DNA of 35,699 nt from Sulfurospirillaceae bacterium (GTDB lineage Bacteria > Campylobacterota > Campylobacteria > Campylobacterales > Sulfurospirillaceae): NCBI GenBank assembly GCA_028693565.1, contig JAQUVE010000011.1:1-35699 (forward strand), read 5' to 3'. Position numbers and translations under genes: made by a program. Of this stretch, positions 1 to 35,699 are shown one piece after another; the stretch's first letter is position 1; each line of letters starts with the position of its first letter. The notes under the pieces were generated by a model. That model was not told where the DNA came from. It ran no database searches and was given only the letters and a program-made list of their open reading frames with translations.

Positions 1-561
1 ATGACATTGAAAGCTTTTTCCTTTTTCTTTAATACGCATTTTTTCGCCATTTTTAATGCCAGCTGGACTTTTTACATCAAAACTTTCGCCATTATATGAA
101 ACGGAATGTTTGCCACCAAGAATTGAGACATTAAATGGAATCGTAAATTTAGCGTTTACATCAAGATCTGGCTCATTAAATCCACCACCGCCAAAGCCGC
201 TACTAAAACCACCAAAGCCTCGTGCACTACCACCAAAGCCGCCAAAGCCACCGCCGCCCATACCACCACCAAAAATGCTACGCAGGATATCATCTAAATT
301 TCCATTACCTTGGGAATTTGCAAAATCATGAAAATTTTGCCCACCAAACATATTGTCACCATATTGGTCATACTGCCGCCTTTTTGACTCATCACTTAAG
401 ATTTCATAAGCCGCATTAATCTCTTTAAATTTCTCTTCCGCCCCTGCTTCTTTATTAATATCAGGGTGAAATTTGCGCGCTAAACGTCGATATGCTTTTT
501 TTATCTCATCAGCTGATGCATCTTGCGAAACATCTAGTGTATCGTATAAACTTTTGCTCAT
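1..561 (-). CDS. cbpA: CbpA-type DnaJ co-chaperone, 3' part cut by window edge
   Basis: The first 187 residues of an Hsp40 protein, a DnaK partner that stimulates its ATPase and delivers unfolded clients. The N-terminal J domain (about residues 1-70) starts [16 protein letters not shown] and carries the HPD motif ([11 protein letters not shown]). A Gly/Phe-rich linker follows (about 88-127, runs of GGGFGGFGG), then the start of the C-terminal substrate-binding domain ([20 protein letters not shown]). No CxxCxGxG zinc repeats appear where DnaJ would have them, so it is the CbpA type. The ATG at 559-561 lies 32 bases downstream of a good promoter. It is divergent from htrA. In Campylobacter the next gene on this strand is the repressor hspR, which would lie beyond the left edge. 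The remaining C-terminal part is not in the window. Confidence 0.93.
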
Positions 562-592
562 ACTCTTAACCTCGTTATAAATATTTATAGTG

Positions 593-622
593 ATTATAAC
601 ATAAAAGTTTAGTCTAGGTCAA
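593..622 (-). promoter_or_regulatory. sigma-70 promoter of cbpA
   Basis: On the minus strand TTGACC (617-622) and TATAAT (593-598) are separated by 18 bases, 32 bases upstream of the cbpA ATG. The -35 lies inside a degenerate HAIR-like inverted repeat. Confidence 0.7.
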
Positions 623-627
623 TCAAC
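607..627. promoter_or_regulatory. HAIR-like (HspR) operator candidate at cbpA
   Basis: On the minus strand GTTGATT-N7-ACTAAAC matches the HspR consensus CTTGAGT-N7-ACTCAAG at 5 of 7 positions in each half, with the exact spacing. It covers the cbpA -35 element. A closer match lies at the clpB promoter. HspR control of cbpA and clpB is established in Helicobacter and Campylobacter. Here it is inferred from sequence only. Confidence 0.45.
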
Positions 628-720
628 TTTGAAGATTATTAGCCTATTTTACGCATTTTCGACATCACACATAAAACTTAATATTTACTGAATATTTACT
701 TTACGTTTAATTCAGTCATC

Positions 721-726
721 TATAAT
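721..726 (+). promoter_or_regulatory. -10 element of htrA
   Basis: Consensus TATAAT 32 bases before the htrA ATG, in AT-rich DNA with no convincing -35, which is usual for Campylobacterota sigma-70 promoters. A strong ribosome binding site AAGGAGT follows at 747-753. Confidence 0.55.
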
Positions 727-757
727 TTCATCAATTAAAGATTTACAAGGAGTCATC

Positions 758-2173
758 ATGAAAAAAATAGTCTTTCTCTCCCCTTTACTTGCCTTCACAC
801 TTTTTGGAGCATCAATTGATATTGCGCAAATGCCCAAAGACGCTCCACGGATTGATGCAACGCAACAAAATGTGATTGTTTCTTATAACAATTCTATCAA
901 AGAGATCAAACAAAGTGTGGTTAATATTTCAACAACTAAAAAAACAAAGCAAAATGAACAGCTTAATGAGTTGATGATCAATCCATTTTTCAAAGAATTT
1001 TTTGGTAACCGTATGCCAGATTTTAAACCACAAGAGCGAAAATCTCACTCTTTAGGTTCAGGTGTTATCATCTCAGAAGATGGTTATATTGTGACCAATA
1101 ATCATGTCGTTGAAGGCGCAGACGAAATCATTGTCACACTTCCTAATGATGAAAAAGAGTATAAAGCTAAAGTGATTGGTGAGGATTCAAAAACAGATTT
1201 AGCAGTTGTTAAAATTGAAGCAAAAGCCTTACATGTAGCTAAATTTAGCGACTCATCTAACCTTCTTGAGGGTGATCTTGTCTTTGCCATTGGAAATCCA
1301 TTTGGAGTGGGAGAGACAATCACGCAAGGTATTATTTCTGCACTCAATAAAAACAATGTAGGACTCAATCAATACGAAAACTTTATCCAAACAGATGCCT
1401 CCATTAATCCTGGAAATTCTGGTGGCGCTTTAGTTGATAGCCGCGGTGGTTTGATAGGTATTAACAGTGCTATTTTATCTAAAGGTGGTGGAAATAATGG
1501 TGTTGGTTTTGCTATCCCTTCCAATATGGTACAAAAAATTGCGACATCATTAATCACCAATGGTAAAATTGAGCGAGGGTTTATTGGTGTTTCTATCTCT
1601 GATTTAACCAATGATGTTAAAGAGCTTTATGAAAACAAACAAGGTTCTCTTATTTTAAGCGTTGAAAAAAACTCACCTGCTGAAAAAGCTGGTTTACAAC
1701 GAGGCGATCTTATCATTGAAGTAGATGGGGATAAAATTAAAAATTCAAATGAATTAAAAAACACTATTGCGGCCATTATGCCCCACAAAACAGTCACACT
1801 TACCTATGAGCGTGATAAAAAAATAAAATCCACCAAAGTTACCTTAGCCAAAATGGATACAAGTAGCAATGGAGCTGGTATCAATGGAAATGAAAACATT
1901 ATCGAAGGTTTATCACTGTTAGAAATCAATAATAAAGTACGTGCTCAATATCAAATTCCAAGAGATATTGAAGGAGTTTTAATTACTGATATCAAGGAAA
2001 ATTCAAAAGCTGAAAAAATGGGTTTTAGGGAAGGTGATATTATCATTCAAGTTGAACAAACACGTATTGCTTCACTTAAAGATCTCAAAGAGGCTTTTAA
2101 AGAGCATCAAAAAAGCAAAAAACGTCTTTACGTCAATCGTCAAAACTTTGTCGTTTTACTCGTTGTACCTTAA
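758..2173 (+). CDS. htrA: periplasmic serine protease/chaperone HtrA (DegP/DegQ family)
   Basis: Periplasmic protease and chaperone that degrades misfolded envelope proteins. The 471 residues match the family length. A signal peptide (MKKIVFLSPLLAFTLFGAS) is followed by a trypsin-like domain with the full triad: His116 (VTNNHVVEG), Asp147 (SKTDLAVVKI) and Ser221 (NPGNSGGAL). Two PDZ domains follow, about residues 275-365 (NSPAEKAGLQRGDLIIEVDG) and 375-470 (NSKAEKMGFREGDIIIQVEQ). The start has a strong ribosome binding site, and a clear rho-independent terminator follows directly. It is divergent from cbpA and upstream of a CprRS-like two-component pair, the arrangement recalled for Campylobacter jejuni, where htrA is reported to belong to the CprRS regulon. 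Confidence 0.96.
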   Translation: MKKIVFLSPLLAFTLFGASIDIAQMPKDAPRIDATQQNVIVSYNNSIKEIKQSVVNISTTKKTKQNEQLNELMINPFFKEFFGNRMPDFKPQERKSHSLGSGVIISEDGYIVTNNHVVEGADEIIVTLPNDEKEYKAKVIGEDSKTDLAVVKIEAKALHVAKFSDSSNLLEGDLVFAIGNPFGVGETITQGIISALNKNNVGLNQYENFIQTDASINPGNSGGALVDSRGGLIGINSAILSKGGGNNGVGFAIPSNMVQKIATSLITNGKIERGFIGVSISDLTNDVKELYENKQGSLILSVEKNSPAEKAGLQRGDLIIEVDGDKIKNSNELKNTIAAIMPHKTVTLTYERDKKIKSTKVTLAKMDTSSNGAGINGNENIIEGLSLLEINNKVRAQYQIPRDIEGVLITDIKENSKAEKMGFREGDIIIQVEQTRIASLKDLKEAFKEHQKSKKRLYVNRQNFVVLLVVP

Positions 2174-2206
2174 AAGCAAGGGAGGAAAATCCTCCTTTGC
2201 TTTTTT
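2172..2206 (+). terminator. rho-independent terminator after htrA
   Basis: Stem of 15 pairs (2172-2186 with 2190-2204, one G-U at 2180/2196), loop AAA, GC-rich top GGAGGA/TCCTCC, followed by a T-run (2201-2206). It starts inside the htrA stop codon. Confidence 0.9.
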
Positions 2207-2221
2207 GTAAGTACTCTTTGC

Positions 2222-2227
2222 TATAAT
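2222..2227 (+). promoter_or_regulatory. -10 element of the response regulator gene
   Basis: TATAAT lies 25 bases before the ATG and downstream of the htrA terminator, so the two-component genes probably have their own promoter. No clear -35 is visible. The ribosome binding site AAGGAAGGG follows. Confidence 0.5.
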
Positions 2228-2252
2228 AACAGAGAAGACTAAAGGAAGGGTT

Positions 2253-2933
2253 ATGACACAAGTTTTAATGATTGAAGATGATTTGGAATTAGCTGAAATT
2301 CTCACCGAATATTTAGAACCATTTCAGATTAATATTACTACTGCTGATGATCCATATATAGGACTTTCAACATTGGATACTCAAAAATTTGATTTAGTCA
2401 TTTTAGACTTAACACTACCTGGCATTGATGGCCTTGAAGTGTGTAAAGAGATTCGAAAACGCCACAGTATCCCTATTATTATCTCTTCCGCTCGTACCGA
2501 TATTACTGATAAAGTTACTGCGCTGGAAAATGGGGCAGATGATTATCTCCCTAAACCTTACAATCCAAGGGAGCTTCAGGCTCGTATCATGAGCCTGCTT
2601 AGAAGGCAGCAAGGGGTTGTCCCGACACAAACAATAACCACAAAAGCTAAAGATTTAGTGTTAAATGAAACACAAATGAGCATTACTCTACATAATAAAA
2701 TCTTACCTCTAACAGCTGCAGAGTATGGTATTTTGAGCTATTTGATGAAAAAAGAAGGAGGTGTTGTCTCCCGTGAAGATTTGATTTATAATATTGAAGC
2801 TATTAACGAAGAGACTTCTAATAAAAGTATTGATGTTATCATTGGACGAATTCGCCATAAATTAGGCGAAAACCCAAAAGAACCAACTTACATTCATGCC
2901 ATTCGAGGGATAGGATACAAATTTCTTCAATGA
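2253..2933 (+). CDS. cprR: OmpR-family response regulator, CprR-like
   Basis: Cytoplasmic DNA-binding response regulator of 226 residues. The receiver domain (1-120) has the acidic pair Asp9/Asp10, the phospho-acceptor Asp52 (VILDLTLPGIDG), and the conserved Ser (IIISSARTD) and Lys (YLPKPYNP). The C-terminal winged helix (about 130-226) shows the typical end VDVIIGRIRHKLG...IRGIGYKF. It overlaps the downstream kinase gene by four bases (ATGA), so the two are translationally coupled. The symbol rests on position next to htrA, as recalled for C. jejuni CprRS; the H. pylori relative would be ArsR. The regulon here is unknown. OmpR-family identity is certain, orthology less so. Confidence 0.9.
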   Translation: MTQVLMIEDDLELAEILTEYLEPFQINITTADDPYIGLSTLDTQKFDLVILDLTLPGIDGLEVCKEIRKRHSIPIIISSARTDITDKVTALENGADDYLPKPYNPRELQARIMSLLRRQQGVVPTQTITTKAKDLVLNETQMSITLHNKILPLTAAEYGILSYLMKKEGGVVSREDLIYNIEAINEETSNKSIDVIIGRIRHKLGENPKEPTYIHAIRGIGYKFLQ

Positions 2934-4189
2934 CAAAATCTTCTATTTTTTACAGCATAACATTTATCTTTGCAGTTAGTATTGTTAGTATTTTCTTAGC
3001 TTTACTTTTTTTATTGGAATACGATAAACAAAACTATACTGAAAAACTCAATACGAAATATTCTATTATTGCACGCGCAACACTCTTTCATATGAATAAC
3101 TTCATCACCAATGAAGAACTTCAAAAACAAGTTCAAGGCTATAGAATGCGTGAAATTGATGATGAGCAAACTAAAAAATACATCATTAAAAATGCCGAAG
3201 TTATTCAAAAAATCAGTGATCGTATCGGTACGAGTGCTATTTTAAAATACGAGAATGACCACTATTTATTAGTTGAGACTAAGTATTCGATACTGCTTCT
3301 TAAAGATGAAGACTATCAAGCATACCGTTATGATTTAATTAAAATGATTTTTGCAGTTGTTTCTTTAATTATTATAGTTGCCTATATTTTGACCATTCGA
3401 AAACTGAAACCTCTACGAAAATTAAAACGTCAAATGGATAGATTTGCCAAAGGTGACTTAGATATTGATTGTAAAATTGATGGTGAAGATGAAATTTCAC
3501 AAGTTTCTAATTCTTTTCATAATGCCGTTGAGCAAATTAATAAGCTCAATCAATCAAGACAGCTTTTTTTACGAAATATTATGCATGAACTTAAAACGCC
3601 TATTACAAAAGGTCGTATTAGTGCTGAAATGCTCGAAGCTGGAAAACAAAAAGAGAGACTTATTGGTACCTTTGAAAAGCTTGAACTTTTAATTAACGAG
3701 TTCGCTTCTATTGAGCAAATCACTTCAGGTGAAGGCATTAAAAATGTAAAGCCTTACCGTTTAGTCGATCTTTTAGATGAAGCAATTGATGTGGCGATGA
3801 TTCCAATTTCACAAATTGAACTTGATATTGCTGATGATTTAATTTTACATGTCGACTTTAGGCTTTTTACAACGGCTATGAAAAATATTATTGATAATGG
3901 TATAAAATACTCCAATGACCAAAAGATAAAAATCATTGCAACACCATCAAAAATTGAATTTATTAGCCAAGGAAAGCCTTTAAAATATGAGCTAGCACAC
4001 TACCTTGAGCCCTTTGTACAAGAAAAAATTTCTCACCATAGTTTTGGACTTGGTTTGTATATCGTCTATCATATTACCAAAGCACATCAAATTGATTTTA
4101 CATATGAACACAAAGATGGGTATAATTATTTTAATTTTGAAAAAATTGAAGCATTAGAGTACAATAACAACGTACATCATACAAAATAA
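2930..4189 (+). CDS. cprS: sensor histidine kinase, CprS-like
   Basis: Inner-membrane sensor kinase of 419 residues. TM1 is at about 8-29, a periplasmic region at 30-136, TM2 at about 137-156, then a HAMP linker (KLKPLRKLKRQMDRFAKGD). The dimerisation/phosphorylation helix carries His219 (NIMHELKTPITKGRI). In the ATPase domain the N box is NIIDNGIKYS and the G2 box is SFGLGLYIV. The usual DxGxG box is reduced to ISQGKPL, so the first ATP-lid element is atypical. It overlaps cprR by four bases and presumably phosphorylates it. The signal is unknown. In Campylobacter the system affects envelope stress and biofilm; that is family knowledge and not shown here. Confidence 0.9.
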   Translation: MTKSSIFYSITFIFAVSIVSIFLALLFLLEYDKQNYTEKLNTKYSIIARATLFHMNNFITNEELQKQVQGYRMREIDDEQTKKYIIKNAEVIQKISDRIGTSAILKYENDHYLLVETKYSILLLKDEDYQAYRYDLIKMIFAVVSLIIIVAYILTIRKLKPLRKLKRQMDRFAKGDLDIDCKIDGEDEISQVSNSFHNAVEQINKLNQSRQLFLRNIMHELKTPITKGRISAEMLEAGKQKERLIGTFEKLELLINEFASIEQITSGEGIKNVKPYRLVDLLDEAIDVAMIPISQIELDIADDLILHVDFRLFTTAMKNIIDNGIKYSNDQKIKIIATPSKIEFISQGKPLKYELAHYLEPFVQEKISHHSFGLGLYIVYHITKAHQIDFTYEHKDGYNYFNFEKIEALEYNNNVHHTK

Positions 4190-4227
4190 CCTTTAGTACT
4201 AGGTTATAAAACTTACAAGGAGTATTA

Positions 4228-4632
4228 ATGTCAGGCATTACCTTTTCTAAAATCAACCTTGCTAATCTCATTGATCATCATATTGCGCTATTGGAACGAT
4301 TTGGACTTCAAGATGAATCCCCTTTTTCGCTAATATTCTTCTCTTTAGAAGATAAAACAGAGATAGATTCACTGGAAATTTTTCAGAGAATTTTACGCAA
4401 AACGGATGCTCTTTTCAATCATCTAAATCACTATGTCGTAATGCTCACTGGTACGGATTGGAATGGTGCAACAGAGTTACTTGCAGGTATTCAAGAATTT
4501 TTAGATCAAGAAGCACAAGACAATATTGTAACGTATCCCGATGATGGCAACAATTCTGAAATGCTCATTAATAAATTAAGGGAAATCGTTGAGGACAATG
4601 CAAGTATAACCTCTGAACTACTACTCATGTAA
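4228..4632 (+). CDS. small protein resembling a degenerate GGDEF-type domain, function unknown
   Basis: A 134-residue cytoplasmic protein with no signal peptide or membrane segment, preceded by ribosome binding site AAGGAG. I do not recognise it as a named family. The stretch FSLIFFSLEDK...RKTDALFNHLNHYVVMLTGTDWNGATELLAGIQEFL follows the pattern of a diguanylate cyclase core (a strand, then R-x-x-D-hydrophobic-x-R-x-GGDEF-hydrophobic-LLPGTD-x-x-GA). The GGDEF loop is replaced by HLNHYVV and the metal-binding residues are gone, so catalysis is unlikely. It is 38 bases downstream of cprS and may be in the same transcript. A role as a signalling adaptor or c-di-GMP-related regulator is speculation. 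Confidence 0.6.
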   Translation: MSGITFSKINLANLIDHHIALLERFGLQDESPFSLIFFSLEDKTEIDSLEIFQRILRKTDALFNHLNHYVVMLTGTDWNGATELLAGIQEFLDQEAQDNIVTYPDDGNNSEMLINKLREIVEDNASITSELLLM

Positions 4633-4637
4633 TTTGC

Positions 4638-4672
4638 GAATAGGCTTCTTATTAGTGTTACGAAGCCTATTC
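4638..4672. terminator. bidirectional terminator-like hairpin between convergent genes
   Basis: Perfect 11-bp inverted repeat GAATAGGCTTC / GAAGCCTATTC with a 13-base loop between the convergent small ORF and lolC. The right arm contains the lolC stop codon. No strong T-run on either side, so efficiency is uncertain. Confidence 0.6.
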
Positions 4673-5869
4673 ATTTCTCAAAGTATCAAGAACATTAATT
4701 TGCGTTGCTTTATGTGCTGGATAATAAGACGATAACGCAACAATGATACTTGTACCAACGATAATCAAAACAAAATCTATCATTGATAAGTCTAATGGTA
4801 ATTTTGCTGTACCGTAAACATCAGCAGGTAGACTAATAACGTCGAATGAACCTAGTACAAATAGAATTAGAGAACCTAAAAGTACACCAAAAAGCATACC
4901 TCCACCGCCAATCGCTAATCCAAGGTAAAAAAATGTATTTTTAATCTCTTTTTTGTAAGCTCCCAAAGAGAGAAGCAACGCAATCTCTTTACGCCTGTTC
5001 ATGACCGTCATCATTAAAGAGCTAATGATGTTGAGAGAAGCAATTAAAATAATAAGCATTAAAACAATAAAAAGAGCACGTTTTTCAAGTGCCAATGCAG
5101 CAAAGAAGTTTCCATTCATCTGCCACCAACCAACAACTCCCAAATCATCTGGTAATATTTTTTTTATTTTTTCAATATCCGAAAAAGGTTCGTCAGAATA
5201 AATATGAATACCATCAAAATTTCCAACATCATACTGCAATACTTGAGCTAATGCATCAAGTGTAGTATACATATAACTTTTGTCATAAGCCATTAAGCCT
5301 GATTTAAAAGATCCTTGCACATTAAAACGTTTCATTTTAGGGATAAGGCTCATCCCCCCAGGATCATTTTTTGTAAAAATCAATGTGGCTTTTTCACCTA
5401 TTGAGAATTGGTGTATTTTTTGAATCTCATGACCAACAATTAAATCGTATTTTTCAAGCGTCTTGCCTTCAATACTCTCTTTAACAATACTATTGATGCC
5501 AGCTTCTTCGTCAAAATTAACGCCAAACAAGATACCACCTTCAAGGCGATTTCCTTTTTTGATAATCACTTGTGTCGAGATATAAGGGCTAAATTTCAAA
5601 TGAGGGAACTGTGTTTTTAATCTATTCAAATCTGTTTGGCTAACCGGTGAAAAACTGCGAGAATAGATAGAAAGGGGGTAATTCATGGTAAAGAGTTTTT
5701 TTTCAAACTCTTTGTCAAACCCATTCATAATTGCCATTGCAACCATTAAAACTGTTAAGCCAATAGCGACGCCTAAAAATGCGAGTATCGTAATAACAGT
5801 AATAAAGGGTTGCGATGCATCAAAACGTAAATATTTTTTAACGAGATAAAAACTAAGATTTTTAGTCAC
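4667..5869 (-). CDS. lolC: lipoprotein-releasing ABC permease, LolC/LolE family
   Basis: Inner-membrane permease of the Lol system, which extracts lipoproteins and hands them to LolA. The 400 residues match the family. TM1 is at about 22-47, after the family-typical N-terminus (LVKKYLRFDASQPFITVITI). A large periplasmic domain follows (about 48-260), then three TMs near 265-290, 312-340 and 362-385 (FtsX-like MacB/LolC fold, NRRKEIALLLSLGA). The start is GTG (5867-5869), 10 bases after the secA stop, with a poor ribosome binding site, so reinitiation from secA is likely. No LolD ATPase gene is nearby. lolA is divergent across secA. A single permease acting as a homodimer would be usual for this phylum (inference). 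Confidence 0.9.
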   Translation of the reverse strand: MTKNLSFYLVKKYLRFDASQPFITVITILAFLGVAIGLTVLMVAMAIMNGFDKEFEKKLFTMNYPLSIYSRSFSPVSQTDLNRLKTQFPHLKFSPYISTQVIIKKGNRLEGGILFGVNFDEEAGINSIVKESIEGKTLEKYDLIVGHEIQKIHQFSIGEKATLIFTKNDPGGMSLIPKMKRFNVQGSFKSGLMAYDKSYMYTTLDALAQVLQYDVGNFDGIHIYSDEPFSDIEKIKKILPDDLGVVGWWQMNGNFFAALALEKRALFIVLMLIILIASLNIISSLMMTVMNRRKEIALLLSLGAYKKEIKNTFFYLGLAIGGGGMLFGVLLGSLILFVLGSFDVISLPADVYGTAKLPLDLSMIDFVLIIVGTSIIVALSSYYPAHKATQINVLDTLRNE

Positions 5870-5879
5870 AAGTTACTCG

Positions 5880-8462
5880 TTATGCAAGTATCCCTTTTTT
5901 AGGGCCACTCTTTCCACAGCACTGTTTATACTTTTTACCACTTCCACAAGGACATTGCTCATTTCGTTGTACTTTTTTCTCTTTTTCTTCCTCTTCTGCA
6001 CTTTCAAATGGACTTATATGTTGTAATTTTGCTTCCGCATTGGACTCTTCCATTTTGCGAATCATTGCTTCCATAGCACGTCGTTCTTCTTCTTCTTTAT
6101 TATCACGCAATTGAACCATATGTAAAGTTTTAAAACTTTCAAATTTAATCTGTTCTACAAGTTCAATAAAAAGATTGTAACTCTCTTTTTTATATTCTGT
6201 TAATGGATCTTTTTGATTGTACCCTCGAAGTCCAATACCTGTTTTGAGAATATCCATTTGATAAAGATGAGCTCTCCATGTATTATCTAGCACTTGAAGG
6301 TAAAGTATACGCTCAATCTCTTTGCGCTGAACATCATCCACAACAGACATTTTTACATTAAATGTTGTTTCTAATTGCGAAACAATATACTCACGTAATG
6401 CATTAAAATCCATACCCTTTAAATCACTAATTTCCAGTGATTCCATCAATTCTTCTTTTAAAAGTGAACTTAATCTTTCAAGATCATAATCCCCCTCATT
6501 CATACCTTCATAAATTTCAGCTCTTAAAAGAAGTGCCGTAACAAACTCAAAGCGTATTTCTTGAATTTTTGTGTCAATCTCAAAGGTAGGATTTAAAAGA
6601 TCATTTCTAAAATTATAAATTGTTTTTCGTTGTTTATTGGCCACATCATCATACTCTAAAAGATGCTTACGAGATTCAAAGTGCATCGCTTCAACTTTTT
6701 TCTGTGCATTTTCTACAGCTCGTGTAACCATTTTTGATTCGATATGCTCGCCTTCTTCAATGCCTAGACGCTCCATAATCGCTTTGATTCTATCGCTTCC
6801 AAAAATTCTGAGTAAGTTATCTTCCAAGCTTAAATAAAAACGACTTCGTCCATTATCACCTTGTCTACCTGAACGACCACGTAATTGATTGTCGATGCGT
6901 CTACTTTCATGACGTTCAGTTCCTATGATATAAAGTCCTCCAAGGGCTTTAATTTCATCACTAAGCTTAATATCAACACCACGTCCAGCCATATTGGTTG
7001 CAATCGTTACAGCCCCTTTTACACCCGCGTCTTTAATAATCTGCGCCTCTTTCTCATGGTTCTTCGCATTAAGTACAGAATGAGGAACTTTCTCTTTTTT
7101 CAAAAGCTCATGCAAAAGTTCACTTTTTTCAATGGAAGCGGTACCTACAAGCACAGGTTGACCTTTAGTATGGCAGCTTTTAATATCTTTGATAACAGCT
7201 TCAAATTTTTCTCTCTCTGTTTTATAGATAAGATCATTCATGTCTTCGCGAACCATTGGAAGATTGGTAGGAATTGAAATAACATCTAAATTATAAATTT
7301 GAGCAAATTCTGTTGCTTCTGTTTGAGCCGTACCTGTCATACCTGCAAGTTTCTTATAAAGTCTAAAATAGTTCTGGAATGTAATATCTGCCAACGTTTG
7401 TGACTCTTCTTTGATAGCTACATTTTCTTTAGCTTCTAGTGCTTGATGTAAGCCTTCGCTAAAACGCCTTCCTTCACTTAAACGACCCGTAAATTCATCA
7501 ACAATGATAATCTCGCCATCTTTAACAACATAATCTACATCTACTTCAAATAAATAGTGTGCCTTAAGTGCTTGATCAAGATGGTGTGAAAAAACAGCGT
7601 TTTCTAAATTGTATAAATTATCAACCCCAAAAAGTTTTTCAGCATTGCTAATACCCGCTTCAGTAATCATAATTGAACGATTTTTTTCATCCACCGTAAA
7701 ATCAACATCACGTTTAAGCTGGACTGCAACGTTATCAGCTAACTTATAGCCATCTAATGTTCGATTAGCTGGACCTGAAATAATAAGAGGCGTTCTCGCT
7801 TCATCAATTAAAATTGAATCTACTTCATCTACAATGACAAAATTGTGAATACGTTGTACTTTTTCATCCAGTGAATAACGCATATTATCACGAAGGTAAT
7901 CAAAACCAAACTCATTGTTCGTTCCATACGTAATATCAGAATCATATTGTGCTTTACGGATACTATCATTCTCTAAATCATTGGTTACAACACCAACACT
8001 TAGTCCTAAAAAATGATAAATTCGAGCCATATCAGCTGCGTCACGTTTGGCTAAATAATCATTCACAGTAACGACATGGACACCGTTACCTGTCATAGCA
8101 TTTAATACAACCGCTAGTGTAGCAACAAGGGTTTTACCCTCGCCTGTTTTCATCTCAGCAATATTACCACTATGTAAGACCAAACCACCTATCATTTGAA
8201 CATCAAAATGCCTCATACCAGTAGTTCGTTTACTGACCTCACGAGTAATAGCAAATACATCATCTAAAATATCATCTAAAGTTTTTTTCTCTTCTTGAAT
8301 CTCTTGTTTTAATGCTTCAAAAGTTGCTTTAAGTATTTCATCACTCATAGACTCATAAGTGGGTTCTAATGCATTGATTTTTTTGACACGATTAGCATAT
8401 TGCTTCACTAATCTGTCATTTTGTGTTCCAAAAATTTTCTTAACAAGACTACTTAGTACCAT
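5880..8462 (-). CDS. secA: preprotein translocase ATPase SecA
   Basis: Motor ATPase that drives preproteins through SecYEG. 860 residues, full length. The DEAD-motor Walker A is MKTGEGKT (104-111), with Walker [17 protein letters not shown]. The helicase-like second domain carries [11 protein letters not shown] and [10 protein letters not shown]. The C-terminus ends in the zinc-binding SEC-C tail, [13 protein letters not shown] at residues 837-849, which contacts SecB and lipids. ATG start preceded by GAGGATATTTTAC. Divergent from lolA and upstream of lolC, the order recalled for C. jejuni. Nothing is missing. Confidence 0.98.
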
Positions 8463-8580
8463 GTAAAATATCCTCTATTTCAATCTTTTATAAACTTTAG
8501 TTACTAAAACTTATGATTTTATCATACTTTTACTATCTATTTGATAAAACTTCATATCTTATTTTTATATAGGGATTTTT
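8463..8580. promoter_or_regulatory. divergent promoter region secA/lolA
   Basis: A 118-base AT-rich spacer between divergent secA and lolA must hold both promoters. On the minus strand TATGAT and TAAAAT (within TATGATAAAATC) are plausible -10 elements for secA. On the plus strand no hexamer stands out; the lolA start is preceded by TAGGGA. Confidence 0.35.
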
Positions 8581-9096
8581 ATGAAAACCTTTCTGCTAAT
8601 ACTTTTCTTTCCTATTCTTCTTGTTGCTAAAATCGAGAATTTCAAAACTATTCAAAGTGATTTTATACAAAAAGTCACTAATGACCAACATAAGACCATT
8701 GTTTATGAGGGTCAATTTTATGCGACACAAGATAAAAAAGCTTTATGGATTTATGAAAAGCCTGTTGCAAAAAAAATCTATTTTAATGCTAACAAAGTAG
8801 TTATTCTTGAACCAGAGCTTGAACAAGCCATTATTACAACCCTTGAAAATACCCCTAATATTGCTCTGTTATTACAAGAAGCTAAAGAGGTTTCACCCAA
8901 CCAGTACATTACAAAATATCGAGAAACAACCTATACAATTTACACTACCAATCTTACCATAGAACGTATCACCTACCATGATAAACTCGACAATGCCGTT
9001 GAGATTGTCTTTAATAATCAATCAACAAATCTTTTCTTAGATGATGCACTTTTTAATGTAGAAATTCCAAAAGGATACGATATCGTCAGAGAATAA
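8581..9096 (+). CDS. lolA: periplasmic lipoprotein carrier LolA
   Basis: Soluble periplasmic shuttle that takes lipoproteins released by the LolC-type permease across the periplasm to the outer membrane. 171 residues with a signal peptide (MKTFLLILFFPILLVAKI). Family pattern in order: FKTIQSDFIQKV near the mature N-terminus, YEGQFYATQDKKALWIYEKP, then KKIYFNANKVVILEPELEQA and the C-terminal VEIVFNNQSTN and FNVEIPKGYDIV strands. It is a short LolA, typical of this phylum. It is convergent with the GGDEF/EAL gene; the 24-base spacer shows only a weak AT-rich hairpin (AATCTTT/AAAGATT). Confidence 0.9.
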   Translation: MKTFLLILFFPILLVAKIENFKTIQSDFIQKVTNDQHKTIVYEGQFYATQDKKALWIYEKPVAKKIYFNANKVVILEPELEQAIITTLENTPNIALLLQEAKEVSPNQYITKYRETTYTIYTTNLTIERITYHDKLDNAVEIVFNNQSTNLFLDDALFNVEIPKGYDIVRE

Positions 9097-9120
9097 ATCT
9101 TTAATATGAAAAGATTGATC

Positions 9121-11694
9121 TTACAGCATCTCAGCAGTCGTTGGTTTACCAAAAAGATAACCTTGAAAATATAAACATCCCATTGTTTTTAAACACGCAA
9201 ATTGTTCTTCTGTTTCAACACCTTCAGCGATAACATCAATGTCAAGTTTTTGCCCGATAGAAAGTATCGTTTCTATGATAGAAGCATCACTTTTATGTCC
9301 TATGAAATCACGCACAAAAGATTGGTCGATCTTTAACTCATCAAGACTTAATTGTTTAATATACTGCAAACTTGAATATCCTGTTCCAAAATCATCAATC
9401 GATAATGTTATACCCATTGCTTTAAGTTGCATGATTTTTGCTAAAGCTTTTTTTGCGTCATCAATGAGTACACTTTCAGTTAATTCCAAACGAATGAATC
9501 GAGGATTGATCTCATAGTATGACAATGACTCTTTAACAAATTGTACAAAGCTTTCATGTGCGAATTGTTTTGCACTGACATTAATAGAAATGCGCCATTG
9601 GGCTTTTTGTTGATCATTTTGCCATTTTTTAACTTGTGCCATTGCTTGTTTTAATACCCACGCCCCTAAAGGTATAATCAACCCAGATTCTTCACATAAT
9701 GGGATAAAGTTTAAAGGTGCAACTACCCCTTTTTGAGGATGTTCCCATCTTACTAGGGCTTCAACGCCTATTGTATTGCAATCATTATCAACTTGTTTTT
9801 GATAATACAAAACAAATTGTTGAAAATCAATGGCATCGTGTAATTCATGTAGCAGAAATGATTTTTCTTCCATTGTTCGCTGGATATTTTCATCAAAAAA
9901 ACAAATGGTATTTTTCCCTGCATCTTTGGCTGCATACATAGCACTATCCGCACGACTCATGAGCATATCTACATTTTCATTTGCACTTAAAATACTAATA
10001 CCTATGCTAATAGTTAAATAAAAAGGATGATTTTCTAGGATAAAAGGTTCTCTCATAGAAACTAAAATTTGCATAGCCAATGTTTCAGCTTTCTGTGCGG
10101 CTTCTTCTGGGCTTTGACCTGCTTGAGGAATTAAAAAGGCAAATTCATCACCACCAAAACGCGCTACTAAATTGGTTTGCGAAATAAATTGCTCTAAGCG
10201 TTTTGCCATTAAAATCAGCAACTTATCGCCTGTACTATGTCCTTTAAGATCATTTATAGATTTAAAATTATCCAAATCCATAAATAATAAAGCCCCCAAA
10301 ACATGGGTTTGTGAAGCAGCTGTAATGGCAATGTGAACCTGTTCACTTAGCATCGTTCGATTGGCAAGCTTTGTTAAAGGATCATAATAAGAAAGTTTGA
10401 TAATATCTTCTTTTTGTCTAAAAGAGTTGATCGCAAATCCAATATCACCTGCAAGCTCCTCTATCATATCTTCCTCTTCTTGACTAAATCCATTCTCTAA
10501 AACGGTACTGACACTAAGCACGCCTAATACATTTTTAGAAAATTTATCACTTGCTAGTGCCACCACATACAGCTCTTTTATTCTACCTTGCGTGAATTTT
10601 TCTTTATATGTATCGGGCATATCAGATGTCACTTCTGTAAATTTCATCGAAGTATTATTCTCAAATACAAACTGTTCTATAACATTTACATCGTGTTCAT
10701 CTTCAAACCCATAACTTTCTACGACTGATAAAACATTATTTTTGAGTAATGAAATTTTTATATGCGCAAAAGAATCATTAGCATACAAACATAAAGCTGT
10801 CTTTTTTAATAGCTCATCCAGTGTTTTCGTGGTAATGAGAATTTGATTGCTATCAGCTACGGTACGAAGAACGGAATAAAGATGCCTTTGATGCTCATAA
10901 GCCTTTTCAAGTTCAAAACTTTTTTGTTTAAGATTTGAAGTGCGCTCTTCAACAGCATCTTCAAGTGCTTTCTTTTGTTTAACGTCACGTTTTGTAAGCT
11001 CTCTAATGGCTATATACATTAAAATCAATAAACATAATGTAATCACCCAACTGAAAAATATCCCTTTCCAAAAAGTTTGGATGATATGGTTGAAGATCAA
11101 TGAAACAGGAATTTTAATACTCATAATTCCCCTAACATCACCAACTTTATAATCAAAGGCATTATTATATCGCTTTGCTATATAAGGAAGAACTTCATTT
11201 TTCTTGCCATGACAGACCAAACAGTAGGCTTCAATACGCAGTGGTGAAGCAAAAAAATAAAACTCTTTTCCCTTAAAATTTATAATTTCCATTGTTTCAT
11301 TTTTATCAGGATGCGCCTTAAAATAGTCAATTGCCTTTTTTTCAATTACATCAGCCCGATTATCTTCATTACGTGGATTATCAGAGACATTACGAATGCT
11401 GATATTTTGTATTGATCGTTTTAAAAATTCATCACTTATGTGCGCTGAAGCATGAGCAGGCAAGAACCCAATAGTACTATCATTAAGATCAATACCACTG
11501 GTCAAAAATTGTTGGTGATACACATAACGCATAGACATAAAATAATCTTGCATCGTTTTTGATTTGGAATAAGCCCGTTCGCTAGCTAAGATTTCAAATT
11601 TATGATAGAGATAAAAAGTCACTAAAGCATTGGAGAGTACGACAAAAAAGGCGATAATCCAAAAAAGACGTTTGGTCAAATTAAGATGCCGCAC
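9121..11694 (-). CDS. membrane heme-binding-type sensor with GAF, GGDEF and EAL domains
   Basis: An 857-residue c-di-GMP signalling protein. TM1 is at about 10-30. The periplasmic domain (31-205) resembles DUF3365/Tll0287-type sensors and has one c-type heme motif CLVCH (158-162) and GIMSIKIPVSLIF. TM2 is at about 212-230, a coiled coil at 235-272, and a GAF-like region at 280-420. The GGDEF domain (about 432-600) has an intact active site ARFGGDEFAF (GGDEF at 514-518), but the inhibitory RxxD site is replaced by SQTN. The EAL domain (about 612-857) keeps EALVRW (645-650), ELTESVL, DDFGTGYSSL and EGVETEEQ. Both enzyme domains therefore look competent. GTG start with ribosome binding site AAGGAGATA. 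It may sense redox state or gases through heme (inference). Confidence 0.88.
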   Translation of the reverse strand: MRHLNLTKRLFWIIAFFVVLSNALVTFYLYHKFEILASERAYSKSKTMQDYFMSMRYVYHQQFLTSGIDLNDSTIGFLPAHASAHISDEFLKRSIQNISIRNVSDNPRNEDNRADVIEKKAIDYFKAHPDKNETMEIINFKGKEFYFFASPLRIEAYCLVCHGKKNEVLPYIAKRYNNAFDYKVGDVRGIMSIKIPVSLIFNHIIQTFWKGIFFSWVITLCLLILMYIAIRELTKRDVKQKKALEDAVEERTSNLKQKSFELEKAYEHQRHLYSVLRTVADSNQILITTKTLDELLKKTALCLYANDSFAHIKISLLKNNVLSVVESYGFEDEHDVNVIEQFVFENNTSMKFTEVTSDMPDTYKEKFTQGRIKELYVVALASDKFSKNVLGVLSVSTVLENGFSQEEEDMIEELAGDIGFAINSFRQKEDIIKLSYYDPLTKLANRTMLSEQVHIAITAASQTHVLGALLFMDLDNFKSINDLKGHSTGDKLLILMAKRLEQFISQTNLVARFGGDEFAFLIPQAGQSPEEAAQKAETLAMQILVSMREPFILENHPFYLTISIGISILSANENVDMLMSRADSAMYAAKDAGKNTICFFDENIQRTMEEKSFLLHELHDAIDFQQFVLYYQKQVDNDCNTIGVEALVRWEHPQKGVVAPLNFIPLCEESGLIIPLGAWVLKQAMAQVKKWQNDQQKAQWRISINVSAKQFAHESFVQFVKESLSYYEINPRFIRLELTESVLIDDAKKALAKIMQLKAMGITLSIDDFGTGYSSLQYIKQLSLDELKIDQSFVRDFIGHKSDASIIETILSIGQKLDIDVIAEGVETEEQFACLKTMGCLYFQGYLFGKPTTAEML

Positions 11695-11762
11695 ACTATC
11701 TCCTTAAATTTTACTTAAATATACTATTATTTTTAAACTTATAGTTATCTAAAAAGAAAAAA

Positions 11763-12926
11763 CTATGCTATTTTTCGTAAAAACAAGTAACCAAGTAATC
11801 CAGAGAAGAATGAACCCAATAAGATAGCCAATTTATCAGCATAAAAAAATAACTCAGTATCATTATAAGCCAATGAATCAACAAAAAGACTCATGGTAAA
11901 ACCAATACCCGTCAAGATGGCAATGCCATAGAGTTGTTTAAAAGTACTCCCCGTTGGTAATTTTGCCAATCCTAATTTAATGGCTAGAAAACTAAACCCA
12001 AAAACGCCCAATTGCTTTCCTATAAAAAGTCCTAACATAATTCCTAAGGGAACATCGGCCAACAAAGAAGAAGGTGAAAGCCCTTTTAAATCAACACCCG
12101 CATTCACAAATGCGAACAAGGGTAAAACAAAAAAAGCAACCCAATAGTGCAAATCATGTTCCATCTCTTTTAACATCGAAAATCTTTTATTATCAATTGT
12201 ACGCGAATACAAAGGGATACAAAAAGCCAATAAAACACCTGCAATTGTGGCATGAACACCTGATTTTAAAACACTTACCCACAAAATCAAACCAATTAAA
12301 ATATAAGCAGCTTTTTTAGTGACACCCAAAAAATTCATTATAACTAAAATTAAAAGCGATACTGAGGCAACGATGATAGAGACAAGTGATAACTCAGATG
12401 TGTAAAAAAGTGCAATAATAAGAATCGCACCCAAATCATCAATAATCGCTAATGCCATCAAAAATATTTTGAGTGAAAGTGGTACACGTTTCCCTAACAA
12501 TGACAAAATTCCTAAAGCAAAAGCGATATCCGTGGCTGTTGGAATTGCCCATCCTTGTAGCGCAAATGCATCATGATGGTTAAAAAAAAGAAAAATCAAT
12601 GCAGGAATTAACATACCACCAAGTGCAGCAATGGCGGGTAATATGATTTGTTCTTTTGAAGAGAGCTCTCCTTCTAAAATCTCACGTTTAACTTCAAGAC
12701 CCACTAAAAAGAAAAAAATGGCCATTAAGCCATCATTTACCCATAATAGAAGAGGCTTTGCAATACCAAAATCTCCAAAACTAATTTGCACAGACATATG
12801 TAAAAAACTGCTATAAAAATCGGTTAAATGGCTATTTTGGAAAAGTAGTGCTAAAAAAGTAACGAGAATAAGCACTATACCTGAGGAGGACTCTTTTTTA
12901 ATAAAATCTTGAAGTGAATCTAACAT
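11763..12926 (-). CDS. nhaA: Na+/H+ antiporter NhaA
   Basis: Inner-membrane antiporter that exchanges cytoplasmic Na+ for protons. 387 residues with about 12 hydrophobic segments. The signature NDGLMAIFFFLVGLEVKRE is at about 64-82. The functional residues fall at the same numbers as in E. coli NhaA: Thr132-Asp133 (IPTATDIAFALG) and Asp163-Asp164 (AIIDDLGAILI), the transport-site pair. Ribosome binding site AAGG six bases before the ATG. The upstream mnmE gene is on the same strand, 69 bases away, with a TATAAT at 12937-12942 between them, so it may have its own promoter. The mechanism is known for the family. Confidence 0.96.
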   Translation of the reverse strand: MLDSLQDFIKKESSSGIVLILVTFLALLFQNSHLTDFYSSFLHMSVQISFGDFGIAKPLLLWVNDGLMAIFFFLVGLEVKREILEGELSSKEQIILPAIAALGGMLIPALIFLFFNHHDAFALQGWAIPTATDIAFALGILSLLGKRVPLSLKIFLMALAIIDDLGAILIIALFYTSELSLVSIIVASVSLLILVIMNFLGVTKKAAYILIGLILWVSVLKSGVHATIAGVLLAFCIPLYSRTIDNKRFSMLKEMEHDLHYWVAFFVLPLFAFVNAGVDLKGLSPSSLLADVPLGIMLGLFIGKQLGVFGFSFLAIKLGLAKLPTGSTFKQLYGIAILTGIGFTMSLFVDSLAYNDTELFFYADKLAILLGSFFSGLLGYLFLRKIA

Positions 12927-12936
12927 TTAAAGCCTT

Positions 12937-12942
12937 ATTATA
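12937..12942 (-). promoter_or_regulatory. possible -10 element of nhaA
   Basis: TATAAT on the minus strand only 10 bases before the nhaA ATG, so the transcript leader would be very short. No good -35. An ATGCT-CT-AGCAT repeat (12949-12960) lies just upstream. Confidence 0.3.
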
Positions 12943-12968
12943 GATGATATGCTCTAGCATAGCATAGC

Positions 12969-12997
12969 GAATTAAATATTTTGTAAATATTTAATTC
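12969..12997. repeat. AT-rich 13-bp inverted repeat after mnmE
   Basis: Perfect arms GAATTAAATATTT and AAATATTTAATTC around TGT, beginning at the mnmE stop. It contains almost no GC and no T-run, so it is a weak terminator at best. It could instead be an operator or simply AT-rich spacer. Confidence 0.5.
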
Positions 12998-14336
12998 ATT
13001 TACCAAGGCAAAAATTGCTAAACATCTTATCTAAAATCTCATCTCTTTCAAATGCTGATGTGATCGAAGAGATACTCTCAATCGCAACATTAATATGATA
13101 AGCAAAGAGTTCAAGTTGCCCCTCACTTAACAATTCAGAAGCATCTTGTGTATTGATATATGCTCTATAAACAGCATCTAATTGTCTAGAAGATGTTAAC
13201 ATAACCGTATCTTCATGCGATGTTGCATCTAAAATAAGCTCTATTTTATGAATGAGACTCTTTGTATTACGAAAACAGCTGAGTAATAGCGTATCTACAT
13301 TTCCTAAAATACTATGGTCAAAAAGTTTTGGAAGGTCTGCTTTATTAAGAACATTAATGATATGTTTTTCTCCAGCAAATTTTTCAAGTATTGATACCAT
13401 TTCTTCATCTTCACGCTCTGTAATTCTACTGTTGTCAAACATCGCAATTACAATCTCAGACTCTTCTATAGCGGCAATTGAGCGTTCAATACCTATCTTT
13501 TCTATCGAATCATTAGCTTCTCTTATTCCAGCTGTGTCCACTATTTTAACTAAATGAGATCCAATGCGTAACTCTTCTTCAATCGTATCTCGCGTTGTAC
13601 CTGCAATATCACTAATAATTGCTCGGTCATAATTTAATAAAGCGTTTAATAAAGAACTTTTACCAACATTTGGCTTACCCACAATGGCTATTTTAAAGCC
13701 ATTCATTAAACCACTACGACGTTTAGAGCTTTCATAAGTTTTAGCAAGCTCTTCTGAAAGATCGCAGAGCTTATTCTTAATACTGAGTAACATATCAGCA
13801 GGCAAATCTTCTTCCGCATAATCAATATTAACTTCAACAAATGCCAATATTTCAATCAATAAACTTCTCACATGTAATACAAAATCTTTTAATTCGCCTT
13901 TAAGTTGGCGGGTCAACATTTTAGCAGCATCTACACTTTTTGTTTCGATTAATGCGGCAATCGCTTCAGCTTCGCTAAGATCAATTCGGCCATTTAAAAA
14001 TGCTCTCTTTGAAAACTCACCAGGATTTGCAAGTCTAACCCCCATATCTAAGAGTGTTTGCAAGAGCATATGCGCTACTACTGAACCTCCATGACATTGA
14101 AATTCAACAACATCTTCTGCTGTAAAACTATGAGGTCCTTTAAAATAAACAATGATGGCTTGATCTATAAGTTCATTTTTTGTATTGTAGAGAAATGAAA
14201 GCGTAGCAACTCTAGGCATTAAAGTTTCTTTACGCGAAAGTTGTATGGCTAATAAAAGAGCATTAGGCCCACTCACCCTTACAATGGCAATGGACCCAAT
14301 ACCAGAACTAGTGGCAATAGCAGCTATTGTATCTAT
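12996..14336 (-). CDS. mnmE: tRNA modification GTPase MnmE (TrmE), apparent ATA start
   Basis: With MnmG it installs the 5-carboxymethylaminomethyl group on U34 of certain tRNAs. The 446 residues taken from ATA (14334-14336) match the family length. An N-terminal folate-binding domain is followed by an embedded G domain with G1 GKPNVGKS (220-227), GTTRDT (246-251), DTAG (267-270) and NKAD (about 331). The C-terminal FCLGK carries the catalytic Cys. The conserved N-terminus DTIAAIATSSGIGSIAIVRV is in frame upstream of the first usual start (GTG, 14274-14276), and only GAA AAA CGC separates the ATA from an in-frame TAG. AGGA sits seven bases before ATA, and ATA overlaps the jag stop (ATAG). The GTG alternative would drop 20 conserved residues. 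A sequence error is also possible. Confidence 0.93.
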   Translation of the reverse strand: MDTIAAIATSSGIGSIAIVRVSGPNALLLAIQLSRKETLMPRVATLSFLYNTKNELIDQAIIVYFKGPHSFTAEDVVEFQCHGGSVVAHMLLQTLLDMGVRLANPGEFSKRAFLNGRIDLSEAEAIAALIETKSVDAAKMLTRQLKGELKDFVLHVRSLLIEILAFVEVNIDYAEEDLPADMLLSIKNKLCDLSEELAKTYESSKRRSGLMNGFKIAIVGKPNVGKSSLLNALLNYDRAIISDIAGTTRDTIEEELRIGSHLVKIVDTAGIREANDSIEKIGIERSIAAIEESEIVIAMFDNSRITEREDEEMVSILEKFAGEKHIINVLNKADLPKLFDHSILGNVDTLLLSCFRNTKSLIHKIELILDATSHEDTVMLTSSRQLDAVYRAYINTQDASELLSEGQLELFAYHINVAIESISSITSAFERDEILDKMFSNFCLGK

Positions 14337-15307
14337 GCGTTTTTCCTATTAAAATCATTTACAACGATAAATTTACCACCCTCTTTTCCTGATTTAATAC
14401 CAACATATTTTTCAGGAAATTGCTCACGCAAAGCTTCAAGTGCAATTTTTATTAATACACCATCGAGAATTTTGGTTTGTCCGCGTCCACTATTGCGTAT
14501 GCGCTCCATGACAGGAAGCAAATATTTTTGAATCATCTCTTCTTGATTTTTTAAAAACTCTGCAATTTCAAGGCGAATATTCAAACCATATTTTAAATTA
14601 ATCCAATTATAAAGCAAATAAGAAAGCGCCTTATAGCGATACCCTTCTTTACCAATTAAGAGTGCAGCGTCTTCACCAGCAAACTCAATCAAAATCGTGT
14701 CATCATTATATTTTGAAACAATAGGAACATCTAAGCTAAAGCAACTGTATTTAAAGAGGTTCTTTACTTCAATACTCACTTCAGCAACAACGTCATTGAT
14801 ATCACGTTTTTCAAGATGAAAATTCTGATCAATCGTTGTTGCCGATGCCAATGTATGTTTCATTTCATTGACAACTGGCTTCGGAGCAATTACTTCTTTT
14901 TTTGGTTCGTTTCGTGGTTGTGAAACTTCTTTTGATTCCACAGCATCAAGACGTTTTTCAACGCCTTCAGGTGTTTTTATACTGTCTTTATTTTTATTGC
15001 GATTACGTCTATTTTTGTTGCGACGACTTTTTTCGCTTCGCTTCTCATCACTTAAAGGCTCAACTTCACTTAGTACTTCTTGCTTGTGAGGCTGGTTAAA
15101 CTCTTTCTTAGCTTTATGCTCTTTTTGTTGCTCTCTTTGGCTGCCTTTACGTTGCACTTCAATAATAGCACTTTTTTTGAACATCCCTAAAAAGCCATTA
15201 GAGCCATTTTGGAGAATATTAATCTCTAGGTCTACAACCGAACACGACAATTCACTCGCTGCTTTTGAATAAGCTTCTTGTAATGTAGCTGCTTCGACTT
15301 TGATCAT
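14333..15307 (-). CDS. jag: Jag/KhpB-type RNA-binding protein
   Basis: A 324-residue cytoplasmic RNA-binding protein. The N-terminal Jag_N domain (about 1-50: IKVEAATLQEAYSKAASELSC and GFLGMFKKSAIIEV) is followed by a long, charged, low-complexity linker (about 52-170, Lys/Arg/Asn-rich). A KH domain follows (about 205-260, LLIGKEGYRYKALSYLLYNW), then an R3H-like C-terminus (about 265-324). It starts with ATG overlapping the yidC stop (ATGA), and its stop overlaps the mnmE start. This places it in the conserved rpmH-rnpA-yidD-yidC-jag-mnmE operon. KhpB/EloR in Gram-positives links RNA binding to cell elongation; the role in Campylobacterota is not settled. Confidence 0.9.
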   Translation of the reverse strand: MIKVEAATLQEAYSKAASELSCSVVDLEINILQNGSNGFLGMFKKSAIIEVQRKGSQREQQKEHKAKKEFNQPHKQEVLSEVEPLSDEKRSEKSRRNKNRRNRNKNKDSIKTPEGVEKRLDAVESKEVSQPRNEPKKEVIAPKPVVNEMKHTLASATTIDQNFHLEKRDINDVVAEVSIEVKNLFKYSCFSLDVPIVSKYNDDTILIEFAGEDAALLIGKEGYRYKALSYLLYNWINLKYGLNIRLEIAEFLKNQEEMIQKYLLPVMERIRNSGRGQTKILDGVLIKIALEALREQFPEKYVGIKSGKEGGKFIVVNDFNRKNA

Positions 15308-16908
15308 TTTTCAACCTTTTCTTCTTCGCGTTTTTTAGCAAAGAGTTTATTAACATATGTTTGCTGAACGATTGATGCGAGATTGTTGGTAAACCAATAA
15401 AGTGTAAGACCAGCAGGAAATGTTACAAAGAAAAATGTAAAAATTAATGGTAAAAATTTCATAATCTTTTCTTGCATTGGATCTGTAAAACTCGTAGGCG
15501 TTATACGTTGATGTAAAAACATCGTAATTCCCATCGCAACAGGCAGGATGAAATACGGATCCATAACTGCTAAATCATGTACCCAAAAAATCCATGCCGC
15601 ACCTTTGAGCTCAATCGCATTTTGTAGTACTCGATAGATAGCAAAAAACACAGGAATTTGTAAAAGAATAGGTAGACATCCACCCATTGGATTTGCACCG
15701 TGTTTTTTATAAAGTTCCATCATATGCATATTAAGTTTTTGCTTATCATCAGCATATTTTTTCTGCAACTCTTTAATTTTAGGAGAAAGCTCTTTGAGCT
15801 TATTCATTGAGACCATACCCTTATAGGTTAAAGGATACAAGACCAAACGAATTAAAATAGTCATCGCTACAATCGCCCATCCCCAATTGCCAAATAAGTC
15901 ATGCAAATATGAGAGTAGCAAGAAAAGTGGCTTTGCGATAAATGTAAAAAAACCATATTCCACGACATCTGTTAACTCTGGGTTAATCGCTTTAAGTACT
16001 TTGTGATCTTTTGGCCCGATATATCCACTCAATGTTAAATCTTCATTTCCTTTAACAAAAAGTAATGGATTTTTGTCTTTTCCAACAGAAACTACTGTAT
16101 CTAATCCCTTTTCAAAAGAATAGAAAAATGTTGTATAGTATTTATCGGAAGCAGCAACGATGCGTGCAACACTAAAATGCTCATCACCTTTTGCATCACC
16201 ATCACTAATTGTTTTAATCGTATCATCACCTTTTTTAACAAAAGCGCCATGAAATGTGTAGCTGTCAACAGCAACATTAGTATGATACCCTGGACTAATA
16301 AAATAATCTTTAGAGGTACTAAGTTTTACGTGCAAATCATACTTGCCAGATGGAAAAAACGTTAATGTTTTTGTTACAATCACGCCATTAAGAGTTTGAG
16401 TTAATACAAGAGTACTGCCACCTTCTATAACATCGATAACACTCTTGTCTGCAGTGTATGACATCACAAAAGCATCTTCATTCACTGCTTTTTCACTAAA
16501 ACGAATTTCTAAAGGTAAAAGATTTTGGGAAATATCAACCAATTGAAGTTGCTCACCTTTATCATCTCTATATTTCTCCTCTAAAAGGATAAATTTCGCA
16601 ATACGCCCAAGCTTATCAATCTTCATTTCATAAGAAGGTGCCTTGATAGTTGCAATAATTTCATTTTCTTTAGCTTGAGTAATAGGTGCCGCTGCTGCTA
16701 CATCTGTAGAAGAAGTCATGGATGAACTGACTGGAGCTTGTGAACTTTGAGTATTTGAACTTGCATCTTTTTTATCATTGGCAACTTGTGTTGTTTGTGC
16801 CTCAAGAGTATTTTTTGGAATAAAATAGTGATCGTACACTGCAAAAAATAAAAATGCTAAAACGGTTGCAAGGATTATTCTCATCTGACTACTTAATTTA
16901 TCTATCAC
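15304..16908 (-). CDS. yidC: membrane protein insertase YidC
   Basis: Inserts and folds inner-membrane proteins alone or with SecYEG. 534 residues: TM1 at about 10-28, a Ser/Thr/Ala-rich linker, the large periplasmic P1 domain of Gram-negative YidC (about 85-310), then the conserved insertase core with five hydrophobic segments. Arg354 in ILIRLVLYPL is the groove arginine. The cytoplasmic hairpin (KGMVSMNKLKELSPKIKELQ) and MGGCLPILLQIPVFFAIYRVL follow. GTG start (16906-16908) with ribosome binding site AAAGGA. Last four bases overlap jag. Highly conserved neighbourhood. Confidence 0.97.
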   Translation of the reverse strand: MIDKLSSQMRIILATVLAFLFFAVYDHYFIPKNTLEAQTTQVANDKKDASSNTQSSQAPVSSSMTSSTDVAAAAPITQAKENEIIATIKAPSYEMKIDKLGRIAKFILLEEKYRDDKGEQLQLVDISQNLLPLEIRFSEKAVNEDAFVMSYTADKSVIDVIEGGSTLVLTQTLNGVIVTKTLTFFPSGKYDLHVKLSTSKDYFISPGYHTNVAVDSYTFHGAFVKKGDDTIKTISDGDAKGDEHFSVARIVAASDKYYTTFFYSFEKGLDTVVSVGKDKNPLLFVKGNEDLTLSGYIGPKDHKVLKAINPELTDVVEYGFFTFIAKPLFLLLSYLHDLFGNWGWAIVAMTILIRLVLYPLTYKGMVSMNKLKELSPKIKELQKKYADDKQKLNMHMMELYKKHGANPMGGCLPILLQIPVFFAIYRVLQNAIELKGAAWIFWVHDLAVMDPYFILPVAMGITMFLHQRITPTSFTDPMQEKIMKFLPLIFTFFFVTFPAGLTLYWFTNNLASIVQQTYVNKLFAKKREEEKVEK

Positions 16909-16930
16909 GTGATTCCTTTTATGACTACAA

Positions 16931-17257
16931 TTAAAAAGCTTTTACTACGTAAAAACTTTGTTTATCTTTTGGAACAAACCAAAAAAAAATAGGTATACAC
17001 TGAAGTTTATGTGGCATAAGAGTAGAGGTTAATGCAAATTTTTTGTCAACAACGGGATAATCTATCCCACCAACAAACAATTGATTACATTTTAAGATGC
17101 GTATAAAGCTATACCAGAGAGCTTTTAAAATACTATTGTGCAGAAGTTGCTCTTTTGCATACTGCGAACACGTAGGATAATACCTACAACTTCCATAGCC
17201 AATCAGTGTAAAAAACTTCTGATAAAGCCTTATGATAAAAAGTGCTAAATATTTCAT
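16931..17257 (-). CDS. yidD: membrane protein insertion efficiency factor YidD
   Basis: Small membrane-associated protein (108 residues) that helps YidC-dependent insertion. It has an amphipathic N-terminus ([17 protein letters not shown]) and the hallmark CRYYPTCSQYAKEQLLHNS, followed by ALWYSFIRILKCN. The C-terminal part beyond about residue 75 is longer and more hydrophobic than in short YidD proteins. The ATG overlaps the rnpA stop (ATGA), so the two are coupled. It lies directly before yidC. Confidence 0.93.
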   Translation of the reverse strand: MKYLALFIIRLYQKFFTLIGYGSCRYYPTCSQYAKEQLLHNSILKALWYSFIRILKCNQLFVGGIDYPVVDKKFALTSTLMPHKLQCIPIFFWFVPKDKQSFYVVKAF

Positions 17258-17592
17258 TCTTTAGTACAATTTAATTTTTTCATCGACCAAACGATTCCTC
17301 TTTTCAAGGACTCATATGAAAGATAGTTCATCTTCTCTTTTGCTACAAAAACATACACGCCATCGTGCAAATTCGGTTGTATTTCAAGAAATATGGCACG
17401 AAGTCTACGCTTCGCTAAATTTCGCTTGATGGCATTGCCGACTTTTTTACTTGCCGTAAATCCCACACTTTTTTTTGTATCATTATGGTAAAAAACCAAA
17501 GCACCTTCACAGTGCCACTTTTGAGCATTGTTATAAATATATGAATACTCTCTCGTTTCCTTGAGAGTTTCATAATCTTTTAAACGGCCAAT
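17254..17592 (-). CDS. rnpA: ribonuclease P protein component, apparent ATT start
   Basis: Protein subunit of RNase P, which binds the 5' leader of pre-tRNA. The 112 residues taken from ATT (17590-17592) fit the family size. RNP signature [13 protein letters not shown] follows the conserved [14 protein letters not shown]. The family-typical [15 protein letters not shown] lies in frame, upstream of the only ordinary start codon (TTG, 17497-17499). That TTG would cut away conserved N-terminal residues. The upstream frame reads [19 protein letters not shown] and has no ATG, GTG or TTG before an in-frame TAA. ATT is eight bases downstream of a good AAAGGA, inside the 3' end of rpmH (13-base overlap). 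Initiation at ATT is known for infC. A frameshift or other coupling with rpmH is the alternative. Confidence 0.92.
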
Positions 17593-17714
17593 CTTCTTCT
17601 TCCTTTAGCACGACGTGCTGCGATAACTTTACGACCACCTTTAGTCTTCATTCTTACTCTGAAGCCATGAGTACGTTTTTTAGGTGTATTGTGTGGCTGA
17701 AACGTTCTTTTCAT
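17580..17714 (-). CDS. rpmH: 50S ribosomal protein L34
   Basis: A 44-residue ribosomal protein, sequence [20 protein letters not shown] followed by a basic tail ending RRLAV. Exact family length and pattern. ATG at 17712-17714 with ribosome binding site AAGGA. It is first in the rpmH-rnpA-yidD-yidC-jag-mnmE operon, and its last codons carry the ribosome binding site and start of rnpA. Confidence 0.97.
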
Positions 17715-17751
17715 TAAAAGTCCTTCTTATAAAAAATAATTTAAGGTACGG

Positions 17752-17757
17752 ATTTTA
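17752..17757 (-). promoter_or_regulatory. likely -10 of the rpmH operon
   Basis: TAAAAT on the minus strand 37 bases before rpmH, in the 90-base gap after the ligase gene. The -35 (TGCTAT at 17 bp) is poor. A palindrome GCTTAA-A-TTAAGC (17784-17796) lies just upstream and may be the weak end of the ligase transcript or an operator. Confidence 0.4.
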
Positions 17758-17804
17758 CCTTATCTTTACTTAAAATAGCATAAGCTTAAATTAAGCGCAC
17801 TGCC

Positions 17805-19379
17805 TTATCTCAGCTCTAAAACCAGCTTTTTAAGAAGCTCTTTATCTATTTTTGCTTCACTTGGACTAGTTATAGGTAATTTTTCCCGATAAACAATTAA
17901 ATGGGGAATCATGTGATTGGGCAGATGTTTTTTGAGCTCAAAAACAATCTCATTTTTTGGGAGCTCTCGTTTAGCACTGTAAACCATCACAATTTCTTCT
18001 TCAATTTTTTCATTTTCAATTGAAAAAACAGCACACTGGTCTATGTCAGCAATACGATCATGCACGACACTTTCAATCTCATATGGACTGATTCTAAAAC
18101 CACTTGACTTGATCATATCATCTTTTCGTGAAACAAAATAGATATAATCTTCTTCATCTTTATAAACAAAATCTCCACTGCTAACTACAATTTCATCGGT
18201 TAGATCACCTTCAAGATTGACAATTTTATCCAGTATTTTAATACTCTGAAAACGTTTTTGTGTATCTTCTCTAGATTTCCAATATCCTTTATAAATATAG
18301 CCTCCACGATGAATCAATTCTCCAATTTCACGAGGTTTGCACTCTTTTCCATCTTCGTTGACAATATAGATTTCAACACCTGGAATTGGCTTTCCAATAG
18401 AATTAGGACGAATTTTGAGCTGACTTGGGTCTAAATAAGTCGAACGAAAAGCTTCGGTTAGTCCATGCATTGAAAAGAAGGTAGCATTGGGATAACGTTC
18501 TTCAATATCCATAATCATCTTCGGTGTAATTTTTCCTCCTGAAGAGGTAACGATACGTACATTGGCTAAAAGCTTAGGATGCGGAATGCGCTTAGTATCA
18601 CCTTCAAACATCTGTGTAATATGCGGTGGCATCACTGGTAAAATGGTTACTTTATCATTGATTAAATGATTGAAAAAATCAGCAGGCAATACCATACTAT
18701 GAATCGCCAAGGTAGCATTTTTATAAATAGAGCAAAAAATTTGATTTAAACCATAATCAAGGATAAAAGGCAAAGTACCTGAAATGACATCATCTTCTTT
18801 AAGATGAAGATAATGCGAGACAACTCTTGCACTATCGATTAAATTGCGGTGTGTAATGACAATACCTCTTGGAAAACCCGTTAAACCAAAACTATAAGTA
18901 ATCGCAGCATTTTGGAAATCGCCAATATTACAGGTAAAGCTATCACTGCAACATTTATAAATCTCTTCAAACGATACGATATCACGCTCAATCGCTTCAT
19001 AGGTAATAATTCTACCTGTGTAGTGTATCTCATCAATATTTTTGATTTTTGCTTTATCGGTGATTATACATTGAATACCACAGTCATCAATAATATGTTC
19101 TACCTGTTCAGGTTTTAAAAATCGTGAGATGGGTACAAAAATATAATCTGTTGACAGAATAGCCAAAATAGCAATCACTTGTTGAGCGTTTTTATATGAG
19201 TAAATCCCTATACGAGTACCTTTTGGTAAGTTTAGCTCGCTTAAATAGCGTGCAACTTGATTCACTTTTTGAAATAACGTGGCGTAACTTAACTGTTTTG
19301 GCCCATCAATAATAGCGATTTTATCGGGGCATATCTCATTGCTTTTTTCCAATAACGTGCGTATACAATTAATAGACAT
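17805..19379 (-). CDS. AMP-forming acyl/amino acid ligase linked to glutamate mutase
   Basis: An adenylate-forming (ANL superfamily) enzyme of 524 residues that activates a carboxylic acid as acyl-AMP, then usually passes it to CoA or a carrier. The Ser/Thr-Gly loop is unusual: YSFGLTGFPRG (162-172) instead of YTSGSTGxPKG. Other motifs are good: MHGLTEAFRSTYL, SGDFVYKDEEDYIYFVSRKDDMIKSSGFR split over the hinge region, and the C-terminal catalytic Lys in SEAKIDKELL. By memory it most resembles the AMP ligases found with exosortase A systems (LKPEQVEHIIDDC, RPNSIGKPIPGVEI). No exosortase is in the window. The start chosen is the ATG one base after the mutL stop, with AAGGAG before it. The substrate is not known; 3-methylaspartate or glutamate is an inference from the neighbours. 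Confidence 0.85.
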   Translation of the reverse strand: MSINCIRTLLEKSNEICPDKIAIIDGPKQLSYATLFQKVNQVARYLSELNLPKGTRIGIYSYKNAQQVIAILAILSTDYIFVPISRFLKPEQVEHIIDDCGIQCIITDKAKIKNIDEIHYTGRIITYEAIERDIVSFEEIYKCCSDSFTCNIGDFQNAAITYSFGLTGFPRGIVITHRNLIDSARVVSHYLHLKEDDVISGTLPFILDYGLNQIFCSIYKNATLAIHSMVLPADFFNHLINDKVTILPVMPPHITQMFEGDTKRIPHPKLLANVRIVTSSGGKITPKMIMDIEERYPNATFFSMHGLTEAFRSTYLDPSQLKIRPNSIGKPIPGVEIYIVNEDGKECKPREIGELIHRGGYIYKGYWKSREDTQKRFQSIKILDKIVNLEGDLTDEIVVSSGDFVYKDEEDYIYFVSRKDDMIKSSGFRISPYEIESVVHDRIADIDQCAVFSIENEKIEEEIVMVYSAKRELPKNEIVFELKKHLPNHMIPHLIVYREKLPITSPSEAKIDKELLKKLVLELR

Positions 19380-19380
19380 C

Positions 19381-20571
19381 TTAGCTCCTTGCCTCATTAT
19401 TGCGCATTCCTAACGTCCAAATGGCATATTCATAATCCATAACAATGGTAGGAATGGCATGTAAGTTCATGACTTTTTTATAAAAGAAAACAATAATTGT
19501 TTCAACTTCTTCATAGGAAAGTACTTTTGTAATACCCCCTGTTAACACAACGGTTTTAAGTAGTTCTAAATGCAACGTTACATACATAGGATTAAGTCTT
19601 GACACTTTGTATAAAACCAAAAAGATAGAAAGCTGCATCAAAATACGTAAAGCCTTTTCGCTCTCTTCTTCTAAGATATTTTCTGTCACATTGAGGTATG
19701 AGAGCAATTCATAAACAAACTCATTATTTTTAGCCGCGAAAACTAATGTCTCACGTGATTTATATACCCCTAGCTTTTTAAACACTAATCTATCGTATTC
19801 ACTTTCAGTTAAGATATTGTCACGAACCAAATCACGACTATAATGTATATCTGTTGTTGCACCTCCAATATCAACGACAATAAAAGGATTGACAACTTCA
19901 AAATTAGCATCAATAAGTGGCAAAGATCGATTGACAATATACGGTGTTGAGTAAATTTGATTGGAGGTAAGTTCATAAAGATGTTTAATATCTTCTTTAC
20001 CCACAATATCTGCTTGGTATAAATTCGTAAGAAACTCTTTGAGTTCTGTTTCATTAACATGCAATTTACCAGTAATAATATTACCAAGAATTTTAATAGC
20101 AGGAATATTATCCACAAGAAACTTAGCATCTTGATGCGTACCAACATAGACGATATTGCTATACTGCACTTTTTGAAGATAGTTCAACAACTTTTCATCA
20201 AACACATTGCTTATGCTATCAATCCCCCCTACAACGATAACGACATCAACAAGCTCCAGTGGCGCTTTAGTTTCTTCAATTTTACTGTATAAAATCGTAT
20301 CAATGATATTAATACCCGAATTGAAAGCGATATTTTTAGCAAATTTCAAACTAAAAGAGTTAGTCAAACCAATAATCAGTGTACTAAGCCCTCCATTGGC
20401 TGAAGAGCAGATAAAGACATCTTCTTTGTGATATTGTGAAAAAATATTACCGCATTTTGTAACCAAGTCATCATAAATATCTTTTTTAAAATCACGAAAA
20501 TACTGACTAATACCGCTTTGCTGACAAACTTTAAAATAGGTACTTCCTACATCAATTAAAAGTTTACTCAT
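19381..20571 (-). CDS. glmL: MutL/GlmL, glutamate mutase-associated ASKHA-fold protein
   Basis: A 396-residue protein of the MutL family encoded between the subunits of glutamate mutase in anaerobes (unrelated to the DNA repair MutL). An actin/Hsp70-type nucleotide fold is suggested by the N-terminal phosphate loop LLIDVGSTYFKVC (4-16), the second motif FIVVDIGGATTDIHYSRD near residue 230, and VVLTGGITKVLSYEE near 345. Its biochemical role is unproven; reactivation or assembly of the B12 enzyme is the usual suggestion. The ATG overlaps the glmE stop (ATGA). Its 3' end supplies the ribosome binding site for the ligase. It is shorter than typical clostridial GlmL. Confidence 0.85.
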   Translation of the reverse strand: MSKLLIDVGSTYFKVCQQSGISQYFRDFKKDIYDDLVTKCGNIFSQYHKEDVFICSSANGGLSTLIIGLTNSFSLKFAKNIAFNSGINIIDTILYSKIEETKAPLELVDVVIVVGGIDSISNVFDEKLLNYLQKVQYSNIVYVGTHQDAKFLVDNIPAIKILGNIITGKLHVNETELKEFLTNLYQADIVGKEDIKHLYELTSNQIYSTPYIVNRSLPLIDANFEVVNPFIVVDIGGATTDIHYSRDLVRDNILTESEYDRLVFKKLGVYKSRETLVFAAKNNEFVYELLSYLNVTENILEEESEKALRILMQLSIFLVLYKVSRLNPMYVTLHLELLKTVVLTGGITKVLSYEEVETIIVFFYKKVMNLHAIPTIVMDYEYAIWTLGMRNNEARS

Positions 20572-21932
20572 AGCATCGCCCCTATATCGTGAATAATTTT
20601 ATTGATAATCTCCGTTTGGCTTGGAGGTAAATTGACTTTTGATTTTTCATAAGCAAAGCAACGCTCAGGTAAAGGCAATTTTCCTTTATCAATGATACGA
20701 ATATTTCCCTCATCATCACGAATGGTAATAACAGCGTTATGATTAATAATGTGGGGAGAAAATGGCACATCAATAATACCACTTTTAATAGCGTTAAATA
20801 CTTTTCGCCATAGAGTATCCGCGTGGTCATTCATAACGGCATCCATAATAGCTCTAACTTCAAGCTCAAGATTTTCCTCTTCGGCTTCATCATGAATAAT
20901 AGGCAAACCTTTAAGGGTTCGTAGAGTGTATTTTGTATTGGCAACTGATTGGGCATTGCACTGCATAGTAGGAATTCCAAACGCCTCATCACGAGTCTTA
21001 ATAATGATTTTATCGGCTCTTACCATCGCGGCAATCACCGTATTGGTATTGATGAGTGAATCTGAGAGATTTTTATCTCTTGGAAATGCACCCATCCATT
21101 GATGGTATACAAGGTTTATAATAGCATCAGCCCCACCAAACTGATCGGCATATTCACGTGCTAATTTTTTTAAGACATTGGATGTAACAATGTCTTGCAT
21201 CATGGAGCCATTTTGAGAAAAACTGACTGAAAACGACTTAACTCCCTCTTCGATAGACAAAAGCATTTCGAGAAGCTGAATGACAATGACAATACATGGA
21301 GGAACTAATGTTGCCGTTAGTGGGCCAAAAGATTCACGATTGATTGGCTCATTCAGTGTTGAGTATTTAGCACATACTTTTTCAACATATTTCCAGTATA
21401 AGAAAGCTTTATCTAATGGAAAATTTTTAGAATACGGTAACATATAGGTGATAGGCCCACCCTCTATTTCAAATATACCCGAAGCGAGTGCTGTTTCAAT
21501 TAACAATCTTGCATCAGGTGTACCATGACGTAGACTCACAGGTTTATTAAAGTGTGTCACCATTTTACGAGTTGTGCGATATCCGTGATTCACAAGAGGA
21601 TAACCATTTAGCATATCCATTTCGTTTTCTTCAGAAAGTGTGAGCATTTTCTTTGCCATAGCATAGTCATTGAGTCTTGTGTTGCTATCAATTGTTAAAG
21701 GCAAAACATCAATGTCAGCGGTCATAAACTCTTCATATAACGCAAACATTTTTTTGTATGTTGGAAAACCGCCACGAGGTTGGACTAAAAGCCTATCGCG
21801 TTTTTTAAAATGATGCGAGATAAAAAGCTCTTTGGGAGCTTGAGTGATAAATGCCTCGATCTCTTCAAAATCAAAACTATCTACATATTCATTGCGCGTA
21901 ATAATATCGCGTTCTTTTTGAAGTAAACTCAT
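20568..21932 (-). CDS. glmE: glutamate (methylaspartate) mutase, epsilon subunit
   Basis: Catalytic subunit of adenosylcobalamin-dependent glutamate mutase, which interconverts L-glutamate and (2S,3S)-3-methylaspartate. 454 residues, TIM-barrel family. Compared by memory with Clostridium cochlearium GlmE, the substrate-holding arginines are present: Arg53 (QPRGG), Arg86 (NTRLND) and Arg135 (RHGTPDAR). So are the catalytic Glu157 (EGGPITYMLPY), Tyr163 and Tyr167, with EPINRESFGPLTATLVPP after them. VYHQWMGAFPRD and IIIKTRDEAFGIPT are also family motifs. The 454 residues are slightly fewer than the clostridial 483. It overlaps glmS upstream and mutL downstream by four bases each. Confidence 0.93.
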   Translation of the reverse strand: MSLLQKERDIITRNEYVDSFDFEEIEAFITQAPKELFISHHFKKRDRLLVQPRGGFPTYKKMFALYEEFMTADIDVLPLTIDSNTRLNDYAMAKKMLTLSEENEMDMLNGYPLVNHGYRTTRKMVTHFNKPVSLRHGTPDARLLIETALASGIFEIEGGPITYMLPYSKNFPLDKAFLYWKYVEKVCAKYSTLNEPINRESFGPLTATLVPPCIVIVIQLLEMLLSIEEGVKSFSVSFSQNGSMMQDIVTSNVLKKLAREYADQFGGADAIINLVYHQWMGAFPRDKNLSDSLINTNTVIAAMVRADKIIIKTRDEAFGIPTMQCNAQSVANTKYTLRTLKGLPIIHDEAEEENLELEVRAIMDAVMNDHADTLWRKVFNAIKSGIIDVPFSPHIINHNAVITIRDDEGNIRIIDKGKLPLPERCFAYEKSKVNLPPSQTEIINKIIHDIGAML

Positions 21933-22336
21933 GCACGCTCTTTCATATAAGCTTCTAAAGTATCTAAGCCCGTATTTAAATCAACTTGATGAAAAACTAG
22001 ATCAAATCCATAAGATTGATATTTAGGGACAATGTCACTTTGTTTAGCTTCACCAACGGCTAGATTCCCACCTATAACAAATACGACATCTCTTAAAGAG
22101 TATTCGGAGCGTAAAAATTGTAAATCTCGGCACCACCCCTCCGCTTCACCATTCAACGAAGAAATAAGTAAAATATCGGCATCTGTTTCAACAACAGCAT
22201 CAATAAACTCCTCTAACGAGGTATTTACCCCTAAATTAAACACTTCAAAACCTCTAGCTTGTAAGGAGATATCAATGAGCCTATTAGCAACCACATGGAT
22301 ATCGTTTCCTACAACACCTGTTACGACTTTTTTCAT
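21929..22336 (-). CDS. glmS: glutamate (methylaspartate) mutase, B12-binding sigma subunit
   Basis: Cobalamin-binding subunit that pairs with GlmE. 135 residues from the ATG at 22334-22336, close to the usual 137; an in-frame ATG at 22367-22369 would add 11 non-conserved residues. The B12 motif has Asp12 and the axial His14 in GNDIHVVANRL, but the usual DxHxxG glycine is Ala17. SSLNGEAEG (near 60) and FVIGGNLAVGEAK (near 90) are the other cofactor-loop motifs. First gene of the glmS-glmE-mutL-ligase operon and divergent from the tetraheme cytochrome. It implies that the cell makes or imports a cobamide. Confidence 0.92.
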   Translation of the reverse strand: MKKVVTGVVGNDIHVVANRLIDISLQARGFEVFNLGVNTSLEEFIDAVVETDADILLISSLNGEAEGWCRDLQFLRSEYSLRDVVFVIGGNLAVGEAKQSDIVPKYQSYGFDLVFHQVDLNTGLDTLEAYMKERA

Positions 22337-22367
22337 CTGTGTACCTACAAAATTGGTGTAATTTTGC

Positions 22368-22373
22368 ATTTTA
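22368..22373 (-). promoter_or_regulatory. possible -10 of the glmS operon
   Basis: TAAAAT on the minus strand, 31 bases before the preferred glmS ATG. With a 17-base spacer the -35 would be TTATAC (22391-22396), overlapping the opposite -10 of the cytochrome gene, so the two divergent promoters would compete. This position also favours the downstream glmS start. Confidence 0.35.
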
Positions 22374-22391
22374 TCTTAATCATATTGAAGG

Positions 22392-22397
22392 TATAAT
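22392..22397 (+). promoter_or_regulatory. -10 element of the cytochrome-rraA pair
   Basis: Consensus TATAAT 22 bases before the GTG start of the cytochrome gene; no clear -35. Ribosome binding site GGAG at 22411-22414. Confidence 0.5.
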
Positions 22398-22419
22398 TAA
22401 CAAAAATTTCGGAGACATA

Positions 22420-22779
22420 GTGAATAAACAAAAAATTCTTTTTATAGCGCTCTTTTTAATCACTTGTACAAGTGCTACTTATGCTTGTGGGGGCAGTTGC
22501 GTCGAATGTCATTCTAAGCTTGCTCCTCTTATCAAAGATAAAGACCATGATATTCTTAACACTTGCACCACATGTCACACTAAACACTCTGAAAATGGAC
22601 AGTGTGGGCAAGACTGCTTCGAATGTCACACAAAAGAAAAATTATATTCTAATGTAACTATTAAAGAGCATCAAGCTCTCAAGGCTTGCGCAGTATGTCA
22701 TGCAGAAAAAACTAATTTTATATCCCCAAAACAATCCATTTCCCCTAGTCAAAACACTTTAATTCAAATGATAAAATAA
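22420..22779 (+). CDS. small periplasmic tetraheme c-type cytochrome
   Basis: A 119-residue exported electron carrier. GTG start (22420-22422) chosen because GGAG lies five bases upstream and a clean signal peptide follows (NKQKILFIALFLITCTSATYA); an earlier in-frame start at 22339 would put 27 odd residues before it. The mature protein has four CxxCH heme motifs at residues 27-31 (CVECH), 49-53 (CTTCH), 66-70 (CFECH) and 90-94 (CAVCH). Extra His residues could act as distal ligands, and extra Cys occur at 23 and 62. The last 25 residues are Ser/Gln-rich without a motif. It resembles small multiheme cytochromes of anaerobic respiratory chains. The partner is unknown; rraA follows 11 bases downstream. 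Confidence 0.85.
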   Translation: MNKQKILFIALFLITCTSATYACGGSCVECHSKLAPLIKDKDHDILNTCTTCHTKHSENGQCGQDCFECHTKEKLYSNVTIKEHQALKACAVCHAEKTNFISPKQSISPSQNTLIQMIK

Positions 22780-22790
22780 CAGGAGTAACA

Positions 22791-23270
22791 ATGAAATTTT
22801 ACACAGCTGACCTTTGCGACAAATACCCAAATGATGTGCAGGTACTCAACCCCATCTTAAACTCTTTTGGCGGTGCTAAAAAAATCATGGGGCAAATTGT
22901 CACAATTAAGATACCTGGTAATAATAAAAGTTTAGCATCGTTGCTTAAAACAGAAGGTGAAGATAAAATTGTTGTTGTTGATGTTGAAGGAGCCTACACC
23001 GCTGTTGTGGGTGACAACTTGATGAAATTTGCTTATGATCATCACTGGGCAGGCATCATTGTCAATGGCTATGTGAGAGATACCAAAAATACTAAAGAGA
23101 TTGATGTAGGGCTTTTTGCTCTTGGCACATGTCCTAAAAAAACGATGGAGCCAGCAGAAGGAATTTTACATATACCGCTTATTTTTGGTGGTGTCACCTT
23201 TACTGAAGGCGCATATCTTTATGCGGACCACGATGGTATTATCCTCTCAAAAGAGCCTTTAGAGATGTAA
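22791..23270 (+). CDS. rraA: RraA-like protein (RraA / HMG aldolase family)
   Basis: A 159-residue protein of the RraA fold, collinear with E. coli RraA (161 aa): MKFYTADLCDKYPNDVQVLN, FGGAKKIMGQIVTIK, IVVVDVEGAYTAVVGDNL, and the end FGGVTFTEGAYLYADHDGII. E. coli RraA inhibits RNase E by binding. Many relatives are instead 4-hydroxy-4-methyl-2-oxoglutarate aldolases or oxaloacetate decarboxylases that use an Arg-Asp pair; this protein keeps Arg96-Asp97 (GYVRDTKN). RNase E is, as far as I recall, generally absent from Campylobacterota, so the enzyme role is the better guess. Ribosome binding site AGGAG. It overlaps the convergent cysteine-rich gene by 12 bases. Confidence 0.87.
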   Translation: MKFYTADLCDKYPNDVQVLNPILNSFGGAKKIMGQIVTIKIPGNNKSLASLLKTEGEDKIVVVDVEGAYTAVVGDNLMKFAYDHHWAGIIVNGYVRDTKNTKEIDVGLFALGTCPKKTMEPAEGILHIPLIFGGVTFTEGAYLYADHDGIILSKEPLEM

Positions 23271-23690
23271 ATCACACGCTTGCATAATTTTAATCCATTC
23301 ATAATCAAAATGCTTTTGAATAAAAGCTTTTGTATGGGGTACTATGCACAATGAGCAATCTAAATGTGCTATATTCTCATTAATAAAATACGATGCTTGT
23401 GAAGAGGAAATAGCACATTGACTTTTAATGAGAATACCATTTTCCGCTTTTATACCTTCATCGTTAAAGCGGAAATATGGACAAGCACATAAATAACAAT
23501 TAAGATAATCTCGTTCATGGCATTTTATTTTTTTTTGATATAAAAGACAAAATTCTGGTTCTTTCTGTAACATATTTTCAAATTTAAAATAGTCAATGAT
23601 TTGTATTTTGTTATAGTTTTGTGTTAGTAATTTATCAATGATTTGATGATGTTTTAATGCGTGTTGATGAAACCATATAAAATAACTCAT
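23259..23690 (-). CDS. cysteine-rich small-domain protein, probable metal binding
   Basis: A 143-residue protein without signal peptide. The second half fits, by memory, the cysteine-rich small domain (PF04071-like): C-H-E-R-D-Y-L-N-C-Y-L-C-A-C-P-Y-F, then a later Cys and a closing DCSLCIVPH. The spaced Cys and His residues suggest a zinc or Fe-S site. The first 45 residues (MSYFIWFHQHALKHHQIIDK...) show no known motif. In other organisms this domain is found near or fused to cobamide-biosynthesis enzymes, a possible link to the B12 enzyme nearby, but this is weak. ATG start with a poor ribosome binding site (AGGAAAATC, rather distant). It is convergent with rraA and divergent from the next gene. 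Confidence 0.65.
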   Translation of the reverse strand: MSYFIWFHQHALKHHQIIDKLLTQNYNKIQIIDYFKFENMLQKEPEFCLLYQKKIKCHERDYLNCYLCACPYFRFNDEGIKAENGILIKSQCAISSSQASYFINENIAHLDCSLCIVPHTKAFIQKHFDYEWIKIMQACDLHL

Positions 23691-23752
23691 AAATTTGATT
23701 TTCCTGTCAAAAAATTCATTTTTTTATTGTAAAATTCGCTTAAAGGAATTGC

Positions 23753-24175
23753 ATGAAAAAAATCTTAACCATTTTAGCACTTATTGCAACATTATTTGCA
23801 GCCGATAATAGCGATTTTAATGAAATTGATCAAGAAGATATCCCCAAAGTTCTTTCAATTATCAAAGATGGTACAAAAGATAACCTTCCTATTATGCTTG
23901 ATGATTATACTACCTTATTTGATATTGTAACCCTTCAAAATGTTATTGAATACCGCAACCGAATTGATTCAAACAATGAACATTTGAAAAAACTGCTGAA
24001 AGAAAACAAACCAGCACTCATACAAACAACATTTGAAAATAATCGAAATTACCTTTGTAGTGATAGCGAAATTCGCTATTTACTTAAAAAAGGAGCTATT
24101 TTTACTTATATTTTCTTTGATTTGAACAATAAAGAGTTATTCAAATTTTCAGTTCATGCAAGTGATTGTCCATGA
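23753..24175 (+). CDS. exported protein of unknown function
   Basis: 140 residues with a clear signal peptide (MKKILTILALIATLFA, cleaved about AADN). The mature part is mostly helical and acidic: DLPKVL-like segment EDIPKVLSIIKDGTKDNL, then PIMLDDYTTLFDIVTLQNVIEYRNRID. A C-terminal stretch has two Cys (NYLCSDSEIRYLLKKG and HASDC) that could form a periplasmic disulfide. I do not recognise a named family. Ribosome binding site AAAGGA at 23742-23747. A TAAAAT at 23730-23735 is too close to be a convincing promoter. Convergent with clpB. Confidence 0.75.
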   Translation: MKKILTILALIATLFAADNSDFNEIDQEDIPKVLSIIKDGTKDNLPIMLDDYTTLFDIVTLQNVIEYRNRIDSNNEHLKKLLKENKPALIQTTFENNRNYLCSDSEIRYLLKKGAIFTYIFFDLNNKELFKFSVHASDCP

Positions 24176-24208
24176 ACCCCTCGCACTGTTTCATATGTGC
24201 AGGGGTTC
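24174..24208. terminator. bidirectional terminator-like hairpin
   Basis: Arms GAACCCCT-c-GCAC and GTGC-AGGGGTTC (12 pairs, one bulged C at 24182) around a 10-base loop, between two convergent genes and overlapping the stop of the exported protein gene. GC-rich stem but no long T-run. Confidence 0.65.
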
Positions 24209-24216
24209 ACAACAAT

Positions 24217-26790
24217 TTAGCGTTTAGTGATAACAATACTACTGTGTAGAGCATCAATCACAATTGAATCTCCTTCAAAAAGCTTCTCTTCTAAAATCAT
24301 CTCAGCTAATTTATCTTCCACCAACTCATATAACGCTCTTTTGAGTGGACGAGCCCCATATACTGGGTCAAAACCTGCTTCCGCAATCAACGCTTTGGCT
24401 TCAGTTGTCAGCTCTGCTTTAATCTCTTTAGCAGCCAACTTAACTTCAATATCTTTAAACATAATGCTGACAATCTCACGTAGACCATCTTCTGTAAGAG
24501 GATTAAAGATAACAATGTCATCCAAACGATTTAAAAATTCAGGTTTAAAATGCACTCTAAGCTCCTTCATAACTTCTTCAGTGCGCTTTTCACCCTCAAA
24601 TTCCATAATCTTACCACTCGCAATATTGGATGTTAAAATGATTATCGTATTTTTAAAATCTACTGTTACTCCTTTATTATCCGTCAAACGCCCATCATCA
24701 AGCACTTGTAATAAAATATTGAACACATCAGGATGTGCCTTTTCAATCTCATCAAATAAGATGACACTGTAAGGTTTTCTTCGCACCGCTTCAGTCAGCT
24801 GTCCACCCTCATCGTACCCGACATATCCAGGAGGTGCACCAACTAATCGACTAACAGAGTGTTTTTCCATATATTCACTCATATCAAACCGAATGAGCGC
24901 TTTAGTCGTATCGAATAAAAAATTAGCTAACGCTTTAGCACTTTGTGTTTTACACACACCAGTTGGTCCTAAAAAAAGAAAACTTCCGATGGGTTTGTTA
25001 CTCTCGCTAAGCCCAGCTTTATTGCGTTTGATAGCTCGTCCAATTGCCTTAATAGCAGCATCTTGCCCCACAACTTCTTTTTTAAGATAATCTTCTACTG
25101 CTAACACTTTGGCTTTTTCACCTTGAAGCATTTTGTTAACAGGAATACCTGTCCATTTACTGACAATCGTTGCTATCATCTCTTCATCCACACTGTTTTT
25201 CAATAGCGTTCCAGAAGCCACCATTTTTTCCCACTTTTGTTTAAGCTCTTCCTCTTTTTTAGAAAGCTCAGGCAATTTACCGTATTCAATCTCAGCCGCT
25301 TTATTGAAATCACTGTTTTTCTTAGCGTTTTCAGCTTCGCGCCTTAATGCTTCAGCTTCAGTTTTAATCGCAGCAATATCATTAAAAACACTTTTTTCAG
25401 TTTCAAATTGAATTTCTAAAGCATTGCGTTTTTCTTTGGCATCACCCAACTCTTTTTCAATGGCTTTAATGCGTTCTGCATTGGCTTTACTTTTTTCCAT
25501 CAATAAAGCCTCTTTTTCAACCATTAACGTACTCATCAAACGCTTAATACGACTAAGCTCCATTGGCTCACTTTCAATTTGCATTTTAAGTTCAGCGGCA
25601 GCCTCATCAATAAGATCAATCGCTTTGTCTGGTAAAAAACGATCACTAATATAACGACTACTTAATTTCGCTGCTGCAATCAGCGCTGAGTCCATGATCG
25701 TGACATGATGGTGCGCTTCAAGACTCTCTTTGATGCCCCGTAATATCTGTAATGCTTCATTGATACTTGGTTCATTGACTGTAACAGGTTGAAACCGTCT
25801 TTGCAATGCCGCATCTTTTTCAAAATATTTGCGGTATTCTTTAAGTGTTGTAGCCCCAATGGTATGTAACTCTCCTCTAGCAAGAGCTGGTTTGAGGATA
25901 TTGGCCGCATCCGTACTTCCTTCACTTGCCCCAGCACCTACAATCGTGTGAATTTCATCAATAAACAAAATAATATTGCCACTTTTTTTGACTTCATCAA
26001 TAACAGACTTCAATCTATCTTCAAACTCACCACGATACTTAGCCCCAGCGATAAGCGCACTCATATCGAGTGCTATAACACTTTTATTTTGGAGGCTAAT
26101 AGGCACATCATTGTAAGCAATTTTTAATGCTAACCCTTCAGCAATGGCTGTTTTTCCTGTCCCTGGCTCGCCAATCAAAATAGGATTGTTTTTTGACTTA
26201 CGAATCAATATTTGCATCATGCGGTGAATCTCTTCATCACGCCCAATGACAGGATCAAGCTTGCCTTCATTGGCTAATTTGGTTAAATTAATACCATATT
26301 TTTCAAGCGCTTCAAGATTTTCATCACTGCTTTGCTTATCAATTTTTTTACCACCACGAAGAGATTCAAGGTTTTTCTTAAATTGAAGCAAATCAAGATA
26401 CTTTCCTAATATTTTTTTCAACGGGTCACTATCGATATTGGCGAGTAACCATGTATCCACTGAAAGATAGCTATCGCCTTTTTGCTTCATCAACCCTTCT
26501 GCTTTTTCCAGTGATTCTACCAGTGAACGAGCAACTTTAATGTTTTCTTTTGTCACATGCGAAGCGGTTGGTAACTTTTGAATTTCACTTTTCACTTCTA
26601 ATTCAATGGCGCTCTTGTCAATATTCATTTTATTAAAAACTTGATTTAAGATAGAACCCGAATGTGTTATAAGTCCCCATGTTACATGCAAGAGGGTTGC
26701 TTCAGAATTTTTTGAATGCAAGGCTAAACTAATGGCACTTTCTATAGCTTCGCGCATTTGATTGGTTAGTTGTTCAAAGATTGAGTTCAT
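24217..26790 (-). CDS. clpB: disaggregase ClpB with Cys in second Walker A
   Basis: Hexameric AAA+ chaperone that, with DnaK, pulls proteins out of aggregates. 857 residues: N-domain (1-145), NBD1 with Walker A GEPGTGKT (207-214) and Walker B ILFIDEIH, the middle-domain coiled coil (about 400-520) specific to ClpB, and NBD2 (from about 545). NBD2 has Walker [12 protein letters not shown] and sensor/arginine-finger motifs ([18 protein letters not shown]). The NBD2 Walker A reads GPTGVCKT (608-615): Cys613 stands where the family has Gly (codon TGT at 24952-24954, one base from GGT). ATG with ribosome binding site AAGGAG; a perfect sigma-70 promoter and HAIR-like operator lie upstream, consistent with heat-shock control by HspR. 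Confidence 0.97.
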
Positions 26791-26812
26791 GAATACTCCT
26801 TTTTTTGTGATA

Positions 26813-26841
26813 ATTATATAACTTTAGTCCATATCTGTCAA
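26813..26841 (-). promoter_or_regulatory. perfect-consensus sigma-70 promoter of clpB
   Basis: On the minus strand TTGACA (26836-26841) and TATAAT (26813-26818) with 17 bases between them, 22 bases before the ATG. Both hexamers match consensus exactly, unusual in this phylum and typical of a promoter held down by a repressor. Confidence 0.85.
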
Positions 26842-26842
26842 G
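26822..26842. promoter_or_regulatory. HAIR-like (HspR) operator at clpB
   Basis: On the minus strand CTTGACA-N7-ACTAAAG against consensus CTTGAGT-N7-ACTCAAG: 5 of 7 and 6 of 7 matches with exact spacing. It includes the whole -35 hexamer and most of the spacer, a position where a bound repressor would block RNA polymerase. The cbpA promoter has a related site. Confidence 0.6.
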
Positions 26843-26959
26843 TTTATTTAGTCTATTGGCACTATAATAGTTTATACTACAATATCATAAAAGTCTTTTT
26901 AATTCTAAAAAAACATATCTACACACTAAACATTTAGTCAAATTTTAGGGAAACTTGAC

Positions 26960-26965
26960 TATAAT
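26960..26965 (+). promoter_or_regulatory. -10 element upstream of ctpA
   Basis: TATAAT in CTTGACTATAATCACC, 69 bases before the preferred ctpA ATG; no -35 at 16-18 bp. It probably serves the whole ctpA-purC-purS-purQ-plsC-crcB run. Confidence 0.5.
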
Positions 26966-27034
26966 CACCCCCTAGATTAATGGTGATTACATCAATATCT
27001 GAACTATCATTTGCTGGGAGTAGAAACACCTATT

Positions 27035-28360
27035 ATGAAACATTTAAAATTTGCCACAATTGGCTTTTTAGCAACCCTTGTTGGAGTCACTACGCTTCTT
27101 AGCTCTACCCTTTTTGCAGAAAATGGTGACAACGATAAAAGCAGGCTTGCTTCTCTAGCAAAGTTTACACGTGTTGTTGCTACCATTGAAAAATACTACG
27201 TTGATGACATTACTATTGATGCCATAGTTAAAAAGGCGGTTGAAGGTCTTTTAACGAATCTTGACGCACACTCTTCTTATCTTGATGCAAAACATTTCAA
27301 AGACTTAAAAATTCAAACTGATGGCGAATTTGGAGGACTTGGCATTACGGTTGGACAACGTGATGGTGCGTTAACTGTTATTGCCCCAATGGAAGGCACT
27401 CCTGCTGAAAAAGCTGGTATCAAAGCTAGTGATATTATCCTTAAAATTAATCAACAATCTACTTTGAATATGACCATTGACGAAGCAGTTAATATTATGA
27501 GAGGAAAACCAGGAACTAAAATTGACCTCACAGTCGTTCGAGAAGGTGAAAACAAACCTTTGACCATTACTATTATCCGAGATATTATTAAAATAGAATC
27601 TGTTTATTCTCGTATGATTGAAAACGAAAATATTCTCTATGTTCGTGTTGTGAGTTTTGATAAAAATATTGTTGCAGACGTACAAGAGGCCATTAGTAAA
27701 CATAAAAACCTTAAAGGCATTGTCTTAGACCTTAGAAACAACCCTGGTGGGCTACTGAATCAAGCCGTTGGACTTGTTGATCTTTTTGTGGATGAAGGTG
27801 TTATCGTTTCTCAAAAAGGACGCTTAAGCTCTGAAAATGCTGAATACACCGCTACAAAAGCTGGAACGATTAGCAAAACACCTTTGGTTGTTTTAGTTAA
27901 TGCCGGAAGTGCCAGTGCCAGTGAAATTGTTAGTGGCTCACTTCAAGATCACAAACGCGCTGTAATCGTGGGTGAAAAAACTTTTGGTAAAGGAAGTGTT
28001 CAAGCAGTTTTACCTGTGGTTGATGATGAAGCACTTCGTTTAACGATTGCACGTTATTATTTGCCAAGTGGCAGAACCATTCAAGCCGTAGGCGTTACCC
28101 CTGATATTGTAGTTTATCCAGGAGAAGTCCCTCATAAAGATAATGAACAAGCATTAAAAGAGAAAGACCTTAAAAAACATCTTGAAGGTGAATTACAAAA
28201 AGTAGAAGATACGAAAGAGAAACCAAAGAGTAAAAATGGCAAGGAAAAAGAGACAATAAAAACTGCGAACAAAGAGATAGTGAGTAGTGAAAATGTCCTA
28301 AAAGATTTACAACTAAAAAGTGCTATTGACATTGTTAAAGTGCTTTCAATTAAAAAATAA
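27035..28360 (+). CDS. ctpA: C-terminal processing protease (S41 family)
   Basis: Periplasmic tail-specific serine protease. 441 residues from the ATG at 27035; an in-frame TTG at 27011 would add eight residues before a good signal peptide ([20 protein letters not shown]). A PDZ domain is at about 95-180 ([20 protein letters not shown]). The S41 core has [17 protein letters not shown] (229-245), nucleophile Ser294 ([11 protein letters not shown]), Lys319 and Gln323 ([11 protein letters not shown]), the expected 25- and 4-residue spacings. The C-terminus (about 365-425) is a Lys/Glu-rich, low-complexity tail. The GGGAG upstream is rather far from the ATG. It is followed 14 bases later by purC; the functional link with purine genes is unclear, but the order is recalled as conserved in Campylobacter. 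Confidence 0.95.
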
Positions 28361-28374
28361 TCGAGGAGAATAGT

Positions 28375-29088
28375 GTGAATAAAGGTGCACAATTATACGA
28401 AGGAAAAGGGAAAAAGCTTTTCTTAACAGAAGATGAAAATCTTTTAATATCAGAATTTAAAGATGATTTGACAGCATTTAATGCAGAAAAAAGAGGAAAT
28501 GAAGCAGGTAAAGGTGCTCTTAATTGTAAAATCAGCACACAACTTTTTCATCTTGTTGAAAAACATGGCATTAAAACACACCTTGTCAAAACATTAGATG
28601 ACACGCATCAATTAGTCAAAAAAGTAAGCATTATTCCTATTGAAGTGGTTGTACGAAATATTGCAACAGGCTCTTTATCAAAACGCTTAGGCATTAAAGA
28701 TGGCACCATTCTTCCTTTCACGTTAGTAGAGTTTTATTATAAAGATGACGCATTGGGTGATCCTATTTTAAATGATGAGCATTGTTTAATGCTTAACCTT
28801 GTCAAAAGTGAGTCTGACCTTGAAGAGTTAAAACGCCTTGGCCGTGAAATCAATGCTATCATGAAAAGCTTTTTTGCTGAACGCAAATTAAAATTGGTTG
28901 ATTTTAAAGTTGAATTTGGTGTTGATAAAGAGGGAAATATCTTACTTGCTGATGAGATTAGTCCTGATAGTTGTCGTTTTTGGGATATGGATACTAATGA
29001 AAAATTAGACAAAGATAGATTTAGACAAGGTTTAGGTGATGTTAAAGTCGCTTATGAAGAAGTTTTAAAACGTATTTTAAATCACTAG
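28375..29088 (+). CDS. purC: SAICAR synthase PurC
   Basis: Phosphoribosylaminoimidazole-succinocarboxamide synthase, ATP-dependent ligation of aspartate to CAIR in purine biosynthesis. 237 residues. Family motifs: [14 protein letters not shown] (8-21), [38 protein letters not shown] and [19 protein letters not shown] start at 28375-28377, six bases after the ribosome binding site GAGGAG; a GTG two bases earlier is out of frame. First of three purine genes in the run. Confidence 0.97.
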
Positions 29089-29104
29089 TAAGGGAAAAGT
29101 AGCT

Positions 29105-29350
29105 ATGAAAGTTATCGTAAATATTCAATTAAAAGATGGTGTTTTAGATCCTCAAGGAAAAGCCGTTCATCACGCGTTGACATCACTTAAATTTAATGAA
29201 GTCAATAATGTCAGAATTGGTAAACAAATTATTTTAGATATTGATGCACCAGATATAAATACGGCACAAGCAAGAGTTGAGATAATGTGCGATGAACTTT
29301 TGGCTAATACCGTCATTGAAAATTATACGATAGAGTTTCCTTCATGCTAG
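29105..29350 (+). CDS. purS: FGAM synthase subunit PurS
   Basis: Small subunit of the three-part phosphoribosylformylglycinamidine synthase, bridging PurL and PurQ to channel ammonia. 81 residues, typical length: MKVIVNIQLKDGVLDPQGKA, VRIGKQIILDID, CDELLANTVIENYTIE. It overlaps purQ by seven bases. The PurL catalytic subunit is not in the window. Confidence 0.95.
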   Translation: MKVIVNIQLKDGVLDPQGKAVHHALTSLKFNEVNNVRIGKQIILDIDAPDINTAQARVEIMCDELLANTVIENYTIEFPSC

Positions 29351-30015
29351 TCGCAGTCATCGTATTTCCAGGAACGAACTGTGAAATTGATACTAAATAT
29401 GCTTTTGAAAAACTAGGACAAAATGTTGCACTCGTTTTTCATAAAGAAGAACAGCTACCACAAGGGACTGATTTAGTTGTTCTGCCTGGTGGCTTTAGTT
29501 ATGGTGATTACTTACGAAGTGCGGCTATTGCTAAGTTTTCACCTATTATGAAAGCTGTTATTGAGTTTGCAAATAGAGGTGGAAAAGTTCTAGGTATCTG
29601 TAATGGCTTTCAAATGCTTGTTGAAGCACGTTTATTACCAGGCGCTATGAAACGCAATGAAAATGTCCATTTTATCTCAAAATTTCATCCTCTTAAAGTC
29701 ATCAATAACAACAATACTTTCTTAAAAAAATGTACCCTTAACTCTCTAGTGAATATACCCATTGCCCATGGAGAAGGTAGCTACTATATTGATGAGGCAG
29801 GATTAAAAGAACTTTATGCTAATGAGCAAGTGCTCTTAACGTATTGTGATGAGCTTGGGCAAGTCAAAAATCCAAATGGTTCAGTTGATTCTATTGCTGG
29901 TATTTGTAATAAAGCTAAAAATGTCTTTGGCTTGATGCCGCATCCAGAACGTGCTGTTGAACGTATTCTAGGCTCTGATGACGGTGTAAAAATGTTAGAG
30001 GGATTTATAAATTAA
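29344..30015 (+). CDS. purQ: FGAM synthase glutaminase subunit PurQ
   Basis: Class I glutamine amidotransferase that supplies ammonia to PurL. 223 residues, triad Cys86 (VLGICNGFQML), His200 and Glu202 (MPHPERA). VVLPGGFSYGDYLRSAA and the N-terminal VIVFPGTNCE are PurQ hallmarks. It overlaps purS by seven bases and is followed four bases later by an unrelated periplasmic/membrane protein gene. Confidence 0.97.
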   Translation: MLVAVIVFPGTNCEIDTKYAFEKLGQNVALVFHKEEQLPQGTDLVVLPGGFSYGDYLRSAAIAKFSPIMKAVIEFANRGGKVLGICNGFQMLVEARLLPGAMKRNENVHFISKFHPLKVINNNNTFLKKCTLNSLVNIPIAHGEGSYYIDEAGLKELYANEQVLLTYCDELGQVKNPNGSVDSIAGICNKAKNVFGLMPHPERAVERILGSDDGVKMLEGFIN

Positions 30016-30019
30016 CCGC

Positions 30020-31132
30020 ATGACAAAAATTATTCATTTTTTGATTGCACTGTTTGTCTTTTCTTCTTCGCTTTTTGCTGAAGGTTATAGTATAGAAGAG
30101 CAGGTTTATCCTACACAAACACAAACGCAAAGCAAATCACTCTTTGTCTCTATGGAAAGCATTCCATCAAAGGTTTATGTAGGACAAGTTTTTCCTGTTA
30201 AACTGAAAGCAATTATTGCCACTCAAAATTTTGATGATGTCACTATGGAGATGCAAAACAGTACCAATGTTGAGATCATCAACCCCAATAGTACATGGGA
30301 AACGACAGGTGATAGAACTTATTTTAATACTTATTATCTCAAAGTGACTTCAACAACAGCAACATTACCATCGCTGAGCATTAGTCTTCTTTCCAACAAA
30401 AGCTCTACGGAGAGTCAAACTATCACATTACCAAAGCTTACGATTGTTCAACTCAAAAAAGATGCTTTGTTTTGTAATGTCATTGCCGATAATCTAACCG
30501 TTAATAAATACAAAACAACAACCTTCGATGATAAAAACAATATAACTGTTTTAGAAATAGAAGCATCTAACTCTAATCTTAAAGACTTTGCTTTAGCAGG
30601 TATAGCCAAAAGTGGTATAGACTCTTTTTCTGAAAATGGTACAACTCAAAAAATCTATTACTATGCCATTCTTCCAAATTATCAAAAAACATTTGAATTT
30701 ACCTATTTTGATCTTCCAACCAATAAATTTTCCAAAATATCTTTACCTGTTATAGCTGAAAATGATGAAGTAAGCACCCAGTTAGGGCTCAATCCAAAAG
30801 AGAGTATCTTTGAATTTTACAAAAGCATTGCCTATGCAGTAGGTGCTTTTATCTTTTTTGTGATTTTTATACGCAGAAGAAGATTTTTTTATCTTTTCTT
30901 AGCATTGATTTTTTTTACGCTTTTTTTCTTAGATAAAAATCCTATGAACAATGTATTTTTAAAAGATAATAGCAGTGTTATGATTCTACCAACAGAACAC
31001 TCAACCATCTTTTTTACCAATACAAAAAGCATCCCTGTAGAAAAATTAGGGCAAAGAGACAATTACATCAAAATATTACTTCCTGATGGAAAAATTGGAT
31101 GGACACTTGATGAAAATATTATCAAAAATTAG
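30020..31132 (+). CDS. exported membrane-anchored protein with SH3-like C-terminus, function unknown
   Basis: 370 residues. Signal peptide MTKIIHFLIALFVFSSSLFA. A long periplasmic beta-rich region (about 20-270) begins with SLFVSMESIPSKVYVGQVFPVKLKA, reminiscent of the N-terminal repeats of BatD-type proteins. Two hydrophobic segments joined by RRRRF lie near 272-305. The last 60 residues (SVMILPTEHSTIFFTNTK...KIGWTLDENIIK) look like a bacterial SH3 domain that could bind the cell wall. No ribosome binding site; translation probably carries on from purQ four bases before. The same position in C. jejuni is held by a similar hypothetical gene (recall). Function unknown. Confidence 0.8.
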   Translation: MTKIIHFLIALFVFSSSLFAEGYSIEEQVYPTQTQTQSKSLFVSMESIPSKVYVGQVFPVKLKAIIATQNFDDVTMEMQNSTNVEIINPNSTWETTGDRTYFNTYYLKVTSTTATLPSLSISLLSNKSSTESQTITLPKLTIVQLKKDALFCNVIADNLTVNKYKTTTFDDKNNITVLEIEASNSNLKDFALAGIAKSGIDSFSENGTTQKIYYYAILPNYQKTFEFTYFDLPTNKFSKISLPVIAENDEVSTQLGLNPKESIFEFYKSIAYAVGAFIFFVIFIRRRRFFYLFLALIFFTLFFLDKNPMNNVFLKDNSSVMILPTEHSTIFFTNTKSIPVEKLGQRDNYIKILLPDGKIGWTLDENIIKN

Positions 31133-31811
31133 AGGTGTTTACACTATCGTAGAATTTGTGATAACAGTTCTTATTGTTATCGTGTTGATGTATATTTTTA
31201 AAAATTCAACGTATCGTATTCGTCAAACATGGGCAAAAATGCAAATGTTCTTAATGCGTTTCTCCATTACACAAATAGGACATACAGATGAAAAAGCAAC
31301 TCTTTTAGTGCTTAATCATCAGAGCCTTATTGATATCGTTGCCTTTGAAGCTATTTACCCTAAAGATTTATGTTGGATTGCAAAAAAAGAGATACAAGAT
31401 ATTCCTCTTTTTGGTCATATTATCCCTGCACCTCGCATGATAGCAATTGATCGTAAAGATAAACGTTCAGTGATAAAAATGCTCAAACTGAGCAAAGAGC
31501 GCATCGAAGAAGGAAGAGTTATCGCGATGTTTCCAGAAGGAACAAGGGGTGATGGAAAGTCTCTTCTTCAATTTCAAAGTGGCGCAAAAATTTTAGCAGA
31601 AAAACTTGATATGATTGTACAACCTGCTATCATTTTAGGCGCAAGACATGTATTCGACTCAAAAAATATTGTTGCACATAGTGGTGATGTGCGTATTGTC
31701 TATCTTGACCCTATCAATCCTAAAGAGGATGAACATTGGTATGAAAAGATGCACGACGCAATGAAAGAAAGGCTAAAAATTGAGCTGGCAAACACTTCTA
31801 GCCATCGGTAG
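31110..31811 (+). CDS. plsC: 1-acyl-sn-glycerol-3-phosphate acyltransferase PlsC
   Basis: Membrane enzyme that makes phosphatidic acid from lysophosphatidic acid. 233 residues from the ATG at 31110; an ATG at 31086 would add eight residues and a longer overlap with the previous gene. N-terminal TM at about 12-32, motif I NHQSLIDIV (HxxxxD: His-Asp), motif III FPEGTRGDGKSLLQFQSGA, motif IV VQPAIIL. It overlaps the upstream gene by 23 bases and crcB by 32. Confidence 0.92.
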   Translation: MKILSKIRGVYTIVEFVITVLIVIVLMYIFKNSTYRIRQTWAKMQMFLMRFSITQIGHTDEKATLLVLNHQSLIDIVAFEAIYPKDLCWIAKKEIQDIPLFGHIIPAPRMIAIDRKDKRSVIKMLKLSKERIEEGRVIAMFPEGTRGDGKSLLQFQSGAKILAEKLDMIVQPAIILGARHVFDSKNIVAHSGDVRIVYLDPINPKEDEHWYEKMHDAMKERLKIELANTSSHR

Positions 31812-32166
31812 TGGCGGATTTATTGGCTCTATATTAAGAGCTTATTTAAATGGTCTTATTAATCGCCATCTTCCTCACGCCCTTCCTTTTGGAACCTTAG
31901 GTGTCAATATCTTAGGTAGCTTTATTATTGGTGTTTTCTTTGCAATCTTTATGCATACAACACTTTTTTCAACCCCCATGAAATCATTTCTTACAACAGG
32001 ATTTCTCGGTGGGCTGACAACCTATTCTACCTTTGCTTTAGAGACTTTTTGGCTCTTTAATGAAGGAAGTTTTGTCTTAGCACTTTCCAATACACTTCTA
32101 AATGTGATTGGAACTATTCTTGCCGCAGGCAGTGGTTTTAAAATTATCAATTTTTTGGTAAAATAA
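31780..32166 (+). CDS. crcB: fluoride channel CrcB/FluC
   Basis: Four-TM fluoride exporter, works as a dual-topology dimer. 128 residues with signature GSGGFIGSILRAYLNG, PFGTLGVNILGSFIIG and FLGGLTTYSTFALETF (the TTYSTF pore strip). TTG start at 31780-31782, seven bases after a good AAAGG, inside the 3' end of plsC. No fluoride riboswitch is possible this close to plsC. Last gene of the ctpA run. Confidence 0.93.
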   Translation: MSWQTLLAIGSGGFIGSILRAYLNGLINRHLPHALPFGTLGVNILGSFIIGVFFAIFMHTTLFSTPMKSFLTTGFLGGLTTYSTFALETFWLFNEGSFVLALSNTLLNVIGTILAAGSGFKIINFLVK

Positions 32167-32189
32167 CGCCGAAATTTTTTGGATTGTCC

Positions 32190-32231
32190 AAAGAGTTCCC
32201 TCGTTTTACTGCTTACATGTAAGAACTCTTT
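32190..32231 (+). terminator. hairpin between crcB and htpG, loop holds TTACATGTAA
   Basis: AAAGAGTTC (32190-32198) pairs perfectly with GAACTCTTT (32223-32231) and is followed by TTGTC. The 24-base loop ends in the palindrome TTACATGTAA (32213-32222). It may end the crcB transcript or lie in the htpG leader. Confidence 0.5.
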
Positions 32232-32264
32232 TGTCAATTCAAAATAAAACTAAAAGGATATAGT

Positions 32265-34136
32265 ATGTCAAAACATCAATTTCAAACCGAAGTTACACAA
32301 CTTTTGGATCTCATGATTCACTCGCTCTACTCTAACAAAGAGATTTTTTTACGAGAGTTGGTCTCAAACTCTTCAGATGCCTTAGATAAGCTTAATTACC
32401 TCACGTTAACTGACGAGAAGTACAAATCAATCTCTTATGTACCACGTATTGATATCGCTTTTGATAAAGAAGCTAAAACGTTAACGATTAGTGATACAGG
32501 TATTGGTATGAATGAAGCCGAATTGATTGAAAACTTAGGAACTATTGCCAAAAGTGGCACAAAATCATTTTTAAAAAATCTAACAGGAGATACTAAAAAA
32601 GATTCTAATTTGATTGGTCAATTTGGTGTTGGTTTTTACTCTGCGTTCATGGTCGCTGATAAAATTGAAGTGACAAGCCGTAAAGCAGGTGAAGAAAGTG
32701 CTTATATGTGGAGTTCAACCGCAGGGGCTGAGTATGACATTTCCCCTGTTAGCAAAGAAACACATGGAACGTCTATTACCCTCTTTTTAAAAGAAGATGA
32801 AGGTGAATTTTTAGAGTTTTACCGCATTCAAAGCATCATTAAAAAATACTCTAACCATATTCCTTTCCCTATTTTTATGGACAAAGAAGTTAAAGAGTAT
32901 GATGATGAAGGCAAAGAAAAGAGCACTGAGATAAAAAACGAGCAGATCAATAAAGCAAGTGCGCTTTGGACAGTCGCAAAAAGCCACATCAAACCTGAAG
33001 AATATAAAGATTTTTATCAACAAATTTCTCACGATAGCACAGACCCTCTTCTTTGGAGCCATACAAAAGCTGAAGGAAAATATGAATACACTACCCTTTT
33101 CTACATTCCAACAACACCTCCTATGGACCTTTTCCGTATGGATTACAAACCAGGTGTTAAACTCTATGTTAAACGCGTATTTATAACCGATGATGAAAAG
33201 GAACTTTTACCAACCTATTTGCGTTTTGTCAAAGGTATCATCGATGCAGAAGACTTACCACTTAATGTAAGCCGTGAGATTTTGCAACAAAATAAAATCT
33301 TAGAAGCCATCAAAAAAGCATCTGTAAAAAAAATCTTAAGTGAGCTTAAATCGCTTAAAGAAAAAGAGAGTGAAAAATACCTTGAATTTTACAATAACTT
33401 TGGTCGCGTTATCAAAGAAGGCTTGTACAACGACTGGGAAAATAAAGAAGCACTTTTAGAACTCGTACTGTTCAAATCTTCAAAACGTGATGGACTGGTT
33501 AGTCTTAAAGAGTACAAAGAGGGCATGAAAGAAGATCAAAAAAGTATCTACTACATCACAGGCGAAAATGAAAGAATTCTTCGCAACTCTCCACTCATTG
33601 AGCAGTTTAAAGCCAAAGACATAGAAGTCTTGTTGCTCGATGAAGAAGTTGATGCGATCGTCTTCCCAATGGTCGGAGAGTACGATAAAACACCGATTAA
33701 GCCAGTCAATAACTCCGACATCGACGAAGAGATCAAAGAAGACAAAGCCAAAGTTGAAGAAGACGAAAAAACCTACAAAGAGATTTTGGTTAAAATGAAA
33801 GAGATTTTAAAAGACGATGCGAAAGACGTTAAAATTTCAAGCCGTTTGAGTGACTCTCCATCATGCCTTGTCTACGATAAAAACGACCCAGACTTCCAAA
33901 TGCAACAGATGCTCAAACAGATGGGACAAGACAATCTTCCAACCGTGAAGCCTATCTTAGAGATCAACCCTGAGCATGAGATTTTCAAAAAATTAAGTGC
34001 AAAATCTGATCTTTTAGAACTCAACGATGTGGCTTTCTTGCTTTTAGATCAAGCCAAACTGCAAGAAGGAATGAAAATCGACGATACGGCAGCGTTTGCA
34101 AAACGTTTGAACCGCTTTATCGCTAAAGCACTTTAA
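32265..34136 (+). CDS. htpG: Hsp90 chaperone HtpG
   Basis: ATP-dependent molecular chaperone, 623 residues. GHKL ATP site: [17 protein letters not shown] (Asn/Asp), [21 protein letters not shown], and [16 protein letters not shown]. The middle domain has the catalytic-loop region [18 protein letters not shown], and the C-terminal dimerisation domain ends [13 protein letters not shown]. Ribosome binding site AAAAGGA. It is followed by a strong hairpin of the TTTACATGTAAGGA family. I see no HAIR site upstream; the promoter is unclear. Confidence 0.97.
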
Positions 34137-34144
34137 AACATACG

Positions 34145-34176
34145 TTTACATGTAAGGATTTTTCCTTACATGTAAA
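34145..34176. terminator. 14-bp perfect hairpin after htpG (repeat family member)
   Basis: TTTACATGTAAGGA / TCCTTACATGTAAA with loop TTTT, eight bases after the htpG stop. No T-run follows the stem, though it is strong. A second hairpin with the same stem apart from one compensated pair lies at 35084-35115 after the yyaL-like gene. Confidence 0.7.
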
Positions 34177-34281
34177 AGAGAACTACCTTTACCTTTCCAA
34201 GCTATATTAAATCTCCACTTTCATAAAATATCACGCACGACTTCCAATGTTTGTAGAATTTTCATTGGTTATTGCAAATGG

Positions 34282-34289
34282 CAAAATAG
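34282..34289. repeat. 8-bp direct repeat, left copy
   Basis: CAAAATAG, repeated at 35075-35082 on the far side of the inverted-repeat-bounded block; possible target-site duplication. Spacing to the repeats differs (2 and 7 bases). Confidence 0.35.
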
Positions 34290-34291
34290 AG

Positions 34292-34318
34292 AAAGTTAAA
34301 AGTTTAGCCCTGATCCCT
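34292..34318 (+). repeat. 27-bp inverted repeat, left end
   Basis: Begins AAAGTTAAAAGTTTAGCCCT. Its reverse complement is at 35041-35067 with one mismatch. The two bound a 776-base block. Confidence 0.85.
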
Positions 34319-34360
34319 ATTATTTTTTTGAATAAACCAACATTTTTTGTGTTCATTTAT

Positions 34361-34390
34361 TTGAGCATATTAGGCTGTTTTGTATATAAT
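34361..34390 (+). promoter_or_regulatory. promoter for the cassette genes
   Basis: TTGAGC (34361-34366), 18-base spacer, TATAAT (34385-34390), 68 bases before the first small ORF and just upstream of the cassette boundary; placed like the promoter that serves integron cassettes. Confidence 0.5.
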
Positions 34391-34412
34391 GTTCATTGAA
34401 TAAATAGTTATC

Positions 34413-34436
34413 TCGGACGCTACGCATCCGTTATGT
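34413..34436 (+). other. left cassette boundary, partial recombination-site remnant
   Basis: A short hairpin CGGAcGC-TAC-GCaTCCG is followed by G-TTATGT, a core-like GTT boundary. I find no matching RYYYAAC box upstream, so a complete attC is not present here; it may be a remnant, an attI or a secondary site. Confidence 0.4.
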
Positions 34437-34457
34437 ATAAACCAGCAAGGAATAAAT

Positions 34458-34709
34458 GTGAAAGCTATTGTACAAGTCATTAATCGTAACAGAGGAATGT
34501 ATGCCGCTGAAATTGAAGGCCAAGGAGAATATGTAATCTTTGAACTACTGGATACAGACGAACCAGAGATTGGTGATGTCATTAGCCATCCAGATTTCTA
34601 TAGTATGGGTGGTGAAACTTTTAAGAATATCACTCAACAATGTGAAGTTGAAGTTTATGTTCAAAATGTGTGTGGTCCCAATTTAGTGCGCCAGCAATGT
34701 ATGCTTTAA
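34458..34709 (+). CDS. small cassette-encoded protein of unknown function
   Basis: 83 residues, GTG start (34458-34460) with AAGGAA seven bases upstream. Sequence style: a beta-rich start MKAIVQVINRNRGMYAAEIE, then GQGEYVIFELLDTDEPEIGD, MGGETFKN and a Cys pair near the end. It looks like a small beta-barrel (OB-like) domain. It resembles, by memory only, hypothetical proteins common in integron cassettes of marine gamma-proteobacteria. No signal peptide or membrane segment. It is the first ORF of the cassette and read from the promoter at 34361. Confidence 0.75.
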   Translation: MKAIVQVINRNRGMYAAEIEGQGEYVIFELLDTDEPEIGDVISHPDFYSMGGETFKNITQQCEVEVYVQNVCGPNLVRQQCML

Positions 34710-34728
34710 ATTAAAACAAGGAATTGAA

Positions 34729-34911
34729 ATGTCAAGTAGCTATACAGGTTTATTCGTTCAACGTTTAAGTGATGGGAAAATTCATAGTGTTCAAGTTGTT
34801 GATACTGCCGGAAATTCAATTCCATTAGATCCACATATTTATTTAGAGCGGGGTATTAAACCTCCAATGGAACAACTTCCGGATGAAAAAGAATACTACT
34901 CAAAAAAATAA
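34729..34911 (+). CDS. second small cassette-encoded protein of unknown function
   Basis: 60 residues, ATG with AAGG seven bases before it, 19 bases after the first small ORF. Sequence MSSSYTGLFVQRLSDGKIHS, a short beta-rich segment with Asn/Pro-rich LDPHIYLERGIKPPMEQLP at the end. No motif that I can name. Its stop is four bases before the attC-like site, as in compact cassettes. The two ORFs may work as a pair, but nothing in the sequence identifies a toxin-antitoxin or other system. Confidence 0.65.
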   Translation: MSSSYTGLFVQRLSDGKIHSVQVVDTAGNSIPLDPHIYLERGIKPPMEQLPDEKEYYSKK

Positions 34912-34915
34912 ATAT

Positions 34916-34984
34916 ACATAACAAATTATTGGAGAGAAATATTTGACCCTTCGGCTCAAATATTTCTCAACTCAAATGTTAGAT
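34916..34984 (+). other. attC-like recombination site (69 bp)
   Basis: Outer boxes ACATAAC (34916-34922) and GTTAGAT (34978-34984, exact GTTRRRY). Between them a perfect 13-bp stem (34934-34946 with 34956-34968) has a nine-base loop. Next to it TTGGAG faces CTCAA, an inner-box pair with one extra G, the feature that sets strand choice in real attC sites. Length is within the known 57-141 range. Confidence 0.65.
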
Positions 34985-35000
34985 GAAGGAAAAAATAGAC

Positions 35001-35063
35001 ATGAATAAATTAGATGGTTATGCAAAATTTGAAGAAAAAAAGGGGTCAGGGCTAAACTTTTAA
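35001..35063 (+). pseudogene. truncated start of a second cassette gene
   Basis: ATG at 35001 ten bases after a GAAGGA ribosome binding site that follows GTTAGAT. It reads MNKLDGYAKFEEKKGSGLNF and stops where the right inverted repeat begins. This looks like the first 13 or so codons of the next cassette gene, cut by the repeat. Confidence 0.5.
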
Positions 35064-35067
35064 CTTT
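35041..35067 (-). repeat. 27-bp inverted repeat, right end
   Basis: Reverse complement of 34292-34318 with one mismatch (35041 side reads AGGGGTCAGGGC). It interrupts the second cassette ORF, so it arrived with, or caused, the truncation. Confidence 0.85.
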
Positions 35068-35074
35068 TTACACA

Positions 35075-35082
35075 CAAAATAG
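35075..35082. repeat. 8-bp direct repeat, right copy
   Basis: CAAAATAG, see 34282-34289. Chance occurrence is not excluded in AT-rich DNA. Confidence 0.35.
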
Positions 35083-35083
35083 T

Positions 35084-35115
35084 TTTACCTGTAAGGAGAA
35101 ATCCTTACAGGTAAA
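35084..35115. terminator. 14-bp perfect hairpin after the yyaL-like gene (repeat family member)
   Basis: TTTACCTGTAAGGA / TCCTTACAGGTAAA with loop GAAA, containing the stop codon of the leftward gene. It differs from the htpG hairpin by one A-T to C-G change matched in the other arm. Confidence 0.7.
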
Positions 35116-35699
35116 GTGTGATTGCCCTCACTGCCTCAGGATACGCATGCGCGTACTTTTGAATGCCAGCTCCAAAACTTTCCAACATATCTTTTGCTCT
35201 TATAAACAGCGCTGTGTCATCTTCAATTTTGGCTAATTCAAAGAGATTTTTAATCATCGTTGAAAGCGGACTTTTGTAGCTATTGTCTTCCAAAACGGCT
35301 TTTGCACGAAAGGCTTTATCGGAGAGGTACCAGACTTCTTCCTGACAAAATTTATGCTCCGCCTCATGGCTTAGTTTCTTTGCCAACTCTAGGTACTGCG
35401 CCTCTTTCGTATAGGCGTAAGCACGCAACACACTTTCAATGACAAACGCGTAATCTTCGAGTAACGCTTCCACTTTCAAACTGCCCCCTAAGACGATTTG
35501 ATGGTATAAAACGCCGTTTACATGTAAAGTCTTTAGAAGAGAATCAAGCACGCTTTTTGCTTTCTCAATTTTACCCGCTTCAAAAAGTGCGCTCACCATC
35601 AAAGCGTTCCACGATGTCAGAATTTTGGTGTCAATGAATGGATACACCACCTTTTGACGCTCTTTTTTGAGAAGCATCATGGCTTCATTCAAGCGAACA
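35105..35699 (-). CDS. YyaL/DUF255 thioredoxin-fold protein, C-terminal part only
   Basis: The open frame runs through the right edge (at least 197 residues), so the start and the thioredoxin-like N-domain are not in the window. What is visible is the alpha/alpha-barrel part of the family: ERQKVVYPFIDTKILTSWNALMVSALFEAGK, LLEDYAFVIESVLRAYAYT and YLELAKKLSHEAEHKF. The exact function of the family is unknown; a link to N-acylglucosamine epimerase-like folds is structural. The stop TAA lies inside the hairpin at 35084-35115. A TTTACATGTAAA palindrome falls within the coding sequence at 35517-35528. Confidence 0.85.
   Translation of the reverse strand, partial: VRLNEAMMLLKKERQKVVYPFIDTKILTSWNALMVSALFEAGKIEKAKSVLDSLLKTLHVNGVLYHQIVLGGSLKVEALLEDYAFVIESVLRAYAYTKEAQYLELAKKLSHEAEHKFCQEEVWYLSDKAFRAKAVLEDNSYKSPLSTMIKNLFELAKIEDDTALFIRAKDMLESFGAGIQKYAHAYPEAVRAITLYL
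35517..35528. repeat. TTTACATGTAAA palindrome inside the yyaL-like gene
   Basis: 12-base palindrome encoding part of LHVNG. Same core as in the hairpins at 34145-34176 and the loop at 32213-32222. Confidence 0.6.

Follow-up and report, generated by a model that had tools for sequence, protein, structure and literature searches.

How an integron gene cassette came to lie in a chromosome that carries no integrase gene is the question raised by the end of a 35,699-nt contig (C155) of a Sulfurospirillaceae bacterium, the whole of which is called the window here. attI is regarded as lying in cis with intI. In the window, a two-gene cassette follows an attI-like leader between two chromosomal genes that we take, from family knowledge, to be htpG on the left and a gene for a thioredoxin-domain/DUF255-type protein on the right (Table 1).

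Table 1. Features of the cassette locus in the window, in order of position
Feature	Position	Strand	Details
Left neighbour of the slot, presumably htpG	32265..34136	+	C-terminal 177 aa ~97-100% identical in most of 22 related loci (tblastn)
Left REP-like inverted repeat (AAAGTTAAAAGTTTAGCCCTGATCCCT...)	34292..34327	.	36-nt arm, 89% complementary to 35032-35067
Pc-attI leader, orphan	34330..34410	+	~80 bp, homologous to intI-attI intergenic region, ends ...TATAATGTTCATTGAATAAATAGTTA
Predicted -10 box TATAAT of Pc	34385..34390	+	Promoter scan 10/12
ORF-less hairpin-cassette remnant (TTATCTCGGACGCTACGCATCCG)	34408..34430	+	23 bp between leader and cassette
Integron gene cassette	34431..34978	+	548 bp, spans two G^TT crossover points
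Cassette ORF1	34458..34709	+	83 aa, GTG start
Cassette ORF2	34729..34911	+	60 aa
attC	34916..34984	+	R'' 34916-34922, R' 34978-34984, stem 34934-34946/34956-34968
Putative start of second cassette (TTAGATGAAGG...ATGAATAAATTAGATGGTTATGC...)	34979..35041	+	Truncated at right REP; read directly
Right REP-like inverted repeat	35032..35067	.	Pairs with 34292-34327
Right neighbour, 3' part	35105..35698	-	tblastn match in most of 22 related loci

The first-pass annotation had described one complete cassette with two compact ORFs and a 69-base attC-like site that ends in GTTAGAT and has a perfect 13-bp stem. All of these elements were found. The complementarity that it had claimed between 34430-34436 and 34916-34922 proved longer, since GTTATGTATA (34430-34439) pairs without a mismatch with TATACATAAC (34913-34922) over 10 nt; the start of the cassette is thus complementary to the region of its own R'' box. 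The attC extends over 69 nt from ACATAAC to GTTAGAT, with AAC/GTT cores in its R'' and R' boxes and a paired inner stem; in the modelled register, the L''/L' arm has an unpaired G and a 2-nt bulge. Its folding z-score is -5.5, and none of 200 shuffled sequences folded equally well. The crossover point lies 3' of G34978; therefore, the cassette proper has the limits given in Table 1.

Two models built from other genomes recognized this site. The first, a sequence model built from 31 attC sites, matched 34917-34983 (E 8e-16, filters off), with the palindrome read backwards (0.014) and a match at 0.34 as the next best and no other strong match in the window. The attC covariance-model scan that the first-pass annotation had proposed was run with a 21-pair model made from 11 attC sites, and it gave the window attC 86 bits (E 4e-16 over 400 kb). 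Across the whole genome, this model matched only on the window contig and on contigs C166, C95, and C208, and all of these attC matches lie at loci with the leader described below. The working attC alignment comprised a single subtype with a hand-written structure; a MAFFT alignment that mixed attC subtypes gave no consensus fold. The stem shows compensatory change, five pairs and 15 cells having changed on both sides (covariation score, 0.219 versus 0.057 shuffled). Rfam had no family at gathering score within the window. Stretches of ~65 bp resembling the window attC are present in 48 of the 397 class genomes, representing 22 genera.

The cassette genes themselves gave no family, structure, or defence match. 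ORF1 had no match in Pfam, NCBIfam, PHROG, PADLOC, or PDB, no viral relatives were found when sought, and its plasmid homologues are weak (41% and 30% identity); ORF2 matched no family in the libraries searched. An AlphaFold prediction made without an alignment reached a pLDDT of 35 and was set aside. Searches with the two proteins placed a copy in G299, a genome of another Campylobacterota family and the only other one of 397 phylum genomes with ORF1 (94% amino acid identity; 90% for ORF2). There, the two genes form a discrete unit in the first position at the attI of an intI-bearing integron, the DNA being 93% identical to the window cassette. The two cassettes are joined at the same GTTATGTATA, and the attI-cassette junction is the same GTTATGTATAAA; the adjacent intI of G299 is frameshifted. 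The absence of an attC score, together with the same genes in noncassette contexts, would have spoken against a cassette; the opposite was seen, as the models score and the genes are the first cassette of an intI-bearing integron elsewhere. Judged by its sequence, the window feature is a genuine, complete two-gene integron cassette, and we consider it almost certain that the locus combines a cassette with an orphan attI. As a separate observation, the cassette body and R'' are 93 to 95% identical between the window and G299, while the hairpin is of another subtype (window 34923-34984 versus L207/L208; 69% inner identity), and a second such pair, L114 and L199, has a body identity of 91% and an attC identity of 63%. 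On these alignments, cassettes seem able to swap attC while R'' stays.

What the first-pass annotation missed was the context of the cassette, namely, the adjoining Pc-attI leader, a hairpin-cassette remnant, and a truncated next cassette. A DNA search with the window region found partial copies on C166 and C95; the window genome has four leaders in all, and 25 of the 44 genomes of the family have copies. The leaders of G014 and G022 point away from an IntI gene at a distance of ~180 bp. A whole or partial intI was present at 11 loci, drawn from 56 named leader loci plus one further class locus; in all 11 it is divergent from the leader, and its start codon stands ~250 bp from the attI end. 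Since the leader is divergent from intI at this spacing, it represents the promoter-attI part of an integron. Moreover, all 35 attC matches in the 56 leader loci are downstream and on the leader's strand, with none in the 216,619 bases upstream of the 56 leaders. The window thus has an attI by homology to leaders beside intI, with a cassette promoter that is itself predicted: TATAAT is kept in most leader copies, the candidate -35 box TTGAGC (34361-34366) is weak, and the promoter-scan count across the region was not above that of shuffles. The leader was too short for a tree to resolve, and the htpG leaders were not shown to form one clade.

The leader-cassette junction in the window is not clean, as the 23-bp remnant lies between the two. 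Intact ORF-less hairpin cassettes stand directly 3' of attI on the genome's own contig C166 and at L127 and L172. Such cassettes were also seen directly after attI more widely (L006 1935-2092; L127, L132, L145, L147, L150, L156, L158, L168, L172, and L178); they vary in sequence, and their start and own R'' region are complementary over ~10 nt. By homology, the leader corresponds to the attI/Pc side of intact integrons, and the cassette joins it via the hairpin-cassette remnant at G^TT. On the other side, we infer the start of a second cassette because an R' junction is followed by a start codon with a ribosome-binding site.

That no integrase gene lies nearby, as the first-pass annotation had stated, is true of the entire genome (99.6% complete), in which the best TIGR02249 match scored 47.6 bits against a cut-off of 265; the intI gene of a complete integron is missing, while further attC sites lie on the three contigs named above. 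On C166 (L006, ~1611-1690), the first intI codons are followed by a deletion, and in this scar a short AAGAAAAA-type repeat marks the join between the start codons and a stretch from further along intI. C208 is, by common neighbours, the locus at which G022 keeps a broken intI, and the intI of L142 is truncated. Class-wide, at least one leader occurs in 53 of 397 genomes, at 94 sites, and a reversed control pattern gave none among the matches listed. Only 13 sites lie within 700 bp of intI, leaving 81 of 94 without an adjacent one, and 32 of the 53 leader-bearing genomes gave no intI match at E 1e-50. The view that integron cassettes are unusual in this phylum is wrong: IntI matches turned up in 41 of the 397 genomes of the class (~10%), 34 of them over the NCBIfam cut-off, and Campylobacterota have already been listed as integron hosts (PMC8618304).

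The position of the leader is conserved. Of 23 Sulfurospirillum genomes, 13 have it between htpG and the thioredoxin-domain gene, S. diekertiae JPD-1 among them, with the attI end alone in G013; three genomes have a bare gap of ~30 bp at this slot. The contents differ from genome to genome, with no mutual similarity among slot proteins at E 1e-3. Summed over the 12 slots with a readable first attC, the match between cassette start and R'' was 46, versus 18.2 when attCs were shuffled among slots (0 of 100,000 shuffles; R'' boxes chosen by eye). In several slots, the attC has degenerated or is interrupted by the right REP (G004, G016, and G011). By sequence, other species carry unrelated cassettes in the htpG slot, a different one in nearly every species, and each cassette fits its own attC. 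The slots of L093, L094, L096, and L112 contain genes for a Mrr-type IV restriction enzyme, an HNH nuclease, a PDC-M14A-like protein, and a plasmid fertility inhibition (PFIN) protein; slot genes may lean towards defence or plasmid interference. In several relatives, a right REP of the same kind lies ~20 bp ahead of the right gene's terminator. A palindrome, TTTACATGTAAGGA...TCCTTACATGTAAA, is present on both sides of the insert (34145-34177 and 35083-35115), with near-identical 32-bp copies scattered across genomes of the genus; it is probably a bidirectional terminator.

We think it probable that the cassette was inserted into an orphan integron platform, a Pc-attI without intI that was inherited through Sulfurospirillum and filled in trans. 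IntI-type recombination of attI with attC would have put the cassette into a leader without intI, the leader having passed down the genus between htpG and the thioredoxin-domain gene. Slot cassettes would be transcribed from Pc, and the slot would have been filled and refilled in trans, either by the integrase of a mobile element or by that of another chromosomal integron that has since been lost or has decayed. Without intI, the present cassette would be frozen. The trans step is the weakest part of this explanation, and on it we only lean towards supply in trans over a lost local intI.

A complete integron may instead have stood at htpG, captured cassettes locally, and then lost intI by one or repeated deletions, leaving Pc-attI and the first cassette and requiring no supply in trans. 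Loss of intI is documented elsewhere, by the C166 scar, the frameshifts in G022 and G299, and the truncation in L142, and Xanthomonas integrons decay likewise at a fixed site (PMC12444791). A local intI may have been deleted here before or during the radiation, because on the intI side the homology of the htpG leaders breaks off at varying points, about 58 to 107 bp of ~250 bp. Yet the genomes examined showed neither intI nor a remnant of it at htpG, there is no intI anywhere in the 13 genomes with an htpG leader, and the number of unrelated cassettes would call for many separate captures on the spot before intI disappeared everywhere. We regard this origin as possible but rather less than probable.

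Movement of leader and cassette together, as a nonautonomous element between inverted REP-like repeats copied by a RAYT transposase, is unlikely. Inverted REPs do flank the window unit at both ends, REP-like repeats adjoin leaders at L131, L160, and L140, where contents and boundaries are different, and a RAYT gene of the window genome is flanked by similar repeats. However, the htpG locus is orthologous rather than a new insertion, cassettes change while the leader and right flank stay, unlike in the move of a package, many leaders have no REPs, and no target-site duplication was identified. Inverted repeats as the bounds of a transposable package had been our first idea, set back once the leader proved syntenic at htpG. 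The slot itself is inherited in place; RAYT activity may have helped to copy attI first. Two loci are described here in their own right: at L012 1557-2321 (G000:C195), the RAYT (REP-associated tyrosine transposase) gene is flanked by REP-like repeats of polarity opposite to the slot's, and at L131 250-440, an empty attI and promoter, framed by a pair of inverted REP-like repeats, precede a ychF-like gene.

Off-target insertion at a chromosomal GTT site unrelated to attI is very improbable; IntI is known to use attG sites (PMC12444791, PMC12901181), but in many genomes homologues of the upstream DNA form the attI next to intI, most relatives use this very position, and the leader homology largely refutes this origin. 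A chance inverted repeat or terminator resembling attC, which AT-rich intergenic DNA with many palindromic terminators might offer, can be set aside in view of the cross-genome model matches, the permutation test, the same cassette elsewhere, and the attC relatives across the class.

Earlier work has described cassettes, Campylobacterota integrons, CALINs, and integrases that decay at a fixed site (PMC8618304, PMC10295459, PMC9024848, PMC12444791), among them In0 and CALIN elements in Sulfurimonas and CALIN in Sulfurovum (PMC10295459). Compared with the sedentary chromosomal integrons of Campylobacterota, the window shares the attC family, the leader, the cassette structure, and the divergent intI-attI layout to which that leader belongs, but its genome and locus are without intI, and attI and promoter persist alone. 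Like a CALIN (IntegronFinder, PMC9024848), it has a cassette without an integrase gene; however, the locus has a single recognized attC, the others being on separate contigs, which is below the default CALIN threshold of at least two, and it retains a homologous attI-Pc that IntegronFinder does not detect outside class 1. The Xanthomonas integron at ilvD, with its inactivated intI, likewise combines a fixed chromosomal site, diverse cassettes, and a decaying integrase (PMC12444791), whereas here there is no intI trace at the site in the genomes examined and attI is present in several copies per genome. MITE-flanked integron fragments (e.g., PMC3934969) also hold integron DNA between short inverted repeats; the slot differs in being an orthologous locus with REP-like ends and no sign that the unit as a whole has moved recently. 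No account of conserved stand-alone attI-promoter slots, or of orphan attI sites in the phylum, turned up in open-licence papers. What is new is the conserved integrase-less attI slot.

One integrase-less site has kept its place over the genus while its cassette changed, and such a one-cassette slot offers a clean natural series for dating cassette turnover against integrase loss. The data suggest that integron sites may spread through a genome and be served from elsewhere. Tentatively, at somewhat short of even confidence, we propose that many Campylobacterota chromosomes have a distributed integron, with several Pc-attI docking sites that stand alone and keep their positions throughout a genus, one or few cassettes at each, and an occasional integrase serving them in trans. 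If so, standard software, which seeks intI or at least two attC sites, misses such sites. If the slots are filled in trans, surveys that count intI or attC clusters would underestimate integron capacity, and ~80 bp of DNA would suffice for that capacity to persist and spread in the absence of its enzyme.
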